Shown one piece after another: positions 1 to 64,000 of a stretch of DNA of 64,000 bases. The DNA is taken from assembly GCA_900552125.1 (NCBI GenBank), contig URYK01000009.1:1-64000 (forward strand), read 5' to 3'. This stretch comes from an uncultured Solobacterium sp. Its GTDB lineage: Bacteria; Bacillota_I; Bacilli_A; Erysipelotrichales; Erysipelotrichaceae. A program made the position numbers and the translations under genes. Each line of letters begins with the position of its first letter. Position 1 is the first letter of the stretch. The notes beneath the pieces are model-generated. The model ran no database searches. It saw only the letters and a program-made list of their open reading frames with translations, and had not been told where the DNA came from.

Positions 1-19
1 ACATGCCAACTACCATCAC
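1..19 (-). CDS. Partial reading frame cut by left edge (possible IscB/IsrB-type start)
   Basis: Only the first codons are visible: GTG at 19 or ATG at 16 reads M-V-V-G-M and runs off the window. An AGGA sits about 10 bases upstream. It follows directly after the structured-RNA-like segment at about 66-272 on the same strand. N termini of RRXRR/IscB-IsrB proteins often begin with a hydrophobic strand followed by G and a PLMP-type motif, so the start is compatible, but five codons cannot prove it. Confidence 0.22.
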
Positions 20-65
20 ATGAATGTTCCTATTTACTCATCCAATTCATTTTAGCAAATAGTAT

Positions 66-272
66 ATAGACTTCCCGTTTCTTCGCACGGTCGCCAAACA
101 TCCTTGCCGCCTGTGTAGTTCACACTATATTTCGGCCTGCCAAACCATCTATGGACCTCTCGGTTTTCCACAACTCCTCCGCACACTTCCTCACGGGAGC
201 GCACTAGTTTAGATTTTCTGTCTTGCATTGGAACTCAACAGAGTAGGACTTGCACCTACGTGACACCTTTCT
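66..272 (-). ncRNA. Structured-RNA-like segment; omega-RNA/HEARO-like or group II intron part
   Basis: This stretch is clearly richer in G+C than its surroundings and has no reading frame. On the minus strand it starts with a hairpin GTAGG-TGCAAGT-CCTAC, then TCTGT...ACAGA as a second closable stem, then GC-rich segments with GAAA-type loops (GAAGAAACGGG). The loop TGCAA in a GG..CC hairpin near the 5' end resembles what I remember of HEARO/omega RNAs, which lie just upstream of IscB/IsrB genes, and a frame does start about 45 bases downstream. The 5' domain of a group II intron could also show a GGTGNAAGTCC hairpin. Both identities are inference; ends are approximate. Confidence 0.4.
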
Positions 273-385
273 TTTCAAAGTTTATCTACTTCGTTTATAC
301 ATCGTATCGTAAGTAAAACTTCTAATAAGAAAGAAAGTTCAAGCATGCCTGTACATGTTTGAACTATAGCGACTGCCTGTCGCAC

Positions 386-414
386 AAAAAACTGACATCA
401 TCTGAATGCCAGTT
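386..414 (-). terminator. Intrinsic terminator after TVP38-type gene
   Basis: On the minus strand the arms AACTGGCAT and ATGTCAGTT pair (one mismatch) around a 7-base loop and are followed by six T. It lies about 25 bases past the stop of the membrane-protein gene. Confidence 0.75.
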
Positions 415-438
415 GTCTCATATATTATTATGTTTTTA

Positions 439-1023
439 TTAGAACAATGATGTGATCCAAGTAATTACAGTAGTCATACCCATACTATAGACAAGAATTG
501 ACCAAGGTTTCAAAGTAAGGATGATTGTTACGAATTTTTTTAGAGACATAGGAGTCAATCCTGCTAGGAAACATAATAAATCATCTGGTGCACATGGTGC
601 AAACATTGCTATTGCAAACAATTTGTCAAATTTCTTTCCTTTTTCAATCCATGAAATATATTTATCATATTTTTTTTGAGAAACAATTTTTAATACAAAT
701 TCTTTTCCATATTGTCTTGCTAATAAGAAGTTAATAGTTGATCCAATACTGATAATTATGTAATTATAGATAAAACCATAAACAGGTCCAAATACCACAA
801 CACCAATAACACAGCCAAATCCGCCTGGAATGATTGGAACAACACACTGAATAATTTGAAACAAGATAAATCCTAGAGGAGCAAAAACTCCTAAGCTGTT
901 AAGAAATGCTTTTAATGACTCTGGTGAAGCAAATATTCCTTGCTGAAATCCAAAAATTACAAATAATAAACAAATTAGAACTCCAAATACTGTAACATAA
1001 TTTTTATTAAGTGATAGTGTCAT
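439..1023 (-). CDS. TVP38/TMEM64 (DedA-like) family membrane protein
   Basis: This 194-residue protein is almost wholly hydrophobic with about five membrane segments. It shows the family pattern: a re-entrant proline-rich segment (VVPIIPGG, near residue 62) and a conserved second half with F-A-P-C-A-P-D-D-L-L-C-F-L-A-G-L-T near residues 141-157. Members of this superfamily act as lipid scramblases or lipid-carrier translocases in the cytoplasmic membrane; the substrate cannot be read from the sequence. AAGGAGG stands 8 bases before the ATG, fixing the start. It is a single-gene unit ended by a terminator at 386-414. Confidence 0.85.
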   Translation of the reverse strand: MTLSLNKNYVTVFGVLICLLFVIFGFQQGIFASPESLKAFLNSLGVFAPLGFILFQIIQCVVPIIPGGFGCVIGVVVFGPVYGFIYNYIIISIGSTINFLLARQYGKEFVLKIVSQKKYDKYISWIEKGKKFDKLFAIAMFAPCAPDDLLCFLAGLTPMSLKKFVTIILTLKPWSILVYSMGMTTVITWITSLF

Positions 1024-1232
1024 GATACTTACCTCCTTCTATGAGTAATTCTATCGAATCTTTCTTATTTTTTATAAAATTAAATCTTATCTTTTTCTTA
1101 TCTTTAACACCCTTTATCTTTTACACTTATATATTACCATGTAGATGTCTCAATAATATTACAGTTCAAAACATAAAGATATCAATTTTGTAACAATTCA
1201 TAATGTCAGTATATAATATTAATTAGAATCCT

Positions 1233-1400
1233 CTAAATCTGTCTTTTTTTAACACTGTAATAAATCACAGGAACTGTGAACACTGTCAAATAAATAACAT
1301 AACCTAATGTATCTTTCAAAACTGATAGCAGCTCATTTCCACAACTTAATAATGCAGCGATAACGAGTACAACGGCGAATAATTCTTTAACCTTTTCCAT
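1233..1400 (-). CDS. Small membrane protein, unknown function
   Basis: I place the start at the ATG at 1400 (54 residues) because GGAGG lies 8 bases before it; a longer frame from 1415 would place that ribosome site inside the gene. After a short charged N terminus (MEKVKELF) there are two hydrophobic stretches, roughly residues 7-20 and 28-46, and a basic tail (KKRQ). No family is recognised. It stands alone between the TVP38-type gene and the methyltransferase-like gene. Confidence 0.55.
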   Translation of the reverse strand: MEKVKELFAVVLVIAALLSCGNELLSVLKDTLGYVIYLTVFTVPVIYYSVKKRQI

Positions 1401-1738
1401 AAGTATGGCCTCCATTTATTTTTCTTTACACTTATATAATAATGTGTAATCATCTCATCATTATCTCAATCTCAAAAATAAAAGTATCAGTTTTGAGATA
1501 TTTTATCTCTTTATCAATAAATAAAAAATTAAGATGGTCAACGTTATGACGCTTGTGAGGATAGAAGCAAATAATAATATATATAATTAATACTAAATAA
1601 ATCTTATATTTTTAAATTATTTTACCCGTCATTGGAAGAATTAAGTCTGAATTTATATGAACCTTTTTCTGCTTTTTCATGTTGCTTTCATTTGCGAGTA
1701 ACCTTTATAATTGTAAAATAGAAAAGGAGGAAGATTCG

Positions 1739-2365
1739 ATGTTAGAAAAATACGATTTGTTTTGTAAGGAAAATCCTTGTGAATTTAGTAAAGAGCAGTT
1801 AAATAAACTAAAACATGCACTGGAACATGCACAAAATGGTTTGATCTGTGATGAAATGGTTGATTTCATGCTTTGGACTCAGAATTTAAAATCCAGACAG
1901 GAGTATTTCGCAGAATATGTTGCCCGCATTTACCCACAGAATACCCATGCCCGTCTTTTAGAAGTAGGATGTGGACAAAATGCAAGATTGTCTAAACTTC
2001 TTGCAACTAAAGGGTATATCATGAGTGCGATAGATCCCAAAGTAGAAAATTGTACGGAGCATGTTGAATGTATCAAAAACTATTTCACTTACGAAACGCC
2101 AATCTCTGAATATGATGCTTTGATTGCTCAGGAGCCTTGTGAGGCAACAGAACCTATGATTCGTTTATGTGCTAAAGAAAAGAAAGATTTTATTATCAGC
2201 TTGTGTGCTAGTCCCCATCCTTATCCTAACGGAACCATTCCGGCATCTGCTGCAGAATGGTATGATTATTTAGAAGAAATTGATTCAGACCATTCAATTA
2301 TCGTTTATCCAAATTTGATTCCTGGTTTTGTTACCCCTATTATGCTCGGAATGTATAAAAAGTAA
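1739..2365 (+). CDS. SAM-dependent methyltransferase-like protein (UPF0146-like)
   Basis: The start is the ATG at 1739, preceded by AAAAGGAGG at 8 bases; an upstream ATG at 1679 has no ribosome site. The product has 208 residues. The centre carries a class I methyltransferase motif I, LLEVGCGQNARLS (about residues 73-85), followed by AIDPK, where an acidic residue would bind the ribose of SAM. The second half lacks a clear catalytic motif, so it may bind SAM without a known substrate. The N-terminal 60 residues are charged and helical. It is monocistronic; function is inferred from the fold only. Confidence 0.65.
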   Translation: MLEKYDLFCKENPCEFSKEQLNKLKHALEHAQNGLICDEMVDFMLWTQNLKSRQEYFAEYVARIYPQNTHARLLEVGCGQNARLSKLLATKGYIMSAIDPKVENCTEHVECIKNYFTYETPISEYDALIAQEPCEATEPMIRLCAKEKKDFIISLCASPHPYPNGTIPASAAEWYDYLEEIDSDHSIIVYPNLIPGFVTPIMLGMYKK

Positions 2366-3013
2366 ATCGTTTTTTTTCGACAGTAGAGTTTAAAACAAAC
2401 TGTGACTAAATAGAAAAAGATATCATTATGATAAAGACGTGGAAGAATTATTTATAGATTTAAAAATCTCTAACCGAAACATTACGGAGAAATTTTTTCT
2501 TTGATAGAAAAAACATACAGATAAGAAATAGTATCCTGTAACATAATCAACAAAAAAGCAATTAATCCGTAAACAGATTTTGTACTTTTTTCCTAGATAG
2601 AATGATAGCATATTCAAATCGTAAATCTGTTAAAACCTACTAAAATAGATTAACGAAAAACACAAAATACTTAAACTTAAAATAGCAAAATATAATACAT
2701 TGTAATTTAGGTTCTTACTCGATAATAGGCAAATAGAAATAAGGTAGGAATAAAATTTGTTGAATTCATCAGCTCATTTTAGCCTTCCTTTTTCATGCAT
2801 TACCGTAAAACAAGAAAGAACCGTAACTTAATCATTATTCTTTTCTTCTATAAATAACGTGTTAAGTTTACAAAGGAGAATCGTATTTATATTTATAGAA
2901 ATAACTTTAAAGTAAATAACATAAGAATATTTATATCTTCTAATGATTTATAATAAGCATCAATAGAATATAAAAAAAACTCTAAACCATATGGTCTAGA
3001 GTAATTTCTTAAA
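2366..3013. other. Gene-free AT-rich stretch
   Basis: About 650 bases with no supported gene. A short plus-strand open stretch near 2440-2510 reads K-D-V-E-E-L-F-I-D-L-K but has stops on both sides and no start or ribosome site, so it may be a decayed gene piece. The rest is very AT-rich, and no insertion-sequence ends were seen. Confidence 0.5.
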
Positions 3014-3096
3014 TGGTGCGGGTGAAGGGACTCGAACCCCCACGGTTGCCCGCCAGATCCTAAGTCTGGTGCGTCTGCCAATTTCGCCACACCCGC
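3014..3096 (-). tRNA. tRNA-Leu (anticodon TAG)
   Basis: The acceptor stem GCGGGTG pairs with CACCCGC. The anticodon arm CCAGA-CTTAGGA-TCTGG presents TAG (reads CTA). The T arm has GGTTCGAGTCC and the long variable arm is typical of leucine tRNAs. CCA is encoded at 3014-3016. Confidence 0.97.
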
Positions 3097-3250
3097 ACAT
3101 TCAATTTACCAGTCATAAGTTATCTCACAACTGCCCTATTATTATAACATGAGATTCAAGAAAATCAATACTTTTTAGAAAATTTTTTATTTTTTTCTAT
3201 TACTTTTTATGGAACCCTTTTCATGATATACTATACGTTGAGGTGAGTTT

Positions 3251-4888
3251 ATGACAAATTGGATTCATAAAGCTAAATTCTATCATATATACCCATTGGG
3301 ATTTTTAGGAGCTCCACAGTATCATCAAGAAGAAATCAATCATCGATTACATAAAATCATAGATTGGATTCCACATATGAAATCCTTAGGTATCAATGCT
3401 TTATATTTAGGACCTGTATTTGAAAGCCATGAGCATGGCTATGATACAAGTGATTATCGTTGTATTGATCATCGTATTGGTACAAACGAAGACTTTAAGG
3501 AAGTTTGTAATGCCCTACATGAAGCAGGAATACGTATTGTATTAGATGGTGTATTCAATCATGTAGGTAGAGATTTTTGGGCATTTCAGGATGTACAAAG
3601 AAATGGATCATCTTCAAAGTATTGTAACTGGTTTTCTAACCTGCATTTCCATGCACAAAGTCCATTACAAGACCCCTTTACCTATGATGCATGGGAAGGT
3701 CATTTTAATTTAGTTAAATTGAATTTAGAAAATGAAGAACTAGTACAATATCTGCTAGAGAGCGTTGCAATGTGGATGGATGAATTCCAAATTGATGGAA
3801 TTCGTTTAGATGCAGCAGATTGTATACGTCCAGAATTCTTTAAGCGATTAAAAGATTTCTGTAAGCATAAAAATCCTGATTTCTGGTTAATGGGAGAAAT
3901 CATTCATGGTGATTACAATCGCTGGGCAAATCCTGAAATGTTGGATTCTGTAACAAATTATGAATGTTATAAGGGATTATATTCTTCTCATAATGATAAA
4001 AACTATTTTGAGATAGCTCATTCCTTACAACGACAATTTGGAAAAGGCGGCATTTATGAACATTTATATTTATATAACTTTGTGGATAACCATGATGTAA
4101 ATCGTTTAGCAAGCACAATTAAAGATGAACAGGATTTATTTAATATTTATACATTACTATTTACAATTCCGGGTATACCAAGCATTTATTATGGAAGTGA
4201 ATTTGCATTAAAAGGGACAAAGCATCATGGAAGCGATGAAGATTTACGCCCTTGTTTAGAATTGTCCGCATTAAAAGAGCTGCCTATAACGAATCATATT
4301 CAAAAATTATCAGCTATAAGAGAACTTCCAGCATTATGTAACGGTACCTATGAACAGGTTATTGTACGTAATGAACAATTTGTATTCTCTAGATCTTATA
4401 AGAATGAAAAAATCTATATAGCTTGTAACTTATCGTCTCAAGACTTCTCTATGCAAATACCATGTGAAAATGGTATATGGTATGATGTATTACATGATCA
4501 GACCTATACAAGCGTCAGTAATAATTTGACCTTCATCATACCTGCCAAACAGGCATGTATTCTTCAAAAAACAGAACAAGCTTCACATGAAGAGATAGAT
4601 ACAGCCGATACCACAAAAGAGAATGCTCCATTTCATGAAGAACAAGAATCAAATAACGCTTTTACTGTAGAAATACCGGAAATTAAAATGGGTAAATACC
4701 GTCATTTCAAAGGCAAAGATTACAGTGTTTTATATGTTGCGACACATAGCGAAACATTGGAAAAATATGTTGTATATCGCCAGCTATACGGTGAAGGCGG
4801 TGTTTGGGTTCGACCTTTATCAATGTTTACAGAAGAAGTAGAAGTAGATGGTAAAAAGGTCCCTCGTTTTACTTATATTGGACAATAA
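3251..4888 (+). CDS. GH13 alpha-amylase family glycosidase with C-terminal DUF1653
   Basis: The 545-residue protein has a GH13 barrel in residues 1-400. The four family motifs are present: DGVFNH (99-104), GIRLDAAD with nucleophile D187, LMGE with acid/base E216, and FVDNHD (277-282, transition-state D282). Without a signal peptide it should be cytoplasmic and act on alpha-glucans or maltodextrins, in line with MalQ nearby. A short beta domain follows, then an acidic linker (about 455-480). The last 65 residues match DUF1653 (KYRHFKGKDY, HSET, VVYRQLYG, WVRP, MF). This domain is usually a small separate protein, so the fusion is notable. AGGTGAG lies 6 bases before the ATG. Confidence 0.9.
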   Translation: MTNWIHKAKFYHIYPLGFLGAPQYHQEEINHRLHKIIDWIPHMKSLGINALYLGPVFESHEHGYDTSDYRCIDHRIGTNEDFKEVCNALHEAGIRIVLDGVFNHVGRDFWAFQDVQRNGSSSKYCNWFSNLHFHAQSPLQDPFTYDAWEGHFNLVKLNLENEELVQYLLESVAMWMDEFQIDGIRLDAADCIRPEFFKRLKDFCKHKNPDFWLMGEIIHGDYNRWANPEMLDSVTNYECYKGLYSSHNDKNYFEIAHSLQRQFGKGGIYEHLYLYNFVDNHDVNRLASTIKDEQDLFNIYTLLFTIPGIPSIYYGSEFALKGTKHHGSDEDLRPCLELSALKELPITNHIQKLSAIRELPALCNGTYEQVIVRNEQFVFSRSYKNEKIYIACNLSSQDFSMQIPCENGIWYDVLHDQTYTSVSNNLTFIIPAKQACILQKTEQASHEEIDTADTTKENAPFHEEQESNNAFTVEIPEIKMGKYRHFKGKDYSVLYVATHSETLEKYVVYRQLYGEGGVWVRPLSMFTEEVEVDGKKVPRFTYIGQ

Positions 4889-4895
4889 AAAATAT

Positions 4896-4925
4896 ACGTG
4901 CATCTTTTAGATGTGCGTTTTTTTT
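4896..4925 (+). terminator. Intrinsic terminator after amylase gene
   Basis: ACGTGCATCT pairs with AGATGTGCGT (two G-T pairs) around a TTT loop and is followed by eight T, just past the stop of the amylase gene. Confidence 0.85.
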
Positions 4926-4943
4926 ATGTATTTCCTAAAGCAT

Positions 4944-4972
4944 AAAAAAAAGCCCATATAATTGATATGGAC
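4944..4972 (-). terminator. Terminator of tRNA-Glu transcript
   Basis: On the minus strand GTCCATAT pairs with ATATGGGC around a short loop and is followed by eight T, 14 bases beyond the CCA end of tRNA-Glu. Confidence 0.8.
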
Positions 4973-4985
4973 TTGTTTATTTTCA

Positions 4986-5061
4986 TGGTGACGCGTACGG
5001 GATTCGAACCCGTGAATGCATGCGTGAAAGGCATGTGAGTTAACCGTTTCTCCAACGCGCC
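4986..5061 (-). tRNA. tRNA-Glu (anticodon TTC), copy 1
   Basis: The acceptor arms are GGCGCGT and ACGCGTC, the anticodon arm is CATGC-CTTTCAC-GCATG with TTC, the T loop has GGTTCGAATCC, and CCA is encoded. The 76 bases are identical to the plus-strand copy at 18674-18749. Confidence 0.97.
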
Positions 5062-5159
5062 ATCTCTTAACTGCTTGTATAGTATAACAAATACATTATC
5101 TTTTCGTCAAGTATTTTTTTCACTTTTTTCTAAAATTGTTAGATTTAATTTAAATATAT

Positions 5160-5195
5160 AAGAAGAGCTAGCTATGATAGCTCAGCTCTTCTATA
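5160..5195 (-). terminator. Hairpin after the lysine-rich protein gene
   Basis: On the minus strand AGAAGAGCT pairs with AGCTCTTCT, with a second inner pairing AGCTAT/ATAGCT. The following run is only TATATATTT, so termination is likely but weaker than at neighbouring sites. Confidence 0.45.
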
Positions 5196-5204
5196 ATTTT
5201 TATG

Positions 5205-6413
5205 TTATTTATTAAGGATTGTCATAATATTGGAATAATATGTAAAACGTTCATCTACAAACTGTAAAGATTCGTTTGCTAATGCTTTTGCTTTATTCAA
5301 ATCTATATCTTCATATACAGCTGCGAAACGATAGTAGATATAATCTTTGATCTGATTATCACGTAAGATATATCCATAACATTCATCTCCATGCTGGAAA
5401 TCTCCATGTTTGATATATAAATCCGCAACATCTAATAGAATATTCAACTGATATTTTTCATATAAGTCACTATATTGTGATAATACAGCATATGCGAAAT
5501 CTTCATAGAATTTAACATCATCATATTGCCATGTAGGTAGAATTTCATATGCCAATGTAAAGAAATGTGATACAAAACCATCTACATCTGCATCAATCAA
5601 TTCACTTACTACAGATGCTTCTGTAATATTCTTACGCTGTCCTATCATTAATATTTTTTCACATACTTTGAATTCTTTTAAGTATTCAACAGCATTTGCT
5701 TCCGCATCATCACTAATTGATGTCTTCATGCATTCAGCAATATCTTTCTTAATATCTTTGAAATCCGTTGCTTTAATATCCATGGTATCTGCCACCTTCT
5801 GCAATAATACAGGAATTAAATCAGTATCAAATCCATCTTTATCAAAGGTGAAGTTCTGTTCCTTCAAATTATTTCCCTCTATAATATTTTCAGTAATCTG
5901 TTTTACATTAGCTTCATCTAATAAGAACTTAGCATAATCTTCATAGACATGATGTACACCCATGCTTTGTACTCTATGTAAAACTTCATCAAGACTAAGA
6001 CTTTCATATATTTCTATTTTTTTCTTCTTAGTTGTCTTTGCAGCCTTTTCTTTTACTGTTTTTTCTTCCTTATCTTCTTTTTTCACAGTCTTTTTCGCAG
6101 TTGATTTTTTAGCTGTAGTTTTCTTTTTAGTCGCAGTTTTTGTTTCCTTTTCTGCGCCTTTAGCTCCTGCTTTCTTAACTGTTTTTGTTGTCTTTGTTTC
6201 CAGTTTTAATGCTTCTTTTGATTCAATTTTTTCTGGATCTGGTGCTTTTGAAATCTGTTCAACTTTTTTAGTTTCAATCTTTTCAGGTTCTTTTTCAGCT
6301 GATATTTTTTTAACAACTTTTGTTGTTAGCTTCAGCTGATCCTGATCCTTTTTCGTTTGTTTTTTAGCCTTAGCTTTTTTTACTGATGTTTTTTTATTTG
6401 TACTCTTTGCCAT
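5205..6413 (-). CDS. Lysine-rich protein with helical C-terminal domain, unknown function
   Basis: This 402-residue protein has two parts. Residues 1-133 are low complexity, made of K, A, T, E and V in KKAKAKK/TAKKTVKK-type repeats like those of histone H1-like proteins and suited to binding nucleic acid or polyphosphate. Residues 134-402 are an ordinary helical domain beginning IYESLSLDEVLHRVQ and ending in repeat-like helices (DVADLYIKHGDFQHGDECYGYI) that look TPR-like. No signal or membrane segment is seen. GGAGGG stands before the ATG. It is a single gene ended by a hairpin at 5160. No family was recognised; a chromosome-associated role is only a guess from composition. Confidence 0.7.
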   Translation of the reverse strand: MAKSTNKKTSVKKAKAKKQTKKDQDQLKLTTKVVKKISAEKEPEKIETKKVEQISKAPDPEKIESKEALKLETKTTKTVKKAGAKGAEKETKTATKKKTTAKKSTAKKTVKKEDKEEKTVKEKAAKTTKKKKIEIYESLSLDEVLHRVQSMGVHHVYEDYAKFLLDEANVKQITENIIEGNNLKEQNFTFDKDGFDTDLIPVLLQKVADTMDIKATDFKDIKKDIAECMKTSISDDAEANAVEYLKEFKVCEKILMIGQRKNITEASVVSELIDADVDGFVSHFFTLAYEILPTWQYDDVKFYEDFAYAVLSQYSDLYEKYQLNILLDVADLYIKHGDFQHGDECYGYILRDNQIKDYIYYRFAAVYEDIDLNKAKALANESLQFVDERFTYYSNIMTILNK

Positions 6414-6675
6414 ATCTTACCCTCCGACTTTTTATACTTTATAATTTGAAAAAATACAGACGATATATATACAACTACAACCTCTTTCCCCTTATCCCTC
6501 TTTTTTATTATAGCACAACTATGATAAGCAGTTAAGAAAGTTTCCCATATTTTCCTCTCATCATAAAGTTTCCATATAGAATTCAGAAGAAATTCACATA
6601 TCTTTGTTGTTTTTTTCATATAATAAATGCTGTACAAAGATATAAATTTAACCAACAAGTCAAGGAGGTAATTTT

Positions 6676-7953
6676 ATGGAAGACTTTGAAGTATATAACG
6701 AAGAAAATAAGAATCAGGATGAAATAAAACCTGAAGAAGAAAAAGTGGAAGGAACCAGCAGCGAAGAAGTAAAAGAAGCTTCTTCTGAATCTGCGGAAGA
6801 TAAAACCGAAAGTAAAAAGGATAAGAAACCTAGAACATCTTTTATCAAAAAACATCGAACTGCTTCTATAGTAACTGGATGCTTATTGTTATCACTAGGA
6901 GGAGGATTTGCCGGTTCTATGCTTGCGATGAAAGTTAACCAGTCTAACTCAACTGTTTTATATCAGGCTGTAGATAAATCGTCATCTTCTTCATCATCTA
7001 ACAATGCTAGCGGTACAAGCTTATCATATGCTGACATTGCGAAAGAAACGATGGATAGTGTTGTGGAAATCCAAACCGAAACCATGTCTACAAATAAATT
7101 ATTTGCACAGGCTGTTGAATCAGGAGCAGGCAGTGGTGTCATCTTAAGCGAAGATGGATATATTGTTACAAATAACCACGTTATCGAAGGAGCTAACACG
7201 ATTACAGTAAAAACTAGAGATGGTAAATCATATAATGCTAAATTAATTGGAACAGATTCCTCTACTGATTTAGCTGTAATTAAAATTGACGCTACAGGAT
7301 TAAAGCCTGCTGTATTAGGAAATAGTTCTGAGCTACAAGTTGGAGATACAGCAATTGCCATTGGTAATCCATTAGGTGAACTTGGCGGAACAGTTACAAC
7401 TGGAATCGTTTCTGCATTAGATCGTGAAGTAACAATCGATAACCAGACCATGCATTTACTACAGACAAATGCCGCAATCAACCCTGGTAACTCTGGTGGC
7501 GGATTATTTAACGATCAAGGTGAATTGATTGGTATCATAAATGCTAAATCAAGTGGATCTAATATTGAAGGATTAGGATTTGCCATTCCTATTGACCGTG
7601 CAAAAGATGTTATCACAAGTTTAATCGATAACGGTTATGTAAAAGGCCGTGCTTCTTTAGGTGTTACCTTAACAACAGGCACTACAAACAATCCTTTAAG
7701 TAATGAATCTAGTACACAAGTATATATTATTGAAGTACAAGAAGGCAGTGCAGCAGCAAAAGCTGGTTTACAGGCAGGAGATCAGATATTAAAAGTAGAT
7801 GATACTGATGTAGAAGAGATTGCTGATGTAAAAACAGCAGTGAATTCACACAAAGCCGGTGAAACGATGAATATCACAATTCTAAGAGATAACAGTACTC
7901 AAACTATCCAAGTTACTCTTGATGAAGCAAATACTTCTCAGACTCAGCAATAA
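6676..7953 (+). CDS. htrA: HtrA/DegP-type membrane-anchored serine protease
   Basis: The 425-residue protein is a surface quality-control protease that degrades misfolded exported proteins. Order of parts: an acidic cytoplasmic N terminus (1-55), one membrane anchor (about 63-86, glycine rich), a serine-rich linker (101-112), a trypsin-like domain with H168 (TNNHVIEG), D198 (SSTDLAVIKI) and S273 (NPGNSGGG), then a single PDZ domain (about 325-415). All catalytic residues are intact. AAGGAGG lies 8 bases before the ATG. It is monocistronic and ends at the terminator at 7965. The length is normal for Gram-positive HtrA proteins. Confidence 0.95.
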   Translation: MEDFEVYNEENKNQDEIKPEEEKVEGTSSEEVKEASSESAEDKTESKKDKKPRTSFIKKHRTASIVTGCLLLSLGGGFAGSMLAMKVNQSNSTVLYQAVDKSSSSSSSNNASGTSLSYADIAKETMDSVVEIQTETMSTNKLFAQAVESGAGSGVILSEDGYIVTNNHVIEGANTITVKTRDGKSYNAKLIGTDSSTDLAVIKIDATGLKPAVLGNSSELQVGDTAIAIGNPLGELGGTVTTGIVSALDREVTIDNQTMHLLQTNAAINPGNSGGGLFNDQGELIGIINAKSSGSNIEGLGFAIPIDRAKDVITSLIDNGYVKGRASLGVTLTTGTTNNPLSNESSTQVYIIEVQEGSAAAKAGLQAGDQILKVDDTDVEEIADVKTAVNSHKAGETMNITILRDNSTQTIQVTLDEANTSQTQQ

Positions 7954-7964
7954 AATTTAACACA

Positions 7965-7990
7965 AAAGCCTCACATCTGTGAGGCTTTTT
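7965..7990. terminator. Bidirectional terminator between htrA and malQ
   Basis: AAGCCTCAC and GTGAGGCTT pair around ATCT, with A and T runs on the two sides, so it can serve both convergent genes. Confidence 0.9.
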
Positions 7991-7991
7991 A

Positions 7992-9464
7992 TTATGAACG
8001 ATTACTGTTTTTTATCCATTCTCCTAAAGTTGGAAGATAAGCATAAAATTCTTTTAAATTCTTAAGCTTCCATTCCCAGTTTGGACTGCCAATAGTGCCT
8101 GGAGCATTAATTCTTCCATTGCTCTTCAACCCTAATATATCACCCATCGGTAATATTACAACTTTAGCTTCGCTATCTAAACAATAACGTATTACTAGTT
8201 CGTGGAATGTTCGATTTTCATAACCGCAATTATGGAAAAAACGGCGTAATGCAATGCGACGATTCGAAGACAAGGTCTGATAATAACCCTCTAAGGTATC
8301 ATTATCATGTGTCCCTGTATATAAAACAACATGTTCTTTTCTAGGTTTCTTCAATAATTTAGGCTGTAGCTCAAATGAAACAACTTCCATTCCCATTAAA
8401 TTATAATGGTCACGAAGTGTACCAACCTGCTTCCTTAGATCTCCTAAATCCTCCGCAACAATGCGAATATTCGGTAATCGTCTATATACTTCATCAAAGA
8501 AATCATAGGCAGGTCCAAGTACCCATTCTCCAACTTTTGCGGTTGGACAATCCGCTGGAATTTGCCAATATGTATCAAAGGCACGGAAATGATCTAAACG
8601 TAGGATATCATATTGCTGCTCATTCCATGCTAAACGATGAATCCATAAATCATAATGATTTCTCTGCATTTGTTTCCAATTATAAATTGGATTTCCCCAT
8701 CTTTGCCCATCTTCACTAAAATAATCAGGCGGTACTCCAGCAACGTGTGTTGGATTTCCTTTAGAATCCAGCAAAAACTCATTCTGATTCTGCCATACAT
8801 CCGCGCTATCAAGGCCGATATAGAAAGGCAAATCGCCCATAATCTGTACGCCATGCTCATTTGCATAGGTTTTGACATCGTTCCATTGTTTATAAAAGAT
8901 AAACTGCAGGAACTGCTCATAATTGATTTCATCTTCATACTCTTCTAATGAGAATTTTCGATTATTGATCCATTCACGCTGTTCTTTTGGCCACTCTATC
9001 CAGCTTTTCATATTATTATGTTTCTTTAAAGTAATAAATACTGCATACGGATATAGCCATTCCGCAGTCGAACAAAAGAGCTGATATTCCTGTGCAAATT
9101 CATCATACATCTTTAAGAAGTTTTTATACGCCTTTTTTAAATAAGGTGCTTTAAATTGACGAACCCCTTCAAAATCCACTCTTTCAGAAAATTTGTTGTA
9201 GTTACGAATTGAGCTTTGTTTTAGTAATCCATAATCAGCCAAAGTATCTACACTGATATAGACATCATCTCCAGCATAAGTAGAAAATGGCTGATAAGGA
9301 GAATTTCCATAGCCGACAGGATTCAATGGAAGAATCTGCCAGATACGAATGTTTTGTTTACTAATAGCATCAATTAGTCGAAATGTGTGTTTTCCAAAAT
9401 CTCCTATACCCTGATTTCCAGGTAAAGAAGATATAGGCATTAAAATACCTGTTGTTCGCTCCAT
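7992..9464 (-). CDS. malQ: 4-alpha-glucanotransferase (amylomaltase, GH77)
   Basis: MalQ transfers alpha-1,4-glucan chains between maltodextrins in the cytoplasm and releases glucose. The 490-residue protein is of normal bacterial length. GH77 signatures are present: SPYQPFS near residue 55, the nucleophile motif DILRLDHFRAF with D291, the acid/base motif IVAEDLG with E338, and GTHDNDT near 385. AGGAGG precedes the ATG. It pairs in function with the GH13 enzyme at 3251. Two LacI-type operator-like sites and a very short leader frame lie upstream (9541-9605), which suggests sugar control. Confidence 0.95.
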   Translation of the reverse strand: MERTTGILMPISSLPGNQGIGDFGKHTFRLIDAISKQNIRIWQILPLNPVGYGNSPYQPFSTYAGDDVYISVDTLADYGLLKQSSIRNYNKFSERVDFEGVRQFKAPYLKKAYKNFLKMYDEFAQEYQLFCSTAEWLYPYAVFITLKKHNNMKSWIEWPKEQREWINNRKFSLEEYEDEINYEQFLQFIFYKQWNDVKTYANEHGVQIMGDLPFYIGLDSADVWQNQNEFLLDSKGNPTHVAGVPPDYFSEDGQRWGNPIYNWKQMQRNHYDLWIHRLAWNEQQYDILRLDHFRAFDTYWQIPADCPTAKVGEWVLGPAYDFFDEVYRRLPNIRIVAEDLGDLRKQVGTLRDHYNLMGMEVVSFELQPKLLKKPRKEHVVLYTGTHDNDTLEGYYQTLSSNRRIALRRFFHNCGYENRTFHELVIRYCLDSEAKVVILPMGDILGLKSNGRINAPGTIGSPNWEWKLKNLKEFYAYLPTLGEWIKNSNRS

Positions 9465-9539
9465 TTTTCCTCCTAACTAAGCATCAGACATATAAACCAT
9501 TTTGTCAAAACATCTGTACCTTATCACCAAAGTAGTATC

Positions 9540-9566
9540 TCATGATATGCGTTTACAATTACACAT
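9540..9566 (-). CDS. Possible 8-codon leader peptide upstream of malQ
   Basis: AAAGGAGG stands 7 bases before an ATG at 9566, followed by seven sense codons (reading M-C-N-C-K-R-I-S) and TGA. The site is stronger than many real gene starts here, but nothing longer follows. About 75 bases separate its stop from the malQ start. It could be a leader peptide or the start of a lost gene. Confidence 0.3.
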   Translation of the reverse strand: MCNCKRIS

Positions 9567-9605
9567 ATATTTACCTCCTTTTGAATATTTTGTAAGCGTT
9601 TATCA
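9543..9605. promoter_or_regulatory. Pair of inverted LacI/MalR-type operator-like sites
   Basis: TGTAAGCGTTTATCA at 9591-9605 (plus) and TGTAAACGCATATCA at 9543-9557 (minus) agree at 12 of 15 positions and share a central CG. They resemble CcpA cre sites, but both have one extra base compared with the 14-base cre consensus, which favours another LacI-family repressor such as MalR. They flank the malQ leader region. Confidence 0.4.
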
Positions 9606-9631
9606 TTATCCTTATTTTAACACAAATTATA

Positions 9632-9661
9632 TGAAAAAAAAGTGCCTAATGACACTTTTTT
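9632..9661 (-). terminator. Terminator after ZIP transporter gene
   Basis: AAAAAAAGTG pairs with CAC plus a T run around a short loop, 14 bases past the stop of the transporter gene. It is symmetric enough to act in both directions. Confidence 0.65.
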
Positions 9662-9674
9662 TCATTTCTTTACA

Positions 9675-10472
9675 TTAACCTAAAGCTACATCCATTATCA
9701 TCATGATTAAAAAGCCAGCCATGACCCCTAATGTCCCTGCATGAGAATGTGCATTCAAATTAGCTTCAGGAATTAATTCTTCCACAACAACATAAATCAT
9801 AGCACCTGCCGCAAAGGATAATAGCCAAGGCATTGCTACCGTAGCCCCACCAACAATGGCAACAGTCGCAACTCCTGCAATAGGTTCAACAATTCCACTT
9901 AAAGAACCATATAAGAATGATTTAAAACGTGAACATCCTTCTTTATATAAAGGCAAAGAAATCGCAGCTCCCTCTGGAAAGTTCTGTAATCCTATACCAA
10001 CTGCTAAGGCAATTGCGGCAGCTAGTGTAGTTGATGAACCAGCTGCACTAGAAAGTGCAAAGGATAAGCCTACTGCCATACCTTCTGGAATATTATGCAA
10101 TGTTACCGCAAATACAAGCATTGTAGTTCTCTTCAAAGAACTCTTTGGCCCCTCTGGTTCATCACTGCCTGGATGTAAATGTGGTAAAAGCTTATCAAGC
10201 AATAATAAAAATAAGCCTCCTAAAACAAAACCTCCACCAGCTGGAAGCCATTCAGGCAGCCCTAATTCCTTTGCCTGTTCCATACTAGGAATCAATAAGC
10301 TCCACACAGATGCTGCTATCATGACACCTGCCGCAAAGCCTAAAAAACCTGATTGCATAGCTGGTTTTATTTCTTTTCGTATTAAAAAAATTGTCGCAGC
10401 CCCTAGAGTTGTCATTAGAAATGTAAACCCCGTTCCAATAGCCGCAAGTATATATGGATTTGAGATTGTCAT
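9675..10472 (-). CDS. ZIP family metal transporter
   Basis: I choose the ATG at 10472 (265 residues), which has AAAGGA 9 bases upstream and begins MTISNPYILAAIG; a longer frame to 10541 adds a basic stretch unlike the family. ZIP proteins import zinc, iron or manganese across the cytoplasmic membrane. Eight hydrophobic segments are likely. The paired metal-site motifs are present: HNIPEGMAVG in the fourth segment and NFPEGAAISLPL in the fifth. A cytoplasmic loop with HLHPGSDEPEG lies between the third and fourth. Metal specificity is not readable. It resembles the GufA/ZupT subgroup. It is monocistronic. Confidence 0.9.
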   Translation of the reverse strand: MTISNPYILAAIGTGFTFLMTTLGAATIFLIRKEIKPAMQSGFLGFAAGVMIAASVWSLLIPSMEQAKELGLPEWLPAGGGFVLGGLFLLLLDKLLPHLHPGSDEPEGPKSSLKRTTMLVFAVTLHNIPEGMAVGLSFALSSAAGSSTTLAAAIALAVGIGLQNFPEGAAISLPLYKEGCSRFKSFLYGSLSGIVEPIAGVATVAIVGGATVAMPWLLSFAAGAMIYVVVEELIPEANLNAHSHAGTLGVMAGFLIMMIMDVALG

Positions 10473-10557
10473 TTTTTCATTCCTTTCTTTTCCCTTCTTG
10501 CAATTATACCTATTATACTCTATCCTTATACTTTTGACCATGCTTTTGCCTAATCTA

Positions 10558-10584
10558 TCTAAAAAGACAACCGTCTGGCTGTCT
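10558..10584 (-). terminator. Terminator after PocR-domain gene
   Basis: On the minus strand AAGACAGCC pairs with GGTTGTCTT around a short loop, followed by a T-rich run, 10 bases past the stop. Confidence 0.6.
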
Positions 10585-10592
10585 TAATACAT

Positions 10593-11090
10593 CTATTCTT
10601 TATTTTCTTCCATCGCAAAATGATAAGATAATAAATCTTTCAATAATTCAATAGAAGCATTCATCTGATCTTCATTCATAGTTTTAATAACCTTAAAGTT
10701 TTTCAGCAGCATGTCTGCATTTAACTGATATTCTTTGCTAAGATAGTTAACCCATTTATCTGCTTCTTCCTTCTGTTTTCCTGCCAGTACCCCTTCACTG
10801 ACAATAACACAATGGAAATCTCCTCGTTTAACTGGTACAGCCCATTTAATCAGCCCTGCGTGACAGGAATATACACATTCATGATCAATTTTTCTTGCAT
10901 TATCATATGTCTCCTGTGTACATTCTTCACATTTTTCCAAAGCTTTACTGCTGGATTTCAGACACTTACAAAAATAATTCTTCTCAGATGCACTCTGAAT
11001 AACTGTGTGTTCATAAACTACATAACTCCTCAATCCCGTAATATTCTGATAATCCCTTAAAGCTTTTTTCACAATATCTTTCTTTTCCAT
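10593..11090 (-). CDS. Stand-alone PocR sensory-domain protein
   Basis: The 165 residues are nearly filled by a PocR domain: YQNITGLRSYVVYEH at the N terminus, then a cysteine cluster (C-K-C, C-E-E-C, HECVYSCHAGL) and WAVPVKRGDFHCVIVSEG. In other proteins PocR is the ligand-sensing part of regulators (first seen for propanediol use) attached to AraC, histidine kinase or GGDEF domains. Here no output domain is attached. The start ATG has a weak AAGGAAGT site. A perfect cre match lies 90 bases upstream, so carbon control is plausible. Role: inferred small-molecule or redox sensor. Confidence 0.75.
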   Translation of the reverse strand: MEKKDIVKKALRDYQNITGLRSYVVYEHTVIQSASEKNYFCKCLKSSSKALEKCEECTQETYDNARKIDHECVYSCHAGLIKWAVPVKRGDFHCVIVSEGVLAGKQKEEADKWVNYLSKEYQLNADMLLKNFKVIKTMNEDQMNASIELLKDLLSYHFAMEENKE

Positions 11091-11178
11091 AAACCTTACT
11101 TCCTTTACTATTTACACTCTAAAATATATCATAAATAATAAAAAAGTTCTAGATTAATTATTACATTTTCATTGATTT

Positions 11179-11192
11179 TGTAAACGTTATCA
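11179..11192 (+). promoter_or_regulatory. Perfect cre (CcpA) consensus match
   Basis: TGTAAACGTTATCA fits TGWAANCGNTNWCA at every position. It lies between the PocR-domain gene (minus) and the flavin reductase pseudogene (plus), and could control either. Confidence 0.55.
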
Positions 11193-11287
11193 AAAGAATA
11201 GGATTATATTCATTTAAATATGTTTCTTAAGCGAATTATTTATTACTATTCATCATATAATACAATATTACGAAAGGAGCTGATTAC

Positions 11288-11795
11288 ATGCATTTACATG
11301 AAATATCTCCTCAGCAGCTTTATAGCGATCCATTTTCCATGCTGTCAGAAGATTGGATGTTAATTACTGCAGGAGATACTGATAAAGTTAATACAATGAC
11401 TGCTTCTTGGGGCGGATTTGGTATCTTATGGAATAAACCAGTTGCCTATATCTTTGTACGCCCTCAGCGTTATACAAGACATTTTCTAGATGTGAATCAA
11501 ACATTTTCTTTAACCTTTTACTCAGAAGAACATCGAAAGACTCTTTCTTACTTAGGAAGCATCAGTGGAAAAGAAGAGTCAAAAATCAAAAATACTAATT
11601 TCAATACTGCATTCATCCATAATACCCCCTACTTTGAAGAAGCACATACAATACTAATCTGTAGAAAAATATACTGTCAGAGTTTAACATCATCTTCATT
11701 TATAAAAAAAAGAATTGTGTGCTAAAAACTATCCATCTGAAGACTATCATTTGATGTATATAGCGGAAATTACAAACATTTATGAAAGATTATAG
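11288..11795 (+). pseudogene. Flavin reductase-like protein, frameshifted
   Basis: The first 141 codons encode a flavin reductase-like (FMN-binding split barrel) protein: TMTASWGGFGILWNKPVAYIFVRPQRYT carries the family core. The frame then runs through eight A (11704-11711) and stops at 11725. Dropping one A would read on as I-K-K-E-L-C-A-K-N-Y-P-S-E-D-Y-H-L-M-Y and end with I-A-E-I-T-N-I-Y-E-R-L and TAG at 11793, which is the expected C terminus. So a one-base insertion in a homopolymer breaks the gene, or the read is wrong. AAAGGAG stands before the ATG. A terminator follows at 11801. Confidence 0.8.
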
Positions 11796-11800
11796 ATAAA

Positions 11801-11838
11801 AAAAAGTTTGTCATACATAAGCGTATGTACAAACTTTT
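11801..11838. terminator. Bidirectional terminator
   Basis: AAAAGTTTGT pairs with ACAAACTTTT, with ATAC/GTAT inside, between two convergent genes. Confidence 0.8.
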
Positions 11839-12076
11839 AGTGTTCCACAATAACAACTTCTACTTTTTTCTCTGCCGGGTGATAATCATATGTAATTTTC
11901 GCAAGGTTTGCGTCACCTAAATGCTTTGTTAATACCTCTGTGATATTATGAGTCAATACTTTAGTATCTTCTTCTGTATCACAAAAATATTCAATAGTTG
12001 TCGTTGTATGCTTTCTTGCGGATACGTTTTTTGATATTTCTTCCTGTAAACGAACAGTTTTTTTCATAAAAGCCAA
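11837..12076 (-). CDS. Small conserved-looking protein, unknown function
   Basis: The frame gives 79 residues from a TTG at 12076 (AAAGGA 4 bases upstream) or 76 from the ATG at 12067; the spacing does not decide. The protein is soluble and shows no membrane segment or known motif. Alternating hydrophobic residues near the end (KVEVVIVEH) suggest a closing beta strand, and the middle is rich in threonine. It shares no operon with its neighbours. Confidence 0.5.
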   Translation of the reverse strand: MAFMKKTVRLQEEISKNVSARKHTTTTIEYFCDTEEDTKVLTHNITEVLTKHLGDANLAKITYDYHPAEKKVEVVIVEH

Positions 12077-12139
12077 TCATTCCTTTCCGTTTTCGGTTAT
12101 TATCTTATCACGTTTTTATATGAAGAAAAAGTCCTATTT

Positions 12140-13027
12140 CTAAATAAAAATATCTTCTGGGACATTTTCTCCATCCCCATTTGTGAAAACAATTGTTCCC
12201 ACATAAAAATCAAACTCTGCATCAAACTGATGTTCTTCCTGAATATATACCTCTAAATTAATGTATGATTCATAATTATAATATAACTGAGCATATAATA
12301 ATTGCATAAGCTGTTCCATCTGATTTTCATCAATCTTTTCATCTAATGTAAGAGTATATATATCTTCATAATCCTTTATTTCTTTTTTCAATGCATATGT
12401 TTGTATTGTAGGATTTTCAGACATCTCATACACTAAATCTGTTTGTGCATCACATACTGATAAATTTTCATCATATGCCAATTCTTCAAACTCAGCATGT
12501 GCAGGTAATGTATAGTAAACTAGTGGTGTATCATTTTCTACAAGCACCACATCAGCCATATAATCACTCGTATTGGTTAATGTTACTTTCTGAACACCTG
12601 AATCATATTCTTCTTCATCAAGTTCACATTGAATAGAAATATCTTCAGTTGTTATTGTTCGATCAACATTGCCTTTTATAGGTTCTTCATAAGAATAGTC
12701 TTCATAATTGTCTGAATCTTCTTCAATAAATGAAACTAATAGTGGTACTATCACTAAAACAACGCTGAATATACCACCAAGTATTTTCCAGACCTTATTT
12801 TTATCAATAGATTGTTTATAGGTACTAGTAAATTCTCTTTTAGGAAGCTGGATTTTCTTCTTTTCTTTTTCTTCAACATGATGATCAGAGTTTTGCCAAG
12901 TAGATTTTTCTTCAAAAATCGAAGCTTTTTTTACTTCTTGATAAGCTCTTGTTTTTCGCCCGCATATCGGACAACGGCTTTCTTCACATACATTTCCGCA
13001 CTCATCACAATATCGCTTTTGTTTCAT
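12140..13027 (-). CDS. Zinc-ribbon membrane protein, unknown function
   Basis: This 295-residue protein opens with a zinc ribbon, C-D-E-C (8-11) and C-P-I-C (19-22). A basic linker follows, then one membrane segment (about 84-104, IFSVVLVIVPLLVSF), an acidic linker, and a 180-residue domain rich in beta-strand patterns and acidic residues that should face outside. This layout, a cytoplasmic ribbon plus one anchor plus an outer domain, is common in Firmicutes proteins of unknown role. GGTGA stands before the ATG at 13027. No operon partner. Confidence 0.7.
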   Translation of the reverse strand: MKQKRYCDECGNVCEESRCPICGRKTRAYQEVKKASIFEEKSTWQNSDHHVEEKEKKKIQLPKREFTSTYKQSIDKNKVWKILGGIFSVVLVIVPLLVSFIEEDSDNYEDYSYEEPIKGNVDRTITTEDISIQCELDEEEYDSGVQKVTLTNTSDYMADVVLVENDTPLVYYTLPAHAEFEELAYDENLSVCDAQTDLVYEMSENPTIQTYALKKEIKDYEDIYTLTLDEKIDENQMEQLMQLLYAQLYYNYESYINLEVYIQEEHQFDAEFDFYVGTIVFTNGDGENVPEDIFI

Positions 13028-13076
13028 GAATTATCACCATCCCTATTGCTAATTATATTTTATCATAACATAGATA

Positions 13077-13112
13077 TCAAAAAAACTATGGATGCCTTGA
13101 ATACCATAGTTT
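13077..13112 (-). terminator. Terminator after DeoR-family gene
   Basis: AAACTATGG pairs with CCATAGTTT around a 12-base loop and is followed on the minus strand by T residues. Confidence 0.8.
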
Positions 13113-13136
13113 CACTTCATACTAATTATGTTATCT

Positions 13137-13913
13137 CTAATATAAATCTTCATCCGCAACAATTACATTATCCGGAAGTATTTCCATATCCAATGTTTCA
13201 TCATGATTACATATCAGCGCATCAAAATCCTGCACGCGAATAAAACTACAGAAACCTTTAATCTTAAATTTAGATGTATCACACAACAAATACTTATGCA
13301 CTGCCTGTTTCATTGCGGCTATTTTCACAGCCATTGTGTCCATCTCAGCTGTATATACTTCCCCTTTTTCTATATCAACACCTGCGCAGCTTAAAAAAGC
13401 ATGATCAAAGTTAAATTTCTCAAGATCCTGCAATGTTACAGGACCTACAGACATACCATATTCTGGTATATACTTTCCACCTAGCATAAATAATTCAGCT
13501 TCTCCCTTATCAAAAGCAGAGGCAATCAGCTGGCTATGTGTCACAATTTTAACTTTCTTTTGTTTTAATAAAGGTAAAAGCTCCATAACACTTGTCCCGC
13601 CATCTAGAAATACACAATCGCCATCATGCACAAAAGCGGCTGCTCTCTCACAGATTTGCTTTTTTTCCTTTTGATAAATGCCATCTCTTTCCTGCATATT
13701 CAATTCACCACGATTTGAGAGGATCGTCTGTTTTAAAATACTTTTTGCCCCGCCATGCACACGAATCAAAAGCCCTTGCTGTTCAAGTTCTTCACAATCT
13801 CTTCGTATTGTTGTTTCTGTTACTTTAAATTTTATCGCCATCTCTTTTGTGGAAACAAATCCTTTTTCATTGACCCATTGTTCAATTTTTTGAAAGCGTT
13901 CCTCTGCTAGCAT
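13137..13913 (-). CDS. DeoR-family transcriptional regulator
   Basis: The start is the ATG at 13913 (GGGAG at 8 bases), giving 258 residues; upstream in-frame ATGs at 13970 and 13943 lack a site. The N terminus has the DeoR helix-turn-helix: RFQKIEQWVNEKGFVST, then VTETTIRRDCEELEQQGLLIRVHGGA. The C-terminal effector domain shows the sugar-isomerase-like pattern DGDCVFLDGGTSVMELLPLL and CDTSKFKIKGF. Such regulators sense phosphorylated sugars and usually repress. No sugar operon is adjacent; fumC starts divergently about 165 bases away and could be a target. Confidence 0.9.
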   Translation of the reverse strand: MLAEERFQKIEQWVNEKGFVSTKEMAIKFKVTETTIRRDCEELEQQGLLIRVHGGAKSILKQTILSNRGELNMQERDGIYQKEKKQICERAAAFVHDGDCVFLDGGTSVMELLPLLKQKKVKIVTHSQLIASAFDKGEAELFMLGGKYIPEYGMSVGPVTLQDLEKFNFDHAFLSCAGVDIEKGEVYTAEMDTMAVKIAAMKQAVHKYLLCDTSKFKIKGFCSFIRVQDFDALICNHDETLDMEILPDNVIVADEDLY

Positions 13914-14079
13914 ATAATCACTCCCATACTCATGTATGTACATTGTACTCGATAGAAAAAAAATATACAAGAAATGAAAAATAAATTTAATAAAACAATT
14001 CTAGACCATCTTATATATGGGACTCTTTAAATTCTTTTTCACTCATGATAAAATTTTTATGAACAAAAGGAGGAGAGTT

Positions 14080-15444
14080 ATGAAAATGAGAATAGAACAT
14101 GATTCCATGGGAGAAATTGCGGTAGAAGATGATAAATATTGGGGTGCTCAGACTCAAAGAAGTTACGAAAACTTCAAAATAGGAATTGAGAAAATACCAT
14201 TTGAAGTAATTTATGCCTTTGCTCATTTAAAACTTGCCTGTGCCAAAGTAAATTATGAAATGGGTAAGATAAGTGAAAAGAAAAAAGAAATCATTGCGAC
14301 TGTATGTGATGAAATATTATGTGGAAAACTAGACGACCATTTCCCACTATCCGTATGGCAGACAGGAAGCGGTACACAAAGTAATATGAACATCAATGAA
14401 GTTATTGCTAATCGTGGAAATGAAATCGCGAAAGAAAAGCTTTTACATCCAAATGATGATGTAAATAAAGGACAAAGTTCCAATGATACTTTCCCTACAG
14501 CTATGCATATTGCCGCAATCGAAGCTATTCAAAAGCAATTATTTCCTGAATTACAAAATATCATTGATACAATGAAGCGCTTAGAACAGGAAAATAGGGA
14601 TATTATAAAAATTGGGCGTACTCACCTGCAAGATGCTACACCACTTCGTTTTTCTCAAGAAATCAGCGGGTGGAGAAATATGTTAGAAAACAATATGGAT
14701 ATGCTTCAGAAAGGAATTGATTCTTTACGTAAACTGGCAATCGGAGGTACTGCAGTAGGTACAGGTCTAAATTCTTTTGAAGGATTTTCTGAACGTGTTT
14801 GTAATGAATTAAGCAGCCAGCTAACAACTCAATTCATAAGCGATCCAAATAAATTCCATGCTTTATCCAGCAAAGATGACATTGCTTTTGCACATGGGGC
14901 AGTAAAAGCTCTAGCTGCAAACTGTATGAAGATTGCCAATGATATTCGCTGGCTAGCAAGCGGCCCTCGCTGTGGTCTGCAGGAAATTTTCATTCCTGAA
15001 AACGAACCTGGAAGTAGCATTATGCCAGGAAAAGTAAATCCAACACAATGCGAAGCAATGACTATGGTCTGTGCCCAGGTTATGGGAAATGATGCGACAA
15101 TCGGCTTTGCGGCAAGCCAAGGCAACTTTGAATTAAACGTATTCATGCCTGTTATCATCTATAATTTCCTACAATCAGTTAGATTATTGAGTGATGCATT
15201 AAAAAGTTTCCGTATTCATTGTGTAGAAGGTATACGAGCTAATGAAGAAAAAATGAATGCTTATTTGCATAATTCTTTAATGCTGGTAACTGCCTTAAAC
15301 CCTTATATCGGATATGAAAAAGCTGCAGAAACAGCTAAGAAGGCATACAAAGAAGGAATTTCTTTAAAAGAAGCCTGTGTTTCTTTAGGTTATCTTAGTG
15401 AAGAAGAGTTTGATAAATACGTAAGACCTGAACAAATGGTATAA
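14080..15444 (+). CDS. fumC: Class II fumarate hydratase
   Basis: FumC interconverts fumarate and malate. The ATG at 14080 has AAAGGAGGAG upstream; a longer frame from 14017 is not supported. The product has 454 residues, normal for the family, and begins [13 protein letters not shown] after two residues. Key sites are present: [24 protein letters not shown] with the catalytic-site His, and the superfamily signature [15 protein letters not shown]. It is an oxygen-stable, iron-free enzyme. It faces malic enzyme convergently across a shared terminator, which fits fumarate to malate to pyruvate flow. Confidence 0.95.
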
Positions 15445-15450
15445 AACTAA

Positions 15451-15494
15451 AAAAGGCTATAACATCATTTCATATGCATGTTATAGTCTTTTTA
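15451..15494. terminator. Bidirectional terminator between fumC and malic enzyme
   Basis: GGCTATAACAT pairs with ATGTTATAGTC around a 12-base loop, with A and T runs on the two sides. Confidence 0.85.
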
Positions 15495-15496
15495 TA

Positions 15497-16669
15497 TTAT
15501 ATTCTTGCTGTTCCGCTTTCTCTAGCTGCCTTCGCAACAGCCTTTGCAACTACTTTACCTACTTCCTTATTTAATGCACTAGGAATAATATATTCTCTTG
15601 ATAATTCTTCATCAGAAACTAAAGAAGCAATTGCATAAGCAGCTGCAATTTTCATTTCTTCATTGATATCTCTAGCACGTACATCTAAAGCCCCTCTAAA
15701 GATACCTGGGAAAGCTAATACATTATTGATCTGATTCGCAAAATCACTACGTCCTGTTCCTACAATATAGGCCCCTGCTTTCTTCGCAAGATCTGGCATA
15801 ATTTCAGGAGTTGGATTCGCCATAGGGAAAACAATTGATTTTTCATTCATTGACGCAATCATATCTTCACTTACTACATTTGGTGCAGATACGCCAATAA
15901 AGATATCACTATCTTTTATCACATCTTTTAAACTTCCCTTTTCAAGATTTTTGTTCGTTACCTCTGCCAAAGCTTTCCTTTCTTCATTTAAGCCTGGTTT
16001 ACCTTTATAAATAGCTCCATCGATATCACAAAGAACAATATTTCCAAAGTTCATCTGTAAAAGAATTTTCGCAATCGCAGTACCTGCTGAACCAGCTCCA
16101 TTAATCACGATCTTCAAGCTTCCCATTTCTTTGTTTGTCAGTTTTACCGCATTTAATAAAGCGGCAGCCACAACAATCGCAGTACCATGCTGATCATCAT
16201 GGAATACTGGAATATCACATACTTCTTTAAGTTTTCTTTCAATTTCAAAACAGCGTGGAGCCGCAATATCTTCTAGGTTTATTCCCCCAAAGCTTCCGGA
16301 TAATAAAGAAATAGTATGTACAATTTCATCTACATCTTTACTTTTAATACATAACGGAATTGCATTCACTCCTGCAAATTCTTTAAATAGAACACATTTT
16401 CCCTCCATTACCGGCATACCAGCTTCTGGGCCAATATCTCCTAGCCCCAGTACTGCAGTACCATCAGTAATTACCGCAACCAGATTTCCACGTCCAGTTA
16501 ACTCATAACTCTTGTTTATATCATCTTTAATTTCTAGACATGGAGCCGCCACACCTGGAGTATAGGCAAGACTTAAATCATCTTTATTTTCTATCTTCAT
16601 TTTAGGCTGTATATCGAGCTTTCCTGCCCATTCTGCATGTAAACGTAATGCTTCCTTTGCATAATCCAT
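15497..16669 (-). CDS. NAD(P)-dependent malic enzyme
   Basis: It decarboxylates malate to pyruvate with reduction of NAD(P). The 390 residues match the short bacterial malic enzymes (MaeB core without the phosphotransacetylase domain). Motifs: YTPGVAAPCL (33-42), the metal and substrate region GDIGPEAGMPVMEGK (77-91), VFHDDQHGTA with the metal-binding aspartates, and the dinucleotide fold GAGSAGTA. The start ATG has AGAGAGGTATA upstream. It is convergent with fumC. The DUF1836 gene lies upstream on the same strand, about 90 bases away. Confidence 0.93.
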   Translation of the reverse strand: MDYAKEALRLHAEWAGKLDIQPKMKIENKDDLSLAYTPGVAAPCLEIKDDINKSYELTGRGNLVAVITDGTAVLGLGDIGPEAGMPVMEGKCVLFKEFAGVNAIPLCIKSKDVDEIVHTISLLSGSFGGINLEDIAAPRCFEIERKLKEVCDIPVFHDDQHGTAIVVAAALLNAVKLTNKEMGSLKIVINGAGSAGTAIAKILLQMNFGNIVLCDIDGAIYKGKPGLNEERKALAEVTNKNLEKGSLKDVIKDSDIFIGVSAPNVVSEDMIASMNEKSIVFPMANPTPEIMPDLAKKAGAYIVGTGRSDFANQINNVLAFPGIFRGALDVRARDINEEMKIAAAYAIASLVSDEELSREYIIPSALNKEVGKVVAKAVAKAARESGTARI

Positions 16670-16760
16670 TCTATATACCTCTCTTCCTTCTGTCCTATAT
16701 TATACTATCACAAGCTCTAAAAGTAATAAATAAAAATATAAAAAGCTCTCTTAACGAAAG

Positions 16761-17285
16761 CTACATATTTTCTTCAGTAAATAAAATCTCTGGATCCGCC
16801 ATTACATGACGTACATAAATTGTATGTGCAACAGCCTCTACTGTATTTCTTAAAAGATACACAACCGGTCCCTCATCTTCACTTGGAACATGGTGCACTC
16901 GCTTATTCGTGAAAATGCATTTTAAGCACACTTCTAATTCTGCACAGAAATAATCATATGCCTGATCAACAGGATATTTTTTAACCTGTACACCAATCAG
17001 ATCACTAATTTCATCCATACTATATACCATCTTTAAAATACATACAACCATTAAATATGCTACATGTTTTTTTGTATATCGTTTCTTAATAGGAGGCGAT
17101 ACAATACCATGTTTCACATAATTATTTATCATTGTGGAAGTGATCATTTTTTCCTGTCCCTTGACATAAAAAGGTCTTAAATAATCATTTAATAATGTTA
17201 CGACCTGATCCATATATAAATCCATATCCGGCAATTCCTGCCACCGTGGGCAGTGAAATACTGGAGTTTTTTGTTTACTTCTCAT
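16761..17285 (-). CDS. DUF1836 protein
   Basis: The ATG at 17285 is preceded by GGTGAT at 6 bases and gives 174 residues. The body matches DUF1836: WQELPDMDLYMDQVVTLLNDYL, then M-I-N-N-Y-V-K-H-G-I-V-S-P-P, KKRYTKKHVAYLMV and MDEISDLI. The N-Y-V-K and K-R-Y pattern resembles a MerR-like winged helix, so DNA binding is plausible though unproven. It is common in Firmicutes, often alone. Target unknown. Confidence 0.8.
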   Translation of the reverse strand: MRSKQKTPVFHCPRWQELPDMDLYMDQVVTLLNDYLRPFYVKGQEKMITSTMINNYVKHGIVSPPIKKRYTKKHVAYLMVVCILKMVYSMDEISDLIGVQVKKYPVDQAYDYFCAELEVCLKCIFTNKRVHHVPSEDEGPVVYLLRNTVEAVAHTIYVRHVMADPEILFTEENM

Positions 17286-17415
17286 TCTTATCACCATGCA
17301 TATCGTAGCATTACTAAATGCAAATGTCAACTCATATATCATACCACTTTACATGTTTTTAAATACTATGTGATATAAACGTCATTATTCATAATATAAT
17401 TGCGTTAACACTAAG

Positions 17416-17437
17416 AAAAAAACGTCTTTCGACGTTT
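17416..17437 (-). terminator. Terminator overlapping the asparaginase stop
   Basis: On the minus strand AAACGTC-GAAA-GACGTTT is followed by more T. The first arm begins within the stop codon region. Confidence 0.85.
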
Positions 17438-18437
17438 ATGGTAATGTAATTTCATGAACATAGGAAGTCTCAAATATTCGCTTAATTTCTTCATTATGAT
17501 TTGTCTTCCCTAATGCCCACATCAATTTTGTAACACAAGCTTCACTTGTCATATCATAGCCTTGAATTACTCCATGCTGAAGAACCTTCTGCCCTGTCTG
17601 ATAAATGGAAAAATCGCTATGTTCATATAAACACTGACTACACACAACAACACTAATTCCCTTTGCGACGATTTCTTCTAGCTTTCCTATCAGATCTCTA
17701 CGGACAAAATTGATTCCACCTGCCCCAAAGGCTTCAATAACAATGCCACGAATATTCATTTCAGCTAACTTATCAAACAACACAGGGTTCATACCAGGAA
17801 TCAGTTTAATCAGCACAACATCTTTACACAATGCATCTTCTAAAACAAACTCTCCTCTTTTTTGAATTAGAAGTTCTTTTTTAAAATGTAAGCCTCTTGA
17901 ATCTACGATACCACAAGGTTCTACATTTACACTTTCAAAAGCATCAAAATTCATTGTCCTTACTTTTACTACACGAGTTGCCAACATAATCTTACGATTA
18001 AAACAAACATAAACCCCAACAATATCTTCCATCACTGCAGTAAAAGCAACACGGATATTTTCAACACCATCACTTAATGGATGTAGTAAAGGCAACTGAC
18101 TTCCTGTCACAATAACAGGTATATCCAGATTTCTTAACATAAAAGATAGCGCACTTGCGGTATAAGCCATGGTATCTGTTCCATGACTTATGACAATACC
18201 ATCATAATTATTCTTCACTTCCGCAATCCTTCTTGCGATCAGCTGCCATTCTTCAGGCTGCATATTACTAGAATCAAGTCTTAATAAATCCTCACATGTA
18301 ATCTCTATATTTTTATGATGTTCACCTAAATAGTGTAGAATTTCTTCACTTGTTAAGGAAGGAACCAAGCCCTCTTCACTTGAGCTAGACGCAATTGTCC
18401 CGCCTGTTGTTAAAAATAAAATCTTTTTCATAGTCAC
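17436..18437 (-). CDS. ansA: Type I L-asparaginase
   Basis: It hydrolyses asparagine to aspartate and ammonia. The 333 residues (331 from the ATG at 18431) match cytoplasmic type I enzymes. The first catalytic threonine is in LFLTTGGTIAS (near residue 13), and the second triad is in GIVISHGTDTMAYTASALSFML. The C terminus carries QGYDMTSEACVTKLMWAL, as in AnsA. No signal peptide. AAAGGATG fits either a GTG at 18437 or the ATG at 18431. Together with fumarase and malic enzyme it suits a route from asparagine to pyruvate, although no aspartase is in the window. Confidence 0.93.
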   Translation of the reverse strand: MTMKKILFLTTGGTIASSSSEEGLVPSLTSEEILHYLGEHHKNIEITCEDLLRLDSSNMQPEEWQLIARRIAEVKNNYDGIVISHGTDTMAYTASALSFMLRNLDIPVIVTGSQLPLLHPLSDGVENIRVAFTAVMEDIVGVYVCFNRKIMLATRVVKVRTMNFDAFESVNVEPCGIVDSRGLHFKKELLIQKRGEFVLEDALCKDVVLIKLIPGMNPVLFDKLAEMNIRGIVIEAFGAGGINFVRRDLIGKLEEIVAKGISVVVCSQCLYEHSDFSIYQTGQKVLQHGVIQGYDMTSEACVTKLMWALGKTNHNEEIKRIFETSYVHEITLP

Positions 18438-18605
18438 TCACATCCTTTTAAGACTCATCTATTATACGATAACCTTCCCTTACTTGAAAAGTACTCTTTT
18501 TTCTTTTATTATCATGCTTAATTATTCATTTACTATTACATAATTTCTATGAATATTATTCAAATTTAATTTAATTCGTAGTATTTCCCAAATATTTTTT
18601 TATTT

Positions 18606-18661
18606 TTTTTAAAAAATACTATTGCATATTGTTTATTCTTATGATATTATATACAGGCATT
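18606..18661 (+). promoter_or_regulatory. Promoter of tRNA-Glu copy 2
   Basis: TTGCAT and TATTAT are separated by 17 bases and lie a short distance before the tRNA. The tRNA-Asn promoter at 18838 shares the spacer sequence TTATTCTTATGATA. Confidence 0.6.
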
Positions 18662-18673
18662 CGCGGTAATCAT

Positions 18674-18749
18674 GGCGCGTTGGAGAAACGGTTAACTCAC
18701 ATGCCTTTCACGCATGCATTCACGGGTTCGAATCCCGTACGCGTCACCA
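18674..18749 (+). tRNA. tRNA-Glu (anticodon TTC), copy 2
   Basis: Identical over 76 bases to the minus-strand copy at 4986-5061, with encoded CCA. It is followed by a terminator at 18762. Confidence 0.97.
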
Positions 18750-18761
18750 TGTAAAGAATGT

Positions 18762-18790
18762 ACGAACTATGATGATAGTTCGTTTTTTTT
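18762..18790 (+). terminator. Terminator after tRNA-Glu
   Basis: ACGAACTA pairs with TAGTTCGT around a 6-base loop and is followed by a run of T. Confidence 0.88.
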
Positions 18791-18837
18791 ATTCTAAAAA
18801 ATAAAATTAATAAAATCATTTTTATGCGAAAAAGGGC

Positions 18838-18870
18838 TTGTCAAAACATTATTCTTATGATAGAATATCA
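18838..18870 (+). promoter_or_regulatory. Promoter of tRNA-Asn
   Basis: TTGTCA and TAGAAT are 17 bases apart, about 20 bases before the tRNA. Confidence 0.65.
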
Positions 18871-18885
18871 TAGCACTTGAGTTAT

Positions 18886-18961
18886 GCCTTAATAGCTCAG
18901 TAGGTAGAGCATCCGGCTGTTAACCGGCAGGTCACAGGTTCGAGTCCTGTTTAAGGCGCCA
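18886..18961 (+). tRNA. tRNA-Asn (anticodon GTT)
   Basis: The acceptor arms GCCTTAA and TTAAGGC pair, the anticodon loop is CTGTTAA, the D arm has AGCTCAG and the T arm GGTTCGAGTCC. CCA is encoded. Confidence 0.97.
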
Positions 18962-18972
18962 TTTAAAACATT

Positions 18973-18996
18973 AACCTCGCTAGCGAGGTTTTTTTA
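18973..18996 (+). terminator. Terminator after tRNA-Asn
   Basis: AACCTCGC pairs with GCGAGGTT around TA and is followed by seven T. Confidence 0.88.
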
Positions 18997-19043
18997 TTAT
19001 ATGTACTTATAACATTTAAAAGGTAGGATCATAACAATCCTAC

Positions 19044-21161
19044 CTATTTAATATATCCATTCTCAAAATCTTCAATTGATAACGGCTTAGAGAAATAATA
19101 ACCTTGGGCATATTCACAAGAGAAATCCTCTAAAATATTCAATTGTTTCTTACTTTCAATACCTTTAGCAATAACAGATGTATTCTTTAATTCATGATAC
19201 ATATCAATTGTATGACGTACAATTGATTTAGCTTCTGTATTATCTTCTAAATTACTAATTAATTCACCATCTACTTTTAAACGATGAGAGCGATAATCCG
19301 CATTATGAGTAAGGTTAGAAAAATGTGTGCCATAATCATCTAAAACCACAGTAAATCCTTCTTTCATCAGCTGATCTTCCACTTGGCGAACAACTTTATC
19401 CATTATCTTAGAATGATTTTCTGTAATTTCTATATCAATCATAGATGATGTTATTCCATTATTTTTACAAACCTCTTTAATTTTATTCACAACTTTATAC
19501 TCCTGTAGAGTCACACGTGAGAAGTTTACAGAAATACGAATATCCTCTTTTCCCATATCTTTCCACTTCTTTAATGTTTTACATACTGTATCCAACACAA
19601 AGAAGTCAATATGACGAATAATCTTCTCTTCTTCATACATACGTAAAAACTGATCAGGAAAACGAAGCTTTCCATTATGTTCTCGTTTACGAACCAATGC
19701 TTCTGCCCCAACAAGTTTCTTCGATTGTATTTCGAAATAAGGCTGTAAATAAACTTCAAATGCACCATCTTTAATATCTTTAAGAAGATTCCTTGCCATT
19801 AGCGCATGATTATTATATCTTCTCGTAGTCATAGAATTATAATAATTCTGTTTCTCTATATACATTAATTCATCAGCTTTAGCAATATCTCGATGAATAT
19901 CAAAATCTCCTTCATTCCAGTGACTTCCAATAGATACATTTAAATTTTTATGCTGTTTAAATATTTCATGAAGTTCATCTACCTTATCACGAAATTCTTC
20001 TTCCTGCATATCTCGACGTAAGGCAATGAATTCATCTCCGCCAATACGATAAGCATCTTTATCAAAGACCTGCTGAATCAGATTAGCGGTCTCCTGAATC
20101 ATAAAATCTCCATAATCATGTCCATAACTGTCATTAATTTCTTTTAAACCATTCATATCAACATAAACGATGCCTAATGACTTGGGAGGATCCTGTTCTA
20201 AATTCTGAAGAGTCTTATTATAGCGATTTCGATTATACAAGCCAGTTAATAAATCCACAAAACTCATTCGTTCCAGCTCTAACATCATTCTTCGTTTTTC
20301 TAAATCGTTCTTCACAAAATACGTTAATGATGTCAGCAATGTTAAATCTTCAATATTATTTCTTAAATTGTCAACACCAATAAAACCGATAATTTTATTA
20401 TTTTTTACTAAAGTTGCGGCCGCAATCGAAGTTATATTACGAAATGATAATCCCTCATATTCTTCATTATCAAGTGTCATTGATTCTTCTATATTTTTTA
20501 TACAGAATTTTCCATTTTCATCAAAATGTTTGAACCATACCTCAAGTCTTTTTTGTGATATATCCTGATACTGTTCCATATTGGATTGAGCATCCTCTGC
20601 ACACCACTCATATGTATTACTGTAAGTATCTTTCTCTTCATTATATTCAAAGATATATGTACGATCACCACAGTAATACTCTCCTACCATTTTTAATAAT
20701 CGTTGGATTGAGTTTTCAACATCTTCTCCATTCAAAGTATGTATACAGCGAACTAACATCTCTTCGTTTGTTAGTCGCTTTTTTAATTCTTTTGTATGCT
20801 GCGTTTTTTCTGTAATATCAACTGCTATTTCTAAACGGATGTTTCTGCCTAATACCTGCAGTTTTCTATCCTTGCTTAAAAAGTATTTTCCTACAAACGG
20901 ATTATAATATTCATTCACATAAAATGTCTTCGTATTTAATAAATGATTAGTACAAAAGGAGCAAGGAGCATCCTCTCCCTGTAATACCTTATAGCATTTT
21001 TTACCCACAACATCTTCATTTGATTCAATACGATACAAATCACGTGCTTTTCTATTCAAATACAGCAATTCATAAGTATCCATATCACTTAGATAAGCTG
21101 CATTATCCGATTCATCGGTAATCAATTGTGTATAATATGAAATCCATTCTTTATCTTCCAT
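19044..21161 (-). CDS. PAS-GAF-GGDEF-EAL cyclic-di-GMP protein
   Basis: The 705-residue soluble protein can be divided into a PAS-like N terminus (about 10-115, with YLNRKARDLYRIES and a C-S-F-C pair), a GAF-like sensor (about 130-295), a GGDEF domain (about 300-435) and an EAL domain (about 445-700). The cyclase signature is intact: YRIGGDEFIALR. The phosphodiesterase side has AEALVR, V-N-F-S, I-E-I-T-E, DDYGTHFSNL, KVD and YAQGYYFSKPL, so most metal and substrate residues are there, although the usual A-E-G-V-E loop reads A-K-G-I-E. It may make, break or only sense c-di-GMP. It is monocistronic and the only such gene here. Confidence 0.92.
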   Translation of the reverse strand: MEDKEWISYYTQLITDESDNAAYLSDMDTYELLYLNRKARDLYRIESNEDVVGKKCYKVLQGEDAPCSFCTNHLLNTKTFYVNEYYNPFVGKYFLSKDRKLQVLGRNIRLEIAVDITEKTQHTKELKKRLTNEEMLVRCIHTLNGEDVENSIQRLLKMVGEYYCGDRTYIFEYNEEKDTYSNTYEWCAEDAQSNMEQYQDISQKRLEVWFKHFDENGKFCIKNIEESMTLDNEEYEGLSFRNITSIAAATLVKNNKIIGFIGVDNLRNNIEDLTLLTSLTYFVKNDLEKRRMMLELERMSFVDLLTGLYNRNRYNKTLQNLEQDPPKSLGIVYVDMNGLKEINDSYGHDYGDFMIQETANLIQQVFDKDAYRIGGDEFIALRRDMQEEEFRDKVDELHEIFKQHKNLNVSIGSHWNEGDFDIHRDIAKADELMYIEKQNYYNSMTTRRYNNHALMARNLLKDIKDGAFEVYLQPYFEIQSKKLVGAEALVRKREHNGKLRFPDQFLRMYEEEKIIRHIDFFVLDTVCKTLKKWKDMGKEDIRISVNFSRVTLQEYKVVNKIKEVCKNNGITSSMIDIEITENHSKIMDKVVRQVEDQLMKEGFTVVLDDYGTHFSNLTHNADYRSHRLKVDGELISNLEDNTEAKSIVRHTIDMYHELKNTSVIAKGIESKKQLNILEDFSCEYAQGYYFSKPLSIEDFENGYIK

Positions 21162-21285
21162 AACAATTCCTCAATCTTAATAAACTGATATTTTTATATA
21201 ATTAGATTATATCCTATCTTTTTTATGATTGTAAAGTTTATTGCTGTGAAAAGAATTAAAATTTATTATTAAATATCTTATCATC

Positions 21286-23319
21286 TTAAGCCAATTGAAT
21301 TAACTCATTATTTATACAATGACGAATATTTAATGTTTTATTTTCATTTGTAAATTGTACTCGCATCATACCTTCACTGATTTTCAATATACGACCTTCC
21401 CCTAAGCTAGTGTGTTTAATTCGCATTCCTCTTTTTAAATCGCCTTCTTTTAGCTTTTTCGGCTGTACAGCTGCTGTTGCTCCGCTTTCCTTTACTTCAT
21501 CTTCTTTTGGCGCATGAATTTCATAAATAAATGGAGATATTTCTAGTCTTGTCATATCTAATCGTTTTGAGGTGAAGAACTCTAATTGATGAACTGCTCG
21601 AGTTACGCCTGTAAAAAACATACGACGTTCTAAGTGCATTTCTTCTTCATCTAAACCTTGTCGAGGGAAAGTAGATCCTAAACAATCAATCAATGCAACA
21701 CGACTAAATTCCATTCCTTTCGCACTAGGAATACTACGAATATGAATTCGGCTAACTGGTTCACAGATAAATTCTTTCATTTCTTTAAGACGGCGAAGGA
21801 ATTCAGCAGGTTCTTCATAACGTAAGGCAATTACCTTTAACGCAAGCAGACAGGAATCATTCATCAATGTATTTTCTTTCAGCATTCTAGCTTTATAACC
21901 TAGTTTTTCTAAGATAAAGTTAATCATGATATGTGTTCTTAAAGTAGAAGCCATACGTATATTTTCCATAGATGCTGCCAGTTTTTTCTTCCCTGATGCA
22001 CGATAACTGCTTTCCATTAATGCCTGATAAACGTCTACACTATCATCTTTTCTCAATCGTTCCGCAACATCAATTAATACCTTTTTAGAAATATCAAAGC
22101 CAAGCTTTTCATAGACCTCATAAAAAGCACGCATGTCTTTTGGATCAATTAATAATTCTATAATATTACATAAATCTTTTACTAATGGTTCCTGCAGGAA
22201 TTTTTTTACACTGCCCTGGAATGTAAAAGGCACATTATGCTTCATGAATAATTCCACTAATGGAATTGCCAATGCCTGATCTCGATATAAAAATGCAATG
22301 TCACTTTCATCTTCCACTACTTTACGAAGTGCATACTCATACATACGATCCAATGTCGCAAATCCTTTAAATTTAAGCTCGGCAGTTTCATCACTTACAC
22401 ACTGCATAACCTGATTGTCTTTATACATAAAGGAATTAGCTAAATCAAAAATAGTGCGATTATTACGATAATTCATAGTCAAGGTTTCACACTCTGCATT
22501 TGCATAGGTTTCTTTAAAGCTATCTAACCCCTGTAAAAATGCACCATGTTCATAATCCAAACATTGATCCTTATCCGCAAACATAACCATTTGTGTATTA
22601 TTAGAAAATAAAAGTTTTAAGATAACATGAGACACAAAAGAAAGTTCTTGTGCATCATCAACATGAACATGAGTATAACGATTAGAAAAAGTCTGTAAAA
22701 TAGCTGGCTGACTCATCAGAACCCTTGCACATTCACACAATAAATCATCCTGGTCATAAATACAGCGGTCATTTTTAAACTTCTCATACGCCTTTAAAAA
22801 CGCAGGAAAATCCATACCTTCAAAAGTCAATGAAGATATTTCTCTATCACTTAACATCATTGTACGACAAGTACTGATCTGACGCATCAGACGCTGTAAT
22901 GTAACTCCCCTTAATTCTAACGCAAACATTTCTTTTGCTAGACGACGAATTACTTTTTCCATGTCGCGATAAGCTTTAAAAGATTCTTTCTGTATAGTCT
23001 TATCATAGAAACGGATAATACGATATGCAAAGCTATGCATATCTACAAACGAAGGCATCAAGTCATCATCACAATAAGCATAGCGATATTCTTTTGCCAT
23101 TCGCTTAGCGGCTGTTCCATCAAACACTAAATTTAGAATATTTGATGGATCTACTTCCTGACACTTCATTAAATAAGCATTTCTTGCTAAGAAAAGGAAT
23201 GTTTTACCACTCCCTGCTCTTCCATCTATAAATAATGAATGATCTACATCACAGACTATTTTCTGTTTTTGATCATCCATTTCTAATTTGTATTCATTTC
23301 GTAATTCTTCAAAATTCAT
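21286..23319 (-). CDS. UvrD/Rep-like superfamily 1 helicase, altered Walker B
   Basis: The 677-residue protein has Walker A GRAGSGKT (33-40), a motif Ia-like region, a Walker B that reads HVDDAQE (219-225) where family members have D-E-x-Q, MFADKDQ as motif III, MNYRNNRT as motif IV, SAKGMEFSRVALI as motif V and MFFTGVTRAVHQL as motif VI. The last 50 residues form a PcrA-type C-terminal domain (RGMRIKHTSLGEGRIL). It is shorter than PcrA (about 720-750). Replacement of the Walker B glutamate by aspartate could slow ATP hydrolysis. Likely DNA repair or RNA polymerase related; partner unknown. Monocistronic. Confidence 0.85.
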   Translation of the reverse strand: MNFEELRNEYKLEMDDQKQKIVCDVDHSLFIDGRAGSGKTFLFLARNAYLMKCQEVDPSNILNLVFDGTAAKRMAKEYRYAYCDDDLMPSFVDMHSFAYRIIRFYDKTIQKESFKAYRDMEKVIRRLAKEMFALELRGVTLQRLMRQISTCRTMMLSDREISSLTFEGMDFPAFLKAYEKFKNDRCIYDQDDLLCECARVLMSQPAILQTFSNRYTHVHVDDAQELSFVSHVILKLLFSNNTQMVMFADKDQCLDYEHGAFLQGLDSFKETYANAECETLTMNYRNNRTIFDLANSFMYKDNQVMQCVSDETAELKFKGFATLDRMYEYALRKVVEDESDIAFLYRDQALAIPLVELFMKHNVPFTFQGSVKKFLQEPLVKDLCNIIELLIDPKDMRAFYEVYEKLGFDISKKVLIDVAERLRKDDSVDVYQALMESSYRASGKKKLAASMENIRMASTLRTHIMINFILEKLGYKARMLKENTLMNDSCLLALKVIALRYEEPAEFLRRLKEMKEFICEPVSRIHIRSIPSAKGMEFSRVALIDCLGSTFPRQGLDEEEMHLERRMFFTGVTRAVHQLEFFTSKRLDMTRLEISPFIYEIHAPKEDEVKESGATAAVQPKKLKEGDLKRGMRIKHTSLGEGRILKISEGMMRVQFTNENKTLNIRHCINNELIQLA

Positions 23320-23419
23320 AATTCACCACTCACTTCTAGTCGAGATATTATTATACCTTATAATTCATGTAAATTCTAATAATTTTATCACTTTTTTGAG
23401 AATATTCACTTGTAAATGC

Positions 23420-24022
23420 TTACACTTCATCAGTTGTTAAAAAAGGAATGGAATCATATGGCAAGCCTAAATAATTCAATATCCCTATATATATCGATAA
23501 ACCAAATAAAAACTGATTATCTAATAATTTTTGCGCATCTTCTTCATTTGTCACATAGCCTAATTCTACTAAAATTGCCGGCATATTTGTTCTTCGCAAA
23601 ACATATAAAGATGGATTTGTACGTACAAGATTATCTTTAGTTTTTACTATATTAACAATGGAATCTAATACATCTACAGCCAAATCATAAGCTACTGAGT
23701 TTCTTTGATACACATAGACTTCCGAACCATTGATATTAGGATTTGGATTAGCATTTGCATGAATACTTATAAAATAATCCGCAGGCCATGCATTTGCTTC
23801 CTCTACTCGAGCTCTTAGGCTACTAGCCTGATCTGTACCTAATACAGTGTCTGGGAATCTGCGCGAAACTTTCACTTCAAAACGAGGATCTGCAAATAAA
23901 AAAGCCGCAAGATATATTCCTACCCAATACGTAACCTCTGACTCTACAACACCATTTCCTTCTGCACCAGCATTAATATTACCTGGATTATGCCCTTGAT
24001 CAACATATATTTTTATAGCCAC
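23420..24022 (-). CDS. N-acetylmuramoyl-L-alanine amidase (Amidase_3)
   Basis: This zinc amidase cuts the bond between muramic acid and the stem peptide. The 200 residues are only the catalytic domain: D-Q-G-H with H11, E27, SIHANAN with H88, and VELGYVTN with E153. No signal peptide or wall-binding repeats are seen, so export must be by another path, or it acts after lysis, as with CwlC-type or phage-type enzymes. The start is GTG with GAGGAGG 8 bases upstream. It stands alone between the helicase and the divergent DUF368 gene. Confidence 0.9.
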   Translation of the reverse strand: MAIKIYVDQGHNPGNINAGAEGNGVVESEVTYWVGIYLAAFLFADPRFEVKVSRRFPDTVLGTDQASSLRARVEEANAWPADYFISIHANANPNPNINGSEVYVYQRNSVAYDLAVDVLDSIVNIVKTKDNLVRTNPSLYVLRRTNMPAILVELGYVTNEEDAQKLLDNQFLFGLSIYIGILNYLGLPYDSIPFLTTDEV

Positions 24023-24169
24023 TAAATCTCCTCCTCTACGTTATCCTATGTTATTTTTCATAATCGGTTCATCACTCATTTCTATTTATAAAAAATTAAT
24101 AAAATAAAGATTTGGTTTTTGTAAATATTTTAGTATAATTATCTTCGGACTGAAAGGAAGTGATTTCAC

Positions 24170-25048
24170 TTGATTTTAAACTTTATTAGAGGTTTTTGTA
24201 TGGCTTTAGCCGATAGTGTTCCAGGAGTTTCTGGAGGAACAGTAGCCTTCGTACTTGGATTTTACGATCAATTTATAGGATCTTTAGATGCCTTAATGAG
24301 CGGTAATATGCAGGAGAAAAAAGAAGCAGTGATTTTCCTATTAAAACTAGGAATTGGCTGGGTAGTAGGTTTTCTTCTTGCTGTATCTATATTGGCGAGT
24401 GTATTTGAAACACAGATTTACAGTATATCTTCTTTATTTATCGGATTTATCTTAGCGGCAATCCCATTAGTTATCAAAGAAGAAAAACACAATATGAAAG
24501 TATGTGTATCTAGCATCATTTCATTATTCGTAGGAATTGCGATTGTTGCCCTTATTACATACTTTAATCCCGTTTCAGGCAGTGATTCTGCTATTAGTTT
24601 AAAACAATTAGACTTAGGATTAATTATTTATGTATTTGTAGCCGCAATGTTTGCGATTTCTGCTATGGTACTTCCAGGTATCAGCGGATCTACTCTGTTA
24701 TTAGTATTTGGATTATATGTTCCAATTATTTCCGCAATCAAATCATTGATGAGCTTTGATTTTTCTTATCTGCCAATCTTAATCGTATTTGGTTTAGGAG
24801 TTCTTACTGGTATCGTAACAATTGTTCGACTCATTAAATTTGCATTAGATAAGCATCGTAATATAATGCTATTCTTAATCATCGGTATGATGATTGGTTC
24901 ATTCTATGCAATCATTATGGGACCACAAACATTAGAAGTACCAAAAGCACCTTTAAGCTTAGAAACATTTAATATTATATGGTTTATTATCGGTGGAATC
25001 ATTATTTTAGGACTTCAGAAATTAAAAGAAATTACTGAAAACAAATAA
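24170..25048 (+). CDS. DUF368 membrane protein (PopT-type undecaprenyl phosphate translocase)
   Basis: The 292 residues are polytopic with the DUF368 signatures: RGFCMALADSVPGVSGGTVAF at the N terminus and the repeat-like AMVLPGISGSTLLLVFGLY in the second half. The inverted P-G-V/I-S-G-G/S-T pair marks two pseudo-symmetric halves. Members (PopT) return undecaprenyl phosphate across the membrane for wall synthesis. The start is TTG with AAAGGAAG upstream. It is monocistronic, with a terminator at 25073. The TVP38 protein at 439 belongs to a superfamily (DedA) that does the same job in other bacteria. Confidence 0.88.
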   Translation: MILNFIRGFCMALADSVPGVSGGTVAFVLGFYDQFIGSLDALMSGNMQEKKEAVIFLLKLGIGWVVGFLLAVSILASVFETQIYSISSLFIGFILAAIPLVIKEEKHNMKVCVSSIISLFVGIAIVALITYFNPVSGSDSAISLKQLDLGLIIYVFVAAMFAISAMVLPGISGSTLLLVFGLYVPIISAIKSLMSFDFSYLPILIVFGLGVLTGIVTIVRLIKFALDKHRNIMLFLIIGMMIGSFYAIIMGPQTLEVPKAPLSLETFNIIWFIIGGIIILGLQKLKEITENK

Positions 25049-25072
25049 AAATTCAACTTTAAATAACATTTA

Positions 25073-25100
25073 GAAAAAGGGCACACTGTGTCCTTTTTTC
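25073..25100 (+). terminator. Terminator after DUF368 gene
   Basis: AAAAAGGGCACA pairs with TGTGTCCTTTTTT (one G-T pair). Confidence 0.75.
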
Positions 25101-25162
25101 ACATAAGCAAATAACTCGCATAGTTATACTTCATTACCATTCTCTATTAAATAAAATAAGAT

Positions 25163-25816
25163 TCAAAGATATTTTTTCAATTCATCCAAAGCCTGTATCT
25201 CAATATATGGTAAATGCTTTTTACTTCCAGTAATATGATTACGATTTACCCATATTTTATTCCACCCTAATTTAGAACAAGGAACGATATCCCACCAATA
25301 ACCTTTCGCAATATGATAATGCTCTTTTTCCATTAATTCATATTTTTTACTTGTATATTCAAAAAATTTCAAATTAGGTTTATAACACTTCGTATCTTCT
25401 GCCAAAACATAATCATCTATAAGATTTTCTAATGTATCCAAATGATTTTTCATAATCTTATGCATAGAATTGGACATTAATATAAACTGATAATGTTTAG
25501 CTTTCAAATACTTTAAAACAGGTATCACATCCTCATAAGGCCGAAAATCCTTATGCAACTCCATTACCCTATCCCATTGTGGCACAAAGATATTAGTGTT
25601 AAGCTCCATATCGCAATACTCTAATGCTGATAACAATAATTGATCATAAGGTATATAATCTTCCCCATACATGAGGCGATCTTCATAGTGAATAAATATT
25701 TCTCTAGCCTTATTCCCAGATATTCCATTCCTATCAGCTAAATTATAAATATATTCATAAAGAATATCGTTATTTAATAATGTACCATAACAGTCAAACG
25801 TTAACACTTTATCCAT
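25163..25816 (-). CDS. HAD-family hydrolase (haloacid-dehalogenase-like)
   Basis: The ATG at 25816 lies 7 bases after GGAGGG, giving 217 residues. Motif I is LTFDCYGTLLN (nucleophile near residue 8), motif II is LMSNS, the lysine of motif III is in DTKCYKPNLKFF, and the motif IV region reads AKGYWWDIVPCSKLGW, where the usual D-D or G-D-x-x-x-D is modified. A helical cap sits between motifs I and II. These enzymes are soluble phosphatases or dehalogenases; substrate unknown. Monocistronic. Confidence 0.85.
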   Translation of the reverse strand: MDKVLTFDCYGTLLNNDILYEYIYNLADRNGISGNKAREIFIHYEDRLMYGEDYIPYDQLLLSALEYCDMELNTNIFVPQWDRVMELHKDFRPYEDVIPVLKYLKAKHYQFILMSNSMHKIMKNHLDTLENLIDDYVLAEDTKCYKPNLKFFEYTSKKYELMEKEHYHIAKGYWWDIVPCSKLGWNKIWVNRNHITGSKKHLPYIEIQALDELKKYL

Positions 25817-26001
25817 TATCATCCCTCCTACAAATAATAAAACACCACTTTTTCATTCTACAAAACAAATATGCCATAATATGGAGCATATTACAAGACT
25901 AACAATATTCTTTTTTAATTGATAATAAATCAAGAATATTCAAATAAATAGAACATTTATCAGCAACGTAACTAGAGAAAAAGAAAACAATTTACAACGA
26001 A

Positions 26002-26027
26002 GTTGCAATAACTAAACTTATTGTAAC
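26002..26027. promoter_or_regulatory. Inverted repeat upstream of RibD-like reductase
   Basis: GTTGCAATAA and TTATTGTAAC form a 10-base inverted repeat (9 of 10) with a 6-base centre, just before a promoter: ATGACA, 17 bases, TATAAT. It looks like an operator for an unidentified regulator. Confidence 0.45.
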
Positions 26028-26093
26028 AAAATGACAGTATTGAAGTATCATGATATAATAACTTAAAAATAATTTTTAATTTGGAGGGATAAA

Positions 26094-26774
26094 ATGAACA
26101 GACCTATTACAACATTATTTATGCTAATGTCTGTTGATGGCAAAATCAGTACTGGTGCATCAGATAATTTAGATGTGGATAAAGACTTCCCCAAAATTGT
26201 GGGGGTCAAAGAAGGTTTACATCAATATTATGAAATAGAGCAGACAACAGATTTATGGTCAATTAATTCTGGAAGAGTACAAGCTAAAATCGGTGTTAAT
26301 ACAGCAGATATACCAAATAAAACACCTGTCTCTTTTGTTGTAATTGATAATAAACATTTAAAGAAACACGGCATACGTTATTTTTGTGCTTTATCAAAAC
26401 AATTTGTGTTGGTTACATCTAATAAAAATCATCCAGCATTTGAAATGAAAGAAGATAATCTCCATATTATATATCAAAATGAATTATCGTTGAAAGATGT
26501 TCTTACAAAACTCAAATCAGAATATAATTGCGAAAGAATAACGATACAAACAGGTGGTACATTAAATGGGTTATTTCTTCGTGAAAAGCTGATTGATTAT
26601 ATTGATATTGTCGTCGCTCCTGTATTAATTGGCGGTAAAGATACATCCACATTAATTGATGGAAAATCTTTATTATCAGAAAACGAATTATCAAAATTAG
26701 GTATATTGAAATTGCAAGAATGCAAGGTTTTAGAAAACTCATATCTTAGATTACGTTATGAAGTAACTCACTAA
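26094..26774 (+). CDS. RibD C-terminal / dihydrofolate-reductase-like protein
   Basis: The 226 residues match the RibD_C fold: PITTLFMLMSVDGKISTG at the start, then ITIQTGGTLNGLFLREKLIDYIDIVVAPVLIGGKDTSTLI. RibD_C enzymes reduce the ribose of riboflavin precursors with NADPH, but stand-alone copies like this, far from rib genes, have varied or unknown substrates. TTGGAGG precedes the ATG by 8 bases. A promoter and an inverted repeat lie upstream (26002). It is monocistronic and ends at the long stem at 26814. Confidence 0.85.
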   Translation: MNRPITTLFMLMSVDGKISTGASDNLDVDKDFPKIVGVKEGLHQYYEIEQTTDLWSINSGRVQAKIGVNTADIPNKTPVSFVVIDNKHLKKHGIRYFCALSKQFVLVTSNKNHPAFEMKEDNLHIIYQNELSLKDVLTKLKSEYNCERITIQTGGTLNGLFLREKLIDYIDIVVAPVLIGGKDTSTLIDGKSLLSENELSKLGILKLQECKVLENSYLRLRYEVTH

Positions 26775-26813
26775 CAGATTCTTGTATGATGACATGATAA
26801 TTCTTAAAATAAA

Positions 26814-26871
26814 AAAGATTCTTTATCATGAACAAGTTTATTACTTATTCTAATAAAGAATCTTTATTTTT
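26814..26871. terminator. Bidirectional terminator at the end of the fatty-acid operon
   Basis: AAAGATTCTTTAT pairs perfectly with ATAAAGAATCTTT over 13 bases; the loop is about 26 bases and T runs flank both sides. It closes the RibD-like gene and the plsC end of the operon. Confidence 0.8.
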
Positions 26872-26875
26872 TGTA

Positions 26876-27559
26876 TTAACTTTCCTTTAATACCTTTTCC
26901 ATTTCTTCCTGTAGCTTAGCTACAACACCTTCTGCTTTTAATGGTTTATAGTCCTCATAATATAGAGGTTTTAAGATATGAATTGTAAATGTTCCTTTAT
27001 GCATGATTACACTTTTATAATCATATGAATTTTTTAATACAATTGGTACGATACATGCTTTTGCCATGAAAGCAGGCTGTAAAGAACCAGCTTGAAGAGG
27101 GTGCATTTTCCCGCCTTTACTGCGTGTTCCTTCTGGGAAGATCAAGAGGTTATTTCCACTTTTTAATCTTCTTGCGGCTTCTCTAAGCATATGAATAGCA
27201 CTACCTCGATCTTCACGATCAAAGAAAATCAATTCTAATGTTTTTGACCAGCTTCCTACATAAGGAATCTTGGCATTTTCTTTTTTTGATATAAACGTAA
27301 ATGGTATATTCACTACTGCCATTTGAAGCAACATATCAAATTCGCTTTGATGATTACTAACAAACAGAATTGGCTGATGCTGTGGTAATTCTTCAGCTTG
27401 TTTAAGATCTATTGTAATTCCATAGCATTTCATTAATTTATTTGACCATTTTTGCATATGTCGATAACGTACTTCAAATGGTTTTTTCCTTACTAGAATG
27501 GCATCGATCCAACTAGCAGGAACTAGCCATAGAAGACATAAACTTCGAATCAAAAACAT
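26876..27559 (-). CDS. plsC: 1-acyl-sn-glycerol-3-phosphate acyltransferase
   Basis: PlsC transfers a second acyl chain to lysophosphatidic acid at the membrane and makes phosphatidic acid. The 227 residues contain the H-x4-D catalytic motif in SNHQSEFDMLLQ, the substrate motif FPEGTRSKGG, and VPIVLKNS. A hydrophobic N terminus (MFLIRSLCLLWLVPASW) can anchor it. It is the last gene of the fatty-acid operon, starting 5 bases past the acpS stop, with GGAGTAGG upstream. Its place links acyl-ACP output to phospholipid synthesis. Confidence 0.92.
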   Translation of the reverse strand: MFLIRSLCLLWLVPASWIDAILVRKKPFEVRYRHMQKWSNKLMKCYGITIDLKQAEELPQHQPILFVSNHQSEFDMLLQMAVVNIPFTFISKKENAKIPYVGSWSKTLELIFFDREDRGSAIHMLREAARRLKSGNNLLIFPEGTRSKGGKMHPLQAGSLQPAFMAKACIVPIVLKNSYDYKSVIMHKGTFTIHILKPLYYEDYKPLKAEGVVAKLQEEMEKVLKES

Positions 27560-27564
27560 GTTAC

Positions 27565-27906
27565 CTACTCCTTCACAGCCATCGCATAAGCGATTGCATA
27601 ATTCACTTCATGCGATATAGACACCTCTATCTGCAAACCATCAATATGACATAATGGCATTCCATTTTCATCAGATAATATTTCAACCTGTGATAAAAGA
27701 TAAGACTTATGGCGATACACCGCTTTGATAACAGCTTCTTTAGCTGCAAATCGACCTGCTAGCCACTCTATCTTTCTTTTACCTTCTAATTGTTCATATA
27801 TCTTTTTTTCATTTGTTGTCAAAATACGAAGAAAAGATTCCTTTTCCATCGCTTTTTCTATTCTTTGAATTTCAACAATATCACAGCCTACACCAAGAAG
27901 CATCAT
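27565..27906 (-). CDS. acpS: Holo-[acyl-carrier-protein] synthase
   Basis: AcpS moves 4'-phosphopantetheine from CoA to the serine of ACP. The 113 residues are of normal length. The magnesium and substrate motifs are GVGCDIVEIQRIEK at the start and WLAGRFAAKEAVIKA in the middle. Its substrates are both in this window: AcpP is the operon's first product and CoA is made by coaBC/coaX. GAGGTAAGA stands before two adjacent ATGs. Confidence 0.93.
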   Translation of the reverse strand: MMLLGVGCDIVEIQRIEKAMEKESFLRILTTNEKKIYEQLEGKRKIEWLAGRFAAKEAVIKAVYRHKSYLLSQVEILSDENGMPLCHIDGLQIEVSISHEVNYAIAYAMAVKE

Positions 27907-27929
27907 TCTTACCTCATTTAATATAATAA

Positions 27930-28364
27930 CTATTTATTTGGATCTTCAACTGCAAACATCATTTCAGCTGTTACAGCTACTTCTCCATCTACACTTGCAA
28001 CAGCATTCACAAAAGCAATCCCCATTCTTTCTTTTGTGACTTCTGCCTCTAGTTTTAAAACATCACCTGGAATAACCTGACGTTTAAAACGTGCTTTATT
28101 GATACCTGCAAATAAACCAATTTTCCCTCTGTTTTCTTCTTTGCTTAAAAGCATCACCGCAACAGTCTGAGCTAGTGCTTCTAACTGTAACACTCCCGGC
28201 ATGATTGCCTTTTGTGGAAAATGTCCTAGAAACTGCATTTCATTGGCGGTAATACACTTAATTCCACATACTTTATTTCCTTCAATACTCTCAATGCGAT
28301 CTACTAATAGAAATGGATAACGATGAGGGATTATTTTTTGAATTTCATCACTATTATATAACAT
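27930..28364 (-). CDS. fabZ: 3-hydroxyacyl-ACP dehydratase FabZ
   Basis: FabZ removes water from 3-hydroxyacyl-ACP in chain elongation. I choose the ATG at 28364 (144 residues) since GGGAG lies 8 bases upstream; the ATG at 28379 would overlap that site and the end of fabF. The hot-dog fold motifs are clear: IIPHRYPFLLVDRI with the catalytic His, GHFPQKAIMPGVLQLEALAQ with the catalytic Glu. No FabA-type isomerase is present, so FabZ is the only dehydratase in the operon. Confidence 0.94.
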   Translation of the reverse strand: MLYNSDEIQKIIPHRYPFLLVDRIESIEGNKVCGIKCITANEMQFLGHFPQKAIMPGVLQLEALAQTVAVMLLSKEENRGKIGLFAGINKARFKRQVIPGDVLKLEAEVTKERMGIAFVNAVASVDGEVAVTAEMMFAVEDPNK

Positions 28365-28366
28365 AC

Positions 28367-29605
28367 TTATTTCTCCCATTTACGAATTATAATACTTGCA
28401 TTATGTCCGCCAAATCCCAAGGAATTAGACATAGCAACTTTGATATCCTCTTTTTTACCTTCATTTACAACTAAGTTCAAATCACATGCCGAATCCGGAT
28501 TTTTGTAGTTGATAGTCGCAGGCACAAAACCACGTTCTACAGCTAGAGTAGAAATAATTGCTTCTAATGCGCCACTTGCCCCAAGTAAATGTCCAGACAT
28601 AGATTTTGTACTTGAAACGTAAGGTTTCATTGCATCTTCCTGAAATGCTTTTTTAATTGCGATGGTTTCACTAGAATCATTTAAAGGTGTACTAGTACCA
28701 TGAGCATTGATGTAGTCTACATCACTTGTTTTAATATCGGCATCCTGCATTGCCATAACCATTGCACGAGCAGCCTGTGCACCATCTGCAAGTGGTGCTG
28801 TAATATGATTTGCATCGCATGTGCTTCCATAACCAATTACTTCGCCATAGATTTTAGCATTTCTAGCCAATGCATGTTCCATTTCTTCTAAAATAATGAC
28901 ACCTGCACCTTCGCCCATGACAAACCCTTTACGATCTGCATCAAAAGGGATAGAAGCACGGTTTGGATCTTCTCCTTCATGTAAAGCGCGCATAGAGGCA
29001 AATCCTGCAATCGCAACTGGTGTAACTGCTGCTTCACTTCCTCCAGCAGCCATCACATCTTCATAACCATCACGGATACGGTGGAACGCTTCTCCAATAG
29101 CATTTGTAGCAGCAGCACATGCAGTTACAACACTAGAAACATTACCATGAGCCTCCATATCGATCGCAACACTTCCTGCAGCTAAATTGATTAATGACAT
29201 AGGGATAAAATATGGAGAAATACGATTAGGTCCACGACTTTCAATTGTCTGTGAAGCACCTTCAATCGTTGAAATACCGCCAATCCCAGAAGCAATGATA
29301 ACTCCAAAACGATCACGATCAAATTCAACATCTGCCAATCCGCTATCATCATAAGCCTGTTTTGCGGCTATACGTGTAAATTGTGTAAAACGATCATTAA
29401 ACTTTAAATCTCGTTTTGTGAAGTATTTTTCCATATCTAAATCTTTTACTTCTCCAGCTAATTTAGCACGGAAATCACTTGGATCAAAATGTGTAATTCT
29501 ATCAATACCACAACGGTTATTTAAAACACTATCCCATACACTTTCTACATCATTTCCAATAGGAGATACGACTCCCATTCCAGTAATTACAACTCTTCTT
29601 TTCAT
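28367..29605 (-). CDS. fabF: 3-oxoacyl-ACP synthase II
   Basis: FabF condenses malonyl-ACP with growing acyl-ACP. The 412 residues carry the Cys-His-His triad: VVTACAAATNAIGEA, N-A-H-G-T-S-T-P-L-N-D and KSMSGHLLGASGALE. The N-terminal RRVVITGMGVVSPIG and the C-terminal NSLGFGGHNAS are standard. It begins directly after the fabG stop with GGTGATG as ribosome site, so translation is probably coupled. No FabB copy is in the operon. Confidence 0.95.
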   Translation of the reverse strand: MKRRVVITGMGVVSPIGNDVESVWDSVLNNRCGIDRITHFDPSDFRAKLAGEVKDLDMEKYFTKRDLKFNDRFTQFTRIAAKQAYDDSGLADVEFDRDRFGVIIASGIGGISTIEGASQTIESRGPNRISPYFIPMSLINLAAGSVAIDMEAHGNVSSVVTACAAATNAIGEAFHRIRDGYEDVMAAGGSEAAVTPVAIAGFASMRALHEGEDPNRASIPFDADRKGFVMGEGAGVIILEEMEHALARNAKIYGEVIGYGSTCDANHITAPLADGAQAARAMVMAMQDADIKTSDVDYINAHGTSTPLNDSSETIAIKKAFQEDAMKPYVSSTKSMSGHLLGASGALEAIISTLAVERGFVPATINYKNPDSACDLNLVVNEGKKEDIKVAMSNSLGFGGHNASIIIRKWEK

Positions 29606-30337
29606 TTACATCACCATCCCGCCGTCAACTGTAATCACCTGTCCGGTGATATAAGCACTGTCATCACTACATAAGAATTTCACAACATTCGCAACATCTT
29701 CTACATTTCCAAATTTTTTCATAGGAATAGAAGCTAACATGGCATCCTTCACATTATCTGCTAGTTTTTCTGTCATTGCAGTATCAATAAATCCAGGTGC
29801 CACTGCATTCACACGGATACCACGAGCAGCTAGTTCTTTAGCACAGGATTTTGTTAAAGCGATAACTCCACCCTTACTTGCGGCATAATTTGCCTGTCCC
29901 ATATTTCCACAAAGACCAACAACACTTGCCATATTCACAATAGAACCAGAGCGCTGTTTCATCATGATTCTAGCCACATGACGAATACAGTTATATGTCC
30001 CTTTTAGATTTACACGAATTACATCATCAAATTCTTCATCACTCATTCTCAGCAATAAATTATCTTTTGTAATTCCTGCATTATTTACTACTACATCAAT
30101 ATGACCATATTCTTTAACGATAGTATCCATCATTTCTTTTACCTGATTACCATCAGAAATGTCGCACTGAATCATTTTATGATTTCCACTAGGATCACAC
30201 TTTGCAAGTACAGCTTTAGCCCCTTCTTCACTGTGTGCATAGTTTATGATTACATTATATTCTTTTGATAATGCAATGGCGATTGCTTCTCCAATTCCTC
30301 GAGATGCACCACTGATAAACGCTGTTTTTCTTTCCAT
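29606..30337 (-). CDS. fabG: 3-oxoacyl-ACP reductase
   Basis: FabG reduces 3-oxoacyl-ACP with NADPH. The 243-residue short-chain dehydrogenase has the cofactor loop SGASRGIGEA, N-N-A-G-I-T, the catalytic S and Y-x-x-x-K in NYAASKGGVIAL, and the C-terminal ITGQVITVDGGM. It follows fabD by 4 bases, with AAAGGAT upstream, and abuts fabF. Confidence 0.95.
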   Translation of the reverse strand: MERKTAFISGASRGIGEAIAIALSKEYNVIINYAHSEEGAKAVLAKCDPSGNHKMIQCDISDGNQVKEMMDTIVKEYGHIDVVVNNAGITKDNLLLRMSDEEFDDVIRVNLKGTYNCIRHVARIMMKQRSGSIVNMASVVGLCGNMGQANYAASKGGVIALTKSCAKELAARGIRVNAVAPGFIDTAMTEKLADNVKDAMLASIPMKKFGNVEDVANVVKFLCSDDSAYITGQVITVDGGMVM

Positions 30338-30341
30338 AATT

Positions 30342-31268
30342 CTATCCTTTCACATATGCCAGAGTTTCATTTAAGCTGGCAACATCTTCTACATGAAGAA
30401 TTTTCACATCATGTCCTTTCGCACATTTCTTTACAAATCCGCTTACAGCCTTACCTGGGCCTACCTCAACAAAGGTATCTACCCCATCCGCAAGCATCTT
30501 TTTAATCGTTTCTTCTAAACGAACACTGTGCGAAATCTGATCACTTAACATATCGATCAATGCTTTATCTGCCACATTGGCATTTAAGTTATGCAAAACA
30601 GGAATTTCTGGTGTCTTTAATTCATATTTTTCTAATTCCGCATGTAATTGGTTTCCTGCTTCCTTTAATAAAGAGGAATGGAAAGCTCCTGATACCTGTA
30701 AAGGAATAACTCTTCTAGCACCTTTTTCTAAACATTTTTCTCCACAGGCTTCTACTGCAGCTTTTTCACCTGTAATAACAATCTGACCTGGGCAGTTATA
30801 ATTAGCTATTTCACAGACTCCGATTTCCGCAACTTCTTTACATGCTTCTAAAATAGCTGCTTCATCTAACATCAATACTGCTGCCATAGAAGTAGTTCCT
30901 TTTGGTAATGCATTTGCCATCAGTTTTCCACGTTCTCTTAAAATGTTTGCGCCATCTTTTATTGAGAATGATTTCGCATAACACAATGCACTATATTCAC
31001 CTAAGCTTAATCCAGCACATACATCGGCATGTACGCCTTGTTCTTCTAACACTGCAGCTGCAGCCATGGAGTGGGCAAAGATTGCCACCTGTGTATATTG
31101 TGTATCATTCAGCTGTTCTGCCGGTCCTTCAAAACAAAGTTTTTTCACATCAAAATCTGTTTCAATACTGTCAAATACATTTTTTGCACATGTATAATTG
31201 TCGTATAGTTCTTTTCCCATGCCAGGATACTGTGCTCCTTGACCAGAAAATAGAAATGCGATTTTCAT
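30342..31268 (-). CDS. fabD: Malonyl-CoA:ACP transacylase
   Basis: FabD moves malonyl groups from CoA to ACP. The 308 residues show FLFSGQGAQYPGMGKELY, the nucleophile elbow AGLSLGEYSAL (G-L-S-L-G, with L in place of the usual H), the arginine region ERGKLM, and the catalytic His in QVSGAFHSSLL. AAGGAGG lies 9 bases before the ATG. It sits directly after the FabK-like flavoprotein. Confidence 0.94.
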   Translation of the reverse strand: MKIAFLFSGQGAQYPGMGKELYDNYTCAKNVFDSIETDFDVKKLCFEGPAEQLNDTQYTQVAIFAHSMAAAAVLEEQGVHADVCAGLSLGEYSALCYAKSFSIKDGANILRERGKLMANALPKGTTSMAAVLMLDEAAILEACKEVAEIGVCEIANYNCPGQIVITGEKAAVEACGEKCLEKGARRVIPLQVSGAFHSSLLKEAGNQLHAELEKYELKTPEIPVLHNLNANVADKALIDMLSDQISHSVRLEETIKKMLADGVDTFVEVGPGKAVSGFVKKCAKGHDVKILHVEDVASLNETLAYVKG

Positions 31269-31271
31269 AAT

Positions 31272-32333
31272 TTAATCCTCCTTGCCCATCAGTTCTTGCA
31301 TCAGCTCGTGAACACTGATGATGTCATGAATACGCCAAGCATTAGCTCCTGCAAATACTAATCCATTTTCCACATCTCCATTAGCCGCATGAATTAAAGC
31401 ATCTGTAATACAATATGGCGTTGTAGATGGAACACATGGTTTCATACAGGAAATACAATGTTTTGGCGGTATGCGGTTTTGTTTTACCTGTTTCATAAAA
31501 GAAGTCATAATTGCTCTTCCTGGTAGTCCTGCTGGACTAGCCACTAATTCTATTTCTTCTTTTTCAGATTGAATAAACTTCTGTTTAAACGCAAGGTCCG
31601 CATCACATTCATAAGTGGCGATAAATCGTGTGGCAATTTGTACTCCACTAGCACCAATTGACAACATGTCTAAAATATCTTCATGAGTATAAATACCACC
31701 TGCCGCAAATACAGGAATACGTTTCTGGTAGATTTCTTCATATGGTTTTACTTCTGATAAGACTTCTTGAACTAAAGCCGCAAGATTTTTTGCTTTTCCG
31801 GTTTCTAATTCTTCTTTCTTAAATCCTAAATGACCACCTGCTAGGCTTCCTTCCACCACAATGAAATCCGGACAGCGATGTGAATGACGATCCCAGCTTT
31901 TTAAAATTAAACGAGCAGCTCTTCCACTTGATACGATTGGTGCTAAAGCAATCGTATCACTACCTTGAATAGCCGGAAGATGTAATGGCATACCGGCTCC
32001 AGAGATAATGACATCTGCTCCTGCATCAATCACTACTTTAACATACTCTTCATAATCTTTAGAGGCTACCATGATATTAACCCCTAATAAACCTCTTCCT
32101 TCACTGATTTTTCGAGCTTTTTCAATTTCTTCATGAAGTGCTTCAATATTGCAGACAAGTGAATTATTCCAGAAATCTGGTTTACGATAACCAGGATGAG
32201 CAGCTGAAATTACTCCCATACCGCCTTCTTTCATAACAGCTCCTGCAAGATTTCCTAAGGATATACCGACACCCATACCACCTTGAATAATTGGTATTTC
32301 TAATACTTTAGAACCAATAGGAACACTATTCAT
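31272..32333 (-). CDS. FabK-like / nitronate monooxygenase family flavoprotein
   Basis: The 353-residue FMN barrel protein belongs to the nitronate monooxygenase/FabK superfamily: IPIIQGGMGVGISLG, then DFIVVEGSLAGGHLG with the active-site His region, and PVFAAGGIYTHEDILDMLSIGASGVQIATRF for FMN phosphate. The last 80 residues contain cysteines (KHCISCMKPC) that fit an iron-sulfur or zinc site, absent from FabK. It overlaps the fabK end by 8 bases, so it is in the operon. It could be a second enoyl reductase or protect against nitronates or stalled intermediates; specificity is unproven. Confidence 0.85.
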   Translation of the reverse strand: MNSVPIGSKVLEIPIIQGGMGVGISLGNLAGAVMKEGGMGVISAAHPGYRKPDFWNNSLVCNIEALHEEIEKARKISEGRGLLGVNIMVASKDYEEYVKVVIDAGADVIISGAGMPLHLPAIQGSDTIALAPIVSSGRAARLILKSWDRHSHRCPDFIVVEGSLAGGHLGFKKEELETGKAKNLAALVQEVLSEVKPYEEIYQKRIPVFAAGGIYTHEDILDMLSIGASGVQIATRFIATYECDADLAFKQKFIQSEKEEIELVASPAGLPGRAIMTSFMKQVKQNRIPPKHCISCMKPCVPSTTPYCITDALIHAANGDVENGLVFAGANAWRIHDIISVHELMQELMGKED

Positions 32334-33276
32334 AACGAAGTCCTTTTACCTTTTCTTCTAGCTTATGAATCTCTTCTTCGCTCTCTTTAATTAGTGAATC
32401 TATGATATCTTGAAGTGGTCGAATTTCTTTACACATTCCTGCAACCTGTCCCATCATAACAGAACCATGACGAACATCTCCTTCAAATACTGCTCTTCGA
32501 AGTCCTCCTAAAGTAAGTTTTTCCATTTCTTCTTTATCTGCTCCGCTTTGTTCAAGCTTTAAGTATTGTAATGCCATTTGGTTCTTTAAAATTCTTACTG
32601 GTGTTCCAGTACTTCTTCCTGTCACAACAGAATCCATATCTTTTGCCTTTAATACAGCTTTTTTATAATTTTCATGGATTGGACATTCTTCCGCAACTAA
32701 TAGACAAGTTCCAATCTGTACACCATCTGCACCTAAACTTAATGCTGCATTTAACTGACGTCCGCTTGCGATACCACCTGCCGCAATAACTGGAATATTT
32801 ACTGCATCAATAACTTGAGGAACTAAAGACATAGTCGTTGTTTCTCCAACATGTCCACCAGATTCTCCACCTTCCGCAATTAATGCATCTACACCAGATT
32901 TTTCTAAACGTCTAGCTAGAGCTACGCTTGCGACAACCGGAATTACCATACAACCGCTCTCTTTTAATGCAGGAATATATGGTCCAGGATTTCCTGCACC
33001 TGTTGTAACAACTGCTACTTTTTCTTCACAGATTACTTTCATAATGGCTTCTGTATGAGGATTCATCAACATAACATTTACACCAAATGGTTTATCTGTT
33101 AGTGATTTACACTTACGAATGGCATCTCTTGTCTGATGTTCATCCATTGCTCCTGTCGCAATAATCCCTAATGCGCCACAATTGGATACTGCTGCCGCAA
33201 ATTCTGGAGTCGCAATGTTAGCCATTGCCCCTTGAAAAATAGGATATTTTATATTTAATAATTCATTAATTAGCAT
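32326..33276 (-). CDS. fabK: Enoyl-ACP reductase II (FMN)
   Basis: FabK completes each elongation cycle by reducing the enoyl double bond with NAD(P)H through FMN. The 316 residues match: INELLNIKYPIFQGAMANIA, ALIAEGGESGGHVGE, PVIAAGGIASGRQLNAALSLGADGVQIGT, and the C-terminal GQVAGMCKEIRP. No FabI or FabL is in the operon. AAGGAGA stands before the ATG. It lies between fabH and the second flavoprotein, which shares its fold. Confidence 0.93.
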   Translation of the reverse strand: MLINELLNIKYPIFQGAMANIATPEFAAAVSNCGALGIIATGAMDEHQTRDAIRKCKSLTDKPFGVNVMLMNPHTEAIMKVICEEKVAVVTTGAGNPGPYIPALKESGCMVIPVVASVALARRLEKSGVDALIAEGGESGGHVGETTTMSLVPQVIDAVNIPVIAAGGIASGRQLNAALSLGADGVQIGTCLLVAEECPIHENYKKAVLKAKDMDSVVTGRSTGTPVRILKNQMALQYLKLEQSGADKEEMEKLTLGGLRRAVFEGDVRHGSVMMGQVAGMCKEIRPLQDIIDSLIKESEEEIHKLEEKVKGLRYE

Positions 33277-33288
33277 AGTTCTTTCTCC

Positions 33289-34263
33289 TTATAATTCAAT
33301 ATAGCTGCCAGCCCAGGTAAATCCTGCACCAAAACCGGTTAATACTAGCTTCATTCCTGGTTTCAGCAAGCCTTTCTCACTCATTTCTCCAAGTGCTAAA
33401 GGAATACTGGCCGCCGATGTATTACCATATTCATCAATATTGATATAGACATGTTCCATATCTACTTTCATATGTTTACATACATGATTGATAATTCTTA
33501 TATTTGCCTGATGCGGTACGATCCAATCAATTTCAGAAATATCCACATCTGCTTGTTTTAAAACATCTTCAATGGCTTCCTGCATAGCCTTGATCGCAAA
33601 ACGAAACGTTGCGCTTCCTTCCATATTGACATAAGAAGGAAGAAAAGTCTGTTCGCTAAATAATGGTCTAGGAAGAGGAGCATCGCTGTGGATAATTCCT
33701 TTCGCATCTCCCATACTACGCGCAAAATGCAAGATTCTTTTATCTGTTTCTTCTTGTTTTAAAACAATTGCTCCTGCACCATCCGCAAAAATAATACAAG
33801 TATTGCGATCCTTCCAATTTAACTGTTTACTAATGACTTCTGCCCCAATGACAAGTGCGCAATGAGCCTGATTCATCGCAAGTAGTGCATGTGCGTTTTG
33901 TAATGCATATAAAAATCCGCTGCATGCCGCATTGATATCAAAAGCCATCACCGGCTGATCATTCATTCCCAGCTTTTCCTGAATCAGACAAGCTGTAGAA
34001 GGAGTTGTCTTATCTGGTGTAAAGGTTGCGCAGATAATCAAATCTACTTCTTTTGGATCAACACCAGAACGTTCTAATGCCATCTGTGCTGCTTTTGTTC
34101 CTAAATCACTTGTATTCTCATCTTCTGATATATAACGAGAACGAATTCCAGTTCTTGTGGAAATCCATTCATCATTCGTATCTACAAACGTACTCAATTC
34201 ATCATTGGTTACTTTTCGTTTTGCCTTTGCATAGCCAAATCCTTTGATGCTACAGCTCTTCAT
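33289..34263 (-). CDS. fabH: 3-oxoacyl-ACP synthase III
   Basis: FabH starts fatty acid synthesis by joining acyl-CoA to malonyl-ACP. The ATG at 34263 ([10 protein letters not shown], 324 residues) matches family length; it overlaps the accA end by 14 bases, so translation is probably coupled, and the longer frame to 34338 only mirrors accA. The triad is in AFDINAACSGFLYA, W-I-V-P-H-Q-A-N and NTSAASIPLAL. TRTGIRSRYI is the CoA-site arginine region. Confidence 0.95.
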   Translation of the reverse strand: MKSCSIKGFGYAKAKRKVTNDELSTFVDTNDEWISTRTGIRSRYISEDENTSDLGTKAAQMALERSGVDPKEVDLIICATFTPDKTTPSTACLIQEKLGMNDQPVMAFDINAACSGFLYALQNAHALLAMNQAHCALVIGAEVISKQLNWKDRNTCIIFADGAGAIVLKQEETDKRILHFARSMGDAKGIIHSDAPLPRPLFSEQTFLPSYVNMEGSATFRFAIKAMQEAIEDVLKQADVDISEIDWIVPHQANIRIINHVCKHMKVDMEHVYINIDEYGNTSAASIPLALGEMSEKGLLKPGMKLVLTGFGAGFTWAGSYIEL

Positions 34264-35182
34264 AGTTCTGACCCATCTTTCTAAATTTCTCATAACGTTC
34301 CTGAAGCAACGTTTTTTCTTTCTTTTTACATAGTTCATCTAAAACGATTTCCATTTGTTTTCGTAAATGCTCAATTACATACTCAAAACAAACATGAGCA
34401 CCTCCGTTTGGTTCTGGAATAATCGTATCAATGATACCTTTTCGCTTTAAATCCTTTGCGGTAAGTTCCATGACTCCTGCAGCTTCTGCTGCTCTAGTTT
34501 CATCTTTCCACAAAATACTCGCAAAGCCCTCTGGGGATAAAATGGAATACATGGCATGTTCCAGCATCATGATATGATCTGCTACTGAAAACGCCAATGC
34601 ACCTCCGCTTCCACCTTCACTTAAGACTATCGCAAGTACTGGAGTACGAATCGTAGAGAAGACTTCTAAACATTGTGCGATTGCTTCTGCCTGTCCTCTC
34701 TCTTCTGCTTCTTTACCAGGATAAGCTCCTGCTGTATCTACTAAAGTAATGATTGGACGATGAAATTTTTCTGCCTGTTTTGCCAGACGTAATGCTTTTC
34801 GATAGCCCTCTGGATGTAACATGCCAAAGTTACGTTTCATATTATCTGCTAACGTTTTTCCTTTGCTTTGCGCTAAAACTGTTACACTTCTTCCATTGAA
34901 AGTAGCCAATCCACCCTGACATGCGGCATCATCTCCAAAAGCACGATCACCATGAAGTTCCATAAAATCAGGAAATAATTCACGGATATAGTCTTCCGCT
35001 TTTGGACGTTTTGGATGACGAGCTAGATATACAGTATCCCAAGCATCTATATGCTTCATGCCTTCTTTGCGAATAGTTTCGATTTCATGACGAAGTTTAT
35101 CAGCTTCTGCACTTTGTGAATTCATCGTGGCAAGCTGAGCTTCTAAAACCGCAATTTTTTCTTCACATTCTTTTATGCTCAT
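34250..35182 (-). CDS. accA: Acetyl-CoA carboxylase carboxyltransferase subunit alpha
   Basis: AccA with AccD moves the carboxyl group from biotin to acetyl-CoA. The 310 residues begin with a coiled-coil-like helix ([18 protein letters not shown]), then [60 protein letters not shown] and [10 protein letters not shown]. It overlaps accD by an ATGA (35179-35182) and fabH by 14 bases. Confidence 0.95.
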
Positions 35183-36051
35183 GAGGATCTCCTTTCATGA
35201 AAGTTTAAGATACGAATTAAGGTTTCTCTACTATCCTTACGTTCTACAATAGCATCAATAAAGCCCTTTTCCAATAAAAATTCAGCTTTCTGAAAATTCT
35301 TTGGAAGTTCTTCTTTTACCGTTGAGGCAATTACTCGTTTCCCGGCAAATCCGATCAGACAATCCGGTTCACTCAGAATAATATCTCCCAACATAGCAAA
35401 GCTGGCACTTACTCCACCTGTAGTAGGATGTGTAAAATAAGATATATACAACAAGCCTGCATCATTATGTTTTGCTAGTGCACTACTGGTTTTTGCCATT
35501 TGCACCAAAGATAGAATACCTTCCTGCATTCTAGCACCGCCGCTTGTGGAAAATATCAATAACGGAAGTTTCTTTTTAGTCGCATATTCAATACATCTCG
35601 TAATTTTTTCTCCAACGATCTGTCCCATGCTTCCCATAAAGAAATTACTATCCATGACCGCAATTGCTGTTTTATGTCCTCCAATGCTGCCAACACCACA
35701 GACAACAGCTTCATATAACCCTGTTTTTTTCTGTAAACGAGATAGTTTTTCTTCATAGCCTGGAAATTGCAGCTGATCTTCAGTTAGGACTAAACGACGA
35801 TCCATTTCCACAAAGCTATTCTCATCAACAATCTGACGTAATCGCTCATGGGCTGTCAATTTCAAGTGATGCCCACAATGTGGACAAACATATAAATTAT
35901 GCATTAAATCTTCAAATAAAATACTTTTCGAACAATTTGGACAACTCTTAAATACATTTTCCGGAGCTTCCACCGGTTCCACAATAGACTGTGTTCTTCG
36001 TTTTTTAAACAAATCTAGCCGTTTTTTTCTAACCTTAAATAATTGTTCCAT
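35179..36051 (-). CDS. accD: Acetyl-CoA carboxylase carboxyltransferase subunit beta
   Basis: The 290 residues have the AccD four-cysteine zinc finger (C-P-N-C and C-P-H-C, about residues 37-59) followed by the crotonase-fold core: [32 protein letters not shown] and [16 protein letters not shown]. It overlaps the accC end by 17 bases and accA by 4, so the three are translated as a block. Confidence 0.95.
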
Positions 36052-37402
36052 CCTCTTTCAGCTCCTTTATGAACGTATCCATGAATCCTGTATCATAACG
36101 TCCACCAATAAATGTCGCATGATGAAGAAGAAGATATTGAAATTCAATATTTGTCTCAACACCTTCAATAAGCAATTCTTCTAATGCTGAGCGCATACGT
36201 TTTATACACTCTAAACGTGTATCTGCATACGTAATGACTTTCGCAATCATAGAATCATAATATGGTGGTATCGTGTAGCCGTTATAAACTGCACTTTCAA
36301 TGCGCACTCTTCTTCCCTGTGGGAAATTAATAAATTTGATTTCTCCAGGACTAGGTGCAAAATTCTGTTTTATATTTTCCGCATTGATACGACATTCAAT
36401 CGCATGACCATGGCAAACAATATCTTCCTGCTGATAAGCTAATTTATGTCCATCCGCAATACGAATCTGCTGTTTAATCAAATCAATTCCGCATATTTCC
36501 TCGGAAATGGTATGTTCTACTTGAATACGAGTATTCATTTCCATAAAATAATAAGAACCTCTGGCATCTAATAGAAATTCAATCGTACCAACACTATCAT
36601 AGCCCACACTTTTTGCCGCTCTAACTGCATCCGCAAGTAAATTTTTACGAACATCATCTTTCAGAATATGGCATGGGGCTTCTTCTAATATTTTCTGATT
36701 TCTTCGCTGGCAAGAACAATCACGTTCATATAAATGTACGACATTTCCAAATTTATCAGCTATCAGCTGTACTTCCACATGTTTTGGCTCCACAATAAAT
36801 TTTTCCATATATACAGCATCATCACCAAAATTAGCAAGTGCCTCTGCCTTAGCCGTTTCATATGCATCCACCAATTCTTCCTTTGAATCGGCTCTACGCA
36901 TACCACGGCCTCCACCGCCATTACTAGCTTTGATCAAAACCGGATAACCGATATTTTCTGCCATTGCGACAGCTTCTTCTACAGTTTTTAATACATCTTT
37001 ACTACCAGGTATAACAGGAACATTCGCTTCCATCATACATTGACGAGCATTGTTTTTATCTCCCATTTTCTCAATCACATCTGGATTTGGACCTACAAAA
37101 ATCATGCCACACTGCATAACTAGTCGTGCAAATTTCGCATTTTCACTTAAAAAACCAAATCCCGGGTGAATCGCATCACAGCCTGTCATACATGCTGCAC
37201 TCACTATATTCTGCATATTTAGATAACTGTCATTTGCTCTAGGGCCACCAATACAAACAGCATAATCTGCTAACTGAACATGAAGTGCATCTTTATCTGC
37301 TGTAGAATACACAGCTACTGTTTCGATATTCATTTCCTTACAGGTACGAATGATACGAACAGCAATTTCACCGCGGTTCGCAATTAATAAACGACGAATC
37401 AT
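36035..37402 (-). CDS. accC: Biotin carboxylase
   Basis: AccC carboxylates the biotin of AccB using ATP and bicarbonate. The 455 residues have the ATP-grasp layout: [17 protein letters not shown], the glycine loop [29 protein letters not shown], and [12 protein letters not shown] with the catalytic Glu and Arg. It starts in an ATGA overlap with accB. Confidence 0.96.
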
Positions 37403-37854
37403 GCGGCATCACCAATACGAATCAATTCCTGATCGTACTCTACCATGGATTCATTCGTCACTACGATTTCCTGTACAATTCCATCTACAGGAGAAGGAAT
37501 TTCATTCATAACCTTCATGGCTTCAATAATACAAAGTGTTTCTCCTTTTTTCACATGCTGCCCAATTTCTACAAGAGGTGTTCCACCTTGTGTACGAGAA
37601 TTATAAAATGTACCTACTAATGGAGCTTTTACCCAAGTACCGCTTGCTTTTTCTTCCTTCGCTGTCTCTTTCACCGGTGCTGATTCAACAGATGTAGTCT
37701 GTATGCTTTGAGGTGCTTCCTGCTGTATTGCGACAGCTTTTACCTTAGGCTCTTTCTCCATCTTTAATTTCATATTATCTATTTCCAACTCCATCTTATG
37801 AAGTTTACTACTCTCAAATATCTGTACAATTTCTTTAATTTTATCTGTATTCAT
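37399..37854 (-). CDS. accB: Biotin carboxyl carrier protein
   Basis: AccB carries biotin on the lysine of CIIEAMKVMNEI near the C terminus. I choose the ATG at 37854 (MNTDKIKEI, 151 residues), 9 bases after GGAGG; an ATG 6 bases earlier is also possible. Between the N-terminal helix region and the biotinyl domain lies a flexible linker of E, A, P, V and K (about residues 45-68), as is usual. Upstream lies acpP, with a terminator between them (37876-37902). Confidence 0.95.
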   Translation of the reverse strand: MNTDKIKEIVQIFESSKLHKMELEIDNMKLKMEKEPKVKAVAIQQEAPQSIQTTSVESAPVKETAKEEKASGTWVKAPLVGTFYNSRTQGGTPLVEIGQHVKKGETLCIIEAMKVMNEIPSPVDGIVQEIVVTNESMVEYDQELIRIGDAA

Positions 37855-37875
37855 ATGCATAACCTCCCATGGATT

Positions 37876-37902
37876 TTAAAAAAGCCAAGAAACCTTGGCT
37901 TT
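37876..37902 (-). terminator. Intrinsic terminator between acpP and accB
   Basis: On the minus strand AAAGCCAAG-GTTT-CTTGGCTTT is followed by more T, 8 bases past the acpP stop and 22 bases before the accB start. The rest of the operon therefore depends on read-through or another promoter. Confidence 0.88.
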
Positions 37903-37909
37903 CTCTTTC

Positions 37910-38134
37910 TTACGCTTTGCTTTCCAGCAGGTTTACAATATCTGCTACGGTAACAAGTTTTGCTAATTCCTCATCTTCAATACGAACATCGAATTCTGTT
38001 TCAAGTTCTAGAGAAAGCTCAACTGCTGCCAAAGAATCAATTCCTAAATCATCTTTTAGGTTAGCTTCCATTGTAATCATATCTTCATCAACGTTAATTG
38101 CTTCAACTAATACTTCTTTTACTTTTTCAAACAT
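37910..38134 (-). CDS. acpP: Acyl carrier protein
   Basis: The 74-residue acidic four-helix protein carries the phosphopantetheine serine in D-L-G-I-D-S-L (S34). GAGGAGG lies 8 bases before the ATG. It is the first gene of the fatty-acid operon, followed at once by a terminator, which would give more acpP transcript than the downstream enzymes, as ACP is needed in excess. Confidence 0.96.
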   Translation of the reverse strand: MFEKVKEVLVEAINVDEDMITMEANLKDDLGIDSLAAVELSLELETEFDVRIEDEELAKLVTVADIVNLLESKA

Positions 38135-38169
38135 ACAAGTTCCTCCTCAAATTCATTTTGACTGTAATC

Positions 38170-38198
38170 AGAATAACACTACTGGTAAGTAATGTCAA
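38170..38198 (-). promoter_or_regulatory. acpP proximal promoter P2
   Basis: TTGACA (38193-38198) and TATTCT (38170-38175) are 17 bases apart, and TG stands at the extended -10 position. The predicted leader is about 30 bases, ending in the acpP ribosome site. Confidence 0.6.
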
Positions 38199-38203
38199 CT
38201 ATT

Positions 38204-38259
38204 TTAGTATTAAATACTAGATTTAAGCGTAAATAATAACCCTAGTATTTATAACTAGG
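38204..38259. promoter_or_regulatory. Two FapR-box-like palindromes
   Basis: TTAGTATTAAATACTAG (38204-38220) and CTAGTATTTATAACTAG (38242-38258) both have the 6-5-6 plan of FapR boxes (TTAGTA-N5-TACTAA). The first ends 5 bases upstream of the -35 of P2. No fapR gene is in the window. Confidence 0.45.
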
Positions 38260-38309
38260 ACAAATTGATTAGTTATTTTGGTCGAAAATGAATTCCAAAT
38301 TCAGAATAC

Positions 38310-38370
38310 TTTGAAATCCAATGCGATTATACTACTTTGAATATCAAATGTAAATAGTTTGATATTCAAT
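38310..38370. promoter_or_regulatory. FabT-like palindromes over the distal acpP promoter
   Basis: TTTGAATATCAAA (38336-38348) is a perfect inverted repeat that fills the spacer of promoter P1. TTTGATATTCAAT (38358-38370) lies just upstream and TTTGAAATCCAAT (38310-38322) just downstream. The shape TTTGA-N3-TCAAA agrees with FabT sites of lactic bacteria. The three centres are 26 and 22 bases apart. Confidence 0.5.
38326..38354 (-). promoter_or_regulatory. acpP distal promoter P1
   Basis: TTTACA (38349-38354) and TATAAT (38326-38331) are separated by 17 bases. The predicted leader is about 185 bases and includes the FapR-like boxes and P2. Confidence 0.65.
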
Positions 38371-38481
38371 ATTTTATTTTTCACACATTTTCCCATAATC
38401 ATATTCAACAATTCTTTTATAAAAATGAAAGAACATGCTACAATAGACACATAATACTCTATGAGTATAAGGAGGTATTCC

Positions 38482-39726
38482 ATGCTAAAGGCTGCTATCG
38501 TATTTGCGGATCTTCACGAACAAAAGGATCAGAATGATGAATTTATTGAACTTGTGAAAGCTGCTGATATGGAAATTGAACATATATTTACCCAAAATTT
38601 AAAAAGTATCACCTTAAAAACATATATCGGAATTGGTAAATGCCATGAAATAAGAGATTACATCGCAGAACATGATTTAGATTATATTATTTTTAACCAT
38701 GATTTAAGTGCTATCCAAATAAAGAACCTTGAAGATATTTTCCAGTTACCTATTATGGATCGAACAGAGTTAATTCTTTCTATATTCCAAAATAGAGCAC
38801 ACACTCCAACCGCAAGACTACAAGTAGAAAGCGCAACACTTAAGAAAATGCTTCCACGTCTGATAGGTTCAAACACACAGTTATCTAGACAAGGAGGAAG
38901 CGGTAAAAATAAAGGTGCAGGTGAAAAACAGCTGGAACTTGATCGAAGAAGAATACATTCTCGTATTCAAGAAGTTCAAAGAGAATTAAAGAAATTAGAA
39001 ACACAAAGAAATACACAACGACGTTCTAGACAAAAAAGCATGCTGCCATTTGTTTCTTTAGTTGGCTACACCAATGCTGGAAAGAGTACAATTATGAATA
39101 TGCTATTACAGCACAGTAAATCTTCTGAAGAAAAAATGGTATTTGAAGAAGATATGTTATTCGCAACACTAGACACAAGTATCCGCCATATTGATTTAGC
39201 AGATGGTTCTTCTTTTCTATTATCCGATACAGTAGGTTTCATTAGTGAGCTTCCTCATGATCTATTTGAAGCCTTTCATTCTACATTGGAAGAAGTTCGC
39301 TATGCTTCCCTATTAATTCAGGTAGTAGATGTTTCCAATAGTGATTATCATAGACAAATGGAAATCACTCAACAAACCTTACAGGAAATTCATGCATCTG
39401 ATATTCCTATGATTACTGTTTATAATAAATGTGATCAAAGTGATTACTCCTATCCTATCGTACATGACCATGAAATCTATATGAGCGCAAAACAACAGGT
39501 AGGAATAGAAGAATTATTAGAACTAATTCATCGTCATCTTTATCCTGATGAAAAACATGTGCATATGTTACTGCCATATACACAGACTGCAATTTATTCA
39601 TTATTAATGAAATATGCTAAAGTTATAAGTCGAGAGGATAAAGAAGATGGCTTACATCTAGAAGCAATCTTACCAGATGCATATTATCAAAAATATAAAA
39701 AGTATGTGACTAATATCATTTTATAA
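38482..39726 (+). CDS. hflX: GTPase HflX
   Basis: HflX binds and splits stalled ribosomes in a GTP-dependent way. The ATG at 38482 follows AAGGAGG by 7 bases (414 residues); the frame from 38461 would include that site. The N-terminal HflX domain (ALKs such as TLKTYIGIGKCHEI, QNRAHTPTARLQVESATLKKMLPRL), the RQGGSGKNKGAGEKQLE linker and the G domain (LVGYTNAGKST, DTVGFI, NKCD) are all present. It diverges from the fatty-acid operon. Confidence 0.94.
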   Translation: MLKAAIVFADLHEQKDQNDEFIELVKAADMEIEHIFTQNLKSITLKTYIGIGKCHEIRDYIAEHDLDYIIFNHDLSAIQIKNLEDIFQLPIMDRTELILSIFQNRAHTPTARLQVESATLKKMLPRLIGSNTQLSRQGGSGKNKGAGEKQLELDRRRIHSRIQEVQRELKKLETQRNTQRRSRQKSMLPFVSLVGYTNAGKSTIMNMLLQHSKSSEEKMVFEEDMLFATLDTSIRHIDLADGSSFLLSDTVGFISELPHDLFEAFHSTLEEVRYASLLIQVVDVSNSDYHRQMEITQQTLQEIHASDIPMITVYNKCDQSDYSYPIVHDHEIYMSAKQQVGIEELLELIHRHLYPDEKHVHMLLPYTQTAIYSLLMKYAKVISREDKEDGLHLEAILPDAYYQKYKKYVTNIIL

Positions 39727-39730
39727 ATGT

Positions 39731-39782
39731 ATAAAAACCAGAAACTTGAATAAAGAATATTCATTTTTCTGATTTTTATTTG
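39731..39782 (+). terminator. Terminator after hflX (repeat copy 1)
   Basis: CAGAAA-C-TTGAATA and TATTCA-TT-TTTCTG pair and are followed by ATTTTTATTT. The first arm is shared with the site at 40602. Confidence 0.75.
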
Positions 39783-39915
39783 TCGCATTAGATTACATTT
39801 TGTTGATATGATATGAAAAAAACTACTAAAAGAATGAACAAAAAAATTTTTCAATCAAATAAGTTGATTTTTGATATCATTTATGCTATCATTCTAATAT
39901 AGAGGGTGGGATAGT

Positions 39916-40287
39916 ATGAATAAGATAGAATTTTTTGAAGATGAGAATGGAAAATCAGATGTTTTGGATTTTTTAGAAGAAATTCGTTTAAAATCCAAGA
40001 ACAATAAGAATTATAGAATACAATATAGACAAATAATGTTTTATATTAATCTTTTAAAAGAGAACGGTTCAACGTTAAACTCTAATATTATGAAAAATAT
40101 TGATGAAGACATTTGGGAATTAAGACCAGGATACAATAGAGTATTTTATTTTTATTATGATAAAAGTGAAACATATGTTTTACTTCATCATTTTAGAAAA
40201 AAATCACAAAAGACCCCCAAACGAGAAATAGTTAAAGCAAAAAATGAAAGAAACTCATATTTATTAAGAAAGGAGTGTTCTAAATGA
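39916..40287 (+). CDS. RelE/HigB-type toxin (phage Gp49-like)
   Basis: The 123 residues match the HigB/Gp49-like fold: IEFFEDENGKSDVLDFLEE at the N terminus, then IDEDIWELRPGYNRVFYFYYD and LLHHFRKKSQKTPKREIVKA. Such toxins cut mRNA on the ribosome. The stop overlaps the antitoxin start by ATGA (40284-40287), so the toxin comes first, as in higBA. GAGGGTGGG stands before the ATG. Codon use is more AT-rich than in the neighbours. The pair is bounded by two related terminators. Confidence 0.88.
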   Translation: MNKIEFFEDENGKSDVLDFLEEIRLKSKNNKNYRIQYRQIMFYINLLKENGSTLNSNIMKNIDEDIWELRPGYNRVFYFYYDKSETYVLLHHFRKKSQKTPKREIVKAKNERNSYLLRKECSK

Positions 40288-40559
40288 AAACCTTAGATTC
40301 TTATATTGAAGGATTAAAAGAAACTGATAATGATGCTTATCAGGACTGTAAAGAAATGGAAGAACTAGCCAAATTGGTCAGCCAAGTAATAAAGCAAAGA
40401 AATAAATTAGGAATATCTCAAAGAGAACTTGCTGAAATGTGTGGTTTACCACAATCATCAATCGCAAGATTTGAAACTATGAAAAATTCACCTAATCTTA
40501 ATACCCTTATTAATATCTGTAGTCATTTAGGTCTTAAAATAAGTATTATAAATCATTAA
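40284..40559 (+). CDS. XRE-family HigA-type antitoxin
   Basis: The 91-residue protein has a Cro/C1 helix-turn-helix: VIKQRNKLGISQRELAEMCGLPQSSIARFE, then MKNSPNLNTLINICSHLGL. It should bind and silence the toxin before it and repress the pair. AAGGAGTG lies 6 bases before the ATG. A terminator follows at 40602. Confidence 0.9.
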   Translation: MKTLDSYIEGLKETDNDAYQDCKEMEELAKLVSQVIKQRNKLGISQRELAEMCGLPQSSIARFETMKNSPNLNTLINICSHLGLKISIINH

Positions 40560-40601
40560 TAACTAGAACAGTGGACAGTAAAACTATTAGCATTTTTAAA
40601 A

Positions 40602-40655
40602 TAAAAACCAGAAACTTGAATGAGAAAACTCCTATTCAATTTCTGGCTTTTCTTA
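40602..40655 (+). terminator. Terminator after higBA (repeat copy 2)
   Basis: CCAGAAA-CT-TGAAT and ATTCA-A-TTTCTGG pair and are followed by CTTTTCTTATTTTT. Its first 20 bases are the same as those at 39731. Confidence 0.75.
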
Positions 40656-40739
40656 TTTTTTCAATAATCCTAATATTATTGTATATTCTTTTCTATTCTT
40701 TTTACTGCTTCTTTGTAAACTTGTTTATCCTCTGCATAT

Positions 40740-41075
40740 TTAGTCAATTTCCATTTCTATTTCAGGAAGTTCTGCCAAATATTCATCATCTATTCCCGTT
40801 TCCTTTAAGAATGCTTCTCTAGTAATTGTTTCACTCTCTTTGTTTCTTCTAGCTATTGCCAGCTCCAATAAATGTAGATTTTCTTCTTTTTCTAGTAATT
40901 CTTGATATCTATCGGTAGAAATTAATGCAGCAACCGGCTTATTATTCCGTAATATAATTTTTGAATTATCTTTATTTAATCCATCAAATATCTTTTTTGC
41001 TCCTGCTTTTGTCAGTTCACTTATAGAGATAGTTGAATTAAGAAAAGTTTTAAGCATATTAGAGTTCATATTCAA
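40740..41075 (-). CDS. Phd/YefM-family antitoxin, apparently orphan
   Basis: The 111 residues have the Phd/YefM N-terminal DNA-binding part: STISISELTKAGAKKIFDGL, then K-I-I-L-R-N-N-K-P-V-A-A-L-I-S and the helix RYQELLEKEENLHLLELA. The start is probably a TTG at 41075, with AAGGAG 9 bases upstream. Downstream on the same strand no toxin frame follows; only about 22 open codons end before the higBA terminator. It may be an orphan antitoxin or have lost its toxin when the higBA segment arrived. Confidence 0.82.
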   Translation of the reverse strand: MNMNSNMLKTFLNSTISISELTKAGAKKIFDGLNKDNSKIILRNNKPVAALISTDRYQELLEKEENLHLLELAIARRNKESETITREAFLKETGIDDEYLAELPEIEMEID

Positions 41076-41173
41076 AATATCACTCTCCTTAAATATAATT
41101 ATATGTATTTAACATCAATAATTTAATAAATTTTCTAATAATTTTCGGAAAATTTTACGAAATATATAATAAC

Positions 41174-41216
41174 AAAAAAGTACTATTGCATAACAATCTA
41201 TACAATAGTACCTTTT
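41174..41216 (-). terminator. Terminator after iron alcohol dehydrogenase
   Basis: On the minus strand AAAGGTACTATTG pairs with CAATAGTACTTTTTT around a loop of about 14 bases. Confidence 0.8.
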
Positions 41217-41224
41217 GTACACTA

Positions 41225-42442
41225 TTAGAAATCTACTTCTGTGTCATAGTAACAGCATTTCAATAGTTTTACCATTTCTTCCTGACTTGGCTGTCTAGGG
41301 TTGCTGCCAGTACATGCATCTAATAATGCATTAGCCGCAATATCTTCAACTCTTGATAAGAATACTTCTTCACTTACAAAGCCTTCATCTGCTGGTAAAC
41401 CATCTTTACCATAATGAGCAATACAATGTGGAATATTCAATTCATCGTTCATTTTACGTAGATACTGAATTAGTAAGTCAACTTTTTCTTCATCTGTAGT
41501 TCCACCTAAATGCATATAATCCGCAATGACTCCATAACGTTTTCTAGCTCTTTCATCTTTAGAGTTAAATTTGATAACTTTTGGAAGATACATTGCATTT
41601 GCTGCACCGTGAATGATATGTGCTCCCTGATCAGCGAATACAGCTCCTGTTTTATGAGCCATAGAGTGAACAATTCCCAATAAACCATTAGAGAATGCCT
41701 GTCCAGCAAGACACTGTGCATCATGCATAGCTGCACGAGAATCCATATTTCCATTATAAGATAAAACTAAATGTTCCTGAATCATTTCAATCGCATGCAT
41801 AGCTAATGGATCAGTATAATTACTTCCTGCTGTAGATACATATGCTTCAATCGCATGAGTCATTGCGTCCATTCCTGTATGAGCTACTAATTTAACTGGC
41901 ATAGTAGTAACCAAATCAGGGTCTACGATAGCTACATCTGGAGTGATTTCAAAATCAGCGATTGGATATTTAATACCTTTTTCATAATCCGTAATGATAG
42001 AGAAAGCTGTTACTTCTGTAGCTGTACCTGATGTAGAAGAAATTGCACAGAAATGTGCTTTTTTACGTAATTTAGGTAAACCAAATACTTTACACATATC
42101 TTCAAAAGTAATATCTGGATATTCATATTTGATCCACATAGCTTTTGCCGCATCAATTGGTGATCCTCCACCCATCGCAACGATCCAGTCAGGTTCAAAT
42201 TCTAACATTACGTTAGCACCTTTCATAACTGTTTCTACAGATGGATCTGGTTCAATACCTTCAAATAGTTTAACTTCCATACCTGCTTCTTCCAAGTAGG
42301 CAACTGCACGATCCAAGAAACCTCCTCTACGCATGGAGCCTCCGCCTACACAAATGATTGCTCTTTTACCTTCTAATGTTTTTAAGGCTTCCAAAGCTCC
42401 TTTTCCATGATACATATCTCTTGGTAATGTAAATCTTTGCAT
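41225..42442 (-). CDS. Iron-containing alcohol dehydrogenase
   Basis: The ATG at 42442 follows AAAGGAGG by 7 bases (405 residues). The N-terminal nucleotide part has GGGSMRRGGF and GGGSPIDAAKAMW; the metal part has HTGMDAMTHAIEAYVS, GIVHSMAHKTGAVF and HGAANAMYLP with the histidines that bind iron. The family reduces aldehydes or oxidises alcohols with NAD(P) in fermentation. The closest type seems to be a butanol or 1,3-propanediol-like dehydrogenase; the substrate is not certain. Monocistronic. Confidence 0.93.
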   Translation of the reverse strand: MQRFTLPRDMYHGKGALEALKTLEGKRAIICVGGGSMRRGGFLDRAVAYLEEAGMEVKLFEGIEPDPSVETVMKGANVMLEFEPDWIVAMGGGSPIDAAKAMWIKYEYPDITFEDMCKVFGLPKLRKKAHFCAISSTSGTATEVTAFSIITDYEKGIKYPIADFEITPDVAIVDPDLVTTMPVKLVAHTGMDAMTHAIEAYVSTAGSNYTDPLAMHAIEMIQEHLVLSYNGNMDSRAAMHDAQCLAGQAFSNGLLGIVHSMAHKTGAVFADQGAHIIHGAANAMYLPKVIKFNSKDERARKRYGVIADYMHLGGTTDEEKVDLLIQYLRKMNDELNIPHCIAHYGKDGLPADEGFVSEEVFLSRVEDIAANALLDACTGSNPRQPSQEEMVKLLKCCYYDTEVDF

Positions 42443-42550
42443 ATTTTTTCCTCCTTTAGCTTTCGGTCTTACATTCACCTTGGTTATATCTTTATTGTAC
42501 GCTTTATGAGAAATAAAAACAATTGGAAAAGCTTACATTTTTCATAATTA

Positions 42551-44080
42551 TTACACTTTTAGTTTCTTATATATATAAGATAGTTTATTAATTACATCAT
42601 TTGGCTGAATACTATAGGCATCCAATTCCTTAATTAACTCATCTGCACAGCTTGCATGAATATACACCGCTGCTGCAGATGCTTTTAATGCATCTTTCCC
42701 CTGTGCAAACAAACCCGTAAGAATACCACAGAGTACATCTCCGCTTCCCCCTTTAGCTAAGGCATGATTACCAGCTGTATTCATATAAGTATGCTTTCTA
42801 TCACAAATAATTGTATGCTGGTCTTTTAATGCTAGAGTTACTTGAGGATAGTGTTCTACAAATTCATGGACATAACGTAAAGGGTCTTCTATAATTTCAT
42901 CTACTTTACAATTACATAAATAGCTCATCTCTTTTACATGTGGTGTTAATATCGTTACAGCCTGACGCTGAAACAAAGATACCATCTTACCTGCTTCATA
43001 AATCGCATCACCATCAAGTATACATGGCAGATTGCTTTCTAATACAGCTTTTACTAAGCCTTTGCTTACTTCATTTCTACCCATGCCATTACCTATCACA
43101 ACAATATCGTATGCATCTAAATGTTCCTTTAGATAAGGTATTGCATGTTCGTCAAAATATCCATCATTTGAAGGTGCAGATAAAATCATACTTTCTTCTA
43201 ATTTCATTGATATAATTGATGAAATACAATCCGGAAGAAATAATGTTAAGGTACCTACTCCACTATGTAAAGCTGCTTTTGCCGCAAGAGTAATAGCACC
43301 ATGCATAGACTTGCTTCCACCGATCATCAATACTTTTCCATAGCTTCCTTTATGTGAATGTCCTGTTCGTTTTGGAAGAAAATCTTTTACTATGTTATCA
43401 TCTAGTAAAATAATTGGCTGTTTTATGTGTTGTTTTACAACACTAGGAATACTGATTTTTTTCACGATCAGTTTTCCGCTATATTGACTGCCTGGATATA
43501 AAACCTGTCCTTTTTTTAAACATTCAAATGTAATCGTTACTGTACTTTGAATAGCACATTGCATTACTTTTCCACTATCTCCATGGATTCCGCTAGCAAT
43601 ATCAACACTGATAACATATTTATGTAATTCATTAACACAGGAAATCAAATCTGAATAAAAGCCTTCAATATTCCTTGATAAACCTGTTCCAAACAATGCA
43701 TCTACGATGACATCCGCTTCCTCTAACATTGGTTTAATAACTTCCATATCCTTACTATTAATTATAGGTATATGATACATATCAGCAATTTTCGCATAGG
43801 TTTTTTCATCATCACTCATTTTCTCAAATGGAACATTACATTGAATCTTTACCTTTTCATATTCTTCCTGTACTAAAAGTCTAGCTAAGGCAAATCCATC
43901 TCCTCCATTATTTCCTGGTCCACATAAAATTACAATATTATCATTTTTTGATATATGTTCACGCATATAATCCATGATAGCTAATGCAGCATGTTCCATT
44001 AAAACAACGCTTGGTATACCATATTCATGGATTGCTTTTTGATCCATCGCACGCATCTCATTTGTACTTACAATTTCCAT
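42551..44080 (-). CDS. nnrDE: Bifunctional NAD(P)H-hydrate epimerase / dehydratase
   Basis: This two-domain protein repairs hydrated NADH and NADPH. From the ATG at 44080 (AGGTG at 7 bases) it has 509 residues. The N-terminal epimerase part (1-215) shows VVILCGPGNNGGDGFALARLL and VDALFGTGLSR; the C-terminal dehydratase part (225-505) shows KGSYGKVLMIGGSKSMHGA, ILTPHVKEM and AGNHALAKGGSGDVLCGILTGL. The fused form is common in bacteria. It is divergent from coaBC. Confidence 0.93.
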   Translation of the reverse strand: MEIVSTNEMRAMDQKAIHEYGIPSVVLMEHAALAIMDYMREHISKNDNIVILCGPGNNGGDGFALARLLVQEEYEKVKIQCNVPFEKMSDDEKTYAKIADMYHIPIINSKDMEVIKPMLEEADVIVDALFGTGLSRNIEGFYSDLISCVNELHKYVISVDIASGIHGDSGKVMQCAIQSTVTITFECLKKGQVLYPGSQYSGKLIVKKISIPSVVKQHIKQPIILLDDNIVKDFLPKRTGHSHKGSYGKVLMIGGSKSMHGAITLAAKAALHSGVGTLTLFLPDCISSIISMKLEESMILSAPSNDGYFDEHAIPYLKEHLDAYDIVVIGNGMGRNEVSKGLVKAVLESNLPCILDGDAIYEAGKMVSLFQRQAVTILTPHVKEMSYLCNCKVDEIIEDPLRYVHEFVEHYPQVTLALKDQHTIICDRKHTYMNTAGNHALAKGGSGDVLCGILTGLFAQGKDALKASAAAVYIHASCADELIKELDAYSIQPNDVINKLSYIYKKLKV

Positions 44081-44258
44081 GATCTTCACCTATCCTTTTC
44101 TATATATATTATATATCTTTTTACTGAAATGAAAAAGATAACCGAGAAAGAGTATATTTGTGAAATTTTTATCTTTTTTCATTTTGAAACGGTTGTGAAC
44201 CAAGCCTTGTTGCGCTATAATAATAAACGACTTATAAGAAGAACCTGTGAGGGATATT

Positions 44259-45473
44259 ATGAAAAAAACAGTTGTACTGGGAGTAACTGGTGGAATTGCA
44301 GCATTTAAAGCAGCACAGCTTACCAGTAATCTTATTAAAAAAGGATATGATGTAGAAGTCATCATGACAAAAAATGCGACGGAGTTTATCGCTCCTTTAA
44401 CATTTGAATCACTGACGAAACATAATGTTATGGTTTCAACATTTGAGAAAGTCGCAGATCGAAGCGTAAAACATGTTTCTATTGCTCATCGTGCGGATAT
44501 ATTTGTAATTGTACCAGCAACAGCAAATGTAATTGCGAAAGTCGTACATGGCATTGCGGATGATATGCTGACAACAACTTTCTTAGCTGCTAGCTGTCCA
44601 AAAGTTATATGTCCAGCAATGAATACAGGAATGTATGAAAACCCCGTAACACAAAGAAATCTGGCAGAAGCAAAATCGCTTGGCTATGAATTGATAGAGC
44701 CGGAATCAGGCTATTTAGCATGCGGAGATGTAGGAAAAGGAAAATTAGCTGATATCTCAGTTATAGAAGAACGTATCATTTCGATATTAGAATCAAATGA
44801 TCTACTAAAAGGGAAAAAAGTTTTAATTACTGCTGGTCCAACCAAAGAAGCTTTAGATCCTGTACGTTTCTTATCCAATCATTCTTCAGGTAAAATGGGA
44901 TATGCGATTGCCCAGGCTGCTCGTGATATGGGAGCTGAAGTTACTTTAATCAGTGGACAGGTTTCTTTAACACCTCCACAAGGTGTAAAAGTAATTCCTG
45001 TTGTAAGTGCTATGGATATGTTTGAAGCGGTACAGAAAGAATATAGTACGCAAGACATTATCATCAAAGCTGCAGCCGTAGGAGATTATCGTGCTGAAAA
45101 TGTTGCGGAACAGAAGATAAAAAAACAAAGTGATGTTTTAAAAATAACATTTGTGAAAAACCCTGATATTCTTGCTTGGCTAGGAGAACACAAAACCCAT
45201 CAGATCTTATGCGGATTTGCGATGGAAACAGAAAACCTAATTGCTAATGCTTCTGAAAAACTAAATAAAAAGAATTGTGATATGATTGTTGCTAATAATC
45301 TGCGTGAAAAAGGGGCAGGCTTTGCATGTGATACAAACATAGTTACATTACTTCAAAAAGATAACCAGGAAACATTAGAAATAATGAGTAAATATGAAGT
45401 TGGCATTGAATTATTAAAACGTTTAGCTTCTATGTTAGATGAAAAAGGAGAAACAAATGCTAGTTGTTATTGA
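44259..45473 (+). CDS. coaBC: Phosphopantothenoylcysteine decarboxylase / synthetase
   Basis: CoaBC makes 4'-phosphopantetheine from phosphopantothenate and cysteine in two steps. From the ATG at 44259 it has 404 residues. The flavin-dependent CoaC half has LGVTGGIAAFKAAQ, S-I-A-H-R-A-D, PAMNTGMYENP and YLACGDVGKGKLAD with the active-site Cys; the CoaB half has ITAGPTKEALDPVRFLSNHSSGKMG and KAAAVGDYR. It overlaps coaX by 17 bases. The operon supplies the prosthetic group needed by AcpS. Confidence 0.95.
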   Translation: MKKTVVLGVTGGIAAFKAAQLTSNLIKKGYDVEVIMTKNATEFIAPLTFESLTKHNVMVSTFEKVADRSVKHVSIAHRADIFVIVPATANVIAKVVHGIADDMLTTTFLAASCPKVICPAMNTGMYENPVTQRNLAEAKSLGYELIEPESGYLACGDVGKGKLADISVIEERIISILESNDLLKGKKVLITAGPTKEALDPVRFLSNHSSGKMGYAIAQAARDMGAEVTLISGQVSLTPPQGVKVIPVVSAMDMFEAVQKEYSTQDIIIKAAAVGDYRAENVAEQKIKKQSDVLKITFVKNPDILAWLGEHKTHQILCGFAMETENLIANASEKLNKKNCDMIVANNLREKGAGFACDTNIVTLLQKDNQETLEIMSKYEVGIELLKRLASMLDEKGETNASCY

Positions 45474-46233
45474 TATAGGAAATACAAATATCACCATTGG
45501 TATTTACCATGGTGAAAAACTTATAGGCAATTATCGTCTAACAACCAAAATGCGAAGAACGAGTGATGAATATGGTTTTATGATGATGAACTTCTTAAAC
45601 TCATCAAAAGTAGAGCCAGATGATATCAAAGATGTCATCGTATCTAGTGTTGTGCCAAAGATTATGCATTCTTTCCTAAATGGAATTCGCAAATATATGC
45701 ATAAAGAACCAATTGTTGTTGGGCCTGGCATCAAAACAGGAATTTACGTAAAAGCTGAAAATCCAAAAGCAGTTGGAGCAGATCGTATCGTTGATGCTGC
45801 TGGAGCTTATTATGAATATGGAGGTCCATGTCTAGTCGTTGATTTTGGAACTGCTACTACTTTTGATTATGTAGATGAAAACGGTAATTTCGAATATGGC
45901 GTTATTACGTTAGGAATTGAAACAAGTGCACAGGCTATGTGGACACAGGCAGCTAAGCTTCCTGAAATTGAAATCAAAAAACCAGCTAGTATACTAACAA
46001 AAACTACCACAACAAGTATGCAGGCAGGATTGGTATACGGCTATATTGGTCAAAGCGAATATATTATCAAAGAATTCAAAAAAGCACTTGGTGTTAACAT
46101 GCAGGTCATCGCTACTGGCGGATTAGGCAAGATCATCTACGAGAACACAGATGAAATTGACATCTATGATCGTGATTTAACATTCAAAGGTTTAAAATAC
46201 ATATACGAAGCTTATACCGCAAAGAAAAAATAA
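45457..46233 (+). CDS. coaX: Type III pantothenate kinase
   Basis: CoaX phosphorylates pantothenate as the first step of CoA synthesis. The ATG at 45457 follows AAGGAG by 6 bases and lies inside the coaBC end (258 residues). The ASKHA motifs are MLVVIDIGNTNITIG, G-A-D-R-I-V-D-A, LVVDFGTATTFDYV with the catalytic Asp, and ITLGIETSAQAM. Type III enzymes are not inhibited by CoA. The gene shares a transcript with coaBC. Confidence 0.95.
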   Translation: MLVVIDIGNTNITIGIYHGEKLIGNYRLTTKMRRTSDEYGFMMMNFLNSSKVEPDDIKDVIVSSVVPKIMHSFLNGIRKYMHKEPIVVGPGIKTGIYVKAENPKAVGADRIVDAAGAYYEYGGPCLVVDFGTATTFDYVDENGNFEYGVITLGIETSAQAMWTQAAKLPEIEIKKPASILTKTTTTSMQAGLVYGYIGQSEYIIKEFKKALGVNMQVIATGGLGKIIYENTDEIDIYDRDLTFKGLKYIYEAYTAKKK

Positions 46234-46252
46234 ATTATATAACTATCTAAAA

Positions 46253-46295
46253 GAAAAAAAGAATTCCTATCTATTAGTATTGGAATTCTTTTTTC
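46253..46295. terminator. Bidirectional terminator after coaX
   Basis: AAAAAAGAATTCC pairs perfectly with GGAATTCTTTTTT; it serves coaX and the convergent yitT-type gene. Confidence 0.9.
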
Positions 46296-46305
46296 TATAC
46301 CTTCA

Positions 46306-47184
46306 TTATAATCGTTTTTCAAAATTTCCACTAATACTCATACCTTCATTAAAAATCACAAAGGCTTTAGGATCATGCTGATAAATAATCTTCTTCAGCT
46401 GTGTTTCTTCATATTTAGAAATAACAGTTACTAAGATATATGTGTCTGTCTTTGTATAAGCGCCTGCACCTTTCCAATAAGTGACTCCACGCCCCATTTC
46501 TTTCATAATAGTATCTTGAATTTCTTCTTTTTTAGTAAATATCATAGCTGTCATATTGATATTCTGATAATGTGTTTTATCCACAACTATATACATACAT
46601 GCCGCAAAAATAATAGAATAAATCGCAGTTTCAACTTGAAATAAAATAGCACAGATACCAAATACAAAAGCATTAACAATATTCGTTAAACGACCTACAC
46701 TAAAATTCTCAAAGTTTTTTGCTGCGTATACTCCAAGAATATCTAGACCTCCACCACTTCCACCACTGCGAAGTGCTAAACCAATACCAAATCCTCCAAT
46801 TAAACCAGCTATCAGACAAGCAGCTAATACATCGTCTAAAATTGGCTGTTTCGGTATCATGATCACCGTAAACGCAATTGTCTGTGAAATGACACATACC
46901 AATGTTTTGACAAAAAACTTTCTTGATATGCTTCGATAAGCAAGGATAAACAATGGTACATTTAAGATAAAGTTTATAATCCCCGCAATATCTATTTGAC
47001 CAAAATCAAAATGAAGATATTGAATCATGATAGAACGTAAAATCTGCGCAATACCAATACCTCCTCCACTATATAAATCAAGAGGAACGATAAATAAATT
47101 CATCGCAATCGCAAATAATATTCCACCTATCACAATATATACATAATCATACATACTCTTTCTTAATTTCATAAACCTCACCAT
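46306..47184 (-). CDS. YitT family membrane protein (DUF161-DUF2179)
   Basis: The 292 residues begin with five to six membrane segments (DYVYIVIGGILFAIAMNLF; the YitT motif LYSGGGIGIAQILRS and RSGGSGGGLDILGVYAAKN) and end in a soluble DUF2179 domain (about 220-290, MGRGVTYWKGAGAYT). The role of YitT proteins is not settled. The start is one of three close codons (47184 to 47172); GGTGAGG lies within this stretch. Monocistronic. Confidence 0.88.
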   Translation of the reverse strand: MVRFMKLRKSMYDYVYIVIGGILFAIAMNLFIVPLDLYSGGGIGIAQILRSIMIQYLHFDFGQIDIAGIINFILNVPLFILAYRSISRKFFVKTLVCVISQTIAFTVIMIPKQPILDDVLAACLIAGLIGGFGIGLALRSGGSGGGLDILGVYAAKNFENFSVGRLTNIVNAFVFGICAILFQVETAIYSIIFAACMYIVVDKTHYQNINMTAMIFTKKEEIQDTIMKEMGRGVTYWKGAGAYTKTDTYILVTVISKYEETQLKKIIYQHDPKAFVIFNEGMSISGNFEKRL

Positions 47185-47271
47185 ATCCTATTCCGTATGC
47201 ATTATATCATAAAGAAAATAGGTGGGAAATTCTTTTTTTATAAAGAAATCATAAACTAAAATATAATGTTA

Positions 47272-48354
47272 TTAAAGATAATTTTGTATCATTTCCGCAA
47301 TGTCCTTAGGTATTGCCTTCAAAAAATGTTCTGTATCTTTAATATGTAATTGATCAAATGTTTTTAATAATAGTTTAATTTCATCTATGCCATATTTTTG
47401 ATAAATACGTGCATATAAACGACTTCCTGTTTTGTGTACATCATCCGGTCGTTTACCCTGGCTAGGATTTAAGTTTAATGGTTTATCATCTAATAATAAA
47501 TCTAACCTCTCTTTAAAATAGGCACGATCCACATCATACCAATATGTCATAGCACTCCACTCCGCATGAGTTTCATTCAGCCAGTCCTGCCATGTATTTG
47601 CATCAGCACCAAATGCATAGGAATGTCCCATTTCATGAGCTAATAAATGCACTGCATCTCTCACATTTTTGGGTAAACAGCCGTATACAATTAAATGATT
47701 TCGCTTATATGCACCTTCACCATCTGTCGGGGGTTGTAAAAAAACTAACCAATGTTTGCCTAATCTATCTTTTCCGTATAAATCACAGTAATATGAATAA
47801 ATCTGCTCATAAGCCTTAATAAGTGATAATATAGTATTATTTTTCTGATAAACAGAAATTAAATTTAAACATTCACTTTCATATATATAACATTTATCTT
47901 TTTTAACTAACAAAACATTGCAATCTATTAAATCTTCCATTTTATTTCCATGATAGATCCATCCCCCTATTTTACTATCATAAACACCTTCTACACATAC
48001 ATAATTCTGAAAACCATGAATCAATATATTATATGTTTCTTTTTGATTAACTACCATCGGATACCATGCATTATAAAAACTAAAATGAATAACCGCATCT
48101 GTAAAATAGCAGAAATAGCCTTCTAAAGATCCTTCATAAGAAAACTGTAATGGTGAAGTTACATTTTGAAATGTATATTCAATTAAATCAGGCTGGAAAG
48201 GAACTTTTATATCTCTACAAGTATAATGATCAGTTGTGTGAAGTGTAAGAGATTTTGCTAATCTAAAAGAAAATGTAGAAGATTCACAGTGTATCCTACA
48301 GTTTACATAAACCTTATTCTTCTTAATCCAAACATCTAGATTCATATCCTTCAA
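47272..48354 (-). CDS. Gluzincin-like metallopeptidase (HEMGH)
   Basis: The 360-residue soluble protein has an N-terminal beta-rich half (1-165) and a C-terminal catalytic half. LLAHEMGHSYAFGA carries the H-E-x-x-H zinc motif (240-244); NETHAEW (260-266) gives a glutamate that may be the third ligand, as in M1-type enzymes. No signal peptide is seen. The start is a TTG at 48354 or the ATG at 48345. It follows the bactofilin gene by 11 bases, so the two are co-transcribed. A cytoplasmic peptidase tied to a bactofilin is unusual; M23 peptidases are the better-known partners. Substrate unknown. Confidence 0.75.
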   Translation of the reverse strand: MKDMNLDVWIKKNKVYVNCRIHCESSTFSFRLAKSLTLHTTDHYTCRDIKVPFQPDLIEYTFQNVTSPLQFSYEGSLEGYFCYFTDAVIHFSFYNAWYPMVVNQKETYNILIHGFQNYVCVEGVYDSKIGGWIYHGNKMEDLIDCNVLLVKKDKCYIYESECLNLISVYQKNNTILSLIKAYEQIYSYYCDLYGKDRLGKHWLVFLQPPTDGEGAYKRNHLIVYGCLPKNVRDAVHLLAHEMGHSYAFGADANTWQDWLNETHAEWSAMTYWYDVDRAYFKERLDLLLDDKPLNLNPSQGKRPDDVHKTGSRLYARIYQKYGIDEIKLLLKTFDQLHIKDTEHFLKAIPKDIAEMIQNYL

Positions 48355-48365
48355 CTCTTTTCTAC

Positions 48366-48977
48366 TTACTCTACAATAATTTCACAGTCTCCTTCAACTG
48401 TGCCAATTTTACAGCTATGATCATAAACAAGCTTACCATCACAAGTAATATGATCAATTTTACAGTTGTTGGATAAATGGATTTCTGTAGCACAAACTGT
48501 ATCACAATATAGATTTGATGCTTCTAAATAACTACATTCAATTGTCTTAGCATAGTTTTTAGTCATATCTCGTTTAAAAAATAAAAATTTCTTCATTACT
48601 GGATTCATATAAATTTTATCTCCATACACATCCTGTAAAGAAACACTTCCATTAACCTCAATATAATCCGCATTTACTTCATCTTCATTCACCAATAATC
48701 CATCAACACGAATTTCATTAGCATAAATTTTATTTGCGCTAGATTTAACAACTCCACTAATTCTTACCTGTTTTACACGCATATCTTGTTCTGTTTTTAA
48801 ACTACCATTAACAACTACTTTTTTGCCAATTAAGTTCCCTGAAGCTTTACATGCTCCATTAATTTTTAAAGAATCAAACTCTACATCTCCTTCAATTTTA
48901 CCAGAACCATTCACTTTGATACATTCATAATTTCCTTCTACGATTTTCCCTGATCCATCAATTTTAATCTCTCTCAT
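48366..48977 (-). CDS. Bactofilin-like polymer-forming protein
   Basis: The 203 residues are a series of short beta strands with the hexad pattern of a right-handed beta helix: IKIDGSGKIVEGNYECIKV, VNGSGKIEGDVEFDSLKING, V-V-V-N-G-S-L-K-T. A break with KKFLFFKRD (about 125-140) divides two helices. Bactofilins polymerise without nucleotide and place wall enzymes. It overlaps the DUF4004 gene by 14 bases. The pairing matches the Bacillus yhbD-yhbE-yhbF layout, although here there is one bactofilin and a peptidase. Confidence 0.82.
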   Translation of the reverse strand: MREIKIDGSGKIVEGNYECIKVNGSGKIEGDVEFDSLKINGACKASGNLIGKKVVVNGSLKTEQDMRVKQVRISGVVKSSANKIYANEIRVDGLLVNEDEVNADYIEVNGSVSLQDVYGDKIYMNPVMKKFLFFKRDMTKNYAKTIECSYLEASNLYCDTVCATEIHLSNNCKIDHITCDGKLVYDHSCKIGTVEGDCEIIVE

Positions 48978-49629
48978 CTGCCTCTACCTCCTCATCTTCA
49001 AATGTAAAATTAAATAAATCCTTATATTTTATCTTTATCTGATTGCTAATATCATTCAATCGAATAGAATATCGTAATTGAAATGCTTCATCTACGTATA
49101 CTTCACTCTCTTCTAACTGGAGAACAGCATACATTTTATCCTGTATTTCATATATATATAGAACATAGTCATTACGATGTAGTTTGGTCATCTGCCTACT
49201 TAAGAAATGTATCATACGTGATAAATCTTCTTCATTACAGATCTGTTCTATTTTTAGTTTTGATAATGCGATCATGATCAGTACTTCTACATATACAAAA
49301 TTATCTTTATCTAAAGCATCCATAAACGATGCAGCTATCTCTACATCTAATTCTTCAAAATGCTCTAAGTCATCTTCTGAGAATAATCGATTACTAACTT
49401 CAGGAGTTAAGAACTTAGCTAACTCTTCTAAAGAATATTGATCTTTTAATTTTTGAATAACCTGAATACGTTTCAATATTTTGTTTTTTGGAAAATACGT
49501 TTCTTGTCCGGTTGGACTTGAGCGCTTGACAAACCACTCTTCTGGTATTAGCCCTTCTCTTTTCCATCGATATAACTGTCCATAGGAAATTCCGGTTACT
49601 TTAAGCAGTTCTTTTTTTGATATTTCCAC
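48964..49629 (-). CDS. DUF4004 (YhbD-like) MerR-type regulator
   Basis: The start is the GTG at 49629, 8 bases after GGAGG (221 residues). The N terminus is a MerR-like winged helix: EISKKELLKVTGISYGQLYRWKREGLIPEEW, with ILKRIQVIQKLKDQYSLEELAKFL after it. The C-terminal 110 residues are a helical acidic domain. It is first in an operon with the bactofilin and the peptidase. A long inverted repeat upstream (49646-49692) is a likely own operator. Confidence 0.82.
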   Translation of the reverse strand: MEISKKELLKVTGISYGQLYRWKREGLIPEEWFVKRSSPTGQETYFPKNKILKRIQVIQKLKDQYSLEELAKFLTPEVSNRLFSEDDLEHFEELDVEIAASFMDALDKDNFVYVEVLIMIALSKLKIEQICNEEDLSRMIHFLSRQMTKLHRNDYVLYIYEIQDKMYAVLQLEESEVYVDEAFQLRYSIRLNDISNQIKIKYKDLFNFTFEDEEVEADERD

Positions 49630-49645
49630 AGTTTCACCTCCATAA

Positions 49646-49692
49646 CGTAACATTGTTTTATTGCACTTTTATATTAACAGAACATTGTTACG
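49646..49692. promoter_or_regulatory. Inverted repeat flanking the DUF4004 promoter
   Basis: CGTAACATTGTT (49646-49657) and AACATTGTTACG (49681-49692) are inverted copies (11 of 12). The likely promoter, TTTACA - 17 - TAATAT on the minus strand, lies with one arm within its spacer, which suits autoregulation. Confidence 0.5.
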
Positions 49693-49751
49693 TTGTAAAG
49701 AGATTTATATAATTTTATTCTTTAAAATTTTCATACGAAAAGAAGCTTATC

Positions 49752-49795
49752 TATTGACCGATGGTCAATAAAGGTATAAACTATACAATTGTATA
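49752..49795. promoter_or_regulatory. Two palindromes upstream of the TetR gene
   Basis: TATTGACC-GAT-GGTCAATA (49752-49770) is a perfect palindrome of the sort TetR proteins bind, and TATACAATTGTATA (49782-49795) is a second perfect one just before the ribosome site. Both probably belong to control of the TetR/activase operon. Confidence 0.6.
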
Positions 49796-49813
49796 AATAA
49801 AGGAAGTGTTTTT

Positions 49814-50395
49814 GTGGATAAAACCATTGATAAACGAATGCGTATTCAAGAAGCTGCCGCAATCCTCTTTCGTGAACAAGGGGTAGAGACAACTTCAGTG
49901 AATGATATCGTAAAAAAAGCTAATGTTGCGAAAGGGACTTTTTATGTCTACTACAAGGATAAGCAGGAATTAATTTCCCAAATTCTTACTAAGCAGCATG
50001 GTATGCTAATAAACGATATCTTAAACCACTCTTATGAACTTTCTATACAGAACAATATCTGCTGGAAACATGCGTTTATTGATGAGCTGATTGCATTTTA
50101 TATTCAAAATCCAAAAGTATTGCGCAGCATTCAAAGAAACATTGCTTCCATATTAGATACAAAAGAACATCGCAATAAAGTTGCTTCCTATGTGGAACGT
50201 ATGCCTCAGTTTTTAGAGCTGATGCAGCAGGAAGATGAACCAAGACAAAAAACCTGTAATCGTTTCTTAATGGCGATGGAAGTAATTGGCTTTGTCTGTT
50301 TCAATGCAATAGCCTATGAACAGCCTGGTCCTATCGATGAAATGGTACCGGAATTAAAGTATGCGATGTACAAACTGTTAGAAAGAAAGGAGTAG
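49814..50395 (+). CDS. TetR-family regulator
   Basis: The 193 residues begin at a GTG with AAGGAAG upstream. The helix-turn-helix is standard: RIQEAAAILFREQGVETTSVNDIVKKANVAKGTFYVYYKDKQEL. The C-terminal ligand domain is helical with no known signature. It lies 3 bases before the activase gene, so it is in the same transcript and, with palindromes at 49752-49795, probably represses its own operon until a ligand (perhaps an acyl-CoA or acid) binds. Confidence 0.9.
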   Translation: MDKTIDKRMRIQEAAAILFREQGVETTSVNDIVKKANVAKGTFYVYYKDKQELISQILTKQHGMLINDILNHSYELSIQNNICWKHAFIDELIAFYIQNPKVLRSIQRNIASILDTKEHRNKVASYVERMPQFLELMQQEDEPRQKTCNRFLMAMEVIGFVCFNAIAYEQPGPIDEMVPELKYAMYKLLERKE

Positions 50396-50398
50396 CCT

Positions 50399-53329
50399 AT
50401 GACATACAAACTGGGAATTGATGTAGGTTCTACAACTCTAAAAGCCGTTGTATTAGATGAATACGACAATATTATTTATAAGAGCTATGAACGCCACAAA
50501 TCAAAAGTACGGCAAATGAGTGTCTCAAAACTAAAAGAGCTTAAAAGCCTGCTTGACGGAAAAAGAATTTCACTTGCGATCACAGGAAGTGCTGGATTAG
50601 GAATTGCGAATGATGCTGGCTTTCCTTTCGTTCAAGAAGTATTTGCGACAGCACAGGCTGTACGTAAATATTATCCGACAACAGATGTCGTTATTGAACT
50701 AGGTGGAGAAGATGCGAAGATCATCTTTCTAAAAGGTGCTATGGAAGAAAGAATGAACTCTACCTGTGCAGGAGGGACTGGAGCATTTATCGATCAGATG
50801 GCAAGTCTATTAGATGTGGATCTAGAAACAATGGATAAGCTCTCTTTAGAACATACCACTTTATATCCAATCGCATCACGCTGTGGTGTATTTGCGAAAA
50901 GTGATATTCAGCCTCTAATTAATCAGGGTTGTGAAAAATCCAATCTTGCCGCAAGTATTTTTCAGGCAGTTGTCGATCAAAGTATTGCCGGATTAGCACA
51001 AGGAAGAAAAATCGAGGGAAATGTTTTATTTTTAGGTGGTCCTTTGCATTTCTTAAAAGGATTGCAGGAACGATTTAAAGATACACTTCATCTACAGGAT
51101 GATGAAGCTAACTTCCCGGAATTATCTCCTTATTTTGTAGCTTTAGGAAGTGCAGTTTATGCATCTAATGAAACGGAAGCCTATAGCTATGATGAAATAT
51201 TATCAAAAATGGAAGCTATGGCTGCTATGAAAGTAGTCACAACTGGACTTCCACCTCTATTTGCGAATGATGAGGAATACGAAGAATTTAAGAAACGTCA
51301 TACTGCCGCTAAGGTTGACAGTAATGACATACATACATATAAAGGAAAAGCTTATTTAGGAATTGATGCTGGAAGTACAACGACGAAAGTAGTACTTCTT
51401 GATGAAGATTGTAAAATTTTATATGAAAGCTATGCCAACAACAAAGGAAATCCAGTGGATGTAATTCAGCGAGAATTAGAAAAAATCTATGGCATGATGG
51501 AAGATCGTATCCAGATTGTTCATAGTGCTGTAACTGGTTATGGAGAAGAATTAATCAAGCATGCTTTCCACCTTGATGTTGGAGTAGTAGAAACGATTGC
51601 CCATTATCATGCGGCTAAACATTTTAATCCAAATGTTGATTTTATCATCGACATTGGTGGACAGGATATGAAATGTTTCCGTATACGCGATAACACTATT
51701 GATGACATCTTACTAAATGAAGCATGTTCCAGCGGATGTGGAAGCTTTATTGAAACATTTGCTCACAGCATGGGTTATGAAATTCAGGAATTTGCGAAGA
51801 TGGGGTTAAAAGGAAAACACCCTGTCGATTTAGGTACTCGCTGTACAGTATTCATGAATTCCAGTGTAAAACAGGCACAAAAGAATGGTGCCACCATGGA
51901 AGATATTTCAGCTGGCCTATGTATGAGTGTAGTAAAGAATGCTTTATATAAAGTTATTCGTGCTAAAAGCCCAGATGATATTGGAAAAAATATCGTTGTA
52001 CAAGGTGGTACATTCTTAAATGATACAGTATTGCGAAGCTTTGAATTAGAGCTAGGAAGAAATGTAATTCGCCCTAGTATATCTCATTTAATGGGTGCCT
52101 TTGGTGCAGCATTAATTGCGAAAGATAAAAACATCGACCATTCTACGATTTTAGATAAAGAAGCAGTTCATAACTTTACTCATTCTTCACAGGCATTTAC
52201 TTGTCAGCTATGTACAAACCACTGTTCTCTAACAGTAAATACATTCTCAGATAACAACAAGCTTATTGCCGGTAATAAATGTGAAAGACCAATTCGTGGT
52301 ACAGTAAGTAAAGAAAAACTGCCTAACCTTTATGAATTTAAATATGAACAGTTGAGAAATTTAAAACCAGTTAGCGGAGTTCGTGGAAAAATCGGAATTC
52401 CTTTGGTATTGAATATGTATGATACTTTACCATTCTGGCATTCTTTCTTTACAAATCTTGGCTATGAAGTTGTCTTAAGTGATCCTTCTAGTAAGGCTCT
52501 GTATTCTTTAGGACAGCATACAATTCCAAGTGATACCGTATGTTATCCTGCAAAACTGGTACATGGACATATCCAGTCATTGATCAATAAAGGTATTGAT
52601 ACAATCTTCTATCCATGTATGACTTATAATGTAAATGAAACTATGAGTGACAATCACTTTAACTGTCCGGTTGTCGCTTATTACCCAGAAGTTATTGAAG
52701 GAAATATGGATGTTGAAAATATTAATTTCTTATATCCTTATGTTTATATGGAAGATCCAATGGTATTCCAACAAAAAATATTTGAATATTTTAATGATCG
52801 TCAGATGGATATTTCATTAAAGGAAATTCAAACAGCTAGCAAACATGCATATGCTGAATATCACGAATTTAAACAACGCATAAAGGATGAAGGTAAAAAA
52901 GCTCTTGCTTATGCAAAAGAGCATAACTTGGATACCATTGTTCTAGCAGGACGTCCATATCACGTTGATCCTCAGATCAATCATGGAATTCATCGATTAT
53001 TAAATAACCTTGGATTTGTGGTCATCAGTGAAGACAGTATAGAAAAACAGCCGGTTTTACCTAGTGTTCAAGTACTAAATCAATGGACTTATCATGCAAG
53101 AATGTATAATGCGGCACAATTCGTAGCCCATCAAAAACATATGGAGTTAATTCAATTAGTTAGCTTTGGCTGTGGAATTGATGCCATCACAACAGATGAA
53201 GTAAAAGAAATCTTAAGAAGCAATAACAAATTATACACTCAAATTAAAATTGATGAGGTTGATAACCTTGGTGCAGTAAAAATCCGCTGTCGTTCATTAC
53301 AAGCGGCAATGGAAGAAAGGGAGAAATAA
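50399..53329 (+). CDS. Double BcrAD/BadFG activase with DUF2229
   Basis: The 976-residue protein has two ASKHA ATPase domains: the first (1-260) begins KLGIDVGSTTLKAVVLDE and has MNSTCAGGTGAF and ASRCGVFAKSDIQ; the second (315-570) begins YLGIDAGSTTTKVVLLDE and has ACSSGCGSF and GTRCTVFMNSSVK. In single-domain activators such as HgdC the two cysteines of each monomer hold a shared [4Fe-4S] cluster, so here one chain could hold it. A C-x2-C-x3-C motif (602-609) joins to a DUF2229 domain (from about 660). It would drive ATP-dependent electron transfer to the next gene's protein. ATPs per electron and substrate are unknown. Confidence 0.88.
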   Translation: MTYKLGIDVGSTTLKAVVLDEYDNIIYKSYERHKSKVRQMSVSKLKELKSLLDGKRISLAITGSAGLGIANDAGFPFVQEVFATAQAVRKYYPTTDVVIELGGEDAKIIFLKGAMEERMNSTCAGGTGAFIDQMASLLDVDLETMDKLSLEHTTLYPIASRCGVFAKSDIQPLINQGCEKSNLAASIFQAVVDQSIAGLAQGRKIEGNVLFLGGPLHFLKGLQERFKDTLHLQDDEANFPELSPYFVALGSAVYASNETEAYSYDEILSKMEAMAAMKVVTTGLPPLFANDEEYEEFKKRHTAAKVDSNDIHTYKGKAYLGIDAGSTTTKVVLLDEDCKILYESYANNKGNPVDVIQRELEKIYGMMEDRIQIVHSAVTGYGEELIKHAFHLDVGVVETIAHYHAAKHFNPNVDFIIDIGGQDMKCFRIRDNTIDDILLNEACSSGCGSFIETFAHSMGYEIQEFAKMGLKGKHPVDLGTRCTVFMNSSVKQAQKNGATMEDISAGLCMSVVKNALYKVIRAKSPDDIGKNIVVQGGTFLNDTVLRSFELELGRNVIRPSISHLMGAFGAALIAKDKNIDHSTILDKEAVHNFTHSSQAFTCQLCTNHCSLTVNTFSDNNKLIAGNKCERPIRGTVSKEKLPNLYEFKYEQLRNLKPVSGVRGKIGIPLVLNMYDTLPFWHSFFTNLGYEVVLSDPSSKALYSLGQHTIPSDTVCYPAKLVHGHIQSLINKGIDTIFYPCMTYNVNETMSDNHFNCPVVAYYPEVIEGNMDVENINFLYPYVYMEDPMVFQQKIFEYFNDRQMDISLKEIQTASKHAYAEYHEFKQRIKDEGKKALAYAKEHNLDTIVLAGRPYHVDPQINHGIHRLLNNLGFVVISEDSIEKQPVLPSVQVLNQWTYHARMYNAAQFVAHQKHMELIQLVSFGCGIDAITTDEVKEILRSNNKLYTQIKIDEVDNLGAVKIRCRSLQAAMEEREK

Positions 53330-53331
53330 GT

Positions 53332-54627
53332 ATGGCTCATGTAGAATTTACAAAAGAAATGAAAAAAACTCACAAAATTCTAGTTCCGATGATGTTGCCA
53401 ATACATTTTGCCTTTTTAGAAAAAATCCTGAGAGAAGAAGGCTACAATGTAGAAATTCTGAAAACAGAAGGACAGCAAATCATTGATGCTGGTTTACAGC
53501 ATGTACATAATGATACTTGTTATCCTGCATTGTTAGTCATCGGACAAATGATTGATGCATTAAAAAGTGGCAAATATGATACGGATCATATCGCCCTAGC
53601 AATCACTCAGACAGGTGGAGGATGTCGTGCATCTAACTATATTCATTTATTACGAAAAGCTTTAGTTCAAGCAGGCTTCCCAAATGTTCCTGTTATCTCA
53701 GTCAACTTCTCTAATTTAGAGAAAAACAGTGGTTTCAGCATGACACCAAAAATGTTAGTAAAAATAGCATTTGGATTTGTTTATGCGGATACCTTAATGT
53801 GGATCAAAAATCAATGTAAACCATATGAAATTGAAAAAGGAAGCACTGATGCCCTTGTCACAACTTGGGTAGAAACAATCTGTGAACAGTTCCATTCCCT
53901 TTCCTTTTTAAGAATCAAACAAAACTATAAAGAAATGTTAAAAGACTTTGCGGAACTTCCAAGAAGAAATGAAGCTAAAATTCAAGTCGGTATCGTTGGA
54001 GAAATCTATATGAAATATGCACCTTTAGGAAATAATGAATTAGAAGAATTCTTAATCCAGGAAGGATGCGAACCAGTTGTTACTGGTGTTCTAGATTTCG
54101 GTTTATATTGTCTAGAAAATACACTTATTGACCATGAATACTATAACCGAAATAAAAAAGCTTATCCAATCGTAAAATTAGCTAAGCACTACATCATGTA
54201 TTTACAGGAAAAAGCGATTAAAGCTATTAATAAACAAGGTGTTTTCCGTGCTCCTGATCGTTTTACTGAAGTAATCGAAAGCAGTGAGGGAATCATCAAT
54301 CGTGGTGTTAAAATGGGAGAAGGATGGCTTCTTACTAGTGAAATGGTTGCGCTAATTAAAAGCGGAGTAAACAATATTGTTTGTTGTCAGCCATTTGGAT
54401 GTCTTCCAAATCACATTGTCGCAAAAGGTATGTCAAGAAAAATCAAAGATATTTATCCTATGGCAAACATTGTCGCAATTGACTATGACCCCAGTGCTAC
54501 AAAAGTGAACCAGGAAAACCGTTTAAAACTAATGTTAAGTAATGCACGCTTGACTCAGCGCTTTGCTCAAGAAGATGCAAAAGTTGCTACTGAAACACAA
54601 AAAGAACTAGCAGGTTCTCGTACTTAA
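53332..54627 (+). CDS. 2-hydroxyacyl-CoA dehydratase-like iron-sulfur protein
   Basis: The 431 residues resemble the D-component/DUF2229-like family: MLPIHFAFLEKILREEGYNVEIL, HVHNDTCYPALLVIGQMIDAL, TQTGGGCRASNYIHLL and CCQPFGCLPNHIVAKGMSR. These cysteines (near 63, 101, 347-348 and 353) could bind a [4Fe-4S] or double-cubane cluster. In many Firmicutes the domains of this and the previous protein are one chain of about 1,400 residues; here they are split, 2 bases apart. A second dehydratase subunit is absent, so it may not be a classic dehydratase. A terminator follows at 54634. Confidence 0.82.
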   Translation: MAHVEFTKEMKKTHKILVPMMLPIHFAFLEKILREEGYNVEILKTEGQQIIDAGLQHVHNDTCYPALLVIGQMIDALKSGKYDTDHIALAITQTGGGCRASNYIHLLRKALVQAGFPNVPVISVNFSNLEKNSGFSMTPKMLVKIAFGFVYADTLMWIKNQCKPYEIEKGSTDALVTTWVETICEQFHSLSFLRIKQNYKEMLKDFAELPRRNEAKIQVGIVGEIYMKYAPLGNNELEEFLIQEGCEPVVTGVLDFGLYCLENTLIDHEYYNRNKKAYPIVKLAKHYIMYLQEKAIKAINKQGVFRAPDRFTEVIESSEGIINRGVKMGEGWLLTSEMVALIKSGVNNIVCCQPFGCLPNHIVAKGMSRKIKDIYPMANIVAIDYDPSATKVNQENRLKLMLSNARLTQRFAQEDAKVATETQKELAGSRT

Positions 54628-54633
54628 TAAATG

Positions 54634-54666
54634 ATACGACATAGACAACTATGTCGTACTTTTTTA
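54634..54666 (+). terminator. Terminator after activase/dehydratase operon
   Basis: TACGACATAG pairs with CTATGTCGTA around ACAA and is followed by TTTTTT. Confidence 0.88.
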
Positions 54667-54717
54667 TTTCCAAATCCAAATAAAACTGTATAATAAAAGG
54701 TAATAGGAGGATTATCA

Positions 54718-55314
54718 ATGAATACACCTACATTAGAAACAAAACGCCTTATCTTAAGGAAATTCACAGAACAGGATATTCCCTATTTATATCAGATTTA
54801 TAGTGATTTAGAAGTTAATACTTACTTACCATGGTTTCCCTTAACTTCTTTACATGAAGCACAGCATTTCTACTACAAACAATATGCTAGTGTTTATGAA
54901 AAATCTTTAGGCTATCACTATGCAATCTGTTTAAAAGAAGATAATATTCCTATCGGTTATGTCCATATCAGTATGGAGGATAGTCATGATTTAGGTTATG
55001 GCCTTAGAAAAGAATTCTGGCATCAGGGAATTGTTAGTGAAGCTTGTCTATCTGTCATTAAACAAGTAAAACAAGATGGACTTGAATACATAACCGCAAC
55101 TCATGATATTAACAATCCAAGAAGCGGTCATGTCATGCAGGCAATAGGTATGAAATATCAATACTCTTATGAAGAATTATGGCAGCCAAAAAACTTTCCA
55201 GTTACATTTCGCATGTATCAATTAAATTTTGATGGAACTAATGATTTCGTATATAAAAAGTATTGGAATATGTACGAACATCATTTTATAGAAGAGAACT
55301 TAAACAAGGAGTAA
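54718..55314 (+). CDS. GNAT acetyltransferase (RimJ/RimL type)
   Basis: The 198 residues have the RimJ/L start LETKRLILRKFTEQDIPYLYQIYSD and the acetyl-CoA part LGYGLRKEFWHQGIVSEAC and ATHDINNPRSGHVMQAIGM. It may acetylate a ribosomal protein, an amino acid or a drug. AGGAGG lies 8 bases before the ATG. The AlkD-like gene follows after 5 bases and is probably in the same transcript. Confidence 0.9.
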   Translation: MNTPTLETKRLILRKFTEQDIPYLYQIYSDLEVNTYLPWFPLTSLHEAQHFYYKQYASVYEKSLGYHYAICLKEDNIPIGYVHISMEDSHDLGYGLRKEFWHQGIVSEACLSVIKQVKQDGLEYITATHDINNPRSGHVMQAIGMKYQYSYEELWQPKNFPVTFRMYQLNFDGTNDFVYKKYWNMYEHHFIEENLNKE

Positions 55315-55319
55315 CAGTT

Positions 55320-55979
55320 ATGGATAAATATCAAGAGATTAAAAATCAGTTTATCTTACATCAAGATAAAGAAAAAGCCATTTCTATGTCAAACTATTTA
55401 CGTAATCAGTTTGAATTTTATGGTATTCCTACACCTAAAAGAAGAAACCTTTATAAACAATTTTTAAAAGAAGAAAAGAAACAGAAATGTATAGACTGGA
55501 ATTTATTAGACATGTGTTATAAAGATGAATATCGAGAATTACAGTATTTTGTATGTGATTATCTGAATACTATGAAAGCATATTTATCTTACGAAGATAT
55601 TCCACATATAAGACAATATATTAAAGTAAAACAATGGTGGGATACCATAGACTCCTTTGATCGTATCATTGGTGATATTGGTTTAAGGGATGAACGAGTT
55701 AATGATTTAATGCTGGAATGGTCAAAAGACGAAGATTTCTGGTTGCGTCGTATCGCAATTGATCATCAGCTATGTAGAAAAGATAAAACAAATACAGAAT
55801 TACTAGAAAAGATTTTAGTAAATAACTTTGGAAGTGATGAATTTTTTATCAATAAAGCTATTGGCTGGAGTCTACGTGATTATTCAAAAACAAATCCAGA
55901 ATATGTAAAAGCTTTTATAAACAAATACAGCAATCAAATGGCTAATTTAAGTATTAAAGAAGCCAGCAAGTATTTATAA
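55320..55979 (+). CDS. DNA alkylation repair protein (AlkD-like)
   Basis: The ATG at 55320 has AAGGAG upstream (219 residues). The HEAT-like repeats of AlkD glycosylases are visible: NYLRNQFEFYGIPTPKRRNLYKQFLKEE, then WWDTIDSFDRIIGDIGL with the catalytic Asp region, FWLRRIAIDHQL and INKAIGWSLRDYSKTNPEYVKAFI. AlkD excises N3- and N7-alkylpurines without flipping the base. It is second in an operon with the GNAT gene. Confidence 0.9.
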   Translation: MDKYQEIKNQFILHQDKEKAISMSNYLRNQFEFYGIPTPKRRNLYKQFLKEEKKQKCIDWNLLDMCYKDEYRELQYFVCDYLNTMKAYLSYEDIPHIRQYIKVKQWWDTIDSFDRIIGDIGLRDERVNDLMLEWSKDEDFWLRRIAIDHQLCRKDKTNTELLEKILVNNFGSDEFFINKAIGWSLRDYSKTNPEYVKAFINKYSNQMANLSIKEASKYL

Positions 55980-55984
55980 GTCCT

Positions 55985-56016
55985 AAAAAACAGTATCATA
56001 ACGATACTGCTTTTTA
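55985..56016. terminator. Bidirectional terminator
   Basis: AAAACAGTATC pairs with GATACTGCTTTTT around ATAAC between convergent genes. Confidence 0.85.
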
Positions 56017-56027
56017 TCTTGTTTGAT

Positions 56028-56606
56028 TTAGTATAGTGATACTATAATATCGACACATCGATCAATTCCTAATCTTCCACTATCTAGAGATACATCATAG
56101 TTTTTTGCATATCCCCATTTCATATCTGTATAAAAACGATGATAAGCAGCTCTTCTTTTATCTTTTTCTTTTATACGCTGTTCAGGTGTTTCCGTTCTTT
56201 CACCATAGATACTAACAATTCTATTAGCTCTAAATTCCGTACTTGCATGAATGAATACTTTTAGACAATCTGCCTTTTCTCTAAGAACGTAATCTGCACA
56301 TCTTCCTACAATTACACAGGATTCTTTCTGAGCTAAATCAATAATAACCTTCTGCTGTATTTCCCATAAGTAATCTTCATTCGTTAAACCGAAAGTCCGT
56401 GATGAAAAAGCAGTAGACATAAATTTTGAGAGTGATGATTCATCTGTGTCTTTTACATAATTCTCTGTAAATCCGCTTTCTTGCGCAATTTTTTGTATTA
56501 GCTCACTATCATAGCATGGTATATTTAATTTTTCAGCTACCATTTTTCCAATTGTTCGCCCCCCACTTCCAAATTCACGACTTATTGTTATGATTCGATT
56601 CCTCAT
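56028..56606 (-). CDS. Cytidylate-kinase-like family protein
   Basis: The 192 residues open with ITISREFGSGGRTIGKMVAEKL, a P-loop variant typical of this family, and contain VIVGRCADYVLREK and the basic lid KEKDKRRAAYHRFY. It resembles cytidylate kinase, but the true nucleotide is not known. The start ATG lies 1 base past the stop of the MATE gene, with AGGAGG inside that gene's end, so the two are one operon controlled by the MATE leader. Confidence 0.85.
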   Translation of the reverse strand: MRNRIITISREFGSGGRTIGKMVAEKLNIPCYDSELIQKIAQESGFTENYVKDTDESSLSKFMSTAFSSRTFGLTNEDYLWEIQQKVIIDLAQKESCVIVGRCADYVLREKADCLKVFIHASTEFRANRIVSIYGERTETPEQRIKEKDKRRAAYHRFYTDMKWGYAKNYDVSLDSGRLGIDRCVDIIVSLY

Positions 56607-56607
56607 G

Positions 56608-58008
56608 TTATTCCTCCTTTACACGTAACTCTTTATATGTACGATAAATCAAAAATAATGCGATTATAAAAGTCAAAATATCTGATACAGGCATAGAATA
56701 AAGTACCCCATCTAAACCAAGAAAAACTGGTAATAAAAGTGCAAAACCAACACCAAATACAACTTCACGAATCATGGAAAGTGCAGTAGAAGCAAATGCT
56801 TTTCCCATCGCCTGTAAGAAAATAAAACAGGCTTTATTTATACATGCAAAAATAATCATACATAAATAAATACGGAATGCTCGAATAGCAAATTCAGTAT
56901 AATAAGTGCTTTCATTTGCTGCGCCAAAAATGGAAATTAATTGCTGAGGGAAGAACTCAACAATTATAAACGCAGTTGCACCAACAATTCCTTCCGCAAT
57001 TAATAGATTAGTAAATAGTTTTTTAACACGTTCTTTTTTACCAGCCCCCATATTAAAGCCAACAATAGGAATACAGCCTGCCGCCATTCCAACAACAATC
57101 GATATAACAATTTGGAAGAATTTCATTACAATCCCAACTACAGCCATTGGTATCTGTGCATATTGTGGCTGACTAAAGATTTCATCCATAGCTCCATATT
57201 TCTTTAACATATTATTGATTGCGGCCATGACTGCAACTAAAGATATCTGAGAAAGAAAACTTGTTATTCCTAATATTAGTGTCCTACCACATATTTTTCT
57301 ATCCATATGAAAATCTGTTTTATGTGGTTTAATTATTTTCATATGCAAGATATACCAAATGGAAAGAAGTGCTGTTAGGATTTGACCAATCACTGTAGCT
57401 ACAGCAGCTCCCATCATTCCCCATCTAAAAACAAAAATAAATACAGGATCAAGAATAATATTTGTAATTGCACCAGCTAAAGTAGAGACCATCGCAAACT
57501 TTGGACTGCCATCAGCGCGAATAACAGGATTCATCGCCTGTCCAAACATATAAAATGGAATACCTAAACTAATATAAAAGAAATATTCTTTAGCATAATA
57601 AAATGTTTCTTCATTTACCGTTCCACCAAACATGGCAATAATCTGATTTTGGAAAACCAGATAAATTACCATTAAAACTAAACTGCTTACAACACTCATT
57701 ATAACAGCATTTCCTACACTTTTTTTCGCAACATCTATTTCCCCTTTTCCAAGACTAATACTGACAAATGCACAACATCCATCGCCAATCATAACCGCAA
57801 TAGCTAAAGCTACTACAGTAAGTGGAAATACTACCGTATTAGCCGCATTTCCATAAGACCCAAGATAACTAGCATTCGCAATAAACAGCTGATCTACGAT
57901 ATTATAAAGTGCACCAACCAAAAGAGAAATAATACAAGGAACTGCATACTGTATCATTAATTTTCCAATACGCTCTGTCCCTAAAAACTGATTTGAATTT
58001 TCCAACAT
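56608..58008 (-). CDS. MATE family efflux transporter (MepA-like)
   Basis: The ATG at 58008 has AGGAAGGTGG upstream (466 residues); the longer frame runs into the leader hairpin. Twelve membrane segments are likely. Family features: RIGKLMIQYAVPCIISLLVGALYNIVDQLF at the first segments, GDGCCAFVSISLGKGE, and in the second half MAAGCIPIVGFNMGAGK. It exports cationic drugs or toxic amines with Na+ or H+. The leader at 58023-58155 has two hairpin elements with a common loop, which points to ligand control. Confidence 0.92.
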   Translation of the reverse strand: MLENSNQFLGTERIGKLMIQYAVPCIISLLVGALYNIVDQLFIANASYLGSYGNAANTVVFPLTVVALAIAVMIGDGCCAFVSISLGKGEIDVAKKSVGNAVIMSVVSSLVLMVIYLVFQNQIIAMFGGTVNEETFYYAKEYFFYISLGIPFYMFGQAMNPVIRADGSPKFAMVSTLAGAITNIILDPVFIFVFRWGMMGAAVATVIGQILTALLSIWYILHMKIIKPHKTDFHMDRKICGRTLILGITSFLSQISLVAVMAAINNMLKKYGAMDEIFSQPQYAQIPMAVVGIVMKFFQIVISIVVGMAAGCIPIVGFNMGAGKKERVKKLFTNLLIAEGIVGATAFIIVEFFPQQLISIFGAANESTYYTEFAIRAFRIYLCMIIFACINKACFIFLQAMGKAFASTALSMIREVVFGVGFALLLPVFLGLDGVLYSMPVSDILTFIIALFLIYRTYKELRVKEE

Positions 58009-58022
58009 AACCACCTTCCTAT

Positions 58023-58074
58023 TCAAAATAAAACGTGTAGCCTCTCTGCTGGATTTACGCACACAGGCCACACG
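58023..58074 (-). promoter_or_regulatory. MATE leader element 2 (hairpin with conserved loop)
   Basis: On the minus strand CGTGTGGCC pairs with GGCTACACG over nine bases (one G-T). The loop holds TGCGTAAATCCAG, and TTTTATTTT follows just before the ribosome site. The loop core is the same as in element 1, about 75 bases upstream. It looks like a conditional terminator or aptamer. Confidence 0.6.
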
Positions 58075-58105
58075 CTTTTCATATATAACTACTTAATAAC
58101 CAAAT

Positions 58106-58153
58106 AAAAAAGTAGCCTACACGCAACTGGAATTACGCATAACGGCTACACGT
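58106..58153 (-). promoter_or_regulatory. MATE leader element 1 (terminator-like aptamer candidate)
   Basis: GTAGCC pairs with GGCTAC and ATGCG with TGCGT inside it; the loop holds TAATTCCAGT, and TTTTTT follows. It starts within about 10 bases of the predicted transcript start. A structured leader before a MATE gene fits the guanidine-IV (mepA) riboswitch setting, but I cannot confirm its consensus from memory. Confidence 0.55.
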
Positions 58154-58162
58154 TGTATCATT

Positions 58163-58191
58163 ATTATACTGAATTTTTCTAAATTTTTCAA
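58163..58191 (-). promoter_or_regulatory. Promoter of the MATE operon
   Basis: TTGAAA (58186-58191) and TATAAT (58163-58168) are 17 bases apart; the transcript should start near 58156. Confidence 0.7.
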
Positions 58192-58537
58192 AAGATTTTT
58201 TATAGAATAATATAGGAATTATTCTACATACTTACATTCTTTTCCAAAGCCATTCTATATCAGGAAATAGTAAATGTGCAATAAATCCTACAACCACAAC
58301 TATCTCAGATATAAAGTATACAGCTTATATGGTGAATTTAAATCATATTATTAAAATGCTGTTATAGTGCATAAACAAAGGCTTTTTATGCCTTGCGGAA
58401 TATAGTTTTCAGTTTTTTGCGCCTCCTTGTTAGATATCAGGTGCTTAGGCTCGCTAACACTCGTCTAACCGCCAAAGTAACTTAGCCACTACGTCGTTTC
58501 ATGAGATTTTTAGCCAATTTATTCTATAAACTGAAAT
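58192..58537. other. Gene-free stretch with an odd GC-rich block
   Basis: No gene is seen. Bases 58192-58375 are AT-rich. From about 58415 to 58505 the composition changes to about half G+C with no reading frame; on the minus strand it ends with a good ribosome site (AACAAGGAGG) but no start codon after it. It looks like a transferred or decayed fragment, or a structured RNA. Confidence 0.45.
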
Positions 58538-58954
58538 TTAGATAATTCTAATATCTGCATTTTTCTTTTGCATTTCTTTATAAAACTCCTGTTTGTTATA
58601 TAAAGAAATCATCACGATTTTTCCATTCTTTGTTTGAATTTTAACTCTATCAAATGACGCTGCCAAAGCGGACGAAGAGTCTTTTGTTTCACTGATTTTT
58701 TCTATATCGCTGTATAGTATATGGACCTTAACAAATCCAAAAGCAATAAGCAGACTATCTTCATTTAATTCTACAAAATTGTGAAATATTATAGAAAAGC
58801 AAAACGTCTCTATTAAAGCAAATACTCCTAAAACAACAACCATTACAAGCATTTTCTCATCCTTAATAGCTAATATAACAAGCGGGATAAGAATTACTGC
58901 CGCAAATATCATAATGCCATAAAACCATTTAGAAATTTTACCTTTAAATCTCAT
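58538..58954 (-). CDS. Membrane protein with bacterial PH domain (YyaB-like)
   Basis: The 138 residues have two membrane helices (about 10-30 and 35-58) and then a PH-like beta domain: ELNEDSLLIAFGFVKVHILYSDIEKISETKDSSSALAASFDRVKIQTKNGK. This matches the bPH_4/YyaB type. Function is unknown; related proteins lie near other small membrane proteins, as here. Confidence 0.75.
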   Translation of the reverse strand: MRFKGKISKWFYGIMIFAAVILIPLVILAIKDEKMLVMVVVLGVFALIETFCFSIIFHNFVELNEDSLLIAFGFVKVHILYSDIEKISETKDSSSALAASFDRVKIQTKNGKIVMISLYNKQEFYKEMQKKNADIRII

Positions 58955-59055
58955 AATTTCACCTTACAAAATTCCAATTTATCGCTTACTGCACAAACTA
59001 AGATTTGATATCTGCCGTACTGGCTTATATTTTCTGATGTATTTTTTCAATATTA

Positions 59056-59265
59056 TCAGGATAAGACGCCTAACATCCTGTTTCTTTTACTTACTAATTT
59101 TTTGTCAATTATACCAAGTACTCCAGATATAATAAGACTAGCAAGTACTGCCCCGAATACGGCTGGCTTAACACTTTCTGTTAAATCTCCAAAAAGCAAC
59201 ATTACCATAAACTCTACTCCACCTAAAAGTATAGAAGCCTGAAAAAACCTAATAACATATTTCAT
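59056..59265 (-). CDS. Small membrane protein, unknown function
   Basis: The ATG at 59265 has GAGGAGA about 9 bases upstream (69 residues). Two membrane segments (about 5-25 and 35-55) are followed by a basic tail (DKKLVSKRN). No family was recognised. A piece of an XRE regulator lies directly upstream and a PH-domain gene downstream, so this may be what remains of a small regulator-plus-membrane operon. Confidence 0.55.
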   Translation of the reverse strand: MKYVIRFFQASILLGGVEFMVMLLFGDLTESVKPAVFGAVLASLIISGVLGIIDKKLVSKRNRMLGVLS

Positions 59266-59336
59266 ACCTATATCTCCTCTCAAAACCGAAACCACTTTAT
59301 TTAGAAAGATTCCGGTTTATCTTTACGTTCATTATA

Positions 59337-59426
59337 TCATTCTTCTATAAGAATTGTCATTTTTTTCTGCTTTTGAGATAATTCATTCTTTTTCTGTATA
59401 GATAAAAGCTTTTCATTGAATTTCAT
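59337..59426 (-). pseudogene. Truncated XRE-family regulator N terminus
   Basis: AGGAGG stands 10 bases before an ATG at 59426; 29 codons follow, reading M-K-F-N-E-K-L-L-S-I-Q-K-K-N-E-L-S-Q-K-Q before stopping. This is the usual start of a Cro/C1 helix-turn-helix protein (LRKKNGLSQ-E-L-A), cut before the recognition helix. Confidence 0.55.
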
Positions 59427-59594
59427 TTTACAGAAACCTCCTTGCATCTGGTGGTTAAATTATATATTGTGAAGAGAGATACTGACAAACAACGTATATT
59501 GGCAATTTGTCCACTTAACTTAACATAATGTTTAAAGACTCTTAATTTCTTCGCAACATTTTTGTTACTATATGTCTTAAGAAATTATAAATCT

Positions 59595-60044
59595 TTATTT
59601 TCTGTTAATATTCCAATATTTTAATGTTGGTAATAAATCTTCCATGTAAATTCGTACTTGCTCTGGCGACCAGCTTTCGTTTGACATATGTTCTGAGCAG
59701 TAACAAATTAAATCTTCCATGTTGGAATAAGTAAATTTTCCATCAACATAACACCACTTGCAATAATCTTCATTGAACGTACCATCAATCTCTTTACTAA
59801 TAGTTGAATCATCTAGTGGCATACCACAACATTGACATATAAGCTTTCTTGGAGAACCTAACAGTGTGTTTATGGAAACATCAAATAGATTTGACAGTAA
59901 TTTTAATGTTTCTGTATTAGGTATAGTTTCTCCATTTTCCCATCGAGACACTGCTTGTCTAGTCACATATACTTTTTCTGCGAGTTCATCTTGAGATAAA
60001 CCATATTTTTTTCTTAGTTCAAATAACACTTCTTTTGTTTGCAT
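59595..60044 (-). CDS. XRE regulator with C-terminal zinc ribbon
   Basis: The 149 residues begin with a full Cro/C1 domain: LFELRKKYGLSQDELAEKVYVTRQAVSRWENGETIPNTETLKLLSNLFDVSINTLLG. The C-terminal half is a putative zinc ribbon: I-C-Q-C-C-G-M-P-L, then Y-C-K-W-C-Y and YCSEHM. This pairing is common in Firmicutes. A weak GAGGTGA lies before the ATG. Target unknown; it may once have controlled the fragments around it. Confidence 0.85.
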   Translation of the reverse strand: MQTKEVLFELRKKYGLSQDELAEKVYVTRQAVSRWENGETIPNTETLKLLSNLFDVSINTLLGSPRKLICQCCGMPLDDSTISKEIDGTFNEDYCKWCYVDGKFTYSNMEDLICYCSEHMSNESWSPEQVRIYMEDLLPTLKYWNINRK

Positions 60045-60690
60045 AAACTATCACCTCATAAATATAATAGCATTTTAAATATATGATACAAGCAACTAGG
60101 AGTTGCTAAACTCACTAAACTGTTATGAACTTTAATATATCAAGTTACAAGAAATTAAACCAATGTTCTTTCCTTGTGGAACTTTTAGCTATAATGCATA
60201 GGCAGCATGCTAAAATTTTCTTTTGGAGATACTATGCTTACAATGCTATTATCTATATTTATTCCAAGTGCAACTGCAAAATCTTTAATATTACACTTCG
60301 TTTGGATATTTATTATCTTTTAGAAATTTTGATGGTGTTTTGATTTTAAATCTTTTCTTCTGCATAATTTCAGACCACATTTCTTCAAAAACATCTCCTA
60401 CTTATTGAAAATAATTATTTTATTTACTTTTCTTTTTTATTATTCAATCTTTCTCTCTAACTCTAGCTTATAAGGTATATTATCTCATAATATAATTAAG
60501 ATTTGATTCTCTTGATGTCATTGGCGATTTATAAAAGATTCTATAATGATAATTTAAATTATCTGATAAAGAAAAGTATTATCGTTAGATATGTTGAGGG
60601 AAAATTCTATGGGATGAAATCATGAGTAAGCCTACCAATCTTGCTTCATCAATTTCATGTGTTGAACCACACAACTATTTTCAAATAATC
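60045..60690. other. Gene-free stretch with decayed coding remains
   Basis: No intact gene. On the minus strand 60291-60398 reads G-D-V-F-E-E-M-W-S-E-I-M-Q-K-K-R and 60185-60286 reads K-D-F-A-V-A-L-G-I-N-I-D-N-S-I-V in another frame; together they look like a gene broken by frameshifts. The family is not certain. The remainder is AT-rich with nothing recognised. Confidence 0.5.
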
Positions 60691-61022
60691 CTATTCCCTA
60701 TTATTTTCTCCCCAGACACACAGTTGATCTAAAACTTGCATCAAGGACTTGCCTCTATCACTTAAGCTATATTCAACTTTCGGTGGTATTTGAGGATACT
60801 CTTTTCTAATAATCAGATGATCTGCTTCCAGCTCCTTTAAATTGTTACTGAGTGTTTTATCTGTTACATTTTTCAAATAACGCTTCAATTGATTAAAACG
60901 CACAACTTCAAATTCCATCAGGCAATATAGAATAACCATTTTATGCTTACCTGATATAAGAGATAATGTGTAGCTAAATCCGGTTTCTTCAAAATTTGCA
61001 TTTTCAATATATTTTTTATCAT
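60691..61022 (-). pseudogene. HxlR-family regulator, frameshifted at the N terminus
   Basis: The body is a clear HxlR winged helix: MVILYCLMEFEVVRFNQLKRYL, T-D-K-T-L-S-N-N-L-K-E-L-E-A-D and IPPKVEYSLSDRG. Its first part, F-E-E-T-G-F-S-Y-T-L-S-L-I-S-G-K-H-K, is in frame upstream, but the only ATG with a ribosome site (61022, AGGAGAG) is one base out of frame at a run of six A (61012-61017). Seven A would give a normal protein of about 111 residues. HxlR proteins sense quinones or aldehydes. It diverges from the flavin reductase gene. Confidence 0.75.
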
Positions 61023-61039
61023 ATCACACTCTCCTAAAA

Positions 61040-61068
61040 GATAGTACCTATTATATTTGATAGTACTT
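61040..61068. promoter_or_regulatory. Direct repeats in the hxlR-flavin reductase gap
   Basis: GATAGTACCT (61040-61049) and GATAGTACTT (61059-61068) are spaced by 19 bases between the divergent genes, fitting an operator for the HxlR protein. Confidence 0.35.
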
Positions 61069-61151
61069 GTATTTTTACTATTACTTGCTAAAATCATATA
61101 TGAAGGATGACATCTTGTCAATCATATATTAGAAAGTGAGGTATAAACACT

Positions 61152-61718
61152 ATGAGAAAGAAACTTAACTTAACAGAAGGTATTTTTCCAATGCCGGTTT
61201 TGATGGTAGCAACCTACAACGAAGATGGCAGTATTAATGTCATGAATGCTGCATGGGGTACGATGCAAGAAAGAGGTATAGTTGCCCTTAATTTAACAGA
61301 AACACATAAAACAGTAAAAAACATTAAGGCAACTGGTGCTTTCACAGTAAGTATTGCTGATGCAGCCCATGTTGTTGAAGCAGATTACTTTGGTGTAGTA
61401 TCAGGAAATAACACTTCAAATAAATTTGAAAACAGTGGATTAACCGCAAGTAAAGCTGATACAGTAAATGCACCTGTAATCAATGAATTTCCTCTTTGCT
61501 TAGAATGTGAATTCATTGAATATCAGGATAACGAATATGGGTGTGGTGTTATAGGTAAAGTGGTAAATATCACAGCAGATGAAAGTGTAATGGTTAATGA
61601 CAAGGTAGATATGTCTTTAGTAAATGCTATCGCTTTTGATCCGTATACTCATGGGTACTATAGAGTATCTGAGCGTGTTGGCGAAGCATTTAAAGACGGA
61701 TTACAACTAAAAAAATAA
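61152..61718 (+). CDS. Flavin reductase family protein
   Basis: The 188-residue FMN-binding split-barrel protein has the family core MPVLMVATYNEDGSINVMNAAWG, then GIVALNLTETHKTVKNIKATGAFTVSI and the C-terminal D-P-Y-T-H-G-Y-Y-R-V. Related proteins reduce flavins or quinones with NAD(P)H. GAAAGTGAGG lies before the ATG. It diverges from the HxlR gene, a usual pair for electrophile or redox response. It is complete, unlike the related gene at 11288. Confidence 0.9.
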   Translation: MRKKLNLTEGIFPMPVLMVATYNEDGSINVMNAAWGTMQERGIVALNLTETHKTVKNIKATGAFTVSIADAAHVVEADYFGVVSGNNTSNKFENSGLTASKADTVNAPVINEFPLCLECEFIEYQDNEYGCGVIGKVVNITADESVMVNDKVDMSLVNAIAFDPYTHGYYRVSERVGEAFKDGLQLKK

Positions 61719-61733
61719 TATTGATAAAACAAC

Positions 61734-61762
61734 AAGGTCCCTACAAAAGAGGGGCCTTTTTA
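61734..61762 (+). terminator. Terminator after flavin reductase
   Basis: AAGGTCCCT pairs with AGGGGCCTT (one G-T) and is followed by T residues. Confidence 0.85.
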
Positions 61763-61878
61763 TTAATTTAGAATAACATTATAAATATGATAGAAACTGC
61801 CATGATATGCTGCAAATTCTTCGTACAAGGAACTACAAATGCTCTTAATTATGATATGCTCATTTTATTACTATCAAA

Positions 61879-62547
61879 TTATTCAATCTGCCAATCAATC
61901 GGAGCTATTCCATGTTCTTTTAGAAAGGCATTTGTCTTAGAGAAATGACGGCATCCAAGAAACCCATAAGATGCACTATATGGACTAGGATGTGAACTAG
62001 TAAGTACTAGATGTTGAGGATTTGTAATTTTTGATGCTTTCTCTTTCGCATAGCGCCCCCATAAAAGAAATACAATAGGCTCTCTTCTCTCATTTAGCTT
62101 ACTAATGATTTCATCTGTTAGAATTTCCCATCCCATACCTTGATGAGAATTTGGTTTGCCACGACGCACAGTAAGCACACTATTCAACAGCAGTACTCCT
62201 TGATTTGCCCATTTAGTAAGTTCTCCATGAGCTGGAATCTGACAACCTATATCATTATGCAATTCTAAGAATATATTTTGTAAAGATGGCGGCGGTGTAA
62301 CTCCTTTTTTCACAGAGAAACTTAATCCATGCGCCTGATTAGGGCCGTGGTATGGATCCTGCCCTAAAATAACAACTTTTACATCTTGATAGGCCGTATA
62401 GCGTAGTGCATTAAAGATATCATACATATCTGGATAGATTGTCTGCGTTTTATATTCTCTGGCAAGAAATACCCTTAGTTTTTGATAGTACTCTTTCTCA
62501 AATTCATCTTTTAAAATACTATCCCAATCATTTCCAATATGTACCAT
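61879..62547 (-). CDS. ung: Uracil-DNA glycosylase
   Basis: Ung removes uracil from DNA. The 222 residues have the catalytic motif GQDPYHGPNQAHGLSFSV with the water-activating Asp, LLLNSVLTVRRGKPNSH, and the DNA-intercalation loop SSHPSPYSA. Length and order are those of family 1 enzymes. It starts 13 bases past the end of the ABC-F gene, so the two may share a transcript. Confidence 0.96.
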   Translation of the reverse strand: MVHIGNDWDSILKDEFEKEYYQKLRVFLAREYKTQTIYPDMYDIFNALRYTAYQDVKVVILGQDPYHGPNQAHGLSFSVKKGVTPPPSLQNIFLELHNDIGCQIPAHGELTKWANQGVLLLNSVLTVRRGKPNSHQGMGWEILTDEIISKLNERREPIVFLLWGRYAKEKASKITNPQHLVLTSSHPSPYSASYGFLGCRHFSKTNAFLKEHGIAPIDWQIE

Positions 62548-62560
62548 ACACTACACTCCC

Positions 62561-64000
62561 TTACTTACGCTTAGCTTCTTCAATTTCCTCTTTCTTTTCT
62601 TCTAAATAAAGCCACCGCTCCATTAATGCTTCTAGTTCTTTTTCCATCACTGCTCTTTTATCAGCTAGTTCTTGAATTAATGTGAAATCATCACCGGCCT
62701 GATTCATTTCTTCATCAATTAGCTCTAACTGTTCACTTAAAGATGAAGTCTTTTCTTCCATCTCTTCTAATTCCTGTTTTTCTTTACTTGTCATACGAGG
62801 AATTACTTGAACTTTTGTGCCTTTTTTCTTTTCTTTTACTTCTTTCTCCTGTTTACCTAGTTCCATCAGCGCACTATATCCGCCAATAAACTGGTTGATG
62901 CTTCCATTTTGAAATACAAATAGTTTATCGCAAATACGATCTAAGAAATAGCGATCATGAGATACTACGATTACTGCTCCAGGGAAATTATCTAGATAGT
63001 CTTCTAATATCTGAAGTGTCGCAATATCTAAATCATTTGTTGGTTCATCTAGGAATAAAATATTTGGCTCCTGCATTAATACCTTTAATAGATATAAACG
63101 TCTGCGCTCTCCTCCAGATAATCTTCCAATTGGTGTATACTGCATTTTAGAATCAAACAAAAAACGTTCCAGCATCTGTGATGCACTATAAGTTCCCTCT
63201 AGTGTTTTAATTTCATTTTTTGTGTCTGTTATATATTCAATAACTTTTTTCGATAAATCCATTTCTTCACAGCCTTGGCGAAAATAAGCTATTTTTACAG
63301 TATCCCCATGGATTACCATACCTGAATCTGGTTCTAAATCCTTTGCTAGAATTTTTAATAGAGTACTTTTTCCACAGCCATTAGGGCCTATGATTCCTAT
63401 ACGATCATTTCTTGTCATGTGATAACTAAAATCCTGGAATAAAACATGTTCTCCATAACTTTTAGAAATGTGTTCAATTTCAATCGTTTTCTTTCCTAAT
63501 CGAGATGCGACTGTATCTAATACGATAGAGCCTTGTTCCTTGACAGATTCCATCTCACTTAATTTCTGAAAACGTTCTAATCGTTCTTTACTCTTTGTAC
63601 CTCTTGCCTGTACACCAGCTCTTACCCAAGCTAGCTCTTTTCGTAAAATGCTTTGTCTTTTTTTCTCTTGAGCCGCAAGAATACTTTCTCTTTCCGCCTT
63701 TTCCTGCAGATAAGATGAATAATTGGCATGATAGCTATAAATTTTACCTCGATCAATTTCTAGCATCGTATTACATACTCTTTCTAAGAAATATCGATCA
63801 TGGGTTACCATTAAAATAGCATGAGAAAAACGAATTAGATAGTTTTCCAGCCACTCAATCATTTCATTATCTAAATGGTTAGTAGGCTCATCTAAAATCA
63901 ATAAATCACAAGGTTTCAATAAAGCTTTTGCTAGGGCTACACGTTTTCTCTGTCCTCCGCTTAAGTTAGAAACAATGGCAGAAGTATCATGAATGCCTAA
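62561..64000 (-). CDS. ABC-F family ATPase (Uup-like), N terminus beyond window
   Basis: The frame is open to the right edge; the visible part begins in the first ABC domain with LSGGQRKRVALAKALLKP at the edge, then LLILDEPTNHLDNEM and VTHDRYFLERV. The inter-domain linker follows (WVRAGVQARGTKSKERLERF), then the second ABC with G-P-N-G-C-G-K-S-T, LSGGERRRLYLLK and LFLDEPTNDLD. The C terminus is a charged coiled coil (about the last 85 residues), as in Uup, which binds DNA or ribosomes. No membrane part. About one fifth of the protein is missing. Confidence 0.93.
   Translation of the reverse strand, partial: LGIHDTSAIVSNLSGGQRKRVALAKALLKPCDLLILDEPTNHLDNEMIEWLENYLIRFSHAILMVTHDRYFLERVCNTMLEIDRGKIYSYHANYSSYLQEKAERESILAAQEKKRQSILRKELAWVRAGVQARGTKSKERLERFQKLSEMESVKEQGSIVLDTVASRLGKKTIEIEHISKSYGEHVLFQDFSYHMTRNDRIGIIGPNGCGKSTLLKILAKDLEPDSGMVIHGDTVKIAYFRQGCEEMDLSKKVIEYITDTKNEIKTLEGTYSASQMLERFLFDSKMQYTPIGRLSGGERRRLYLLKVLMQEPNILFLDEPTNDLDIATLQILEDYLDNFPGAVIVVSHDRYFLDRICDKLFVFQNGSINQFIGGYSALMELGKQEKEVKEKKKGTKVQVIPRMTSKEKQELEEMEEKTSSLSEQLELIDEEMNQAGDDFTLIQELADKRAVMEKELEALMERWLYLEEKKEEIEEAKRK

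Follow-up and report, generated by a model that had tools for sequence, protein, structure and literature searches.

A MATE exporter gene in the window (the whole 64,000-nt stretch of DNA analyzed here) is preceded by two tandem copies of a conserved RNA element that is probably an orphan riboswitch, with an aptamer embedded in a terminator and acting as an ON switch. Comparison with related loci established the conserved element, its two stems (P1 and P2), a competing terminator fold, and its placement between promoter and gene. Judged from these sequence comparisons, the element is a real and widespread regulatory RNA family.

Organization of the leader

A promoter scan of positions 57900-58300 ranked TTGAAA-17-TATAAT first among five promoter-like sites; it lies on the minus strand with 11 of 12 matches, as an earlier note on this DNA had proposed (Table 1). 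The note had also described two successive elements, each with a stem, a common core, and a T run, and all of these pieces are present on the minus strand: element 1 contains GTAGCC/GGCTAC followed by TTTTTT, and element 2 contains CGTGTGGCC/GGCTACACG followed by TTTTATTTT and AGGAAGGTGG-TT-ATG. Exact copies of the core TGCGTAANTCCAG lie at 58127-58139 and 58049-58061; a scan allowing up to three mismatches gave 42 sites, and the 40 besides these two carry two or three mismatches. The elements are spaced 78 nt apart, start to start. Element 1 begins at 58156, 6 nt past the -10 box; no other spacing is as frequent in relatives, and this start agrees with its proposed position at the transcript start, while element 2 was correctly placed just before the ribosome site, its U-rich tail being followed by AGGAAGGTGG and the MATE ATG.

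Table 1. Features of the MATE leader and adjoining genes in the window
Feature	Position	Strand	Details and basis
Sigma-70-type promoter TTGAAA-17-TATAAT	58163..58191	(-)	TTGAAA 58191-58186, TATAAT 58168-58163; sequence
Element 1 (A type), putative 35-nt aptamer	58122..58156	(-)	Model R3, E 7.5e-10; covariation in relatives
Terminator 1	58106..58149	(-)	Stem GUAGCC (58149) to GGCUAC (58112); U6 58111-58106; predicted fold -17.9 kcal/mol
Element 2 (B type), putative aptamer	58044..58078	(-)	Model R3, E 6.7e-8
Terminator 2	58025..58078	(-)	Element 2 5' arm + GGCUACACGUUUU; tail UUUUAUUUU 58033-58025; predicted fold -28.7 kcal/mol; class 'arm'
Ribosome binding site AGGAAGGTGG	58011..58020	(-)	Sequence
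MATE family exporter, 466 aa	56608..58008	(-)	Pfam MatE, E 2.7e-32; NCBIfam matE subfamily above cutoff
Cytidylate kinase-like gene (Cytidylate_kin2)	56028..56606	(-)	Pfam PF13189, E 6.3e-54; next after MATE, same direction

In element 1, P1 pairs 58155-58152 with 58127-58124 (4 bp) and P2 pairs 58146-58145 with 58138-58137, with an internal loop of GUGUA / GUAAUUCCA. In element 2, P1 retains just 2 bp (C-G, G-C), after which comes A-A, and P2 pairs 58068-58067 with 58060-58059. The fold energy of the leader stretch spanning both elements had a z of -4.0 against shuffles, none of 200 shuffles being as good. Model R3, which was built from 101 elements of other genomes and none from the window, recovered both copies at the E values in Table 1, so the tandem pair exceeds chance; the window copies had been inside the training sets of the earlier models R1 and R2. 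The MATE gene is presumably under the control of this leader, and the Cytidylate_kin2 gene is likely co-transcribed with it.

A third model match in the window, at 60963-60988 (+) and adjoining an HxlR gene (E 0.003-0.007), was judged a false, chance match, having neither the GCGTAA core nor a stable fold. The window also holds four tRNA genes (3017-3096, 4989-5061, 18674-18746, and 18886-18958). The NUCCRG part of the core could pair with CUGGAU, a sequence close to the 3' terminus of 16S rRNA in Firmicutes; this complementarity is presumably due to chance.

Conserved fold and covariation

The leaders of relatives share the pattern CGNGYRGC, a short variable stretch, and GCGUAANUCCRG. Comparison of the core flanks revealed that the nucleotides directly before GNG pair with those directly after UCCR (P1) and that GC pairs with GC inside (P2), giving a common fold of stem P1, a near-invariant internal loop (G.G.. 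/.UAA..CC), the short stem P2, and a variable loop. P1 and P2 are nested, the fold suggests no pseudoknot, and the P1 pairing differs from the terminator pairing. The conserved 'loop' of the earlier note held as regards the core, which is kept; it is a loop only in the terminator and otherwise forms the 3' side of the internal loop closed by P1.

The fold was derived and followed through three alignments. A1 contained 88 of 106 pattern elements (92 of the 106 were used after repeat removal), and model R1, built from it, found diverged elements. A2 (119 distinct elements) and A3 (99 distinct) comprised matches at E <= 0.003 from selected sources (100 and 82, respectively), and most of A3 stems from other family samples. 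In the 283 distinct elements taken together, G6, G8, U26, A27, and C32 were invariant and A28 and C31 were kept in 282, although the invariance in A1 is not independent because the pattern that collected it demanded those letters, which the model searches for A2 and A3 favored without requiring. The stretch between the two P2 strands ranged from 2 to 14 nt. These invariant internal-loop letters bear out the claim that sequence outside the stems is kept in a conserved cis-acting RNA.

Counting sequences rather than independent events, 90.2% of stem cells were paired in A1, with a covariation of 0.235 (0.111 in shuffled alignments); the corresponding values were 91.8% and 0.409 in A2 (shuffled 0.165, slid controls 0.013-0.080) and 92.9% and 0.470 in A3 (shuffled 0.193, slid controls 0.011-0.085). 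A2 and A3 were aligned with models already carrying the P1/P2 structure; P1 adjoins a core almost free of gaps, however, so its register could hardly shift. Six of the 99 A3 elements recur in A1 or A2, and the remaining 93 were unused in deriving the fold. In these 93, columns 4-35 (93 paired, 51 expected by shuffling), 5-34 (93, 82), 3-36 (86, 79), 2-37 (65, 45), and 12-23 (91, 80) were each paired at counts that none of 500 shuffles matched, and column 11-24 was paired in 93 (92 expected), a count reached by 19 of 500 shuffles.

Over all 283 distinct elements, column 4-35 was paired in 281, as A-U, G-C, U-A, C-G, or G-U; within A2 alone it comprised 41 A-U, 35 G-C, 24 U-A, 3 C-G, and 14 G-U, with 2 unpaired. 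Column 5-34 was C-G in 247, U-G in 19, and U-A in 17, and column 12-23 was C-G in 256 and U-A in 20. Column 3-36 was paired in 248 (234 by shuffling), column 11-24 in 283, hardly above the 280 of shuffles, and column 1-38 showed no pairing beyond chance (98 paired, 104 shuffled). Two additional P2 pairs, R10-U26 and Y9-A27, were considered and set aside, U26 and A27 never varying. Related MATE leaders, which the earlier note had named as the place to look for covariation and core conservation, display both: P1 covaries, and the core letters are near-invariant.

Predicted terminators and proposed switch

Fold prediction assigned a terminator type to 193 elements: 154 were of the arm type, in which the terminator pairs the 5' arm of the element with a downstream copy; 33 were of the core type, in which the core pairs with its own complement and the 5' arm is free yet conserved; 2 were classed as other and 4 as none. 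P1 was predicted to compete with an intrinsic terminator in 187 of the 193, making the control of termination suggested in the earlier note probable, and both the arm and the core design are predicted to exclude the P1 fold. An arm or core overlap with dG below -15 was found for 182 of 193 elements; the same held for 48 of 965 random positions and, with the 3' strand shuffled, for 63 of 579 controls. When the energy cut was omitted, 364 of the 579 shuffled controls were also labeled 'arm' or 'core', so the labels alone discriminate poorly and the energy matters. Strand swapping between elements proved a poor control because element arms are alike (498 of 579 swaps were still arm or core), and it was replaced by the random-position and shuffled-strand controls.

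In the window, the terminator of element 1 was one of the 2 classed as 'other' rather than 'arm' or 'core' because its stem starts at GUAGCC; it takes up the core together with the 5' P2 strand and so is predicted to exclude the aptamer fold. A simple consensus terminator scan listed neither terminator 1 nor terminator 2 in the window leader. The predicted fold of the full leader pairs the 3' part of terminator 1 with the ribosome site. At another locus (L158), two elements at 3081-3116 and 3023-3057 (-) lie nearly back to back, the first having no terminator of its own by the rule used.

The proposed P1/P2 fold of the window copies was predicted at -1.8 and -0.4 kcal/mol, and for the isolated 35 nt another fold was predicted to be better (-4.8 and -3.6 kcal/mol). 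Given this competition between P1 and the terminator, transcription should stop in the unbound leader; the weakness of the P1 fold, the better alternative folds, and the exclusion of P1 by the terminators together suggest that termination is the default and that read-through needs a bound factor.

We propose that the first ~35 nt of the nascent RNA would fold into P1, the conserved internal loop, and P2, a fold weak by itself. With no factor bound, the 5' arm or the core would pair with the RNA just made, a U-tailed terminator hairpin would form, and transcription would stop. A ligand holding the internal loop would keep P1, block the terminator, and allow the polymerase to reach the exporter gene. 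We infer from this scheme that the leaders terminate transcription in the cell, that control is in the ON direction, that a small molecule binds directly, and that both copies share a ligand. The tandem, two-stage arrangement anticipated for the window agrees with two elements, each with its own predicted terminator, before the MATE gene: these may act as two complete switches in series, with less leak and a steeper response if both bind the same ligand. With two terminator designs built around one aptamer, the family provides a natural experiment for telling aptamer letters from terminator letters.

Distribution among relatives and genomes

A genome scan with the window MATE protein yielded 218 relatives, of which the best 80 loci were kept (75-88% identity; many titled Lachnospiraceae, Oscillospiraceae, or Clostridia); all 80 are relatives of this one protein. 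Within 520 nt of the MATE start, a strict pattern found one element in 47 of the 80 loci, two in 26, and none in 7. Model R2 detected an element in five of the seven pattern-negative loci (L027, L029, L049, L057, and L059), farther upstream in L027 and weak in L029 (E 0.003). An element was present in 78 of the best 80 MATE relatives; for the two misses, no more than 225 and 108 nt of sequence is present upstream. In 12 of the 26 two-element loci the pair flanks a small gene, gene X (at least 318 nt start to start), and in 14 the elements lie side by side (69-204 nt), the arrangement seen in the window. Of 339 related elements, 184 were accompanied by a promoter whose -10 box lay 3-12 nt before the element, versus 25 of 1695 random positions, and 6 nt was the commonest spacing from -10 box to element (91 of the 184).

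Searches of genome samples at E <= 0.01 per genome with strict filters, the counts of which may run low or include chance matches, found the element in 96 of 299 genomes from the family of G001 (L022, Fusibacillus kribbianus), 45 of 150 from that of G699 (L023, Oscillibacter valericigenes), 29 of 119 from that of G006 (L018, Ruminococcus MAG), and 7 of 99 from that of G002 (L020, Eubacterium pyruvativorans). At the level of the phylum, it was found in 11 of 398 genomes for G001 and in 3 of 201, two of them doubtful, for G697 (L067, Flexilinea MAG; Chloroflexota sample); L242 and L243 from the latter sample resemble chance matches in coding sequence. Matching genomes held one to four copies, with four in G014, G118, and G250, and single copies occurred in three MAGs labeled Chloroflexi or Flexilinea (L064, L067, and L072), labels that may be wrong. 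A plasmid search with the leader returned two weak records covering only the stretch before the elements.

Downstream genes

From 245 fetched matches we built 204 clusters and compared the nearby genes with 12 query proteins, several of them from these loci (G014:C31, G042:C25, G019:C28, G102, G116, the pair in G716:C16, and G961:C65:48507 were left out of the fetched matches). A MATE gene lay within 1.1 kb in 130 clusters, a class that may be over-represented because the best 80 loci are relatives of one MATE protein and the models were grown from MATE leaders; the other clusters included CarD-like genes (24, with the call for L115 doubtful because its sequence is masked), gene X (6), ABC exporters (3), hybrid histidine kinases (2), HxlR (1), and Cytidylate_kin2 (1). 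The remaining 37 matched none of the 12 queries; the MFS and DUF2798 cases are among them, as are the chance matches L202, L207, L242, and L243. Pfam searches confirmed CarD_TRCF_RID in L149, L185, L118, and L217, ABC in L206 and L225, MFS_1 in L269, L282, and L246, Cytidylate_kin2 in L262, and DUF2798 in L295, with L239 just under the cutoff for DUF2798 and L255 giving no match to it.

The CarD-like genes with an element in the leader include those of L149, L168, L185, L186, L187, L193, and L217, and P2 is GUU/AAC in L168, L185, L186, L187, and L193. Directly behind MATE, a Cytidylate_kin2-type gene was present in 19 of the 76 related loci that have enough sequence; L262 has it as the first gene past the element, and in L150 nothing but a short MATE-like stretch separates the two. 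Gene X encodes a 79-aa protein of unassigned function and stands directly before MATE in 14 of the best 80 of 218 relatives (L001, L005, L018-L020, L024, L026, L032, L037, L040, L042, L065, L075, and L080). In L111, L132, L180, L224, L233, and L083, the element precedes gene X and no MATE gene was found within 1.1 kb. Gene X had 3357 homologues at E <= 0.001, and no Pfam domain was found among the 120 matches listed.

The element is a conserved, structured 5' leader with phylogenetic support upstream of several unrelated genes, as is generally expected of a riboswitch. The exporter targets suggest that the ligand is either a toxic compound or something that signals the stress from one. It is possible, though we advance it tentatively, that the element represents a natural riboswitch class of gut Clostridia for toxic compounds or the stress they cause, using a single or tandem 35-nt aptamer before MATE, MFS, ABC, DUF2798, and CarD-like targets. 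If the riboswitch reading is right, the element would be an unlisted class that has a very small aptamer and is common in certain gut bacterial families, and its ligand would reveal what the exporters and CarD-like genes respond to. The question of which signal turns on broad exporters through RNA becomes directly testable.

Alternative explanations

The main rival to a riboswitch is a trans-acting, signal-activated protein of the LicT/BglG or ANTAR style that clamps the P1-loop-P2 hairpin and thereby blocks the terminator. LicT/BglG-type ribonucleic antiterminators are imperfect hairpins that overlap and exclude a terminator, and LicT/BglG or ANTAR proteins recognize imperfect ~30-nt hairpins that have a conserved internal loop and overlap a terminator. 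The element has the form of such a target, a protein partner would fit the same comparative data, and a genome may carry several elements, as in the three genomes with four copies. However, none of the genes identified is a sugar PTS gene, in contrast to the LicT/BglG type, and no regulator gene was identified or seen traveling with the element, the one candidate tested being gene X, which was rejected as a universal partner (found in 5 of 30 genomes with the element and weakly, at E 6e-4, in 1 of 30 without it). The copy number of one to four, the patchy distribution (96 of 299), and the single copies in MAGs labeled Chloroflexi or Flexilinea favor a self-contained module, and we regard the protein as unlikely, though a serious competitor.

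A cis-acting RNA that contacts RNA polymerase in the manner of put, or that senses slowed transcription, appears very improbable. Many elements do start at the expected transcript start, and the CarD-like genes behind 24 of 204 clusters give a hint in this direction, known CarD relatives being RNA polymerase binders; nevertheless, some elements are remote from the start (12 of the 26 two-element loci have one between gene X and MATE) or stand second in tandem pairs, and most have their own predicted terminator, so that a processive effect is not needed. Leader-peptide attenuation by the ribosome, or plain terminators or DNA repeats with no regulatory role, appears very unlikely: terminator folds are present and GUGUAG in the arm can be read as start-stop, but elements beginning near the transcript start leave little space for a ribosome site, the variable stretch of 2-14 nt breaks the reading frame, the CGAGUAGC variants have no GUG, and neither the invariant loop letters nor the P1 covariation would be retained by plain terminators.

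Comparison with known systems

The earlier note had favored guanidine-IV (mepA), with a new class as the fallback should that family fail. An Rfam 15 search of the elements produced no family at threshold and no guanidine family, the presence of a guanidine-IV model in Rfam 15 being unconfirmed. At loose thresholds, window positions 57700-58500 gave no match, and the elements of nine other loci gave two microRNA-precursor matches (L018 and L282), both far below threshold. According to PMC9788692, guanidine-IV and its variant Gd4v are built from two hairpins that a pseudoknot connects, with the 3' hairpin serving as the terminator, and MATE genes lie downstream of both; together with PMC7736828, this source indicates a likeness to the window element in terminator-based control (proposed to be of the ON type here), the MATE gene downstream, and occurrence in gut bacteria.

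The architecture differs, since the window element is a single P1-loop-P2 unit of ~35 nt, here in tandem, rather than a pair of pseudoknotted hairpins. Guanidine-IV/Gd4v identity was rejected on the nested P1/P2, the 35-nt unit, and the promoter lying 3-12 nt ahead of 184 of the 339 elements; the strict pattern within 520 nt found a single unit before 47 of 80 MATE genes, and one 35-nt unit seems complete by itself. Moreover, Table 3 of PMC9481103 lists guanidine-IV as not found in tandem, and neither sugE nor the Gd4v transaminase was among the downstream genes identified (37 of 204 clusters have no assignment). A tandem guanidine-IV or Gd4v is on these grounds extremely improbable, and the fallback of a new class is supported. 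The whole words MATE, mepA, and CarD are absent from the main texts of PMC8632094 and PMC11109978, and the element family was not met in the literature searched, supplements and most subscription papers lying outside its scope.

In its tandem form, the window leader resembles the pseudo-cooperative tandem riboswitches described in PMC9481103, in which two complete switches with their own expression platforms control one gene; the table there covers validated ligand classes, whereas a common ligand for the window copies is our supposition.

The closest mechanism is that of the HMP-PP riboswitch (thiS motif), which, according to PMC6478431, has its aptamer inside an intrinsic terminator and gives read-through on ligand binding. 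Both systems embed the aptamer in a terminator, have loop letters unusual for a terminator, and possess a distinct, competing P1, and the HMP-PP riboswitch, by the same source, also occurs in tandem with another switch (TPP). For the element, P1 and the terminator are mutually exclusive by fold prediction in 187 of 193 cases, 182 of them with dG below -15. The differences are that HMP-PP genes are thiamin-related whereas those of the element are exporters and CarD-like, that a pseudoknot is possible in thiS, where P2 remains as the terminator tip, whereas none is suggested for the element, and that, unlike in thiS, the core of the element is itself a terminator arm in 33 of 193 cases. No thiamin gene was among the downstream genes identified, 37 of the 204 clusters being without assignment. 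The element is best read as working like the HMP-PP riboswitch, yet standing outside that family.
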